The notes beneath the pieces were generated by a model, which worked only from the letters and a program-made list of their open reading frames with translations, was not told where the DNA came from and ran no database searches. 34,949 nt of DNA from Candidatus Nitrosopumilus sp. (lineage in GTDB: Archaea > Thermoproteota > Nitrososphaeria > Nitrososphaerales > Nitrosopumilaceae): NCBI GenBank assembly GCA_014384555.1, contig JACNFR010000046.1, positions 1 to 34,949 on the forward strand. The letters are read 5' to 3'. Below, in pieces: positions 1 to 34,949 of the stretch. A program made the translations under genes and the position numbers. Numbering within the stretch: the first letter of the stretch is position 1; the number at the start of each line of letters is the position of its first letter.

Positions 1-42
1 AAGTTAGATCTTTCTAAATGTTAAAAAAATAATATAAAAAAA

Positions 43-954
43 TTATTGTGCTTCCATTCTTGCAAGCCAATCGTTATCATTGTCGTCTTTTGAAGTATCT
101 GCTGTCACCTGTTGGGGTGGTTCTGGAAATGCAAATGTTACTTCAGATTCAGTTGGAGGTTCTGGTATAGGGGTACTTGGTGCCTCAATTGGTTCTGAAG
201 GTAGTATGGTTGATTCGACTGGTACTTCTGGAAGTATTGTCTGAACAATTTGTTCTTGTTCAGAAGTCTCCAGATATGAAACGGCTGATTCTTGGATGTC
301 TGGTGTTGGAGGGGCTGTTATCTCTTGCACTTCCAATTCAAGGTCTGCAATTCGGCTCTTTACATTTGCGATTTCTGCTGTTTCGTGAGTTACATGCTCA
401 ATTACCTCAGTTGTGCATGATTTCACGGTCTCAAATGTTGCATCAGAGATTTCATTGCTCTTGTATTGTACTTTTGCATCAAACGATAACATTTTAGCTG
501 ACTTCATTTGTTCATCTAACACTGTCAATCTTGCCTCAAGTATTGCTTTGATTTCATGTTCTGTTTCATCTAATGATACAAGTTTTGACTTGTATTTTTC
601 ATGAATGATTTCTGCATCTGCTTTCATGTCATCATTTTCAGAAACTATGTCAATCAATGCTTTCAATCGACGTAGTGTTAATTGTTTTTCACGAATGAGT
701 CTTTGTGAGTCGAGTCTCCATTTTGGAATAAAAATAACAACTTCGCCTTGAACTACTAATTGTTCATATTGGATTTGCTGTAATCCTTGTGAACCGCAGT
801 CAATGCCAACGGATTGAATACTTCCGTCAATATCTGTTATTGTTCCTACGACTTTACCCATGAATGTTCCGTACATGTCTTTGACATTTTTACCGATAAT
901 TTCGATATCGTCGTTTGTCATGTGTGATACTTTAGAGATTTGTATAACCGACAA
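43..954 (-). CDS. cdvA: CdvA-like cell division protein
   Basis: CdvA is the archaeal membrane/DNA-associated scaffold that recruits the ESCRT-III homologue CdvB to the division site. The 303-aa product has the expected order: an N-terminal PRC-barrel-like beta domain (about residues 14-80, with a GKVVGTI segment), a long charged coiled coil (about 85-212), a Pro/Glu-rich linker (about 213-290) and a short terminal peptide ending DWLARMEAQ. That peptide sits where CdvA carries its CdvB-binding segment. The linker is longer than in Sulfolobus CdvA. I chose the TTG at 954 because a TTTAATC box lies about 33 nt upstream, giving a very short leader; an in-frame ATG at 921 is the alternative and would trim only 11 residues. 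The gene is divergent from the small gene at 1055. Domain order supports the call; the exact CdvB-binding function of the tail is inferred. Confidence 0.8.
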   Translation of the reverse strand: MSVIQISKVSHMTNDDIEIIGKNVKDMYGTFMGKVVGTITDIDGSIQSVGIDCGSQGLQQIQYEQLVVQGEVVIFIPKWRLDSQRLIREKQLTLRRLKALIDIVSENDDMKADAEIIHEKYKSKLVSLDETEHEIKAILEARLTVLDEQMKSAKMLSFDAKVQYKSNEISDATFETVKSCTTEVIEHVTHETAEIANVKSRIADLELEVQEITAPPTPDIQESAVSYLETSEQEQIVQTILPEVPVESTILPSEPIEAPSTPIPEPPTESEVTFAFPEPPQQVTADTSKDDNDNDWLARMEAQ

Positions 955-1024
955 AGTGTAAGTAATGTTTTTAGTTTTAGTAAGATTAAATTCACAAACT
1001 CCACATCGCCTGAATTTTAGTAAT

Positions 1025-1034
1025 TTTAAAATCT
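1025..1034 (+). promoter_or_regulatory. TATA-like box for the 97-aa gene
   Basis: The A/T box TTTTAAAATC is centred about 25 nt before the ATG at 1055, the spacing expected of a leaderless archaeal transcript. It lies in the 100-bp divergent gap shared with cdvA, whose own box (TTTAATC on the minus strand) is near 984-990. Confidence 0.5.
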
Positions 1035-1054
1035 AGAGACAAACTAGTAGGCTC

Positions 1055-1348
1055 ATGATTCAAAAAGAAGAACTTGAACAAATTTTGAATTTTGTTGCAA
1101 GCAGATGGACTGAAGCCACAAAGGACCCAAATAACAAAGCAATGGAGACTTTGCCAAACGATTTCTGGATGAATTCAATTGGAGGAAAAACTGCCAAAAA
1201 AGGATATTGGGTTACAACACTTCTGTATACTGAAAATGAAGCAGATGCAGAAGCATTCAAACAAGTGTTATTGAGATGGCAAGCAAAAGGTCAAGACAAA
1301 GATAGAGACAAAGGACCCGATCTAATTCAAATTGGAAAAAAGAAATAG
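1055..1348 (+). CDS. Small conserved-looking hypothetical protein
   Basis: This is a 97-aa soluble protein I cannot assign to a family. It begins with an acidic amphipathic helix, has a central aromatic stretch (FWMNSIGGKTAKKGYWV) that looks like a beta hairpin, then a helix rich in Glu and Ala, and ends in a very charged Lys/Asp tail. There are no Cys pairs, membrane segments or signal peptide. The ATG is preceded by a TATA-like box at leaderless spacing. The gene is divergent from cdvA and lies 32 nt before the ThyX-like gene, so it could be cotranscribed with that gene. Coding reality is supported by composition and promoter placement; function is unknown. Confidence 0.7.
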   Translation: MIQKEELEQILNFVASRWTEATKDPNNKAMETLPNDFWMNSIGGKTAKKGYWVTTLLYTENEADAEAFKQVLLRWQAKGQDKDRDKGPDLIQIGKKK

Positions 1349-1380
1349 ACTATTAATAATTGTGAAACAGCATATCCATA

Positions 1381-3000
1381 TTGTCTGAATTCTCAATTAA
1401 AGAAAAAAAAATTCTATCAGACCATTTTTCAAATACTGAAGGCAATGTCTTTGCAATAATTACTCCACGACAAGTTGATCGCGGAGCATTGATGTCAAGA
1501 TATAGTAGAACGGACAAAAGTATGAGACGAATTTTTCTTGATGAATTTTTACAAAACAAAACTAGAGGCGAGGAATTTTACAATAGAGTTCTCTTAGAAT
1601 ACGGCGATGATTCTGTTGCAGAATTAGGTGAAGCGCAAATTGCAATTGAAGGATTGTCAAACATTGCAGTAAAAAAAATTGAAGATAGACGAATTGGATT
1701 ATCATATTTAGAAAAATCATCAAGATATGTTGCATGGAATAAAAAAGAAAATGGAAAATACAGATTTTATAGAGACCCGGAAATTATGAAATCTCGTTTT
1801 GCAGACATGTATGAGGAAAGTTGTAATTTTTCATTTGACATTTATTCAAAAAATATCGAACCAATGGTAAACTATGTCAGAGAAAAATACCCAATTGAAA
1901 AATATAGTTTTAAAGATTCTAAAGATGGAAAAGAAAAATTATTTTCTAAATTAAAAAATGAATCAGATATAAAATCTGCAAATATGATTTACAAAGGATC
2001 TACCAAAGCCAAAGCTCTTGACATTCTTAGAGGACTATTGCCAGCATCAACTTTGACTAATGTTGGAATCACAGGAAATGGAAGAGCGTTTGAGTATCTT
2101 CTAACTGTTTTAGGCTCATCTGAACTAAAAGAAGAGCAAGAATTAGCCTCAAAAATCAAAAAAGAGCTCGACACTACCATCAAGTCATTTGTGAGACGAG
2201 CTGATGACAAATATGGAAAAGCATTCCAAAAATATCTCAGAGATGTAAAAAATAAATCAAAACTAATTACTGCTAAAGAAATAAAATCAAATCCAAAAAA
2301 AGGAACAATTACAAATCTAGTATACTATGAATCAGAAAAAAGTTCTATCGATACAATAATTGCAAGCATTATGTATGAACAATCACCTAGTACATCATAT
2401 CAAAATATTCTACAACAGGTTAGAAAAATGTCAAAAGACAAAAAAATTAAAATTATTAACGAATTTACAAAAATTCGAACAAATAGACGTCATAGACCAT
2501 CAAGGGCCTTTGAAAGTATCTATTACACATTTGATTTATGTAATAATTTTGGAATGTTTCGAGACTTTCACAGACATAGAGCACTTACACTTGAAAGACA
2601 GCTATTAACCACAGACCATGGATACAATATGCCAAACGAAATCAAAGTTTTAGGAATTGATAAAGATTTCAAAGACTGTATGAATAAAACTAAAGAAGCG
2701 TTTGACAAAATTAGAACTAAACTCCCAGAGCAAGGACAGTATGTTGTAAACTTTGGATACAATTATCCTTACTTTATGAAAATGAATCTAAGGGAAGCAT
2801 GTCATTTAATTGAATTAAGAACTGTCCCACAAGGACATGTAGATTATAGGAGAGTTGCGCAACAAATGTTCAAACAGATTAACAAGGTACATCCAAATCT
2901 CAGCAAAATTATGAAGTATGTAGATATGAAAGAATATGATTTAGAACGATTTGAATCTGAAAAAAGAACTGAAGAAAAGAGAAAAAAACTAAAAAAATAG
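1381..3000 (+). CDS. Two-module ThyX-like flavin-dependent thymidylate synthase
   Basis: ThyX makes dTMP from dUMP using FAD, NADPH and methylene-tetrahydrofolate, and its signature is RHRxxSxxxxSxR. This 539-aa protein is about twice the usual ThyX length and seems to hold two diverged ThyX-like modules. The first has YGDDSVAE followed by [14 protein letters not shown] (residues 103-116), which aligns with the signature but replaces RHR by RR. The second has [11 protein letters not shown] (RHR at 398-400), keeping RHR but with Thr where the first Ser is expected. Long ThyX-type proteins of this size are known in other microbes, for example Chlamydia. The C-terminus is a Lys/Glu tail. The start is TTG at 1381. 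Family membership is fairly secure; whether it is the cell's sole thymidylate synthase is not visible here. Confidence 0.75.
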
Positions 3001-3036
3001 AAAAATATTCTAATATTTGAAATAATGAAATACATC

Positions 3037-3441
3037 ATGACAGAAAAAATCGAGAAAAGCACAGAAGAATGGAAAGAACAGTTAACCCCAGATCAATATG
3101 AAATTTGTATTAATCATGGAACAGAGCCACCATTTTCAGGAAAATATAATGATACTAAACTGGAGGGGACTTTCAAATGCACATGTTGTGGTGAAGAACT
3201 TTTTTCATCAAATGCCAAATTTGATTCAGGTTCCGGTTGGCCAAGTTTTTGGGAGCCAATTTCAGAAGAAAAAATAGAATATATTTCAGATTCAACATAC
3301 GGAATGGTTCGTACAGAAGTTAATTGTAACAAATGTGGTGCTCATTTAGGACACGTGTTTGATGATGGCCCAAAGCCTACAAATCAAAGATATTGCATCA
3401 ATTCAATTTCATTGCAACATGAAAATGATGAGAATGAATAG
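3037..3441 (+). CDS. msrB: Peptide-methionine (R)-S-oxide reductase MsrB
   Basis: MsrB repairs the R-epimer of methionine sulfoxide in oxidised proteins. The 134-aa product spans the full MsrB fold. It has the two zinc-binding CxxC pairs (C48/C51 and C97/C100), the conserved GWPSFW segment, and the RYCINS motif with catalytic Cys120. The position of the resolving Cys found in some MsrBs (before GWPSF) is Ser here, so recycling must use another thiol, possibly thioredoxin directly; a thioredoxin reductase is encoded at 30397. I prefer ATG 3037 because the TATA-like box CTAATATTT (3010-3018) is about 23 nt upstream; the in-frame ATG at 3025 would sit too close. It lies just after the ThyX-like gene. 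Confidence 0.93.
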   Translation: MTEKIEKSTEEWKEQLTPDQYEICINHGTEPPFSGKYNDTKLEGTFKCTCCGEELFSSNAKFDSGSGWPSFWEPISEEKIEYISDSTYGMVRTEVNCNKCGAHLGHVFDDGPKPTNQRYCINSISLQHENDENE

Positions 3442-3450
3442 TCACAAATC

Positions 3451-3570
3451 ATGAAAGTAATGTTGCAGGTAAAAGAATATTCAATAATTATTAATAAAAC
3501 ACAATTTATGATAAGAAAATCGAGAGGAATTAAATGGTCTACAAAAATACAACAAAAAGGAACGAAATGA
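3451..3570 (+). CDS. Candidate 39-codon leader-like ORF before hom
   Basis: An ATG-started frame of 39 codons ends with TGA at 3568-3570, a single base before the TTG start of homoserine dehydrogenase. The peptide is basic and rich in Ile, Lys and Thr, including an Ile triplet. Thr and Ile are end products of the pathway downstream, so a coupled leader is imaginable, but such leader-peptide control is not well established in archaea and the base composition would allow a chance ORF. I list it because it fills the gap almost exactly; confidence is low. Confidence 0.2.
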   Translation: MKVMLQVKEYSIIINKTQFMIRKSRGIKWSTKIQQKGTK

Positions 3571-3571
3571 A

Positions 3572-4582
3572 TTGAGAATTATACTATGTGGTTTTGGAGT
3601 AGTAGGCCAAAGCTTAGTGAAATTATTTGATTCTAGAGCAGAAGATCTTTATGCAAAATATGGATTGAAACCAAGAGTTGTAGGAGTCTTTGACAGTAAA
3701 GGGAGTGCAGTAGATCAATCAGGATTAAATTTTAACAAACTAATTGATACAAAGAAAAAATTTGGAACTGTAAAAAATTATGCAGATACTAAAAACACAA
3801 TGTCAGGAATAGAAATGTTGAAAAATGTTGAAGCAGATGTTCTCATCGAGACTACTGCCAGTAACTACAAAGATGCAGAGCCGGGAATGACACACATTAC
3901 TACGGCCATGAAAAAAGGAATGCATGTAATTTCAGTCAACAAAGGCCCATTAGCTTTAGCATTTCCATCACTAATGGAACTTGCAACATATAATCAAGTC
4001 ATGTTCAAATTTAGCGGTACAGTAGGAGGAGGCACACCAATTCTAGATTATGCTAAGAATAGTCTTAGCGGTGAGAGAATTACCTCATTTGCAGGAATTC
4101 TCAACGGCACCACAAATTACATTTTAACAAATATGGGAACCGGCACATCATACGAAGACGCTCTCAAAGATGCAAAAGATAAAGGATATGTCGAAGCAGA
4201 CGAGGCTCTAGATTTAGATGGACTTGATGCAGCAGCAAAATTAGTCATTTTAGCAAACTGGATCATGGGAATGAAAGTTACGCTACCAGATATCAATTGT
4301 ACAGGAATAAGAAAAATCACATCTGAAGATATTAAAAAAGCTGCCAAAAACAATTGTGCAATAAAACTAATTGCATCGTGTAACAAAGATCTTGTTGTGG
4401 GACCAAAAGAAGTATCAAATGATGATCCTCTATGTGTTAATGGAACATTAAACGCTATTGCATTTACTTCAGAGCATTCAGGTACTCAAACAATCATTGG
4501 GAAAGGTGCAGGAGGCACAGAAACTGCCAGTTCAATTCTCAGAGACTTGTTAGACATCAGACAAGAGATTGCTAGAGATTGA
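3572..4582 (+). CDS. hom: Homoserine dehydrogenase
   Basis: The enzyme reduces aspartate semialdehyde to homoserine, the branch point to threonine, isoleucine and methionine. The 336-aa protein has an N-terminal Rossmann domain with GFGVVG (G7-G12), the ETTASNY and VNKGPLA segments typical of the family, and the substrate-domain run GTVGGGTPI and GILNGTTNYIL, followed by EADEALDLDGLDAAAKL with the expected acidic and Lys residues. There is no C-terminal ACT domain, so this is the short archaeal form without classical threonine allostery. The start is TTG at 3572, giving a first strand that begins exactly at the Rossmann beta-strand. Its stop overlaps the start of the PUA gene by 4 nt (TTGA), suggesting coupling. 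Confidence 0.93.
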   Translation: MRIILCGFGVVGQSLVKLFDSRAEDLYAKYGLKPRVVGVFDSKGSAVDQSGLNFNKLIDTKKKFGTVKNYADTKNTMSGIEMLKNVEADVLIETTASNYKDAEPGMTHITTAMKKGMHVISVNKGPLALAFPSLMELATYNQVMFKFSGTVGGGTPILDYAKNSLSGERITSFAGILNGTTNYILTNMGTGTSYEDALKDAKDKGYVEADEALDLDGLDAAAKLVILANWIMGMKVTLPDINCTGIRKITSEDIKKAAKNNCAIKLIASCNKDLVVGPKEVSNDDPLCVNGTLNAIAFTSEHSGTQTIIGKGAGGTETASSILRDLLDIRQEIARD

Positions 4583-5055
4583 AATCAAATTTAATTTCAA
4601 AAAGTGAAACATCTGCACTTTTAAAAACAGTTTCAGAAAGATGGGGGATAGATTTTCCTAAAATAAAAAATGTCAAAGTTCATCAAATTTTAGATGATGC
4701 CCAAATAATCACAGGTGATGGGATTAAAATTTTAAAAGTAAATGATGATTATCTTCCATTTTTATCAGAAACTGAAACTTTGGAAAAGTTTCCAACAGTT
4801 ACAGTAGACATGGGAGCAGTCAAATTCATGTGTAAAGGTGCAAATTTAATGAGACCTGGAATTAAAGAATTTTCAGAATTTGAAAAAGACAAACTAGTAT
4901 GTATTGTTGAAGAGTCTCAACATAAATTTTTGGCAGTTGGAAAATCATTGGTGTCAAGTTCAGAATTGGAAACCATGGAAAAAGGTGAAGTTATAAAAAA
5001 TATTCACTACATCTCAGATAGATTTTGGGAAACTGGTAAAACGATTTACGATTAA
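4579..5055 (+). CDS. PUA-domain RNA-binding protein (MCT-1/Tma20-like)
   Basis: The 158-aa protein has an N-terminal alpha/beta region (about 1-75) and a C-terminal PUA domain (about 78-155) with the hallmark GAVKFMCKGANLMRPGI run. This architecture is that of archaeal relatives of MCT-1/Tma20, which in eukaryotes act with the translation machinery and bind RNA. The TTG start shares TTGA with the hom stop, so translation is likely coupled to a metabolic gene with no obvious functional link. It converges on the proteasome gene across a 12-bp gap. The fold is secure from the motif; the ribosome-linked role is inferred from homologues. Confidence 0.8.
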   Translation: MKSNLISKSETSALLKTVSERWGIDFPKIKNVKVHQILDDAQIITGDGIKILKVNDDYLPFLSETETLEKFPTVTVDMGAVKFMCKGANLMRPGIKEFSEFEKDKLVCIVEESQHKFLAVGKSLVSSSELETMEKGEVIKNIHYISDRFWETGKTIYD

Positions 5056-5067
5056 AATAAAAATTGA

Positions 5068-5664
5068 TTATTTGATTTCTTCTGTAAATTCTTCAGTACC
5101 ATCTTTGGTGATTACAAGAATATCTAATCCATCACCACTTGCTGAATCCCTAAGAGCAGCTGAACGAACTGCACGTTTTGCTAAATCGACTGCCTCATCT
5201 TTAGTCATGTTTGGTTTGAATTGAGGATCCAAGACACCCAATGCCATTTCTGCTCCAGTTCCAACTGCAGCGTATTCATCAGGAAGTACTGAACCTAATG
5301 GGTCAAGAGTATACATGATTGGTTTATCAACAATCCCACCTACGATTACCTGAGTTAGTAATGGAAAGTATCTTCGTTCATACATCATATTTGACATCAT
5401 TTTAGCGACAGTGTTTGGTGGAACCTCTCTTTTGAGTTCCATTTTTCTGATTTTAGCAAGAGCAGAAATTTGTAAAGTTAAGATTTGCATATCGGCGACA
5501 AGGCCAGCACAAGTTGCACCGACTTTAGGAGTAATAGAGAATGTTTTCTTTGTAGATTTACTTACAAGAAAGTTTCCAAAGGCGATCCTCTTCTCACTAG
5601 CAAAAACTACGCCACCATCAAAAGTAATTCCAACAGCAGTTGCTCCTGGCATATACATTGACAT
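5068..5664 (-). CDS. psmB: Proteasome beta subunit, catalytic Thr1 replaced by Ala
   Basis: This is a beta-type 20S proteasome subunit of 198 aa. It aligns through the length of archaeal beta subunits, with VGITF, ASEKR, GLVADMQ, VGGIVDKP and RDSASGDG. In active subunits a short propeptide is cut before Thr1 of a TTTVGI-type sequence. Here the DNA reads GGA GCA ACT GCT GTT GGA, giving G-A-T-A-V-G, so the residue after the conserved Gly is Ala8. The other catalytic-site residues (the Glu17- and Lys33-equivalents, and the RDSAS segment) are kept. Crenarchaeota and related lineages carry two beta subunits, one of them inactive or weakly active, and this looks like that subunit. A TATA-like box is about 24 nt upstream of the ATG. 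Confidence 0.92.
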   Translation of the reverse strand: MSMYMPGATAVGITFDGGVVFASEKRIAFGNFLVSKSTKKTFSITPKVGATCAGLVADMQILTLQISALAKIRKMELKREVPPNTVAKMMSNMMYERRYFPLLTQVIVGGIVDKPIMYTLDPLGSVLPDEYAAVGTGAEMALGVLDPQFKPNMTKDEAVDLAKRAVRSAALRDSASGDGLDILVITKDGTEEFTEEIK

Positions 5665-5759
5665 ATTTCAAATAATTTTGCCGCATAATAAAGGGCTTTC
5701 TACATTTGACGAGTAATTTGTGGGCAAAATAATTATACTGAGAATCAAAGATATACTCA

Positions 5760-6176
5760 TTGACTTCTGCAGAAATTAGAGAGAAATTTCTAAATGATAT
5801 TGTTTTCATGGGTTTAAGATCAGCCATAGGTGTGATCTTTATTCTTCATGGAATGTCAAAATTCAATCCAGGATTCGCTGAAAATTTGCCAAACATGGGA
5901 TTGCCAGTAGAAATGCAAATCCCCATTGCATTAGCAGAATTAATTCCAGGAATTTTCCTAGTATTAGGAGTATTGAGTAGATTGTCTGCATCGTTAATTT
6001 CAATAATCATGTTAGGAGCAATTTTCATGGTTAAAGGAGCATCAAGTATTACAGGAAAAGGAGGAGTAGAATTAGATTTAATTTTACTTGCAACCGCATT
6101 AGTAATTATGATTGTAGGTCCAGGTAGAATATCACTTGCTCAAGCTATCAAAAAGTTACCAAGATGTCTTCACTAG
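5760..6176 (+). CDS. DoxX-family integral membrane protein
   Basis: The 138-aa protein has about four hydrophobic helices (roughly residues 16-32, 50-70, 76-95 and 104-122). It has the DoxX-family features of an early Arg-Ser helix followed by GxIFILHGMSKF and an Ala-Glu-Leu-Ile-Pro-Gly helix. DoxX-like proteins are small membrane proteins linked in different organisms to thiosulfate:quinone oxidoreduction or redox stress; the substrate cannot be read from this sequence. The start is TTG at 5760, with an AATTATAC box centred 25 nt upstream. The 3' end overlaps the M20 peptidase gene by 4 bp tail to tail. Confidence 0.82.
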   Translation: MTSAEIREKFLNDIVFMGLRSAIGVIFILHGMSKFNPGFAENLPNMGLPVEMQIPIALAELIPGIFLVLGVLSRLSASLISIIMLGAIFMVKGASSITGKGGVELDLILLATALVIMIVGPGRISLAQAIKKLPRCLH

Positions 6177-7534
6177 TTATTTCCAAAATTATCCATAATC
6201 ATACACATACACTTTGTAGTTTTCTTGAGTAAGTCAACTCTAGCAAATTCATTTGGTGAATGGATTCTGGAAAACATGTATGTGCTCCCTATAGAGATAC
6301 AAGGTGCTTTTAAAATTTCAACAAATGGATACATGGGACCAGTTCCAGCATTGGATACATTCAAAATTGATTTACCAAAAGATTTGTCAGCAGCATCTTT
6401 TACTTGAGATACGAATGGATGGGAAGAATTTGTCCTAGCAGCTGCCTCTCCATGAAATACTTTGATGTCAACGTCAGAGAATCCTTTTGATTTCAGATGT
6501 TTTTTCAATCGCAATATCTGTTTTTTAGGGTCCATTTTAGGAATCAGTCTAAAATCTATTTTTACTAAAGCACTACCAGGAAGAACAGTTTTTGCTCCAT
6601 CACCAGTATATCCAGAAACAAATCCTGCAATATTGCATGTAGCGCCACCGACCATGGCTTTTTTTGCCTCTAATCCTTTCTTATTACCTACAAAAGATTT
6701 AATCCCAAATTCTTTTTTAAACACATTTTCATCAAATGGTTCTGTTTGAATAATTTTTAAATCATTTTTTGACAAAGGTGAAACTTCTTTGTACCAATCT
6801 TTGACGAGTATTTTGCCATCAGAGTTTCGAAGTGTATTCACAACCTCAATTAATCTCCATGCAGGGTTTTTTATCAAAACAGCTAAGCTTGAATGTGCAT
6901 CTCGAATTGATTCTTTAACAGATAATTCTACAAAGAGCAATCCCTTCATCCCAAGACCAACTATGGGTCTGTTTTTTGCATCAACATACCCAAATTCCCA
7001 GATAACACCATCACAAGAAAACTTCTTTCTATATTTTTTTAAATAATCTTCAATATGTGCACTTCCAGTTTCTTCCTCACCCTCAATTACAAATTTTATA
7101 TTACACGGAACATCACCTGTCGTTTTAATACATGCTTCAACTGCTTTGATTCGAGTAATTAGTTCACCTTTATCATCAGTTGCACCTCGTCCAAAAATCT
7201 TGTTACCTTTCCGAACACCACTAAATGGAGGATCATCCCATAAATCAAAGGGTTCAGCTGGTTGTACATCATAGTGATTGTAAAACATCAGAGTTTTTTT
7301 TGGATTTTGTTTTGATTTTATTTCACCATATACAATTGGGGCAACACCTTTCTTTAATCGTAAAATTTCAGATTTGATGCCAGATTTTTTTAATAATTTT
7401 TCCACAAGTTTTGCACATTCTTCTATACCTTCATTTTTTGCAGATACACTGGGTTGACGAATCAACATCTGTAAATCCGAAATGAGTTCATTCATGTGAG
7501 AATCCACATACTTTGTAGCAATCATTTTAGTCAC
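6173..7534 (-). CDS. M20-family metallopeptidase/deacylase
   Basis: Members of this di-zinc family hydrolyse dipeptides or N-acyl amino acids. The 453-aa protein shows the ligand set in order: H87 and D89 in YNHYDVQP, bridging D120 in GATDDKGE, the catalytic EE pair at 153-154 in EGEEETGS, and a late His in the RIHSPNEF region. The central dimerisation domain (about 195-330) is present. The DVQPAEPFDLW run is typical of the carnosinase/dipeptidase-like branch (ArgE/DapE-related), so a cytosolic dipeptidase is most likely; DapE-type desuccinylase cannot be excluded. The GTG start forms a GTGA overlap with the stop of nnrD, and an ATG lies three codons in. It is the second gene of the nnrD operon. 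Confidence 0.88.
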   Translation of the reverse strand: MTKMIATKYVDSHMNELISDLQMLIRQPSVSAKNEGIEECAKLVEKLLKKSGIKSEILRLKKGVAPIVYGEIKSKQNPKKTLMFYNHYDVQPAEPFDLWDDPPFSGVRKGNKIFGRGATDDKGELITRIKAVEACIKTTGDVPCNIKFVIEGEEETGSAHIEDYLKKYRKKFSCDGVIWEFGYVDAKNRPIVGLGMKGLLFVELSVKESIRDAHSSLAVLIKNPAWRLIEVVNTLRNSDGKILVKDWYKEVSPLSKNDLKIIQTEPFDENVFKKEFGIKSFVGNKKGLEAKKAMVGGATCNIAGFVSGYTGDGAKTVLPGSALVKIDFRLIPKMDPKKQILRLKKHLKSKGFSDVDIKVFHGEAAARTNSSHPFVSQVKDAADKSFGKSILNVSNAGTGPMYPFVEILKAPCISIGSTYMFSRIHSPNEFARVDLLKKTTKCMCMIMDNFGNN

Positions 7535-8394
7535 ACAATTCTATCAAATGGCTTCATAACAGATGGAATTTCATCCAAAAGATCCATAGAAGTCATATGT
7601 AGTCCTAATTTCTTTTGAGCAGATTTGCCTGCCAATCCATTGATGAATGTGGCAGCAGCTGCAGATTCCAAAGGATTCCTATTATTTGACAATAAACCAG
7701 CAACTAATCCAGATAAAACATCACCTGTTCCACCAACAGTCATTGCAGGAGTTTTTTTCTCATTAAGATATGTAGTAGAACCATTTGAAACAATATCTGT
7801 TGCGCCTTTTAATAAAACGGTAATTCCAAATTCTTTTGCCTTTTTCTCTACAAGTTTTATTCGTTCATTTTTAGAATTTGGCGGAGAATCTCCAAATAAC
7901 CTCTTAAACTCTCCAGCATGAGGAGTCACTACAACATTTTTGTTTGCCAATAATGGTAATACTTCAGGAATTAATGCACTTGCGTCTAAAGATAATCGTA
8001 CATCTCTATCGAGTAAAGATTTTACAAAATGTAACAAAGAATTCCTTTCTTGGATTGCAAGCCCCATTCCAATTGTAGCTGAATGGAGATTACGAGGTAA
8101 AGCACCAATTAGCTTGTTTACAGCACCCAGAGTTAATTTTTGATCAACTAAAGGAATCACAATCAGATTAGGAGAAATAGCACGTGTGGGAGTGACGTTA
8201 ATTTTAGGAACTGAAGTATAAACAAGATCAGTGCCACATTTCAATGCAGCAAGTGAAGACAAAATAGGGGCACCATGATAAATATAACTTCCACCTACAA
8301 CCAGAACAATTCCATTATCACCTTTTCTGGATTTTGCTTTTCTAGCAGGAATAAATTTTTTCACAATAGATAAAGTTAGATTTTTTCTTACCAT
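7531..8394 (-). CDS. nnrD: ADP/ATP-dependent NAD(P)H-hydrate dehydratase
   Basis: NnrD repairs hydrated NAD(P)H (NADHX) at the expense of a nucleotide. The 287-aa protein matches the ribokinase-like dehydratase domain: the GDNGIVLVVGGS segment, the DASAL strand, TPHAGEFKRLFG, LLKGATDIV, and the nucleotide-binding VGGTGDVLSGLVAG near the C-terminus. The fused NnrE epimerase domain found in many bacterial and archaeal versions is absent, so the epimerase, if present, is encoded elsewhere. A GATTTATTCGG box sits about 26 nt before the ATG. It is translationally coupled to the M20 gene downstream. Confidence 0.92.
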   Translation of the reverse strand: MVRKNLTLSIVKKFIPARKAKSRKGDNGIVLVVGGSYIYHGAPILSSLAALKCGTDLVYTSVPKINVTPTRAISPNLIVIPLVDQKLTLGAVNKLIGALPRNLHSATIGMGLAIQERNSLLHFVKSLLDRDVRLSLDASALIPEVLPLLANKNVVVTPHAGEFKRLFGDSPPNSKNERIKLVEKKAKEFGITVLLKGATDIVSNGSTTYLNEKKTPAMTVGGTGDVLSGLVAGLLSNNRNPLESAAAATFINGLAGKSAQKKLGLHMTSMDLLDEIPSVMKPFDRIV

Positions 8395-8444
8395 ATAGGA
8401 TTCTCTAAGAAATGGCCGAATAAATCTTGTTTTGTATTAAATGA

Positions 8445-9410
8445 CTAGGATAATTTTTTAGACATCTTTTTGGATGTTTTTGTAGAAGGTTTTTTTGTAG
8501 TTTTTGTAGGCATTTTTTTGGTTGTTTTTGCAGTTGTTTTTGCAGTTGTTTTTGCAGTTGTTTTTGCAGTTGTTTTTGCAGTTGTTTTGATAGATTCAAC
8601 AGCTGTTTTTTCGGTAGTTTTTTTACCAGACCTATTAAAAAATGCCTTTCGAGCAAAGCAAAGATAGGTGGTGTGACCAATACCTTGGAAAGAATGTCGG
8701 GTTTTTCCTTCTCTAGCTTCTATATTTCGAATAATATGTTCAGTTGATTCGATATCAGTGAATTCATTTTCAACTAGAGCCATAGTTAATTTTTCTAATT
8801 GATTCATAGTAGGACAAATTGCAAAAATGCTACCACTTCCTTTAAGCATCTTTCTAACTTGAGGAATCACAACCCAAGGATCACCTAAATCAATTAATGC
8901 GACATCCATGTTTTCTAAAGGCATTTTTTTCGCAGTCTTTAAATCCAAATTATGTTGGGTCACATATTTTGAAACTCCCGCTTTTTTGATATTTTTCTCA
9001 GCTATTTTCATAAATTTTTCATCGACATCGAAGGTGTATACATGTCCACGAGGTTTCACAACACTTGCAACAAAAGAAGTTAAAGAGCCACTACCAGTTC
9101 CAATCTCCAAGATTTTTTGGCCATCGCCAATTCCAGCTCTTGCAATAATGTAACCAATATCTTTTGGATAAACAATTTGGGTTCCATGTTGAATTCTCAT
9201 TACATAATCATACATAGTAGGTTCAAGAAGATAGACATACTTGTCCTTGTTCGTAATTAATTTGGAACCGTATTCTTTGCCAATTGCATCTGAATGTTTT
9301 AGAATTCCAATATGAGTATGGAATGATTCATTTTTTGAAATTTTTGCTAACCATTTTTTTGAATCATTGTAGAAGAATAAGACTGGAGAATTTTGTTTAA
9401 TTTTAGCCAT
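8445..9410 (-). CDS. trmI: TrmI-type tRNA (adenine-N1)-methyltransferase with H1-like tail
   Basis: The 321-aa protein has the TrmI/TRM61 layout: a small N-terminal beta domain (about 1-75), then a class I SAM-dependent methyltransferase with LEIGTGSGSL (102-110), the acidic strand end TFDVDEKF, and the DLGDPW motif that replaces the usual NPPY/DxPD element in m1A methyltransferases. Archaeal TrmI methylates A57/A58 in the tRNA T-loop. The catalytic part ends near residue 258. The last 63 residues are an unusual extension made almost wholly of Lys, Thr, Ala and Ser, with repeated KTTA followed by TKK/TSKK blocks, like histone H1 tails. The tail is probably disordered and binds nucleic acid; this is inference. 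No frameshift is seen at the junction. Confidence 0.88.
   Translation of the reverse strand: MAKIKQNSPVLFFYNDSKKWLAKISKNESFHTHIGILKHSDAIGKEYGSKLITNKDKYVYLLEPTMYDYVMRIQHGTQIVYPKDIGYIIARAGIGDGQKILEIGTGSGSLTSFVASVVKPRGHVYTFDVDEKFMKIAEKNIKKAGVSKYVTQHNLDLKTAKKMPLENMDVALIDLGDPWVVIPQVRKMLKGSGSIFAICPTMNQLEKLTMALVENEFTDIESTEHIIRNIEAREGKTRHSFQGIGHTTYLCFARKAFFNRSGKKTTEKTAVESIKTTAKTTAKTTAKTTAKTTAKTTKKMPTKTTKKPSTKTSKKMSKKLS
8521..8580 (-). repeat. 12-bp tandem repeat coding KTTA
   Basis: Five exact copies of the 12-mer GTTGTTTTTGCA (plus-strand reading) lie head to tail inside the 3' part of trmI, with a degenerate copy after 8580. On the coding strand each unit encodes Ala-Lys-Thr-Thr. The copies are identical at synonymous positions, which points to recent slippage or expansion rather than old selection on the protein alone. 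Confidence 0.95.
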
Positions 9411-9495
9411 ATATTTTGCCTAGAAATTTTAGATAAGAATCTACTGGTTTTTCCAGATGTTTTAGATATTAGCCAATTTTGAATTGAGTAGAGGT

Positions 9496-9511
9496 CAATA
9501 CGCTTATGTTG
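9496..9511 (+). promoter_or_regulatory. CAATACGCTTA promoter element, copy 1
   Basis: The sequence CAATACGCTTATGTTG matches the first 11 nt of the element repeated at 9880 and 10062. The CTTATGTT part is centred about 26 nt upstream of the GTG at 9532, so it is placed as BRE/TATA for a leaderless transcript. It is less well conserved after position 11 than the other two copies. Confidence 0.5.
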
Positions 9512-9531
9512 ATAACTCATAGAGAAAATTT

Positions 9532-9639
9532 GTGAGTATCAGAACAAGCGTGTTTTCAAGAAAAGAACTAGTAGTGATTGTCGGGATTTCAGTCATTGTT
9601 TCTTCAATTTTGTATGTTTCTTATGTAACCATGAAATAA
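9532..9639 (+). CDS. 35-aa single-span membrane microprotein
   Basis: A GTG-started frame encodes 35 residues: a short basic N-terminus (SIRTSVFSRKE) followed by one uninterrupted hydrophobic helix (about residues 13-32, LVVIVGISVIVSSILYVSYV) and a three-residue tail ending in Lys. The positive-inside rule would put the N-terminus in the cytoplasm. It is preceded at leaderless spacing by the CAATACGCTTA promoter element that also serves two further genes downstream. Function is unknown. The combination of clean topology and matching promoter makes a chance ORF less likely, but there is no homology evidence available to me. Confidence 0.5.
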   Translation: MSIRTSVFSRKELVVIVGISVIVSSILYVSYVTMK

Positions 9640-9679
9640 TAGATAATTCTTAAAAATAGACAAGACAAGATGATAGTTA

Positions 9680-9868
9680 TTGAATTTCAATTGTGTTTTT
9701 CCATCCTGTAATTACAAACGCAACAACATAGAAGAAGAAGAATTCCTAAAACATTTGAAAGAAAAACATATTGATGAAATTGAGGATGTTTCCAGCAAAA
9801 CGTGTATGCCAGTTAAAATTGTAGAAATGATGACCATTTCAAACTCTAAGGTATTCATTAATTCATAG
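9680..9868 (+). CDS. Small zinc-finger-like protein
   Basis: This 62-aa protein has one Cys/His cluster with the spacing C-x4-C-x14-H-x4-H (C5, C10, H25, H30). That resembles a C2H2 finger with lengthened loops, including a helix EEEEFLKHLKEKH supplying the histidines. The second half is an amphipathic region without known motifs. The start is TTG at 9680, with the box TTCTTAAAAA centred about 28 nt upstream. This box does not share the CAATACGCTTA element of its neighbours. A DNA/RNA- or protein-binding adaptor role is plausible but only inferred. Confidence 0.6.
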   Translation: MNFNCVFPSCNYKRNNIEEEEFLKHLKEKHIDEIEDVSSKTCMPVKIVEMMTISNSKVFINS

Positions 9869-9878
9869 ATTCTAAATT

Positions 9879-9901
9879 CCAATACGCTTAAGTTTACAAT
9901 T
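9879..9901 (+). promoter_or_regulatory. CCAATACGCTTA promoter element, copy 2
   Basis: CCAATACGCTTAAGTTTACA and the next three bases (ATT) are identical over 23 nt to the copy at 10061-10083. The CTTAAGTTT core is centred about 28 nt before the TTG at 9919. Upstream CCAATACG extends beyond a normal TATA box, so it may be a shared BRE or an activator site. Confidence 0.65.
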
Positions 9902-9918
9902 AGTATAAGCAAATTGAA

Positions 9919-10047
9919 TTGGAAGAAGAATATCGTGAAAAAATGATTAAACAGAAAAAAGAATTTGAAGAATGGAAAAAGAAAGAAGGAGATTCAGATC
10001 TTGTATATAATGAAAAAGACAACAAAGAAAGAAAACCAGAACAGTAG
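9919..10047 (+). CDS. 42-aa highly charged microprotein
   Basis: A TTG-started frame of 42 codons encodes an almost wholly charged helix. It begins EEEYREKMIKQKKEFEEWK, then has a Lys/Glu and Asp-rich tail with a single aromatic Tyr and ends RKPEQ. There are no Cys residues, no hydrophobic core and no membrane segment; it would be a free helix or bind a partner. The 23-nt promoter element directly upstream is shared with the 141-aa gene that follows 51 nt later. Similar Lys/Glu-rich small proteins are often missed in annotation. Function unknown. Confidence 0.5.
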   Translation: MEEEYREKMIKQKKEFEEWKKKEGDSDLVYNEKDNKERKPEQ

Positions 10048-10060
10048 AGTCAAAATATCA

Positions 10061-10083
10061 CCAATACGCTTAAGTTTACAATT
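10061..10083 (+). promoter_or_regulatory. CCAATACGCTTA promoter element, copy 3
   Basis: This is a perfect 23-nt match to the copy at 9879-9901. Its CTTAAGTTTACA core is centred about 26 nt before the TTG at 10099, the leaderless position. The copy starts 14 nt after the stop codon of the preceding microprotein, so the gene after it has its own promoter despite the tight spacing. Confidence 0.65.
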
Positions 10084-10098
10084 TTATGCAAATTATTA

Positions 10099-10524
10099 TT
10101 GAGTGAAGATTCTAAATCAATATCTTTCAAAGAATTAGAGAAAAAACTAGATAGAGAAATAAAAAAAGTTTCAGAGGAATTAATTAAGGAAAAACTAGAC
10201 AAGAAAAAATTAGACTATGACACAATATCTTTAATTCTCGAAGTTTTTGCTAAATCAAATTTTCAATGGAAACCAGAACATTTTGAAACTTTTGATTCTG
10301 CTCCTGAAAAATTTAGGGGCAAGACATTGCCTAAAAATAATAGAGAATGTGTCATGCTCGGGATTAGGTTAGGAACCATGAGAGGCAAGATAATCTACAA
10401 TTTGCGCAATAGTCAAATCACAGAAAAGCAACGACAGGAAATAGATGATTTGACATGGAATTTAGTATGGTATTCGTGGCAAGAAGCAAGAATACTTCAT
10501 AATCGTTCAAATGAAAAAAAATGA
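10099..10524 (+). CDS. Hypothetical helical protein (141 aa)
   Basis: I do not recognise the family. The N-terminal 45 residues are a charged, coiled-coil-like helix (KELEKKLDREIKKVSEELIKE). The remainder is probably alpha-helical, with conserved-looking aromatics (FQWKPEHFETFD, LTWNLVWYSWQEARILHN) and a basic GIRLGTMRGK segment. The C-terminal WNLVWYSWQEAR helix is unusually Trp-rich. There is no signal peptide, membrane span or Cys motif. Expression from the shared CCAATACGCTTA promoter ties it to the two microproteins upstream. Length, codon use and promoter support a real gene. Confidence 0.7.
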   Translation: MSEDSKSISFKELEKKLDREIKKVSEELIKEKLDKKKLDYDTISLILEVFAKSNFQWKPEHFETFDSAPEKFRGKTLPKNNRECVMLGIRLGTMRGKIIYNLRNSQITEKQRQEIDDLTWNLVWYSWQEARILHNRSNEKK

Positions 10525-10949
10525 AGGAATTCAATATGAATCAAAATATTATTTAAAAACAAACAGAAAATAGAAGAAATTCAAAGTCTTAATTACTGTA
10601 AAAATGGCAATCTTATGCTGATGATTATTACAACGGGTTCTATCTGATTTCCTCAAATTTGATGAATATTGCCGAATTATGAAGCTGTTTCTCATTTAGA
10701 TATGGATAATGTTGATCGGACGTTTAGAAATTTAACCTAAAAGTAATTATTTTTGATTCCAGTTTTTTAACAAAAACATCATCTTAACAGATTCAATGAG
10801 TCAGAGACATCTCGCGGTGTTAGCTGGAAGAGCCCAATGCTCACATAAACTAGTTAATGCATTTCAGAGTCTCCACAGTAAAGGAGACTGACTTTTTTTC
10901 CGTGATGGCGCAAACAGTATTTTAATACCAAACACAACAATAAATCAAA
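10525..10949. other. 425-bp gene-free stretch with structured segment
   Basis: No convincing protein gene longer than about 31 codons lies here. The first 270 bp contain C/D-box-like scraps (TGATGA near 10619, CTGA near 10644, TGATGA near 10659) that do not assemble into a good C/D guide RNA. The segment from about 10796 to 10900 is locally richer in G+C than its surroundings and ends in a perfect hairpin plus T-run (described separately). The last bases hold the TATA-like box TATTTTAATA (10918-10927) for the zinc-ribbon gene at 10950. Confidence 0.7.
10796..10899 (+). ncRNA. Candidate small RNA or 31-aa ORF ending in hairpin and T-run
   Basis: A TTTTTTAAC box (about 10763-10771) is centred 28 nt upstream of an ATG at 10796, whose frame runs 31 codons to a TGA at 10889-10891. 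Inside, GAGC-CCAAT-GCTC can form a small hairpin, and AGTCTCC-acagtaaa-GGAGACT (10868-10889) forms a perfect 7-bp stem. This is followed at once by seven T residues (10893-10899), like an intrinsic terminator. Either a structured small RNA or a very small protein would fit; the two are not exclusive. G+C is higher than in the flanks. No known RNA family is recognisable to me. Confidence 0.35.
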
Positions 10950-11270
10950 TTGACAGAAATTCAACTAGCAGGATCAGGCGGATGGATTAATGCAGATCTA
11001 ACAGACGAACAAGTAACTAAATCAAAACTTGTTCCAAATATGGATAAACATTTTTTGGCATCACTTGAAAAACTGGATACTGCAAAGATGTCAAAACATT
11101 TTTGCAAACAATGTGATTCTGAATTTGAGGGACCTACTCAAATACAAATCGAGGAGCAGCCAAATGAGACAGTTGCAGATGGATTGATTTTGATAGAAAG
11201 AGGTCAATACACGTGTCACAAATGTAACTATATCATTGGAGAATACAGAGTATTTCAGAAAAAAGAGTAA
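10950..11270 (+). CDS. Small zinc-ribbon protein
   Basis: The 106-aa protein has an N-terminal region without clear motifs that includes a GSGGWINADLTDEQ segment, and a C-terminal zinc ribbon. The ribbon has one CxxC at HFCKQCD (about residues 52-55) and the second at YTCHKCNY (about 89-92), separated by an acidic loop. Such proteins often bind nucleic acid or the transcription/translation machinery, but no specific family is clear. The start is TTG at 10950, with the TATTTTAATA box centred about 27 nt upstream, so the mRNA is probably leaderless. It is the first of three consecutive plus-strand genes with individual TATA boxes. Confidence 0.75.
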   Translation: MTEIQLAGSGGWINADLTDEQVTKSKLVPNMDKHFLASLEKLDTAKMSKHFCKQCDSEFEGPTQIQIEEQPNETVADGLILIERGQYTCHKCNYIIGEYRVFQKKE

Positions 11271-11349
11271 TAGTAAATCCAAAACCTCATTGTTTTTACC
11301 AGCCTAAATAATGCGTATTAATTAAATACAGCAATTTTTTACAAACAGC

Positions 11350-11487
11350 ATGTCAAATCAAAAATGCGTATCATGTGGAATTGGTTTCTTTTCCCCAACG
11401 GGTTCAGACAAATGTTCCAAATGTGCAGGAACAGAATCCCAAGGTAATGAAGGTCATGATTCCTGTGGTTGTGGACACAGCCATTAA
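11350..11487 (+). CDS. 45-aa Cys/His-rich microprotein
   Basis: An ATG-started frame of 45 codons encodes a protein with two CxxC pairs (C6/C9 and C22/C25) forming a probable zinc ribbon, followed by a His/Cys tail ending SCGCGHSH. The tail is suggestive of a second metal site for Zn, Cu or Ni. ATTAATTAAATAC (11318-11330) is a TATA-like box about 25 nt upstream, giving a leaderless ATG. Seven Cys residues in 45 residues make chance unlikely. It stands alone between the zinc-ribbon gene and the 170-aa gene. Metal binding is inferred from residues; the role (metal chaperone, ribosome-associated or regulatory) is unknown. Confidence 0.75.
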   Translation: MSNQKCVSCGIGFFSPTGSDKCSKCAGTESQGNEGHDSCGCGHSH

Positions 11488-11536
11488 TTCCTTTTTTCTC
11501 TAACAGGCATATATTGAACAAGAAATAATCATATCC

Positions 11537-12049
11537 ATGGCAAAATCATCAGAAGAAATGAAAAACCTAGTTGAGGATTTCATCAAAATTACAAATATCA
11601 ATTACGAAGATCAAACTGAAAAAATTCGAGAAAAAAGTAAGATTGTCGACTGGCAGTTCCACGTGGGAACAAATGTGATTGTTAGTAAAAATGCAAACAG
11701 AGAAGACAGAATTCATGTGAATGTGAATATGCGCTTTCCACCGCAAGATGCAAAATTGCTGGTAATGAAAAACCCATCCTTTTCAAAAGCAATTATGGAG
11801 ATCAGTGAAATTTGTACAATATGTAACGTAGGTCACCAATGGATTAAAGATGGTGAAAACATTGCAGGGTTAGCAATATTTTCTCATATCGATGAGCAGG
11901 TTTTAGATAGAGTTTCATTTCACAATGTATGGGATAGTGTTGCAAGGGTCTCAGGACACGTTCAAAAAATTCTTCGTTCTAATTTTAGTGGATTTTCAGC
12001 ACAAGGCAATACAACAGATGCCACAATTGATAAATCGATGTATGGATAA
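11537..12049 (+). CDS. Conserved hypothetical protein (DUF2299-like?)
   Basis: The 170-aa soluble protein has an N-terminal helix (SSEEMKNLVEDFI), a beta-rich middle (WQFHVGTNVIVSKNANREDRIHVNVNM) and helices that end in a flexible Ser/Thr/Gly tail. The pattern of helix, antiparallel sheet and helix resembles the type-III-secretion-chaperone/YbjN-like fold to which archaeal DUF2299 proteins are assigned; I cannot confirm that family by eye. Two Cys are present (CTIC), with no second pair. A GCATATATTG box is centred about 26 nt before the ATG. Function unknown. Confidence 0.7.
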   Translation: MAKSSEEMKNLVEDFIKITNINYEDQTEKIREKSKIVDWQFHVGTNVIVSKNANREDRIHVNVNMRFPPQDAKLLVMKNPSFSKAIMEISEICTICNVGHQWIKDGENIAGLAIFSHIDEQVLDRVSFHNVWDSVARVSGHVQKILRSNFSGFSAQGNTTDATIDKSMYG

Positions 12050-12117
12050 ACAGCAGATATCATAGATAAAACAAACACCGAAATGAACATACACTAGTAA
12101 AATTCAATCAAAATGAA

Positions 12118-12417
12118 ATGATTTCTTTAGAACATAGAATTCTTAGTGAATATAGAATAAAAATAGCAAAAATTGAGACACTTGCAAAGTCCATAATGAC
12201 TCATAGAGAACCAAAAGGAGATGAAGCCAAACAAGCATCAGAATTTCTAGACATCCTAATTAATGAAACAGATCAATTCTATGAGAATAATAGTGCGATC
12301 CTATCAAATAATGGAAAAAGACCTCATGCACGCTCACGTCTTGCAGAAACTAAAGAATGGAATGATAATGTCGAAAGATATTATGAGAAAAATCCAAGAA
12401 GAAGACCAAGAAAATAA
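12118..12417 (+). CDS. Small helical hypothetical protein (99 aa)
   Basis: The 99-aa protein is predicted mostly helical and charged. It has two helices connected through HREPKGDEAKQASEFLD and ends in a strongly basic tail (NPRRRPRK) that could contact nucleic acid. No Cys, membrane span or recognisable motif is present. The ATG at 12118 follows the previous gene by 68 bp. The gene is convergent with the response regulator (7-bp gap). Not assigned to a family. Confidence 0.65.
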   Translation: MISLEHRILSEYRIKIAKIETLAKSIMTHREPKGDEAKQASEFLDILINETDQFYENNSAILSNNGKRPHARSRLAETKEWNDNVERYYEKNPRRRPRK

Positions 12418-12424
12418 TTATTCA

Positions 12425-13018
12425 TCATATCATTTGAGATAATTTTTGAATATGACTAACATCATTCTTAGCAGCCAAGTTTAATGCTTTTTGCATTTCT
12501 TCTTCATATGATTCAGTATTAGACTCTTCATTTTTGAGAATTTTACATTCTGCAATGACAGGTAAATTTTTAAAATTTTTGTATTGATCAAATGTGAGAA
12601 GACAAGTATACGATTGAGAATCATCTTTGAAAGAATATTCAATTTTAAATGGCAGTGAGTTATTTGTCTCATCTAACAATATCTCTACTAAGTTATTCAT
12701 GTCAATTGGTTTGAACATTATTTTTGTAGGATTTAATGAATCCATTTCATCATTTATCTGGTCACAAGATCCTCCAGTGACAATTAAGACAATGCTTTCA
12801 GGATCAATTTCTCTAATTTTTTTTAATGCAAATAGGCCATCATATTTTGGCATCATCAGATCCAATAAAACAGCATCAGGACGTAGCTGATCAAATAATT
12901 GAGCCCCTTCTAATCCATCATATGCTTTTCCAATAACATCTATCCCATACAACTCCAAAAGTTCTGACATAGAGTAGACAATATCCTCATTATCATCAAT
13001 TACTATAACAGATGTCAT
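12425..13018 (-). CDS. CheY-like response regulator with unknown C-terminal domain
   Basis: Residues 1-120 form a receiver domain: the acidic pair DD (8-9), phospho-acceptor D53 in LLDLMMP, T81 in IVTGG and K103 in MFKPID, all of them the conserved phosphorylation-site residues. The following 75 residues have a YSFKDDSQSYTCLLTFDQYKNF segment followed by an acidic helix (EESNTESYEEEMQKALNLAAKN). They do not look like a known DNA-binding output domain, so the output is probably protein-protein. Thaumarchaea carry several such receiver proteins. No histidine kinase is adjacent, so its partner is encoded elsewhere. Confidence 0.9.
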   Translation of the reverse strand: MTSVIVIDDNEDIVYSMSELLELYGIDVIGKAYDGLEGAQLFDQLRPDAVLLDLMMPKYDGLFALKKIREIDPESIVLIVTGGSCDQINDEMDSLNPTKIMFKPIDMNNLVEILLDETNNSLPFKIEYSFKDDSQSYTCLLTFDQYKNFKNLPVIAECKILKNEESNTESYEEEMQKALNLAAKNDVSHIQKLSQMI

Positions 13019-13127
13019 ATAGATCCCATGCCCATTTTAATCACAATTAATCACCAGATTAAATGGTGTCTGTTTAAAAAAGAAATAACACATTACAACA
13101 TTGCCGAAAACAAAGTATAAAAATTAT

Positions 13128-13146
13128 TTTCATATTAAATATGAAA
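13128..13146. repeat. 19-bp perfect palindrome TTTCATATTAAATATGAAA
   Basis: Two 9-bp arms are perfect reverse complements around a single A. It sits about 110 bp upstream of the response regulator start and 108 bp beyond the first argS-side hairpin, so it is a possible operator for the response regulator gene, or merely a weak A/T hairpin. Confidence 0.5.
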
Positions 13147-13253
13147 GTATGAATATATTTCACATAAAAAATAAAATAGAAAAAGGATAATCCCAGGCAC
13201 AAAAGTCTTTATGGCCACAATCACGATAAAAAATAATTGGTTTGCACGCCAAG

Positions 13254-13316
13254 ATACTCTATAGAGTTTTACTCTGTATAGTATCCCTAGGGAGAAGATA
13301 ATGTTTTCTCTCTAGG
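13254..13316 (-). terminator. Tandem hairpins immediately 3' of argS
   Basis: Two adjacent stem-loops lie within 66 bp after the argS stop. The first (13286-13316) pairs CCTAGGGAGAA with TTCTCTCTAGG, 11 bp with one wobble or mismatch. The second (13254-13284) pairs ATACTCTATAGAG with CTCTGTATAGTAT, 13 bp with two mismatches. On the argS strand a T-rich run follows further on (TTATTTTTTA). They could terminate or stabilise the PGPase-argS mRNA. Confidence 0.5.
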
Positions 13317-13319
13317 ACA

Positions 13320-15206
13320 TTACATTCTGTCTGGAGCTTTGATTCCAAGAAGGTCTAATGCTTTTTCTAAAACAATTTTGAAAGAATTTACTAGACATAG
13401 ACGTGAATTTTCAAGATCAATGTCACCTAAATCTAAAACTTTTGATTTTTCATAAAAAGAATTGAATGAAACTGCCAAATCATGACAATATCTTGCAATA
13501 ACTTTAGGTGAAAGATTGTTTGTCGCATCTCGAACTTGTAAATTAAAAAGTCCAATATTTTTAATCAAATCTAATTCAGATTTTTCCTTCAATAACGAGA
13601 AATTCACATCGATTGTAGGGGCACGGTCAGATTTTTCCAAGATTCTAGATGCCCTTGCATGAGTGTATTGAATATACGGAGCAGTATCACCTTCCAAGCT
13701 AAGAGATTTTGTTAAATCAAAAGTAATGATTTTGTCTAAATCTTGTTTTATCATCTCATATCTCAAAGTTCCAACAGAAACCGAATGTGCAATAGAGTTG
13801 ATTTCAGAATCATCCATTTCCGGATGTCTTTTTTTAGTTTCATCTTTTGTTTTCTTTTTTAGAATTTCATATACAGAATCAGCATTTACATACAACCCTT
13901 TACGTCCAGACATTTGAGCTTGTTTTCCATCAGTGTCCAATCCAAGCGTTTTTGCAGTCTCAGGACTCAGAGTGACGGATTCGTAACCAAGGTGATTGTA
14001 TGCATCAGGAGAAGATTTGAATTTCCCCATCAAAGTAGTGATTATTTTTTGTAATCTAGCTTGCCTAGAATCAATTACAGTTACAACCTTTTCCCCAGTG
14101 AAATTTTTGGAAATAGGATTTGATTGATTTAGAGTGGTTTGCCATAAAACACGTGAATCTGGCTGCTCAATAGAATATTTTTCATAATTGAATGGATCCT
14201 CAAGTAAACCAAGTTTCCAAGCAGCATATGGAATATCCTTAGCAATGTAAGTTGCAGTTCCATTACTACGAACAATCACCTTATCTTCCTCTTTATCATC
14301 TCCTCGAATTACCCAACAACCAGCATTCTTACCCTCATTTTCAAATTCGACAAGATTCATTTCTTTTAGTTTTTCAAAGATTTTATTCCACAAACCAGAA
14401 CGAATGATTTGAGATTCAAAATTTAGACAGTCATAGGTTACACCAAGATTCCAACAAGTTTCAAGTTGTCCGGTCAACACACGTCTAGTAATTTTATCAG
14501 CAAACTTTGCAATTTCGGAATTCCCATCTTCAAGTTCTTTGAGAACATTTTTTCTAATATCTTCAAGGGTTGGATCAGCATCATATTTTTCAGTTGTTTT
14601 AACATAAACATCATCACCACAATAATGATCAAATTTTTTCCCATTTGGCGGTTCTTGATCATAACCAAAATGTTTGAATCCAACTATAATGTCAGCTACT
14701 TGAAGTCCAGAATCATCAATGTAATTTAATACATTAACTTTGTACTTTGCTTTTTGTAAAATTCTAGATACGGTGTCTCCAATTATGATATTTCGAATGT
14801 GTCCTATGTGAAGTGCTTTGTTTGGATTTACACTAGTATGTTCTACAACGACTGTAGAATCATTGCCAATATCAACATCACCACAGGTATCAAGATAAGA
14901 TTCAGATAGAATCAATTGACTAAGTTTATCCCAGTTAGCATAGAAATTTAGATATCCTGATGGATGTGCTTCAGATTTTAAAACAAGTGTATTTGTGCAA
15001 TCAGAATATTTGTCAGATAGCATTTCAGCAATTTCCTTAGGGCTTTTTTTGAGTTGTTTTGCAAGCAAGTATGAAACATTTGAACTGACATCACCAAATC
15101 CAGGTTTGGCAGGTTCGACAGAAAATTTTACATCAGATATGGACAGATCAGATAATACTTTTTTTAGATTATTTTCAATTTCATCAAGTATTGATTTGAA
15201 TGTCAT
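13320..15206 (-). CDS. argS: Arginyl-tRNA synthetase
   Basis: The class I synthetase charges tRNA-Arg. The 628-aa product has the N-terminal Add-1 domain (about 1-100), the catalytic HTSVNPNKALHIGHIRN segment with the HIGH motif (133-136), the MSGRKG sequence occupying the KMSKS position, and a C-terminal all-helical anticodon-binding domain ending in ALDLLGIKAPDRM, the typical ArgRS C-terminus. Length matches archaeal ArgRS. The ATG start lies 2 bp after the stop of the phosphoglycolate phosphatase gene, so the two form an operon. Nothing appears truncated. Confidence 0.97.
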   Translation of the reverse strand: MTFKSILDEIENNLKKVLSDLSISDVKFSVEPAKPGFGDVSSNVSYLLAKQLKKSPKEIAEMLSDKYSDCTNTLVLKSEAHPSGYLNFYANWDKLSQLILSESYLDTCGDVDIGNDSTVVVEHTSVNPNKALHIGHIRNIIIGDTVSRILQKAKYKVNVLNYIDDSGLQVADIIVGFKHFGYDQEPPNGKKFDHYCGDDVYVKTTEKYDADPTLEDIRKNVLKELEDGNSEIAKFADKITRRVLTGQLETCWNLGVTYDCLNFESQIIRSGLWNKIFEKLKEMNLVEFENEGKNAGCWVIRGDDKEEDKVIVRSNGTATYIAKDIPYAAWKLGLLEDPFNYEKYSIEQPDSRVLWQTTLNQSNPISKNFTGEKVVTVIDSRQARLQKIITTLMGKFKSSPDAYNHLGYESVTLSPETAKTLGLDTDGKQAQMSGRKGLYVNADSVYEILKKKTKDETKKRHPEMDDSEINSIAHSVSVGTLRYEMIKQDLDKIITFDLTKSLSLEGDTAPYIQYTHARASRILEKSDRAPTIDVNFSLLKEKSELDLIKNIGLFNLQVRDATNNLSPKVIARYCHDLAVSFNSFYEKSKVLDLGDIDLENSRLCLVNSFKIVLEKALDLLGIKAPDRM

Positions 15207-15208
15207 GA

Positions 15209-15904
15209 TTATATTTCAGATAATTTAGGTGCTAATTTATCTAATGCCTCAAGAACACCATCACCAGCTTTTGCAGATACTACCATAGTTGCCTCAGATT
15301 TTACTTGATCGGAAGCATTTCCCAAGGCAATACTAGTTTTTGCTACTTTAAACAATGGGACATCAGTGGCACTATCGCCTATTGCAATTACATCATCACG
15401 AGAAATAGATAATTTCTCCATTATTTTTGTAAAACCAGATCCTTTGTCAATACCAGGAGAATTGATGTGATATGCATATTGGCTATCAGACAATTCGACA
15501 GAGATATTTTCTTCGAAGAGTAATTTTCGAGCAAGATCTAAATCAAAAGTTCTTTCCAAAACAACCTCAGTCATTCTAGGAAAAACAAGTTTTTCTTTAA
15601 CATTGTCAATATTGTTTTTAATTACATCAAATGCATTTTTACATTCATCGAGATTCCCTAATAGAATATGATCATTAGAATCCATGGTGATACACCCTCC
15701 ATTTTCACCCACAGTGATTTTTGTAGTTCCACCAAAAACAGAAAGTAAGAATCCTTCAACAGAAGATCGTCCTGTGACATAGATAACATTGTGTCCCATA
15801 TTGGTTAAATGACGTAATGCTTCAAGTGCACCAAGATGAATTCTACCACCTCCATTTTCAGTAATAGTTCCATCAATATCGACTGCAAATGTTCTCTTTT
15901 TCAT
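15209..15904 (-). CDS. Archaeal phosphoglycolate phosphatase (HAD)
   Basis: This 231-aa HAD phosphatase resembles the archaeal TA0175-type phosphoglycolate phosphatase, which clears 2-phosphoglycolate. Motif I is DIDGTITENGG (nucleophile D9, acid/base D11). A cap domain follows TGRSS, the Lys of motif III is in DKGSGFTKI, and motif IV is AIGDSATDVPLF. Cof-type sugar phosphatases share this layout, so exact substrate is inferred. The ATG has an AAATATTATT box centred about 25 nt upstream. It is cotranscribed with argS and divergent from the GTPase gene. Confidence 0.85.
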   Translation of the reverse strand: MKKRTFAVDIDGTITENGGGRIHLGALEALRHLTNMGHNVIYVTGRSSVEGFLLSVFGGTTKITVGENGGCITMDSNDHILLGNLDECKNAFDVIKNNIDNVKEKLVFPRMTEVVLERTFDLDLARKLLFEENISVELSDSQYAYHINSPGIDKGSGFTKIMEKLSISRDDVIAIGDSATDVPLFKVAKTSIALGNASDQVKSEATMVVSAKAGDGVLEALDKLAPKLSEI

Positions 15905-15993
15905 GAAAACTGTTTTCTGAACCGAATAATATTTGCTACTAAGGGAAGTAATACGGTTTTATTTGAAAGGAATGTGGATAGAGTTGAATAGTA

Positions 15994-17097
15994 TTGGGAA
16001 TTCCTGAAAAAATTAAAGCCATTCAAGATGAAATGGCAAAAACTCAGATTAACAAAGCTACTGAGCATCATATTGGATTACTAAAGGCAAAGATTGCAAA
16101 ACTGAAAAGAGAGCAAGAATCAGAAGTTGCCAAAAAGTCAGGGATGAAGCAAGATGGATTTGATGTACGGCGTAGTGGAGATGCAACTGTAGTGTTTATT
16201 GGATTGCCAAGTGTTGGAAAATCTACATTACTAAACAAAATGACCAGTGCAAAATCAACAGTTGGTGCTTTTCAATTTACAACTCTAACAGTAGTTCCAG
16301 GGATGATGGAGTATAGAGGTGCCAATATTCAGGTATTAGACCTTCCAGGAATTATCAAAGGGGCATCCTCAGGTAAAGGATTAGGAAAGAGAATTTTGTC
16401 TGTTGCAAGAACTGCAGATCTTGTTCTACTAGTATTAGATGTATTCCAACCATATCACGAAGATGTCCTGACTAATGAGTTAGGAAATATAGGAATTAGA
16501 TTAAATCAATTACCGCCAAATATTACAATTGAGAAAGCATCAATGGGTGGAATTGCAATTGCACAACAAGTAAAATTAACAAAAATCACAGAAAAACATC
16601 TCAAAGATATTTTGCATCTATATGGTTTAGTCAGTGCACGTGTAGTAGTTAGAGAAGACATAACATCAGAGCAATTAGCTGATCATATTGCAGGAAACAT
16701 TAGTTATTCTAAAGCACTGACCATTCTAAATAAAATTGATCTAGTAGATGAGGCATTTCTAAAAGATTTGAAAACAAAAATTAAATCAGATGTGATAGAA
16801 GTATCTGCAAACTCTGATCTCAATATCGATTTACTTAAAGAGAAAATTTATGAGAAATTAAAGTTCATTAGAATTTACTTGAGACCAAAAGGAGGAGAAG
16901 CAGATTTCAAAGAACCGTTGATTGCAAGAGAAGGAGATACAGTTGAAGATATTTGTAATAAACTACATCGAAGATTAAAACGAGAATTCAGATATGGGTT
17001 AATTTGGGGAAAGAGTGTAAAGTTTGGAGGACAACGTGTGGGATTAAATCACATAATGCTTGATGAAGATGTGTTAACAATTATCAAAAGACGATAA
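15994..17097 (+). CDS. DRG-family OBG-type GTPase
   Basis: The 367-aa protein matches archaeal relatives of developmentally regulated GTP-binding proteins, which associate with translation. It has an N-terminal helical segment with AKLKRE, the P-loop GLPSVGKS (70-77) and the switch region TTLTVVPGMMEYRGANIQVLDLPG. It also has NKID and a C-terminal TGS domain (about 290-367) that includes a LRPKGG lead-in and ends MLDEDVLTIIKRR. The start is TTG at 15994. It is divergent from the phosphatase gene with a 89-bp gap. The domain set is complete; role in ribosome function is known from the family only. Confidence 0.95.
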   Translation: MGIPEKIKAIQDEMAKTQINKATEHHIGLLKAKIAKLKREQESEVAKKSGMKQDGFDVRRSGDATVVFIGLPSVGKSTLLNKMTSAKSTVGAFQFTTLTVVPGMMEYRGANIQVLDLPGIIKGASSGKGLGKRILSVARTADLVLLVLDVFQPYHEDVLTNELGNIGIRLNQLPPNITIEKASMGGIAIAQQVKLTKITEKHLKDILHLYGLVSARVVVREDITSEQLADHIAGNISYSKALTILNKIDLVDEAFLKDLKTKIKSDVIEVSANSDLNIDLLKEKIYEKLKFIRIYLRPKGGEADFKEPLIAREGDTVEDICNKLHRRLKREFRYGLIWGKSVKFGGQRVGLNHIMLDEDVLTIIKRR

Positions 17098-17204
17098 ATA
17101 TAATTAAAAATAGATCTGAAAAAATCACAATTCAAATTATCGTACAAAAATAAAAATAAATTATAAAAAAATGATTTTAAAAAAGAATCAATATTGCGAC
17201 CAAA

Positions 17205-17282
17205 ATGCCTTACAAATCAAAAAATTTAGAAAAAAAAATAAAATCAGAGGCTAAAAAATGTTTGAAAAAGAAAAAAATGTAA
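17205..17282 (+). CDS. Candidate 25-aa Lys-rich mini-ORF
   Basis: An ATG-started 25-codon frame encodes a peptide in which more than 40% of residues are Lys (MPYKSKNLEKKIKSEAKK and a KKKK run). The box TTTTAAAA (17175-17182) is centred 26 nt upstream, the exact leaderless spacing. The region is A-rich, so a Lys-rich ORF can arise by chance. Position just before the basic H1-like gene is suggestive. No homologue can be named. The remaining 298-bp gap between the GTPase and H1-like genes shows only A-runs and the inverted repeat at 17324. Confidence 0.3.
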   Translation: MPYKSKNLEKKIKSEAKKCLKKKKM

Positions 17283-17323
17283 AATTCACGATCAAAATAA
17301 AAAAATCTAAATAAAATTACTTG

Positions 17324-17343
17324 ACAATTTGTAATCAAATTGT
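17324..17343. promoter_or_regulatory. Inverted repeat ACAATTTG-taat-CAAATTGT
   Basis: Two perfect 8-bp arms are separated by 4 bp and lie 53-72 bp upstream of the ATG of the H1-like gene. This is a typical size and position for a dimeric repressor or activator operator, although it could also form a small hairpin. It also contains the direct context TTGTGTAAATTTC that may be part of the promoter. Confidence 0.45.
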
Positions 17344-17395
17344 GTAAATTTCTTTAGTGTAACCACTGAAAAACAATGAAATTCGGAAATTCTGT

Positions 17396-17818
17396 ATGGC
17401 TACAAAAAGAAAAGCTGCAACTAAACGTAGATCAACTAGAAAGTCTACCGCAGCAGCTCCAAAAAGAAAAGCTACTAGAAAAACTGCAGCTAAAAAAGCA
17501 GCTCCAAAGAGAAAAGCAGCACCAAAACGCAAAGCAGCTCCAAAGAGAAAAGCAGCAACTAGAAAAGCAGCTCCAAAGAGAAAAGCTACTAGAAAAACTG
17601 CAGCTAAAAAAGCAGCAACTAGAAAAGCAGCTCCAAAGAGAAAAGCTACTAGAAAAACTGCAGCTAAAAAAGCAGCAACTAGAAAAGCAGCTCCAAAGAG
17701 AAAAGCTACTAGAAAAACTGCAGCTAAAAAAGCAGCTCCAAAGAGAAAAGCAGCACCAAAACGCAAAGCAGCTCCAAAGAGAAAAGCAGCAACTAGAAAA
17801 GCAGCAAAAAGACGATAA
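17396..17818 (+). CDS. H1-like Lys/Arg/Ala repeat chromatin protein
   Basis: The 140-aa product uses only seven residue types: Ala, Lys, Arg, Thr, Pro, Ser (two) and the initiator Met. There are no acidic and no bulky hydrophobic residues, so it cannot form a normal globular core. The units AAPKRKA, ATRK and TRKTAAKK recur and resemble C-terminal tails of histone H1 and bacterial H1-like proteins (Hc1/AlgP type), which bind and compact DNA. A role in chromosome compaction or in polyphosphate/RNA binding is inference. The ATG at 17396 and stop at 17818 are clear. The opposite-strand and alternate-frame ORFs here are shadows of the repeats. An inverted repeat lies upstream. Confidence 0.85.
   Translation: MATKRKAATKRRSTRKSTAAAPKRKATRKTAAKKAAPKRKAAPKRKAAPKRKAATRKAAPKRKATRKTAAKKAATRKAAPKRKATRKTAAKKAATRKAAPKRKATRKTAAKKAAPKRKAAPKRKAAPKRKAATRKAAKRR
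17551..17730 (+). repeat. Three exact 60-bp tandem repeats in the H1-like gene
   Basis: Bases 17551-17610, 17611-17670 and 17671-17730 are identical, each encoding 20 residues. In addition, a 107-bp direct repeat flanks the array: 17465-17571 matches 17699-17805 exactly. Identity at synonymous positions shows recent expansion or gene-conversion-like homogenisation. Confidence 0.95.
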
Positions 17819-18073
17819 TCTCGTCAGTAAACTAACAATCGTCTTAATGACGACGAATTGTTTTCATTTTTCAGATTCTAAAGCAGTGTTAACTATGGAA
17901 CATTTAGTAAAAAATACTATCCACAGTGAATCAATTTTTTAAAACACTGCACAACATGTCTGCAAAGAATTTAGAACAAGAACAACAATGTTAAATGAAA
18001 AATAAATTATTTGCAAGTCATGTTTATGAGAATGAATTATTCGATGATCACATGAAATAAAAAATTAAATGTC

Positions 18074-19738
18074 TCAATAAAGATAACTCATTAATTTAAT
18101 TTGTTCTTCAGTAGAGATTACATTTTTGTTAGTCAATATTTCCAGTAAATCTTTGAAAAGAGCTTTCTGTTCGGAAGACATTCCTCCTGAAGGACCTTTT
18201 TCTCCGGGTGGACCAGGTGGACCTCTTGGACCTGCAGGACCAACTGGGCCTTGTCCCCCAACTGGGCCTTGTTCACCTATTGTACCAATAGGACCAGTAG
18301 GACCACGTTCACCCTGCGGGCCTTGAATTCCTTGTGGACCTTGTGGACCTTTTTCTCCTGAAGGACCTGTTGTTCCACGTTCACCCTGGGAACCTTGCGG
18401 ACCTTGTGGACCTTTTTCTCCGGGTGCGCCTAATGGACCTGTTTGACCTTTTTCTCCAAGAGGACCAATGGAACCTTTGTCACCTTTTTCTCCTTGTGGA
18501 CCAGGTACTCCTGTTAATCCTTTAGAACCGGCTGGACCTTGTGGACCTTGTGGACCTTTTTCTCCAAGAGGACCTTCAGGACCTTTGTTTCCTTTTTCCC
18601 CCATTGGACCAGGTGGACCTAATTGACCTTTGTCACCAAGAGGACCTGTTGGACCTGTTAATCCTTTATCACCATGAGGACCGGGTGGACCTAATGGACC
18701 TTTGTCGCCGGATGGACCTATAGGACCTTTGTCACCAAGAGGACCAGGTCCGCCCTGAATTCCTTTTTCACCTTGAACACCGGATAATCCAGTAGGACCT
18801 TTGTCGCCAAGAGGACCTGTTGGACCTGTTAATCCTTTATCACCAATTACACCTTGCGGACCTTTGTCACCTTTTTCTCCAGGGACACCTCTTAATCCAG
18901 ATGCGCCTTTGTCACCGACAGAACCTGTTGGACCTTTTTCTCCTTTGTCACCAAGAGGACCTTTTAATCCACTTGGACCTTTGTCACCAAGAGGACCTGT
19001 TGGACCTTTTTCTCCTTTGTCACCGGGTGGACCTGAAATTCCTTTGTCACCTTTATCACCTTTATCTCCAGTAATTCCTTTGTCACCAGTTAATCCTTTA
19101 TCACCAGAAAGACCTTTGTCACCTTGTGAACCTTTGTCACCAGTTGCTCCTTTGTCACCAGGTGAACCTTTGGGACCTTCAGGTCCTTTAATTCCAGGTG
19201 GACCTTGAGGGCCAGGTGGACCAGGTGGACCTTTGTCACCAGGTGGACCTGTCGGACCAGATTCACCTTTGTCACCAGGTGGACCTGTCGGACCATCATT
19301 TGGTTTTGCAGAACGTGTAGGTTTTTGAATATCAGAAATTGTTTTTGTTTCAGGTTTTGTTTCAGGTTTTGTTTCAGGTTTTGTTTCAGGTTTTGTTTCA
19401 GGTTTTGATGTTGATCTAGCTAAAGGAACATCAAAAACAGTATGTAATGAAGAAAATAAATCAGTGACAACAATCCAAACACCATCAAGATTAGCAATGG
19501 ATGATGGAAGTGGATTTGTAGGAGAACCCAGAGTTTCAGAAAATATACCATCTTTTACTCGAAGATGAAAATTCCCCTTCCATAAAGATGAAAATTGTTT
19601 TAAACGAATAGCATCATCAGATGGTTTACTATCAGTAATGGCAATTTGAGCTTCATACACACCTGATTGTTTGAAAGGTGCCTGTCCTTGAATCTCTAAT
19701 CGTGGCTGAGATGACACAATCGTTTGTGGATATTTCAA
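18074..19738 (-). CDS. Collagen-like G-X-Y repeat protein
   Basis: The 554-aa product has four parts. Residues 1-108 form a beta-rich N-terminal domain with no recognised family. Residues about 112-132 hold five PETK repeats. Residues 149-519 are 123 consecutive, uninterrupted Gly-X-Y triplets. Residues 520-554 are a helical tail ([16 protein letters not shown]). Triplets are rich in GDKG, GEKG, GPTGP, GPPGP and GPQGP, so Lys-Gly-Asp/Glu ion pairs could stabilise a triple helix without hydroxyproline. No signal peptide or transmembrane anchor is visible, so location is unknown; a surface fibre or an intracellular structural role are both possible. The TTG at 19738 is the only usable start, as a TAA lies five codons upstream in frame. 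It stands alone between convergent and divergent neighbours. Confidence 0.92.
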
Positions 19739-19841
19739 GTATTTCTGTATTTAGATCGCTTCATCCTATGTAAATTAAGATTGAATGATAATAGGCTCAA
19801 TTAAGCTTGGTATTTATCTAGATAAAATGAATAATTGAGCT

Positions 19842-20963
19842 GTGAAGAAACTGTTTGGAAGAAATAGAAAAGAGGTAAAGAAGACAAATACCGAGGAGAT
19901 AATTCCACAGGAACGTAGTTTAGTAGATGTAGATTACAATCGTAAAAAATTATTTAAAAAAGGAGTCAATCTGATGGCAGATGAAAAACTAGAAGACGCC
20001 ATAGAGATGTTTGAACAGGCATTACGAATTGATCCTGATAATGTTGAAACTTTAATGAAAATAGGATATGCGAGATTTCATCTAGACGAATATCCAGAAG
20101 CACTAAAAGTATATGATAAAATTTTAGAAATTGATGTTACAAATCCAGAAGCTTGGAATCTCAAAGGATTGGTGCATTATGAACAAAAAAATTATACTAA
20201 AGCATTAGATGCAGCTCAGAAAGCAATTGAATCAGATCCAACATACGGAATGGCATGGTATAATCAAGCATGTTTCCTGTCACTTCTAAATCAAGTTCCA
20301 GAATCATTAGAAGCATTGAAACGTTCTATTGAAATCGATGTGAAAAATGCAAGAAGATCAATTAGAGATAAAGATTTCATGAACGTAAGAATTGAAGAAG
20401 GATTCAAAAGAATTGAAGAGGTCGTGGTGTTAGAATCAGTCAGACAAGGATACCACACAATTGGTGCAATAGTATGGACAACATTTCTAGATAAAGCAGA
20501 TGCAATGACAGCTTTGAATAAATTGTTAGAGAAAGGTTTGATTGTACAAAATGAAAAACGTGATGGTCTAAGTAGAATTCCAATATATGATCTAGCAGAC
20601 AACATTGCAGAAAAACTTGGAAAAGAAAAGAAAGGATTATTTGGAATCACCAAAAAAACATTACCAAAACCAGTTAAGAATTTGAAAGAACTTAGTCAAG
20701 CAATTCAATCAGTTAAAGAATCAATTGAAGAAGAAGATATTGATAAAACCATAGAAATTTTTGATGTTTTCATAGACCCAAAAAAATCAGGTGAACAAAT
20801 GATAGAAAATTTCTTTGATGAACATAGAGAAATAAGATTATGGAAAATCAGATTAAAAGATAGAGGCGTAGACTATCTAATAGATAACAAAGAGAAAATG
20901 ATTGTTTTGTTTGACAATATTGAAGGAACAGTTACAAAAAAACTTAGAAATGAAATTGCTTAA
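19842..20963 (+). CDS. TPR protein with probable winged-helix-like C-terminal part
   Basis: The 373-aa protein starts with a short basic segment (KKLFGRNRKEVKK) and has about four tetratricopeptide repeats between residues 35 and 170 (ALRIDPDNVETLMKIGYARFHL and similar helix pairs). These mediate protein-protein contacts. Residues about 200-262 (TIGAIVWTTFLDKADAMTALNKLLEKGLI) look like a helix-turn-helix or winged-helix unit. The last 110 residues are charged helices ending in FDNIEGTVTKKLRNEIA. The start is GTG at 19842 with a TATTTATC box centred about 27 nt upstream. The gene ends directly against the rhodanese gene (zero gap, convergent). Partner unknown. Confidence 0.82.
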   Translation: MKKLFGRNRKEVKKTNTEEIIPQERSLVDVDYNRKKLFKKGVNLMADEKLEDAIEMFEQALRIDPDNVETLMKIGYARFHLDEYPEALKVYDKILEIDVTNPEAWNLKGLVHYEQKNYTKALDAAQKAIESDPTYGMAWYNQACFLSLLNQVPESLEALKRSIEIDVKNARRSIRDKDFMNVRIEEGFKRIEEVVVLESVRQGYHTIGAIVWTTFLDKADAMTALNKLLEKGLIVQNEKRDGLSRIPIYDLADNIAEKLGKEKKGLFGITKKTLPKPVKNLKELSQAIQSVKESIEEEDIDKTIEIFDVFIDPKKSGEQMIENFFDEHREIRLWKIRLKDRGVDYLIDNKEKMIVLFDNIEGTVTKKLRNEIA

Positions 20964-21761
20964 TCATTCAGCAGATAAATCCCAGTAATTAGCATCTTCT
21001 TGCTTTTCAGTAGGTTTTTCAAGATTTTTCCATTCTTTGAAAGAACGAACATACAATTTTGCATTAGGCAACCCTGCAGATTTTAATGCATAATATGCCA
21101 ATCCAGAGAGAGTCCCCACACTGCCACAATAAGTAATAATTTCAGAGTCACCTGTAATACCTCGATTTTCCAATAATCTCTTCATATCATCTTTTGAGCG
21201 TAAAATTTTATCATTAGAAGCCAAAGTACGATAAGGAAGACTGATTGCACCAGGGATATGTTGTTCAAGAAAATTTAACCTCTCTCGATTATCAATTAAA
21301 ATTACATCATCCTTTGTTTTTGCAGTTTCCAAATAATCAGAAGTTGCCAAAATATCCGGTTGGAGATTCATGGAATGTTCTCTAGATTGAATTTCAGGAA
21401 CATTTGAATCATTTTCCAAACCAAGAGATTTCCAATGACCATAAGTAGTTTCAAGTAACGTTACATTAGAGTGACCCAAATATTCCAAAGTCCAAGCAAC
21501 TCTAGATGCTAAAGCACCAAAGGTGTCATCATAAACAACTACAGGAGTTTCATCATCAATACCCATAGAATTTACAAGTTTCAAAACTCGTTCAGGGCTG
21601 TCATCAGACAATAGATTTGCAAGAGGTAGATTCACAGCAGTGGGAATATGATCCTGTTTGTAATCCCCTTCTCGTCTAACATCAATTACTCTAACGCTTT
21701 TGTCTCTAATTTCTGAACGTAAAGAGTCTACATCAGTTGTAATATTATCAGAGACTGTCAA
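20964..21761 (-). CDS. Two-domain rhodanese (thiosulfate/3-mercaptopyruvate sulfurtransferase)
   Basis: Tandem rhodanese modules transfer sulfane sulfur to cyanide or thiols. Module 1 (about 5-120) ends in PVVVYDDTFGALASR, with Asp where a catalytic Cys would be, the normal inactive N-terminal module. Module 2 (about 135-262) carries the catalytic Cys212 in YCGSVGT. The CGSxxT loop is nearer to 3-mercaptopyruvate-type than thiosulfate-type enzymes, but substrate is uncertain. I prefer the TTG at 21761, which gives a TTGA overlap with the sulfite reductase stop; an upstream GTG at 21770 would add three residues. Coupling to a sulfite/nitrite reductase suggests the pair handles inorganic sulfur. 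Confidence 0.87.
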   Translation of the reverse strand: MTVSDNITTDVDSLRSEIRDKSVRVIDVRREGDYKQDHIPTAVNLPLANLLSDDSPERVLKLVNSMGIDDETPVVVYDDTFGALASRVAWTLEYLGHSNVTLLETTYGHWKSLGLENDSNVPEIQSREHSMNLQPDILATSDYLETAKTKDDVILIDNRERLNFLEQHIPGAISLPYRTLASNDKILRSKDDMKRLLENRGITGDSEIITYCGSVGTLSGLAYYALKSAGLPNAKLYVRSFKEWKNLEKPTEKQEDANYWDLSAE

Positions 21762-23569
21762 GCGGCACACTCACCCTTTCCAGTTTTAGTGTGATAGCTT
21801 GTATCACTTCCATAATCCAAGTAAAAGTCAGGATCATCTTCAATAGTGGGAGGGGTAATTAATGGTTCCAATATTTTTTTAATCTCAATAATAGATTTTA
21901 TTTTAGAATCCTCATTACCATTTACAACTCTATGAATCCATGTTTTCAAAGTATCATCAGGTTTTTTATTTTCTTTGAAAATTTCAATTATTTTTAAAAT
22001 TACAGGGATTACTCTTTTTGCAGGAACTCTAAGAAGAGTTTGTCCTAACATAGTATCGCCATCAGAACGTCCACCTATAGACATCTGATAATTGGCATAC
22101 ATGTCTTTTCCAACACGTCCGCCTCCACCAAAGAATCCAATAGTAGCAATTCCATGTTGTCCACAAGAATTAGGACAACCACTAATCTTAATTGAAGAGT
22201 CACTAAGATCATCATCTTCATCAAGTTTCAACTCAAGGAATTTTCTTTGAATCTCTTTAGCAAGTCTATGTGAGTTTGTTAATGCTAAATTACAAGAAGT
22301 TGTTCCAGAACAGCCAATAGGGGCAGTCATAGTCAATGCACCAGATTTTGCCAATCCAGTCTCAAGTAGTTTAGAATACAGACGTGGTAAATCATCCTCA
22401 TGAACATATCTTAGAGCAATATTTTGAGCAAAGCCGGCTCTACCCTTACCTTCAGATGAAAAGTCACGAATGATATCAGCCAATCCATACAATTGACTAG
22501 CAGTAATATCACCAGCCTCAAGAGTAAGAAACACTGAACGGTAATCAGATTGGGTTTGTTTCACAGTATTAGTTTTGAGCCATCTAGCAAATCCATCAGG
22601 AGCAGTGTCACCTCCACTTTCATCAGAAATTCGAATTGGTCTTTTGATTACATCTGGAGTGTGATCAACTTCTAATTGAGTGATAACAGATTGGGTTGCT
22701 CTAACTACAGCTCTTTCCTTAAGAACAAGATTTTGGAATTTCTCCCAACCCATATCATTTACAAGATAACGCATTCTATTTCTGGCAAGATTTTTTCTAT
22801 CACCCATTCTATCAAATATTCTCATAACAGCAATTGAGGTGTAAAGTAAATCTTCTTCAGGAGTAAAGTCTTCAAGTTGATGACCTACAAAAGATCTGTT
22901 CCCCAACCCACCGCCAAGAAAAATTTTGAATCCTTTTTGAGTAGTCCCATCTATTTCTCTAATTTGAGGAATCAACCCCACATCAACCATTCGTACCATT
23001 CCATGTTTCTCACAACAAGTAAAATTAAATTTGAATTTTCTAGGTAAATTTTGAGCCATAGGATTTCTTAAAAAGAATCTTGCAGTTGCAAGAGCATATG
23101 GAGTTGCATCAAATTCTTCATCAGGACAAACACCAGACAAAGGACTACACATTACATTTCTTACAGAATTTCCACATGCTTCTCTAGATGTCAATCCAAC
23201 TTCGGCTAAACCTCGGAATATTTCAGAAACGTCTTCAAGAATTACCCAATGAAGTTGAATGTTTTCCCTAGTGGAAAAGTGTGCACTACCTATAGAATAT
23301 TGTTCACTTAGTTGAGATATTTTTTCAATTTGATCAGGATAAATTTCACCAGCTGGGAGTTTAATTCTAACCATGGCATAGTCACTAGTCATTCTAGTTC
23401 CATATGCTCCATGTTGGAGCCTATAACGTCTAAAACTGTCTTCGTCATATTTTCCTTGACGGAACAATTTTACAGTATTTGCAAAATCATCAGCCTCCTC
23501 AATTCGAGACCAATTGATTTTGGATTTTACAGAATCAGGCAACGATTGTTTAAGATCCGATATTGTCAA
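21758..23569 (-). CDS. Sirohaem-dependent sulfite/nitrite reductase
   Basis: The 603-aa protein has the two-fold ferredoxin-dependent assimilatory reductase architecture. The first half contains FSTRENIQLHWVIL and NVMCSPLSG. The second half has the [4Fe-4S]-sirohaem cysteines C420 and C426 (GCSGTTSC) and C465 and C469 (GCPNSCGQHG). Such enzymes reduce sulfite to sulfide or nitrite to ammonium. Coupling to a rhodanese, with TusA and cysteine synthase also in the window, favours sulfite. In an ammonia oxidiser, nitrite reduction to ammonium would be counter to energy metabolism, so sulfite is the more likely substrate; this is inference. The start is TTG at 23569. It shares a 190-bp divergent region with thi4. 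Confidence 0.88.
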   Translation of the reverse strand: MTISDLKQSLPDSVKSKINWSRIEEADDFANTVKLFRQGKYDEDSFRRYRLQHGAYGTRMTSDYAMVRIKLPAGEIYPDQIEKISQLSEQYSIGSAHFSTRENIQLHWVILEDVSEIFRGLAEVGLTSREACGNSVRNVMCSPLSGVCPDEEFDATPYALATARFFLRNPMAQNLPRKFKFNFTCCEKHGMVRMVDVGLIPQIREIDGTTQKGFKIFLGGGLGNRSFVGHQLEDFTPEEDLLYTSIAVMRIFDRMGDRKNLARNRMRYLVNDMGWEKFQNLVLKERAVVRATQSVITQLEVDHTPDVIKRPIRISDESGGDTAPDGFARWLKTNTVKQTQSDYRSVFLTLEAGDITASQLYGLADIIRDFSSEGKGRAGFAQNIALRYVHEDDLPRLYSKLLETGLAKSGALTMTAPIGCSGTTSCNLALTNSHRLAKEIQRKFLELKLDEDDDLSDSSIKISGCPNSCGQHGIATIGFFGGGGRVGKDMYANYQMSIGGRSDGDTMLGQTLLRVPAKRVIPVILKIIEIFKENKKPDDTLKTWIHRVVNGNEDSKIKSIIEIKKILEPLITPPTIEDDPDFYLDYGSDTSYHTKTGKGECAA

Positions 23570-23699
23570 TACAAAGAAATTTCTTTTAGTTTGGATATAA
23601 ATTTTTGAAATTTGGAGGTTTTAGGAGAGATATTTTCCTTAAAGTACAAAATTTTCCTACTTCTATGAATAAGTAAATTTTAGAAATAATTAGTATCAC

Positions 23700-23718
23700 C
23701 TAATTTTTTAGAAATTAG
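23700..23718. promoter_or_regulatory. Inverted repeat CTAATTT-tttag-AAATTAG upstream of thi4
   Basis: Two perfect 7-bp arms flank a 5-bp centre. They end 41 nt before the ATG of thi4 and just upstream of its probable TATA box (AAACTATTAAT, 23726-23736), a good operator position. In archaea thiamine genes can be controlled by ThiR-type HTH proteins; whether this is a ThiR site cannot be judged here. No TPP riboswitch is visible. Confidence 0.4.
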
Positions 23719-23759
23719 ATGTGGGAAACTATTAATTGTTCAGAAAACGGTGTGTCTTC

Positions 23760-24578
23760 ATGCAAGAAGCAACAGTTGCAGAACAATCAGAGAAAATTTT
23801 TACCGACGTACGTGAAGTTGAAATTACACGTGCAATTGCAAATGAATTTCATGAAGTATTAATTGACAGAGCAGAATCAGATGTCATCATTATTGGTGCA
23901 GGTCCTGCAGGATTAACAGCTAGTAGAGAATTATCAAACATGGGATACAAGGTTTTAGTTATTGAACAAAACAACTACCTAGGTGGCGGTTACTGGTTAG
24001 GAGGATATATGATGAATCCAGTTACAGTTAGAGAGCCAGCACAAAAAATATGGGATGAACTTGGTGTACCATACAAAAAAGTTGCAGAGGGATTATACTT
24101 GACACCAGGACCTCATGCGGTATCAAAATTAATTGCAGCAGCATGTGATGCAGGAGTAAAATTCTTGCAATTAACTAAATTTGATGACTTGGTTTTGAAA
24201 AACGGAAGAGTTGCAGGAATTGTAGTTAATTGGATGCCGGTTTCAGCATTACCACGAAACATCACTTGTGTTGATCCAGTTGCATTTGAAGCAAAAATAA
24301 TCATCGATGCTTCAGGTCACGATTCAGTTGCAGTAAAAAGATTAGTAGATAGAGGTTTAGCTAAATGGAAAGGAATGGAACCAATGCATGTCAACGATGG
24401 TGAAGAACATGTTGTTCACAAGACAGGAGAAGTTTATCCAGGATTAATAGCAGCAGGAATGTCAGTAACTGAAACTCATGGATTGGCAAGAATGGGACCA
24501 ACATTTGGTTCCATGTTATACTCTGGAAAGAAAGCAGCAGAAATCACAGCACAGAAAATCAAAGAGTTAGAAAGATAA
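23760..24578 (+). CDS. thi4: Thiamine thiazole synthase Thi4 (Cys-type)
   Basis: Thi4 makes the thiazole precursor of thiamine from NAD and glycine with sulfur. The 272-aa protein has the dinucleotide-binding IIGAGPAGL, the GGGYWLGGYM loop, a central IVVNWMPV, the sulfur-site TCVDP, and the C-terminal RMGPTFGSMLYSG characteristic of the family. In TCVDP a Cys (Cys170 in this numbering) aligns with yeast Thi4 Cys205, which donates its sulfur and makes that enzyme single-turnover. Methanogen Thi4s instead have His there and use free sulfide; Haloferax has Cys. The ATG at 23760 fits a leaderless promoter; an in-frame TTG at 23736 is possible but unlikely. Confidence 0.93.
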   Translation: MQEATVAEQSEKIFTDVREVEITRAIANEFHEVLIDRAESDVIIIGAGPAGLTASRELSNMGYKVLVIEQNNYLGGGYWLGGYMMNPVTVREPAQKIWDELGVPYKKVAEGLYLTPGPHAVSKLIAAACDAGVKFLQLTKFDDLVLKNGRVAGIVVNWMPVSALPRNITCVDPVAFEAKIIIDASGHDSVAVKRLVDRGLAKWKGMEPMHVNDGEEHVVHKTGEVYPGLIAAGMSVTETHGLARMGPTFGSMLYSGKKAAEITAQKIKELER

Positions 24579-24729
24579 TAAAACAAATCACCTAGCACTC
24601 AGATGAATAATTTTTGAAATTATCAAGAATTGTGCCAAATCGACAACCATCTTCAGAGAATCAAGGGTGAAAATCAAGTAATCATGATTTATTTTGTTTT
24701 CAGATACTATTTTGATGAGTTCATATTAA

Positions 24730-25437
24730 ATGACAAACGAAAAAATGTTAATTGTTGCATTCCCTAGTGCAGGATTAGTAGGTGCTTTTGCAGTATCTTA
24801 TCTTACCTCACAATTAGGAATGAAGGATATTGGAGATCTAGAATTTACAAAAATATCTCCAACATATGCGATTAAAGATGGGGAAATTTACGGGCCAGTT
24901 CGCATATATAATAAAGAAAATCTATATGCTATTTTATCCAGCATACCATTGAATCCAACTCACACATATGATCTAATAACAAAATCAATAGAATTTGCAA
25001 AAAATAACAATATCAAAAAAATAATCATCCCACGAGGATTAGAGGCATATGAAAATAAGAAAAATGATCCTATTTCATACGGAGTGGCAGTTAACAAAAA
25101 TTCTAAGTCGCTTTTAGAGGAATATAATTTACCAAGCATAAAAGGTGCAATGATCTTAGGTGTAGATGCAAGTGTTATTTCTGCACTAAAAAATTCAGAA
25201 ATACCATGTATTGTTTTATACACAACTTGTAGAATGATGTTCCCTGATGATGACGCAATCATAAAATCCATTAGAACACTTGCAGACATAATCAGAGTTA
25301 AAGTCGAAACTGAAAAATTCGAAGAACAGTTAGAGAAAATAAGCAAAGAAAATGAAAAATTAATTGCAGAAACTAAAAATTATTTTGAGAACACATCTGG
25401 AAAATCAGCATCCATTCTACCTCCAGGAATAGGCTAA
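24730..25437 (+). CDS. PAC2-family protein (proteasome assembly chaperone-like)
   Basis: The 235-aa protein begins with the PAC2-family pattern VAFPSAGLVGAFAVSYL and has the alpha/beta fold through GVDASVISALKNSEIPCIVLY, then a C-terminal coiled coil (about 190-222) and the ending SILPPGIG. PAC2 proteins include archaeal PbaA/PbaB homologues, which interact with the proteasome, and others of unknown role. The C-terminus here lacks a clear HbYX motif, so docking to a proteasome cannot be claimed. ATG at 24730. A proteasome beta subunit with the Thr1 change is encoded 19 kb away in this same window, but no direct link is visible. Confidence 0.78.
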   Translation: MTNEKMLIVAFPSAGLVGAFAVSYLTSQLGMKDIGDLEFTKISPTYAIKDGEIYGPVRIYNKENLYAILSSIPLNPTHTYDLITKSIEFAKNNNIKKIIIPRGLEAYENKKNDPISYGVAVNKNSKSLLEEYNLPSIKGAMILGVDASVISALKNSEIPCIVLYTTCRMMFPDDDAIIKSIRTLADIIRVKVETEKFEEQLEKISKENEKLIAETKNYFENTSGKSASILPPGIG

Positions 25438-25525
25438 TTTTTACCAGATTCAATGCCTAAAACCAGATAAGCCTTTAAAAAAAATAGGCGTTAGAAAGAT
25501 AAGCAATTAAGATAAGCTTTCTGTA

Positions 25526-26299
25526 GTGAAGATTTCTAAAATTATTCTATACAATGAACCTACAGTTCCTGAGATTCAAATAGATAAAATAAAACAATTC
25601 ATCATAGATACATTCCAAATCAAAGTTGAGATAAAAGATAACTTTTTTGAAAGTTTAGAAGATGAAATATTTGAAAAAATAGCATCGACCAGAATTTTTG
25701 ATTTAAAAAAACAATTCAAAAAACATGCTCCAACACAAGAAGAAATTCAGATTGAGAAAGAAAATCAAGATGTATCTGGGCAAGATATCATGACTTTGTA
25801 TGACGGATTTGAATTACAAAACATCATTGCAGAAAACATTCCAAATACAGATAGCACATTACACATAATTTTCACAAACAAGATTACTGCAACATTTGAT
25901 AATGATGATTTCAGATATCATGCTAGAGCGCTAATCAGTTCCAACCCTACAATAATTTCAACAACTGGAACCATAGAGGCCCCTGCAAAACCTAAACAAT
26001 ACTATTTGGATTTAATGACAAATTTTTCAGAAGAAAAGATAGAAGAAATTGGAAAAAAATACAAAGGAGAATTTTTAGAATATCACGATTTAAGATTAAA
26101 TGAAATTATAGAAGGGTATGTGTTACAAGCCATCATGTATTATGCCACAGGAGATGCATTTTGTGAAAACAAAGAATGCAGGTTATTCAATGCACATTGG
26201 CAAAAAGATTTGTTTTACTCACAAATTGAAAACAAGAAACTCTGTGATAAACATCAAGGGAATCTCAATGAGCTAAGAAATCAAGTAGGAATGGATTGA
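25526..26299 (+). CDS. Archaeal DUF6775-like putative metalloprotein
   Basis: The 257-aa protein looks like an archaeal group (DUF6775) distantly related to archaemetzincins. The C-terminal part contains GDAFCENKECRLFNAHWQKD, with a cluster of Cys and His (C-x4-C-x5-AHW), then LCDKHQGNLNEL with another Cys and His, enough ligands for a zinc site. The N-terminal half (about 1-90) is alpha/beta, with no motif I recognise. The start is GTG at 25526. Its 3' end overlaps the end of the dehydrogenase gene by 19 bp tail to tail. Metal binding is likely, catalytic function is unproven. Confidence 0.68.
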   Translation: MKISKIILYNEPTVPEIQIDKIKQFIIDTFQIKVEIKDNFFESLEDEIFEKIASTRIFDLKKQFKKHAPTQEEIQIEKENQDVSGQDIMTLYDGFELQNIIAENIPNTDSTLHIIFTNKITATFDNDDFRYHARALISSNPTIISTTGTIEAPAKPKQYYLDLMTNFSEEKIEEIGKKYKGEFLEYHDLRLNEIIEGYVLQAIMYYATGDAFCENKECRLFNAHWQKDLFYSQIENKKLCDKHQGNLNELRNQVGMD

Positions 26300-27180
26300 A
26301 TATGATTACGAATCTTTTCAGATGATTTTTTCAGAGAAGACGATTCAGTATCATCTAGTCTCACTTTTTGTATCTCAGATATACCATTTTGATCAATTTT
26401 TACAAGTACACCCATAGCAACATCATTTTCCCCATATTCACCCTCAAGAACAACAGATGCAGGAATGATAATTTCTTTTTTATGTAAAATAGAATCAATT
26501 ACATCAAAGGTATTTTTTGCAATGCCGAATTGAGATCTACTCTTAAAATTTCTCAATTTTTTCCAATAATTTCTAACACCATCAGTAATAGAATCTCTAC
26601 TATCAATCATAGAAAAAAGAGGATTGCCGCCAACTGTAACACCAGAGAAAACAGGCACCATTGAATCACCATGTTCTCCTAAAACAAGAGCGTTAGAAAT
26701 GGAAGATTGTGGAACAGACAGTGTTTCAGATATAAGATAACGAAATCTACTCGTATCAAGACTAGATGCAATACCAATTACTTTGAATCTAGGAATAGCG
26801 CTTTCTTTTTGGAAAAAATAAGTTAGAACATCAAGAGGATTAGACACTATCAAAACAATTGCAGATGGACAATACTGTTTAATTTTTTGTGCAATTTCTT
26901 TTATCATCTTTACCTGCAGTACAATATTCTCAGTTCTATCTTTCATGTAAACGCCTACACTTGCAGTAATTACAACAATATCAGAACCAGATATTTGAGA
27001 ATAGTCATCAGTTCCACGAACAGTAAATTTAGAGTTTGCAGGTATTGCACTTGCAACATCTAATGCTTCTCCAATTGCCTTTTTCTTATCACGATTTACA
27101 AGTAAAACATCATCTAAGCCATTTGCCACACAAAGGAATCCTATAGATGTGCCAACACGACCGCTACCAATAATTGAAAT
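26281..27180 (-). CDS. Malate/lactate dehydrogenase family protein, non-canonical start
   Basis: The frame encodes an LDH/MDH-type NAD-dependent 2-hydroxyacid dehydrogenase: ISIIGSGRVGTS Rossmann loop, LDVASA, VITASVGVY, SNPLDVLTYF, LDTSRFRYLIS, and LGEHGDSMVPV with the catalytic His. No ATG, GTG or TTG occurs before the Rossmann glycines: a TAA stop (27184-27186) is followed by TTA ATT TCA. The first conventional start, GTG at 27129, would remove the nucleotide-binding loop. I therefore extend to ATT 27180, next to TTA 27183. A Shine-Dalgarno-like GGAGTGTGATC lies just upstream (about 27188-27198) after the Usp stop, so a real start is near. The substrate loop (GVYMKDRTEN) lacks the usual RKPGM Arg, so malate is uncertain. 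Confidence 0.8.
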   Translation of the reverse strand: MSIIGSGRVGTSIGFLCVANGLDDVLLVNRDKKKAIGEALDVASAIPANSKFTVRGTDDYSQISGSDIVVITASVGVYMKDRTENIVLQVKMIKEIAQKIKQYCPSAIVLIVSNPLDVLTYFFQKESAIPRFKVIGIASSLDTSRFRYLISETLSVPQSSISNALVLGEHGDSMVPVFSGVTVGGNPLFSMIDSRDSITDGVRNYWKKLRNFKSRSQFGIAKNTFDVIDSILHKKEIIIPASVVLEGEYGENDVAMGVLVKIDQNGISEIQKVRLDDTESSSLKKSSEKIRNHIQSIPT

Positions 27181-27199
27181 TAATTAGATCACACTCCGT

Positions 27200-27637
27200 T
27201 TATTTGACAATTAAAACAGGACATCTAGTTTTTTGAGAAACACCATTTGCAACACTGCCTAAAAGTAACTTATCAAATCCAGTTCGACCATGAGAGCCAA
27301 TTACAATTAGATCATATTTTCTAGATTTTGCATAAGTTACAATATCATTAACAACAGATTTGGAGGTTATAATTTGAGATTTGACTGAGACATTATTTTT
27401 TTCTGCAATAGATTCTAATTTTTCAAGATGTTTTTTTGAAACCTTTTTTTGTTTTTGGATTAATTCAGAATCAGCTCTTGCATCATAGTATTTGTGATGC
27501 CATGCATCACCTTCAAGGCAAGTAAGTAAAGTTACTTTAGAATCACGACATTTAGCAATATCTAATGCTACTTTGAATGCTCTAGTAGACTGGGTTGAAA
27601 GATCAAAAGGAACAAGAATGTTTTTAAACAATCTCAA
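27200..27637 (-). CDS. Universal stress protein (Usp) family
   Basis: The 145-aa protein is a single UspA domain: ILVPFDLSTQSTRAFKVALDIA at the start, and the nucleotide-binding VIGSHGRTGFDKLLLGSVANGVSQKTRCPVLIVK at the end, which matches G-x2-G-x9-G-[ST]. It would bind ATP or another nucleotide. The TTG start overlaps the stop of the preceding gene (TTGA). It is followed 16-20 bp later by the dehydrogenase gene, so these three may be one operon. Role in stress or redox response is inferred from the family. Confidence 0.92.
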   Translation of the reverse strand: MRLFKNILVPFDLSTQSTRAFKVALDIAKCRDSKVTLLTCLEGDAWHHKYYDARADSELIQKQKKVSKKHLEKLESIAEKNNVSVKSQIITSKSVVNDIVTYAKSRKYDLIVIGSHGRTGFDKLLLGSVANGVSQKTRCPVLIVK

Positions 27638-27975
27638 TATTCCTTTTTACGAATACTATCTTTTTGACGATTAGTATCATGTTTAGATAATTCACCTTCT
27701 AATTTTCTTGATAATTCATCAGCAATTTTTAAAATATCCCATCCAGACGCAGTGTAAATGAGTTGATTTTTAGAGGTTTTTACAGTAGCCGTAGCATCAT
27801 AATGAGTTCTAGAACCTTCAGGGTTTTGAGATTCTACTGCAATTTTTGCTTCAATAATATGAGTCAATACTTGTTGAACTTTTTCTAAAGCATCACCAAA
27901 TTTTGATGAAAGTATTTCGTTAGCAGGTTCATCTTTAGGTAAACCAATTACAAATAAAGGAACTTTTTCAGCCAT
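27634..27975 (-). CDS. Hypothetical protein coupled to Usp
   Basis: The 113-aa product (from ATG 27975) is soluble, with an N-terminal VPLFVIGLPKDEPANEILSSKF strand-helix unit, a beta-rich centre (THYDATATVKTSKNQLIYTASG) and a helix-plus-basic tail (DILKIADELSRKLEGELSKHD). I recognise no family. A longer TTG-started form beginning at 28023 is possible, but the CTATTTAG box centred 26 nt before ATG 27975 favours the shorter protein. Its stop overlaps the Usp start by 4 nt, so it is probably a functional partner of that Usp. Confidence 0.7.
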   Translation of the reverse strand: MAEKVPLFVIGLPKDEPANEILSSKFGDALEKVQQVLTHIIEAKIAVESQNPEGSRTHYDATATVKTSKNQLIYTASGWDILKIADELSRKLEGELSKHDTNRQKDSIRKKEY

Positions 27976-28084
27976 ATCTAACCTGAACAAACTAGAACTA
28001 AATAGCTTTCCAATAATTATCAACCATGATTTTCAGTAATGATTTTGCTAAAAGATATTTATCAAATCAGTGGCAACAATATTC

Positions 28085-28939
28085 ATGGATATAAAAAATT
28101 TAAAATTATCAGAATTGATTACAAAACCAATCACAGTTAGTCCCAACACAACACTCATGAAAACTAGAGAATCAATACTAAAACACAAAGTCAAAAGAGT
28201 CATAGTTACAGACAAGAAAAATCCAGTTGGAATCATAACTGAAAAAGACATAGCAAAAAAAATTTACGAATTAGGATCAACCCCCATTAAAGATGTAAAA
28301 GCAAAAGATTTCAAACCAAGAAAATTATTTACACTGACGAGAGAAAATACAGTAAAAGAATGTGCACAAATGATGAAAAAGCACAGAATTAGTGTGGTAA
28401 TTATTTTAAATAAAGACAAAACGCTTGAAGGAATAGTAACTGAAACAGATCTTGTAAAAGCATTTCTCACAAAAGGTTCAGACTCTATCAAAGTTTCAAA
28501 AATAATGCAGTCAAATGTAATTACTGCAGCTCCAAGTGATCCAATATTACATGTGGAAAGTTTATTGTTAAAATATAAAATTTCCAGAATCATCATCAAA
28601 AGAAATCAAAAACCGGTAGGTGTAATCACGTTCAGGGATTTTGTACCTGCAAAAATCCCACAATGGATTGCAGAATCAGCAGATCCTAAAGAAGTTCAAG
28701 AATATAAATTCAAAAAAGGATTGGAAGAAATACACTCAAATCAGATGAGTTATCTTTTTCCATTTCATGCAACAGATATCATGGCAACAAATCCAATTAC
28801 AGTAGAGTCAGATAATGATGTCAAACTTGCAGTTACTAAAATGATCAAATACAACATCAGCGGTCTTCCAGTCGTAAAAAATGAAAGATTGGTAGGAATA
28901 ATTACAAAATCAGATATAGTAAGTACATTAGTAAATTAA
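28085..28939 (+). CDS. Four-CBS-domain protein
   Basis: The 284-aa product holds four CBS motifs with no other domain: about residues 5-60 (MKTRESILKHKVKRVIVTD, PVGIITEKDIA), 75-130 (CAQMMKKHRISVVIIL, GIVTETDLV), 140-195 (SKIMQSNVITAAPSD) and 230-284 (DIMATNPITVES, SGLPVVKNERLVGIITKSDI). Pairs of CBS motifs form Bateman modules that bind adenosyl ligands such as AMP or ATP. The ATG at 28085 has a GATATTTAT box about 28 nt upstream; a GTG at 28070 is the alternative start. It converges with the Usp at 28942 (2-bp gap). The nucleotide-sensing role is inferred. Confidence 0.92.
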   Translation: MDIKNLKLSELITKPITVSPNTTLMKTRESILKHKVKRVIVTDKKNPVGIITEKDIAKKIYELGSTPIKDVKAKDFKPRKLFTLTRENTVKECAQMMKKHRISVVIILNKDKTLEGIVTETDLVKAFLTKGSDSIKVSKIMQSNVITAAPSDPILHVESLLLKYKISRIIIKRNQKPVGVITFRDFVPAKIPQWIAESADPKEVQEYKFKKGLEEIHSNQMSYLFPFHATDIMATNPITVESDNDVKLAVTKMIKYNISGLPVVKNERLVGIITKSDIVSTLVN

Positions 28940-28941
28940 GT

Positions 28942-29370
28942 TCATTTCACAATCAAGACAGAGCACGATGAAGACTGAGAAATTTTATTTGAAACACTTC
29001 CAAGCAAAAATCTAGCTACAGAGCCAAGGCCTTTATTTCCAACAACAACAAGATCACATTTTTCTTTTTTTGCAAGTTTTTCAATTTCATTTACAATATT
29101 TCCTTCTTTCAAGAAAATTTTTGCAGATATTCCTTTTTTTGATAATGTAAGTTTAGATTTATCCAATATTTTAGTTCCAAATTTTCGAAGTATTCCCAAG
29201 TATTCTTTACGATCCAGTAAATTGATGGGAATAGATTTTTCGATAACGTATATCAAAATGATTTCAGAATTGAATGCATCAACAAATTCACATGCACGTT
29301 TTAATGCTTTTTCAGAATATGTCGAACCATCTAGAGGAACTAGGATTTTCTTGAAACTATTTACAGTCAT
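28942..29370 (-). CDS. Universal stress protein, second of tandem pair
   Basis: This 142-aa UspA domain begins ILVPLDGSTYSEKALKRACEF and ends VVGNKGLGSVARFLLGSVSNKISQSSSCSVLIVK, containing the nucleotide loop. It forms an ATGA overlap with the stop of the Usp gene at 29367, so the two are translated together. The two paralogues differ considerably, so they may form heterodimers. Located between two CBS-domain genes. Confidence 0.92.
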   Translation of the reverse strand: MTVNSFKKILVPLDGSTYSEKALKRACEFVDAFNSEIILIYVIEKSIPINLLDRKEYLGILRKFGTKILDKSKLTLSKKGISAKIFLKEGNIVNEIEKLAKKEKCDLVVVGNKGLGSVARFLLGSVSNKISQSSSCSVLIVK

Positions 29371-29798
29371 TTTACAACTAGTACTGGTTTTTTAGATTTG
29401 TGCAAAACATAGTTAGAAACACTACCTAAGAAAATTTCTTTTGCAGAGCCCATTCCACGAGCGCCAATAACAACCAAGTCAATTTCATTTTTTGAATTGT
29501 TTGCAAATCGGGCAATATCATATCCAGGATCACCTGCAATTGCTTTTCCAATCAACTGAATGCCTTTTTTTGCTGCTCGTAATTTTGCATCAGCAAGTAA
29601 TTTTTTCACTTCAGTCATGGAATTAAAATCCAAGAACCCTAGAGGATGAATTGCATATATTCCAGGAACTGTTTTTACAGACAAAGCAGTTACTATTCCT
29701 TGAGATTGTCTTGCAAGATGGATGGCCATATCTAATCCACGGAGGGAATTTTTGGAGCCATCAAGGGGAACAAGTATTTTCTTTGTTTTAATTGCCAC
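29367..29798 (-). CDS. Universal stress protein, first of tandem pair
   Basis: This 143-aa UspA domain starts ILVPLDGSKNSLRGLDMAIHLA and has VIGARGMGSAKEIFLGSVSNYVLHKSKKPVLVVK at the end. The GTG at 29798 is the start. Its stop shares 4 nt with the next Usp (ATGA), giving a coupled pair. It is divergent from the CBS-pair gene at 29911 across a 112-bp gap, so they may share a control region. Confidence 0.92.
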   Translation of the reverse strand: MAIKTKKILVPLDGSKNSLRGLDMAIHLARQSQGIVTALSVKTVPGIYAIHPLGFLDFNSMTEVKKLLADAKLRAAKKGIQLIGKAIAGDPGYDIARFANNSKNEIDLVVIGARGMGSAKEIFLGSVSNYVLHKSKKPVLVVK

Positions 29799-29910
29799 TA
29801 TACTAACAAAATATCAAAGCTAGTTTAAAGACTTATGTGATTATCTTTATTGATTTTCAATCTTGGTAATTTAGAATTTACATCTTATAATTGAAAAGAG
29901 GAATAATATC

Positions 29911-30348
29911 ATGAATAGTACATTTGTAAACGAAGTAATGAACAAGGATGTACTAACTCTAGACAAATCAGTATCACTACAAGAAACAGCAGAACATATG
30001 AAAAAATTAAGCATAGGGTGTGTAATTGTTACAGAGAATGACAATCCAGTTGGAATTATTACCGAAAGAGATTTTGTGACAAAAATTGCTGCAGAAGGAA
30101 GGCCGCTATTTACAGAAATCAAAGAAGTAATGTCATCACCAGTAATTACAATTGATTCAGAAGAAACGATCTGGGAAGCATCGGAATTAATGAAAGAAAA
30201 ATTAATTCATAAACTTCCAGTTACAGATAATGGGAATATTGTTGGAATTATTACAACTTCAGATATTGTAAGAATATCCAGTGTAGGATCAGATTCAGAA
30301 ATGCGAAGAATTTGTGATCAAATTCTTTTGAGAATGAAAGACAAGTGA
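29911..30348 (+). CDS. CBS-domain pair protein
   Basis: The 145-aa protein is one Bateman module of two CBS motifs: NKDVLTLDKSVSLQETAEHM with PVGIITERDFV, and SSPVITIDSEETIWEASELM with IVGIITTSDIV. It probably binds an adenine nucleotide. The ATG at 29911 is preceded by a GAGG-type Shine-Dalgarno (about 29897) as well as a CTTATAATT box. Together with three Usp genes and the four-CBS gene it completes a stress/energy-sensing cluster. Confidence 0.93.
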   Translation: MNSTFVNEVMNKDVLTLDKSVSLQETAEHMKKLSIGCVIVTENDNPVGIITERDFVTKIAAEGRPLFTEIKEVMSSPVITIDSEETIWEASELMKEKLIHKLPVTDNGNIVGIITTSDIVRISSVGSDSEMRRICDQILLRMKDK

Positions 30349-30396
30349 CCAAAAGAGATATTCACTTAAATTATTGAAATTAAGACCATTAACATT

Positions 30397-31401
30397 ATGA
30401 TGTCAGGAGGAGATGCAGGTTCAGCAGTTCTCGAAACAAGAGACGATGAAATTAAAATATCAGATAAAACTAAAACAAAATATGATGTAATCATTATCGG
30501 GGCAGGACCATCAGGGTATACTGCAGGGATTTATTGTTCCAGAGCAGGTTATGACACTTTGATTTTATCTGGATTACTTCCAGGAGGACAACTAGTCAAT
30601 ACAACAGAAGTTGAAAACTATCCGGGATTTGAAAACGGGATTATGGGCCCAGATTTGATGATTGATATGAGAAAACAATCACAGAGAATGGGAACTACCA
30701 TTATTGATGACGTAGTAGTGGATGTTGATTTTAGACGTAAACCATTCAAAGTTTTAACAGCATCAGAAGAATTTGAAGGTCGTGCAGTAATTATTGCAAC
30801 TGGGGCCAATCCAAGAAAATTAGGTGTTGAAGGCGAAGAAACTTTCAGTGGAAAAGGTGTATCGTATTGTGCAACATGTGATGGTCCTTTTTTTAGAAAT
30901 CAAGAAATTCTTGTTGTAGGTGGAGGAGATTCTGCAATTGAAGAAGCAACATTTCTTACAAAATTTGCATCAAATGTTCACGTAATACATAGACGAGGAG
31001 AGTTGCGTGCAAGTAAAATCATGCAAGAAAGAGCATTTAACAATGAAAAAATAAAATTCCATTTTGATTCTGAAATTACTACAATTAAAGGAGATCAAAA
31101 AATACAGCAAGCAGTTCTAAAAAATCTAAAAACAAATGAAGAAACAACATTAGAAGCAGGAGGTTTGTTTGTGGCAATCGGCCATGTGCCAAACACACAA
31201 CTATTCAAAGGTCAAATCGATTTGGATGATGAAGGGTATATTGTATTAAAAAATAAAACATATACCAACATAGAAGGGGTTTTTGCAGCAGGAGATGTAC
31301 ATGATAGAAGTTACAGGCAGGCAATCACAGCAGCAGCATTTGGATGTATGGCAGCAATTGATGTTGACAAATATCTTACAGAAAGTGCAGATAAACAATA
31401 A
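30397..31401 (+). CDS. trxB: Thioredoxin reductase
   Basis: The 334-aa flavoprotein transfers electrons from NAD(P)H to thioredoxin. It has the FAD-binding VIIIGAGPSGYTAGIY (about 31-46), the redox pair C158-A-T-C161 (CATCDG), the NAD(P)-binding VVGGGDSAIEEA, and the C-terminal GVFAAGDVHDRSYRQAITAAAFG for FAD. There is an N-terminal extension of about 28 residues compared with bacterial TrxB, ending just before the first beta strand. A CTTAAATTA box is centred 28 nt before the ATG. Its stop overlaps the next start by 1 nt (TAATG). Confidence 0.95.
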   Translation: MMSGGDAGSAVLETRDDEIKISDKTKTKYDVIIIGAGPSGYTAGIYCSRAGYDTLILSGLLPGGQLVNTTEVENYPGFENGIMGPDLMIDMRKQSQRMGTTIIDDVVVDVDFRRKPFKVLTASEEFEGRAVIIATGANPRKLGVEGEETFSGKGVSYCATCDGPFFRNQEILVVGGGDSAIEEATFLTKFASNVHVIHRRGELRASKIMQERAFNNEKIKFHFDSEITTIKGDQKIQQAVLKNLKTNEETTLEAGGLFVAIGHVPNTQLFKGQIDLDDEGYIVLKNKTYTNIEGVFAAGDVHDRSYRQAITAAAFGCMAAIDVDKYLTESADKQ

Positions 31402-31616
31402 TGAAAAATGCTCAATGCAAAAAATGTCTGAATAAATTTCATGAGAAAGAGATCTACACAATTCAGCAATTTCAATACAGAAAAGAACCTTCATACAAAT
31501 GGTCAGTGAAATTTTTTGAAGAATTAGGAATCAATGAATGGGATTCGTTCTGTGAAAAGTGTATGATGTTTTATTCAAAGGAATCAGATAAGAAATGGAA
31601 GGAATCAAAAATCTAA
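31401..31616 (+). CDS. Small zinc-ribbon-like protein
   Basis: The 71-aa product carries two CxxC pairs, C6/C9 (CKKC) and CEKC around residues 51-54, separated by an aromatic and basic stretch (YTIQQFQYRKEPSYKWSVKFF). The arrangement is that of a treble-clef or zinc-ribbon unit. The TAATG junction with trxB suggests coupled expression, so a redox-related role is possible, but this is inferred from context only. It is not a recognised family. Confidence 0.75.
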   Translation: MKNAQCKKCLNKFHEKEIYTIQQFQYRKEPSYKWSVKFFEELGINEWDSFCEKCMMFYSKESDKKWKESKI

Positions 31617-31648
31617 ACTCTTTATTGTGAGATAAAAAACTGAAAATA

Positions 31649-32122
31649 ATGAGTCAAGATCCAGAAAAACTGAAAAAATCAGCAAAAGAACATAGCGATA
31701 AACTCGCAAAATTAGGAATGGAATTAGGAGAAATTCAATTCAGTTACAAAATTGAAGAAAAAGTAACTAAAGAATATTGGCAACAAAGAATAGAGGATTT
31801 TAAAAAATATAATGAAAAAGGTTTGGAATATTATAATCAAGTACATGCCATGATGAATTTAGTAAACAAAGAAGAAGCACAAATATTTCTTTTACATGTA
31901 AGTAAATTCAGGCAATTAAGTAAAACACTATTAGAAGCAATGGAGAAGATTAAAGAAAATCCATCAATTATAGACTCTAAAGATAAACAACAGAGCCCAT
32001 GGAGTAAAGAAATTAAAAATCAAATTACAGAACAGAGTAGTAAATGTCTTCGACATGAAATGGATATGAATTCTTCATTCAGAGAATTTTATGACAAACA
32101 TTTGAAGAATATTCTTGAATGA
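31649..32122 (+). CDS. Helical hypothetical protein (157 aa)
   Basis: The product is charged and predicted nearly all alpha helical, with heptad-like runs (KSAKEHSDKLAKLGMELGEI and AQIFLLHVSKFRQLSKTLLEAMEKI). No motif, membrane span or signal peptide is seen. A TCTTTATTG box is centred about 27 nt before the ATG at 31649. Its 3' end is 1 bp from the cysteine synthase end (convergent). Family unknown. Confidence 0.7.
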   Translation: MSQDPEKLKKSAKEHSDKLAKLGMELGEIQFSYKIEEKVTKEYWQQRIEDFKKYNEKGLEYYNQVHAMMNLVNKEEAQIFLLHVSKFRQLSKTLLEAMEKIKENPSIIDSKDKQQSPWSKEIKNQITEQSSKCLRHEMDMNSSFREFYDKHLKNILE

Positions 32123-32123
32123 T

Positions 32124-33116
32124 CTAGTAAGCTAATTCAGACATGTGTTTTGCATCTTTAAGAGAATTTTCAAACTCTTCTTCAGTCATAACATTTTGAG
32201 ATGCATAAACACTTTTGAATTTTCTTCCATCATCAGCAAAAATTCCTACCACACATGCATCTCCATCAATAGGATATTTCTTCATGCATGCATACACTGC
32301 TGCAGAAGAAGGGCTGATTAGGAGTTTATCTTTTGTAAATACCTCTTTAACAACTGAAAATGCTTCATCATTGTCTGCAGATACCCAATCATCAACAACA
32401 TTTTCTCTTTTTAAGAATAAATCAGGTTTTGCAGATTCTTCAAAATTTCTCCACCCTTGAATCAAATGGTTTTGTTGGGGCTGACATCCAATTATCTTCA
32501 CATTAGGATTCTTCTCCTTAAGAAAAGTACCAATTCCAGTAATAGTTCCACCAGTACCAACACCAGTAAAGAAATGAGTTACTTTACCGTCAGTTTGTTT
32601 CCAAATTTCAGGTCCAGTTCCAACATAATGGCCCTTGAAATTTGCTTCATTAGCATATTGGTTTGGAGAATAATATGTATCAGGTCTAGAAGATGCAATT
32701 GATGTGGCAAGTGCAATACTTTGATCAGTTCCAGCACCTACTTTAGGGCATAAATCATCACTGGTTTCAAACACTTTAGCTCCTAGGTTTCTTATGATAT
32801 CTTTAGTTTCATTACTTGCTTTTTCAGGAATTACAATCTCGACTTTGTAACCTAAAACATTTGCAATTCCAGTCAATGCAATTCCAGTGTTACCAGAAGT
32901 TGGTTCGATGATGATGCTTTTTCCTTTGGTTAAAATTCCTTTTTCTTCACCGTCTTTAATCATATAATATGCCGCCCTATCTTTAACAGAACCAAAAGGA
33001 TTGTGACCCTCTAATTTTGCAAAATATTCAACGTTGTCATGAGAAAGAGAATCCAAATGTACCAGAGGAGTATTACCTACACGATTCAAAACATCTGTAT
33101 CAGTAACAGTGGTCAT
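32124..33116 (-). CDS. Cysteine synthase (PLP-dependent)
   Basis: The enzyme joins O-acetylserine or O-phosphoserine with sulfide or a sulfur carrier. The 330-aa fold-type II PLP protein has K45 in NPFGSVKDRAA as the Schiff-base Lys, the PTSGNTGIAL substrate loop, the GTGGTITGIG phosphate loop, and the C-terminal ISPSSAAVYA. Archaeal versions may prefer O-phosphoserine, which would match the SerB-like gene at 34211, but that is unproven. It lies 8 bp after tusA and is probably cotranscribed, so the sulfur could come from the TusA-type carrier. Confidence 0.93.
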   Translation of the reverse strand: MTTVTDTDVLNRVGNTPLVHLDSLSHDNVEYFAKLEGHNPFGSVKDRAAYYMIKDGEEKGILTKGKSIIIEPTSGNTGIALTGIANVLGYKVEIVIPEKASNETKDIIRNLGAKVFETSDDLCPKVGAGTDQSIALATSIASSRPDTYYSPNQYANEANFKGHYVGTGPEIWKQTDGKVTHFFTGVGTGGTITGIGTFLKEKNPNVKIIGCQPQQNHLIQGWRNFEESAKPDLFLKRENVVDDWVSADNDEAFSVVKEVFTKDKLLISPSSAAVYACMKKYPIDGDACVVGIFADDGRKFKSVYASQNVMTEEEFENSLKDAKHMSELAY

Positions 33117-33124
33117 GATTTAGA

Positions 33125-33361
33125 TTATTTCACCTTTTTAATTTTGAATGTAATAGTTTCACCGTCTTTGGACATGTCTAATAATTCATGACCATTTCTT
33201 GTAACCCATCTTGAAATGTCATCTTCAGCTGCAGGATCATCTGCAGATACAATAATGATTTCGCCAACTTGCATTCTTTCAATTTCAATTTTTGTTCTAA
33301 ACACAGGTTCAGGACAAAATAATCCTGTGGCATCTAATTTTTTTTCAGTGGATTCAGACAT
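33125..33361 (-). CDS. tusA: TusA/SirA-family sulfur carrier
   Basis: The 78-aa protein has the TusA fold signature: LDATGLFCPEPVFRTKIEIERM with Cys16 in CPEP (CPxP), the persulfide site, followed by DDPAAEDDISRWVTRNGHELL. TusA-type proteins relay persulfide sulfur between desulfurases, sulfurtransferases and biosynthetic enzymes. It precedes the cysteine synthase by 8 bp, so sulfur is probably delivered to it. A CTTTTAATATG box is about 30 nt upstream of the ATG. Confidence 0.92.
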   Translation of the reverse strand: MSESTEKKLDATGLFCPEPVFRTKIEIERMQVGEIIIVSADDPAAEDDISRWVTRNGHELLDMSKDGETITFKIKKVK

Positions 33362-33450
33362 TACTAATTCCCAAAGGCCAAATTGTCATATTAAAAGCTA
33401 TTCGAGTTTAGCTTGTCCTACTTTACTGAAAAATAGAGTTTTGAAAAATA

Positions 33451-34176
33451 TTATCTAAATAGGTCTTCATGTTCAGGTCGGATTAATTCATCAATAGTGT
33501 GGTCTTCAACATCAAACGAATAGTCACGAATTATTGCAAATGGACATTTCAAAGATTTACCCATAACTAATTCCGATGCAGATGTAATTTCATCAGCAAT
33601 AGCAATTGCAGTTACTCGCAGAATTTTATTAAAAGAATCCAAAGTTCCTTCATAATCTAAGATGGGATTTAATCCAGAAACTCCTATCGCATGATTAGTT
33701 TGCCCCATTCTAAAAGGTCGACCAAAAGTATCAGAAATTATTACTGCCACATTTTTGTCGGATTGTTCTAAAATTTTCTTTCTAATTCTTTCTGCAGAAA
33801 CATCAGAGTTCACAGGTAACAAAGTTGCAAATCCTTCTTTGATGTTACTTTCATCAATTCCAGCATTTGCACAAATAAAACCTTGATTAGTTTCAACTAT
33901 CAAAATTCCATTTTTCATTCTGACAATTCGTTTTGATTCTGATAAAATTAATTCAATAATTTTTGGATCCTTTTGATATTGAGAACTAATGCCTTCAGCC
34001 AATAAAGAAGGCATCACAGTTGACAAATCAATTAACCGTCCTTCTTGTTTAGAAATTACTTTTTGTGCAATTACCAGAATGTCGCCATCGTTTAATTTTT
34101 CAGATTTTAGAATAATATCAGATAAGTCATCAGATGGTTCGATCTCTTTTTCAATATGTATAGGAATAATTTGCAA
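33451..34176 (-). CDS. cofE: Coenzyme F420-0:L-glutamate ligase CofE
   Basis: CofE adds glutamates to F420-0. The 241-aa product spans the family: GDILVIAQKVISKQEGR, the ANAGIDESNI loop, ISDTFGRPFRMGQTNHAIGVSG, and DEITSASELVMGKS near the C-terminus. Length matches stand-alone archaeal CofE without the FbiB-type second domain. The TTG at 34176 has a TTTTTTAG box centred 27 nt upstream. It follows the HAD phosphatase gene with a 34-bp gap but has its own promoter. F420 synthesis is known in Thaumarchaeota. Confidence 0.92.
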   Translation of the reverse strand: MQIIPIHIEKEIEPSDDLSDIILKSEKLNDGDILVIAQKVISKQEGRLIDLSTVMPSLLAEGISSQYQKDPKIIELILSESKRIVRMKNGILIVETNQGFICANAGIDESNIKEGFATLLPVNSDVSAERIRKKILEQSDKNVAVIISDTFGRPFRMGQTNHAIGVSGLNPILDYEGTLDSFNKILRVTAIAIADEITSASELVMGKSLKCPFAIIRDYSFDVEDHTIDELIRPEHEDLFR

Positions 34177-34210
34177 GTGATGTATCTCAACAATAGGACT
34201 AAAAAATTGT

Positions 34211-34861
34211 TTATGCAGGAGTTGCAGTTTCTAATTCAAGTTTGTAGTGTTTATTGATAATATCAATAATTTTGGAGAGATCTTTTTCTTCTAAAGTTGT
34301 AGTGGCCAAGTCTTTTACAATATCTTGGGCACGATATGCAATTCCCAATCCGCATACATCAAATAATTTTATATCATTTGCACCATCTACGACACAAACA
34401 ATGTCTTCTTTTTTCTCACCCCATTCTTCAATTTTTATTTTTGCAGATTTTGATTTGTCAGAATCCACGTTAATTTTAACACCATCTAGTTTACCATCTT
34501 TGAAAATTAATTCATTTGAAAAAATATAATCAAGATCTAATTCTTTTTGTAATCGGTGCATCATCAAGGTAAAGCCACCAGATACGGCCATGATTTTCCA
34601 ACCTGCTGCTTTTAATGCTCTACATGCCTCTTTTGCACCAGTCATGATAGGCAATGCATCAGATACTTCTTGGCAGATTTTTTCATCAAGGCCCTTTAGG
34701 GCTGCAACTCTAGTTCGTAATCCTTCTTCCCAGTTAATTTTTCCTTGAATTCCTTGTTTTGTAATTTCCCAAATTTCAGCTTCTTTGTTGAGTTTTTCTG
34801 CAAGAATAGGGAGATATTCTTCGTCATACAAAACTCCCTCGACATCAAAAATAGCTAGCAA
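34211..34861 (-). CDS. SerB-like HAD phosphatase with D-x-E motif I
   Basis: The 216-aa protein has the SerB-type layout with a small cap: GKINWEEGLRTRVAALKGL, VSGGFTLMMHRLQKEL, the Lys around SKSAKI, and CVVDGANDIKLFDVCGLGIAYRA. Motif I is DVEGVLYD: the nucleophile D6 is kept but the usual second Asp is Glu8, where HAD phosphatases nearly always have Asp. Phosphoserine phosphatase (serine synthesis, supplying cysteine synthase) is the likely role but the Glu makes substrate or activity uncertain. The start is TTG at 34861, with a TTTAATATAA box about 34 nt upstream. Confidence 0.82.
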   Translation of the reverse strand: MLAIFDVEGVLYDEEYLPILAEKLNKEAEIWEITKQGIQGKINWEEGLRTRVAALKGLDEKICQEVSDALPIMTGAKEACRALKAAGWKIMAVSGGFTLMMHRLQKELDLDYIFSNELIFKDGKLDGVKINVDSDKSKSAKIKIEEWGEKKEDIVCVVDGANDIKLFDVCGLGIAYRAQDIVKDLATTTLEEKDLSKIIDIINKHYKLELETATPA

Positions 34862-34897
34862 TAGTTTTCTGATTCGAAAAAAATCGCTAATTATATT

Positions 34898-34911
34898 AAA
34901 GTTTAAACTTT
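34898..34911. promoter_or_regulatory. 14-bp palindrome AAAGTTTAAACTTT at the serB-like promoter
   Basis: The perfect palindrome abuts the TATA-like box of the phosphatase gene (near 34891-34900) on its upstream side. It is short and A/T-only except for one G/C pair, so an operator is possible but not strongly supported. Confidence 0.35.
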
Positions 34912-34949
34912 TTTAGATCTAAAAAACGCTAGTAATAAATCACCGAGTA

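Follow-up and report, generated by a model that had tools for sequence, protein, structure and literature searches.

The window, by which we mean the whole stretch of 34,949 nucleotides that we analysed, is contig C9 of a 1.39-Mb Nitrosopumilus-type genome (G000). It carries three forward-strand copies of a short element, each in front of a small gene. The first copy, CAATACGCTTATGTT, lies at 9496..9510 and consists of a block at the BRE position and a block at the TATA position (E 0.00125 in the profile search described below). It is followed by a 35-aa single-TM micro-gene at 9532..9639, whose GTG start lies 36 nt after the first C of CAATACG and which belongs to a family of 9 found with the same promoter class. 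The second copy, CAATACGCTTAAGTT, at 9880..9894 (profile E 3.6e-7), leads into a 42-aa charged micro-gene at 9919..10047 with a TTG start at +39 and a family of 8. The stop codon of this gene is only 14 nt from the third copy, again CAATACGCTTAAGTT, at 10062..10076 (profile E 2.3e-6), which precedes the TTG start at +37 of a 141-aa helical protein (10099..10524). This protein has 14 relatives in Nitrosopumilus-like genomes. Directly abutting the second copy is an upstream element, TAGATTCTAAATTC, at 9866..9879 on the forward strand, one mismatch away from the consensus TAGATTCTAAACTC; it is the only one at a core copy in the window. Between the first and second copies lies a further forward-strand ORF of 62 aa (9680..9868) with a pattern of C and H residues like that of a small zinc finger. 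The sequence GATAATTCTTAAAAA at -36 of this ORF is TATA-like, and we left the ORF out of the class because the CAATACG block is missing there.

The preliminary description of this DNA reported a 23-mer at 9879 and 10061 whose first 11 nt recur at 9496, and both observations hold. The two 23-mers are identical over all 23 nt, and CAATACGCTTA (11 nt, without the leading C) is found at 9496, followed by TGTT instead of AGTT. Over the 15-base core, the copy at 9496 differs by one base from the consensus. The three small genes are indeed found behind the copies, but the reported distance of 26-28 nt needs a slight correction, as we measure 25-28 nt from the end of the 11- or 12-mer. When up to 2 mismatches to the 12-mer are allowed, the window holds 6 occurrences against 1.52 expected, a number reached in none of 100 shuffles. 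Three of these are the good copies and the other three are chance-like, with 2 mismatches each.

Upstream of the first copy, at 8445-9410 on the reverse strand, there is a SAM-dependent methyltransferase whose lysine-rich C-terminal tail consists of TTAKTTAKTT-like repeats. By resemblance we presume it to be of the tRNA m1A type. Downstream of the 141-aa gene, the intergenic stretch 10796-10900 (forward strand) has a G+C content above that of its surroundings and ends in a T run, making it a candidate non-coding RNA or terminator. An Rfam scan of 8000-12000, which includes this stretch, gave no match at the gathering score.

Genome-wide sites and proposed promoter anatomy

A genome-wide search, as the preliminary description had proposed, finds 15 exact occurrences of CAATACGCTTA and none of the reversed pattern. 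The element is therefore confined to the cluster only as far as the window is concerned; beyond it, it belongs to a class that is genome-wide as well as genus-wide. Of the 15-base core CAATACGCTTAAGTT the genome has 10 exact copies, and 20 when one mismatch is allowed. We read 30 sites individually; in 22 of them an ORF of 20 aa or more begins 34-41 nt past the first C. We also searched with a 36-position profile, for which 49 of the 59 candidate sites were aligned (alignment A1). Left out were the own-genome sites L023, L028, L030 and L033-L037 and the family locus L046, which have no ORF in register, and the family locus L056, which has a 23-aa ORF only. The seeds were thus partly chosen by ORF position, and 48 of the 49 had an in-register ORF. 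The profile matches 27 places in the genome with E<0.07, and the next values are 1.28 and 6.95. Three of the 27 are probably strain copies, because the small contigs C19 and C40 carry one and the same three-cassette array at 94-95% identity, and are probably assembly strain variants. The core sequence varies far less than the ordinary promoters of the genome do, and its sites, about 25 in number, stand apart as a discrete set.

The distance between the element and the start codon is similarly constrained. We pooled 153 distinct sites from the window's own genome, from the family and from orthologues of the 141-aa gene. A start codon is found at +33..42 in 134 of them, in 80 exactly at +36, while other windows of 10 nt hold start codons in 11-54 of the 153 sites. 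An ATG stands at +36 in 58 pooled sites; most other offsets have 1-5 and the maximum among them is 13. Because the seeds had been partly selected by ORF position, the spacing was recounted on the non-seed sites, where the start is in register in 86 of 104 and absent from it in 18. The sites fetched by the profile alone give a similar picture, with a start at +35..41 in 60 of 68, exactly at +36 in 38, and eight that miss.

Counted back from the start codon at this constant distance, CAATACG occupies -36 to -30 and CTTAAGTT the next positions, -29 to -22, with CATAATT coming after the CTTAAGTT block. In archaeal promoters a BRE is followed by an AT-rich TATA box whose centre lies about 26 nt before the transcription start, and leaderless transcripts start close to the start codon. 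Ordinary genes in this genome have a weak TTTAAA-like TATA signal in a register that matches CTTAAGTT. The order of BRE and TATA box is also described for archaeal promoters in the part of PMC11065993 available to us. We regard the element as a variant of what is already known, namely archaeal BRE/TATA promoters and promoter classes defined by TFB and TBP. In the open-access literature that we searched, we recognised no published description of the element itself.

Taken together, the element is a real, discrete and conserved promoter class serving dispersed micro-gene cassettes, which bears out the earlier proposal that a promoter element precedes the small genes. We consider it likely, at a probability of roughly 0.8, that it serves as core promoter for micro-genes that are leaderless, mostly monocistronic and together make up a dispersed regulon in Nitrosopumilus-type archaea. 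CTTAAGTT would then be a TATA box bound by a TBP, and CAATACG an extended block at the BRE position bound by a TFB. Judging from the spacing, transcription would begin at the start codon or within a few bases of it, and most micro-genes would be transcribed singly, each as a promoter-plus-ORF cassette. Since the sequence is fixed and the set of about 25 sites is discrete, we infer that the cassette genes form one dispersed regulon; their co-expression, like the leaderless start, is suggested by the spacing.

At a part of the sites the core is accompanied by the second conserved element. With at most 2 mismatches, ATTCTAAACTC lies within 32 nt upstream of the core in 48 of 152 sites, compared with a mean of 1.4 for shuffles and 1 for the reversed pattern. 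It directly abuts the core in 34 of the 152, the group from which the consensus TAGATTCTAAACTC derives, and is missing at about two thirds of sites. In a 335-kb sample of the genome the 14-mer occurs 8 times with at most 2 mismatches and its reverse 6 times, so outside the class the upstream element is at chance level; two of the eight are at class promoters. Where present (TAGATTCTAAACTC or close to it, at about a third of sites), its probable role is to bind an activator or to extend the initiation complex. We also considered, and rejected, a dyad-symmetric operator reaching from the upstream element to the TATA side: the arms pair at 6.91 of 10 positions, re-paired arms at 6.94, and 771 of 1000 re-pairings reach the observed value.

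Cassette genes, arrays and orthologues

The class sites that we collected lead into 134 proteins in 61 families, mostly tiny and unannotated; for the protein-family loci, 60 regions were fetched, which are a subset of the matches. The median ORF length is 74.5 aa, and 85 of the 132 complete ORFs are shorter than 100 aa. In the profile-only subset the median is 82 aa, with 36 of 59 ORFs below 100 aa. Single-TM peptides are typical products, as are charged helices and small proteins carrying paired CxxC motifs. Family matches are few, the exceptions being a KAP/QatA-like ATPase, a DnaJ-domain protein and a DUF1059 protein. The functions of the cassette genes are too mixed for naming one shared process. 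The label of a defence set was tried and rejected as well. Among 10 representatives scanned singly, only the KAP/QatA-like ATPase (L069) and a weak PDC-M14B match (L193) were found, and across all 61 representatives each PADLOC family with a match hits a single protein, which is too few to justify that label.

In the larger families, substitutions fall mostly on the third codon position, as in the 41-aa family, where positions 1, 2 and 3 differ 29, 22 and 124 times. The bias is weaker in the 35-aa family (299, 197 and 378). Several of the small ORFs flagged by the element have conserved reading frames. The element can serve as a finder of micro-genes, since it flags many ORFs of about 28-141 aa, a size often missed by gene callers. 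It marks a hidden gene set and defines a candidate co-regulated group of unknown proteins in abundant marine archaea.

The sites often form short head-to-tail arrays, with a separate copy of the core for every gene. The array on contig C49 has four consecutive genes, with 13, 14 and 31 nt between a stop codon and the next core. Apart from these and the 14-nt gap in the window, array gaps are longer, at 60-247 nt with one of 1185. On the same contig we also observed repeated palindrome-like TTTCTAAACTCGAATTTAGAAA elements (L079:9326, 10036 and 13016, corresponding to about 29-33 kb of G000:C49).

The 141-aa gene can be followed across genomes. The records of its 14 relatives are mostly labelled Nitrosopumilus. 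Nothing in Pfam scores above the cut-off against the protein; its predicted model is all-helical with a pLDDT of 72.7, and a fold search with this model returned nothing at E<=0.001. The core is kept 36-37 nt before the start at 10 of the 14 loci under strict counting (L134, L135, L137, L138, L139, L140, L142, L143, L145 and L147, the site in L145 having 3 mismatches), while the flanks diverge. At L144, class sites lead into 28-aa and 45-aa ORFs and one lies 172 nt upstream of the 141-aa match; counting this site would raise the conservation to 11 of 14. In L136, L141 and L146 our scan found no core site upstream of the relative. The neighbours of the gene vary over the 14 loci and include the 35-aa TM protein, the 42-aa protein or a 38-aa zinc-ribbon-like protein.

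Candidate factors and competing explanations

The exact 15-mer is present in 23 of 151 family genomes, and its reversed control in none of them. In this family sample, profile sites number 0-28 per genome in the window's genus and mostly 0-7 in other genera. Among 95 genomes of the genus, 83 have at least one site and the counts range from 0 to 33. With 27 matches in the present genome and no more than 33 in a single one of the 95, the element is far from a generic promoter in front of hundreds of unrelated genes, the case that would have spoken against the preliminary description.

The same description considered either a dedicated regulator or a local duplication of the promoter likely. The genome encodes 8 TFBs and 3 TBPs, and at G000:C22:401-1895 on the reverse strand one TFB has a TBP only a few bases behind it on the same strand. 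This operon of two basal transcription factors recurs in many genus members, among them G098, G068, G124 and G146. This TFB and its adjacent TBP, and/or a sister TFB encoded on contig C80, might read the promoter class in the manner of an alternative sigma factor. Such a factor would be added to the core-promoter explanation, and the anatomy given above would stay. In a TFB tree (81 sequences, 12 genomes), the clade of the C22 TFB (alpha) and the sister clade of the C80 TFB (beta) are found only in site-bearing genomes, with no members in G114, which has 0 motifs, or in five outgroup genera. A factor was scored as present from an identity of about 78-82% (alpha), 80% (beta) or 84% (TBP) upwards. 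For two genomes a partial match was accepted: in G182 for beta, where it lies at the start of a contig, and in G206 for alpha, where it lies beside the TBP. By this measure 68 of the 95 genus genomes have TFB-beta, 52 TFB-alpha and 50 the paired TBP. Site counts are higher where these are present, with medians of 6 against 1 for beta (p 7.9e-7), 6 against 2 for alpha (p 4.2e-6) and 7 against 2 for the TBP (p 9.7e-8), kinship among the 95 genomes being ignored. The association is weaker but persists in the 65 genomes that are at least 85% complete and of similar composition (beta p 0.012, alpha 6e-4, TBP 6e-5).

However, these statistics ignore phylogeny, and the seed sites of the profile came from one side of the tree. 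There are also exceptions in both directions: G109 has 18 sites and lacks alpha and the TBP, G172 has 32 sites and lacks beta, and G158 has alpha and the TBP and 0 sites. Near their C-termini, alpha and beta have the same DNA-reading helix as the main TFBs. Because of the exceptions, the uncontrolled relatedness and the ordinary recognition helix, we keep a dedicated factor as a rival rather than as the explanation. A regulator of this kind is plausible given the discrete class, the second upstream element and the association with TFB and TBP paralogues, yet any such factor is putative, and we consider the C22/C80 assignment possible though doubtful. Upstream of the eight TFB genes of this genome we did not see the motif, which was looked for as a sign of autoregulation; this, too, counts against a dedicated factor. 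Going one step further, the TFB-TBP operon and the sister TFB could read a private CAATACGCTTAAGTT, assisted from upstream at about a third of sites, and switch on a scattered set of rapidly turning-over micro-gene cassettes of marine ammonia oxidisers, possibly in stress or defence. As a whole we find this scenario rather unlikely.

Expanded sets of basal factors have been proposed to serve separate promoter classes in haloarchaea and ammonia-oxidising archaea (AOA), as far as the available parts of PMC2121645, PMC7554672 and PMC12448741 describe. In Halobacterium NRC-1, TbpD and TfbA are reported as a coordinate action of one TBP and one TFB (PMC2121645). AOA carry 4-11 TFBs and 2-5 TBPs (PMC7554672), and several TFBs change in their biofilms (PMC12448741). 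The available text of these two AOA studies gives no promoter sequence to any factor, whereas here a sharp class stands beside a putative factor. The role of the expanded sets in AOA is an open question in both (PMC7554672, PMC12448741), and the class of about 25 members provides a concrete test sequence for it. The class may also point to a dedicated controlling switch. Common upstream motifs are known from another ammonia oxidiser, Nitrososphaera viennensis, in which the copper-response motifs TTCSGSMTTTGWACYANT and RATTTAAABATAGATTTAAATAATAAS are reported, one of them conserved in relatives (PMC7785015). These differ from the present element in sequence and are tied to copper-responsive genes, and the part of PMC7785015 available to us does not describe them as a core promoter at a fixed distance.

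A second alternative is that the element is simply the strongest form of the ordinary promoter, gained by many unrelated accessory genes and read by no dedicated factor. The TATA-position block does share the register of the general promoters, and the genes are mixed and accessory-like. A continuum of strengths would then be expected, yet we do not find one. We scored 329 genes of at least 100 aa in the 335-kb sample, which includes the window. Two of them score at least 13 at the promoter position and none between 0 and 13, and at three control positions none scores 0 or more. With no intermediate scores, the class is not the top end of an ordinary-promoter continuum. The BRE part of ordinary promoters also has a mean score (-7.15) near that of the controls (-7.36 to -7.83), and the second conserved element abutting the core is a further point against this alternative, which we judge improbable.

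The closest functional likeness to the element is found in a virus, the rudivirus SIRV2. According to the part of PMC11065993 available to us, its early (anti-defence) genes are many small, mostly single, unannotated and unrelated genes, each with a highly similar regulatory sequence containing BRE and TATA box. Unlike in SIRV2, the genes described here are scattered over a cellular chromosome; their TATA block reads CTTAAGTT where that of the virus is TTTAWATA, and their BRE block, CAATACG, is not purine-rich (PMC11065993). We regard a local duplication of one promoter, which the preliminary description also proposed, or a mobile or viral early-gene module as very improbable: although sites cluster as short arrays of small orphan genes like those of the rudivirus (PMC11065993, as available), flanks within an array are hardly more similar than unrelated ones (0.403, n=52, against 0.380, n=11560; the three window pairs 0.33-0.39), and of the at least 120 exact matches in viral contigs, none among the matches listed has an ATG at +36, for which reason the viral module was rejected. 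We found no phage protein matching the 141-aa protein, nor any plasmid matching the locus. The viral-contig matches do look enriched in the forward direction (at least 120 against 22 for the reversed control); among the matches listed, those with an ORF near the +36 register resemble repeats of a few gene sequences rather than promoters.

Two genes for proteins with repeats were observed elsewhere in the window. At 17396-17818 on the forward strand a 140-aa histone-H1-like protein consists of KRKAAPKRKATRKTAAKKA repeats, and the DNA here is strongly repetitive on both strands. At 18074-19738 on the reverse strand there is a 554-aa collagen-like protein with long repeats of the GPPGDKG type, which is unusual in an archaeon.

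Follow-up and report, generated by a model that had tools for sequence, protein, structure and literature searches.

Here, we describe a collagen-like gene that, judged by its distribution among sequenced genomes, is a single-copy core gene of the Nitrosopumilaceae, a family of ammonia-oxidising archaea that is very abundant in the sea. Its product is of a known kind, the collagen-like proteins, and by profile comparison falls outside every named subfamily tested; what is new is a universal and apparently unexported archaeal collagen with orphan end domains. Prokaryotic collagen-like proteins are usually described as patchy, surface-exposed adhesins, and a literature search of incomplete coverage returned no description of this gene.

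A collagen-like run between two conserved ends

The gene lies in a 34,949-nucleotide window, the whole stretch of DNA analysed, from a Candidatus Nitrosopumilus genome of 1.39 Mb in 84 contigs. In what follows, the genus means its Nitrosopumilus relatives; Nitrosarchaeum is another genus of the family. The features of the gene are as follows.

18074..19717, minus strand: collagen-like coding sequence, 547 aa, GTG start, placed by start conservation among genus loci
19737..19759, minus strand: conserved promoter-like element GCGATCTAAATACAGAAATACTT, just 5' of the start, with conservation dropping abruptly at its upstream edge
19409..19714, minus strand: N-terminal beta-sandwich domain of about 102 aa (AlphaFold2), an orphan family whose profile matches only in Nitrosopumilaceae
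19295..19408, minus strand: low-complexity linker with PETK repeats, differing in length and sequence between species
18188..19294, minus strand: uninterrupted Gly-X-Y run of 123 triplets, about 105 nm long if triple-helical
18077..18187, minus strand: C-terminal 37-aa tail, a helix-turn-helix hairpin (AlphaFold2) and the most conserved segment

The first-pass annotation had started the protein at a TTG at 19738 (18074-19738), a start that comparison with relatives does not sustain. Among the 53 genus loci readable in a 5' alignment, the codon equivalent to Val12 of that longer frame reads GTG in 47 cases and ATG in the other 6, and the seven codons upstream of the GTG contain an in-frame stop in 10 of the 53 loci, with one further locus frameshifted. 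Because the GTG or ATG is conserved and the frame above it is broken in relatives, we take the protein to be 547 aa long, starting at 19717. The discarded TTG falls at or in GCGATCTAAATACAGAAATACTT, which is nearly invariant across genus loci and which we read as a promoter.

On the minus strand, the frame encodes 123 perfect Gly-X-Y triplets in a row, followed by a GGM step, and the protein scores 193.7 bits against the Pfam Collagen model (PF01391; cut-off 27.2), so that the long, perfect archaeal collagen domain originally reported is real. In 13 comparisons, each between orthologs of the same length, the first two positions of the Gly codons show no changes at all, while the wobble base differs in 34-58 of 124 codons and the X and Y residues differ at 13-42 positions each. 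Since the Gly codons change at wobble positions only, we regard this pattern as direct evidence, at the codon level, that the Gly register is functional and that the triple helix is under selection. Across the family, we collected 101 orthologous reading frames, of which 89 are complete; two of the 12 incomplete frames (L069 and L134) terminate out of frame, and the other 10 run off contig ends. Random interruption of the run in close relatives had been named as an observation that would count against the first-pass reading, and it was not found: all but two of the 89 complete frames carry a single unbroken run of 68-185 triplets, and both exceptions contain masked bases. Run length is mostly 122-126 triplets within the genus and varies between genera.

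The rod has 43% Pro and 30% Asp/Glu at X and 31% Lys at Y. The first-pass annotation had suggested that ion pairs could stabilise such a helix without hydroxyproline. The absence of PF13640, the 2-oxoglutarate oxygenase domain of prolyl-hydroxylase type, from all five Nitrosopumilus genomes tested agrees with the hydroxyproline part of this idea. The ion-pair part holds only in part: GDK/GEK-type triplets are strongly enriched (35 versus 12.5 expected), whereas the Lys-Gly-Asp/Glu steps are below expectation (7 versus 12.2 after shuffling). In a review (PMC7824840), KGE and KGD are reported to be strongly stabilising, and a (DKG)10 peptide to form no stable homotrimer. With KGD/KGE steps under-represented, we reject stabilisation by them as an explanation, and their scarcity leaves the thermal stability of the helix uncertain.

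Charge along the rod repeats every 12 residues, with an autocorrelation of 0.63 in the window protein against 0.28 +/- 0.06 for shuffled triplets, and the best lag is 12 or a multiple of 12 in 95 of 96 orthologs. GDK or GEK occurs at about every fourth triplet, and the 12-residue charge period is conserved across genera. The rod DNA has a 36-base tandem period; because this matches the charge period, it suggests that the rod grew by duplication of a unit. The PETK repeats of the linker likewise correspond to a DNA repeat, of 12 bases.

Both ends of the protein are far better conserved than the linker and rod, as would be expected of ends that bind partners, and the tail, at 89% mean column identity within the genus, exceeds all other parts. 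AlphaFold2 predicts confident folds for both: the N-terminal domain (mean pLDDT 90.1) has six strands and two short helices, and the tail has two helices, at residues 14-29 and 35-45 of 46. Translation and structure prediction thus bear out the modular architecture proposed earlier, with a beta domain, a PETK spacer and a helical tail, and the accompanying suggestion that both ends could hold trimerisation parts is supported as a possibility. Neither end belongs to a known family. Sequence and fold searches with the N-terminal domain returned nothing significant in Pfam, PHROGs, PDB or BFVD, the best fold match being the non-significant hit to the adhesin SgrA (5fce; E 0.1, TM 0.51), and the tail has no significant relative in Pfam or PHROGs. 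A kinship of the N-terminal domain with a beta domain of bacterial surface proteins is a tentative lead at most. The helix-turn-helix pattern of the tail raised the SHOCT domain (PF09851) as a candidate, which we rejected: a Pfam scan of 24 tails gave no SHOCT match, and alignment of the tail with a SHOCT domain of the same genome had an hhalign probability of 0.5%.

Distribution and gene neighbourhood in Nitrosopumilaceae

Of 250 Nitrosopumilaceae genomes, 206 contain a match to a profile of the N-terminal domain; they include 122 of the 131 good ones and represent all 22 genera, with one copy per genome save for three genomes with two matches. The gene is retained even in streamlined genomes of 0.8-1.2 Mb; those of 0.8 Mb have a shorter, partly masked collagen, and the tail is still recognisable. 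Eighteen other genera share the same order of parts: a beta domain, a variable charged linker, one run of 68-185 triplets and a similarly ending tail. The wider archaeal search for the N-terminal domain that had been proposed at the outset returned matches in Nitrosopumilaceae only, with nothing beyond the family among 300 genomes of the class or, for a broader profile, among 398 genomes of the phylum. The archaeal origin first assigned to the gene is supported, while the accompanying statement that collagen-like domains are rare in archaea does not stand as worded: this one is universal in a very large archaeal family, and secreted collagens also occur in a sister family.

Nine good genomes lack a match (G013, G044, G047, G075, G088, G107, G122, G206 and G219). 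In four of them (G044, G088, G107 and G122) the contig stops 0.4-0.7 kb beyond the neighbouring DRG gene, on the side where the collagen gene would lie, in G075 the TPR neighbour is cut by a contig end, and in G206, G122 and G219 collagen matches are still present; G013 and G219 also lack the DRG neighbour. Because the neighbours sit at contig ends or collagen matches persist, we consider these absences to be mostly assembly gaps. The Nitrosopumilus collagen gene also turns up, at 87% identity, on a contig assigned to a Phycisphaerae bacterium MAG (OFTM243; our locus L226), most likely through bin contamination.

Two neighbours of the gene are conserved by synteny.

19842..20963, plus strand: TPR protein gene, divergently oriented, conserved neighbour
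15994..17097, plus strand: gene for what we take, from sequence and general knowledge, to be a DRG/Obg-type GTPase, conserved neighbour on the other side

The family retains the order DRG, collagen, TPR, rhodanese, sulfite reductase, Thi4, apart from a few local rearrangements, and nearly all of the 37 neighbourhoods examined in other genera have the same flanking neighbours, which are housekeeping genes. We considered the TPR protein as a dedicated partner; the association is not diagnostic, since the TPR gene also occurs in other families of the order that have no collagen gene, and by this distribution it is the older of the two. Other proteins of the window have lysine-rich repeats as well. 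Adjoining the collagen gene, 17396-17818 (plus strand) encodes a protein of Lys/Ala/Pro/Arg-rich repeats that looks like a histone H1 tail (KAAPKRKAATRKAAPKRKATRKTAAKK); its DNA is a series of 60-base tandem repeats, and only some relatives have it. At 8445-9410 (minus strand), a protein like the tRNA m1A-type methyltransferases terminates in long KTTAKTTAK repeats, another low-complexity, lysine-rich tail.

Export signals and alternative readings

The first-pass annotation saw no export signal, and this observation now extends to about 100 orthologs, none of which has an export signal or a hydrophobic N-terminus. Over the first 36 residues of 100 orthologs, hydropathy stays at or below 1.24 (mean 0.23), with a beta strand at the peak. 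As a control, nearly all other collagens examined in the class that have an intact N-terminus start with a hydrophobic, signal- or anchor-like stretch (1.6-3.3), L258 being the exception. Exporting collagen in the usual way is within the capacity of these organisms, although they do not seem to do so with this protein. The secreted Nitrososphaeria collagens (for example L239, L245 and L249) come from the same archaeal class and share Gly-X-Y repeats, but differ in their hydrophobic start and flanking domains, and the N-terminal profile has no match outside the family. One of them, from a related genus (L239; G222 contig 1, 1248000-1262000), is a giant: its 2518-aa frame opens with a hydrophobic signal-like stretch and holds 559 triplets without interruption.

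We put the chance that the protein is located in the cytoplasm at about even. Known bacterial collagens with a function are mostly found at the cell surface, which counts against this location, and release by lysis, in vesicles or by some other unconventional route may also occur. The main alternative, though a rather unlikely one, is that the protein forms a surface fibre or adhesin, exported by an unrecognised non-Sec route and decorating or stabilising the S-layer; in its favour are composition and architecture, both of which resemble bacterial surface collagens. The streptococcal proteins Scl1 and Scl2 (NF038330, NF038329) share a long uninterrupted Gly-X-Y run without hydroxyproline, a Pro-rich X position and a globular N-terminal domain; unlike them, the archaeal protein lacks a signal peptide and an LPXTG anchor, has unrelated end domains and is rich in Lys rather than Thr at Y. 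Its scores miss the cut-offs of the curated Scl models (223.1 versus 325 and 179.2 versus 400 bits), as do those of eight orthologs. Legionella Lcl (NF046116) is similar in its collagen repeat (249.8 bits), but the cut-off of 500 is missed and the ends are unrelated. The best fold match of the N-terminal domain, SgrA, is an adhesin, though non-significant as a match. A study on Ca. N. chungbukensis MY2, also in Nitrosopumilaceae, reports 'LPXTG-anchored collagen-like adhesins' that are up-regulated at low salinity, and detects one of these in the proteome (PMC13037477); these may correspond to this gene or to a secreted paralog. Against a surface location stand the absence of a signal in any ortholog where most other collagens of the class have one, the window protein's lack of an LPXTG motif and of any membrane segment, and the paucity of N-glycosylation sequons (0.23 per N-terminal domain).

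Among similar known proteins, BclA of the Bacillus exosporium is a collagen-like trimer produced intracellularly without Sec export, but is part of a spore coat, a structure absent from these archaea, and phage tail fibres with collagen repeats are made in the cytoplasm without signal peptides. We consider it very improbable that the gene is a domesticated virus or tailocin fibre. The protein matches many tail-fibre families of PHROGs (for example phrog_8745 and phrog_1806), but through the collagen repeat only: neither end domain matches PHROGs or viral contigs, and the N-terminal domain has no match in phages. The neighbours are housekeeping genes conserved across the family, with no virion genes among them, and the distribution is vertical, single-copy and universal; we therefore reject a phage or provirus origin. 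We give almost no credence to a neutral origin, in which an open tandem DNA repeat encodes no functional triple helix. The 36-base periodicity and the differences in length between genera would fit such a repeat, but it is contradicted by the codon comparisons, with 34-58 wobble changes in each and not one Gly lost, by the conserved ends and by universal retention in reduced genomes.

A possible cytoplasmic tether

Trimerisation, rod formation, a cytoplasmic location and a tether role are what we infer from these observations. With even confidence, we propose a homotrimeric collagen-like rod that bears three beta heads, ends in a foot formed by a helical hairpin, and probably serves in the cytoplasm as a tether or scaffold. 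In the Scl proteins a flanking domain nucleates trimerisation (PMC8968730), and by analogy we infer that this protein, too, is a homotrimer, its rod about 105 nm long as calculated from the standard collagen rise of 0.286 nm per residue. The three chains would be set in register through the C-terminal helical hairpin, the N-terminal beta-sandwich heads or both, and would wind into an uninterrupted, non-hydroxylated triple helix of that length, with the heads flexibly linked to one end of the rod and the conserved hairpin forming a foot at its opposite end. The protein would stay in the cytoplasm, where the rod would act as a long tether, spacer or scaffold that keeps head-bound and foot-bound partners a set distance apart. 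A tether or spacer function is the most economical reading, because the ends are conserved, the linker is variable and length is kept within limits. For the family as a whole, we tentatively suggest, at slightly less than even confidence, an intracellular collagen: a universal, single-copy, triple-helical rod that has a dedicated head and foot and acts in the cytoplasm as a tether or scaffold. Jointly with this intracellular reading, and just as tentatively, the rod would measure about 60-160 nm depending on species, comparable to the width of these small cells.

The gene provides a family-specific marker, and its orthologs form a natural series of non-hydroxylated collagens spanning 68-185 triplets. 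More broadly, it is a core collagen gene, without a recognisable export signal, in an archaeal family abundant in the ocean. The outcome is informative either way, as a clear cytoplasmic collagen or as an undescribed archaeal export route. Nitrosopumilaceae may thus have an intracellular use for collagen, something that would be very unusual.
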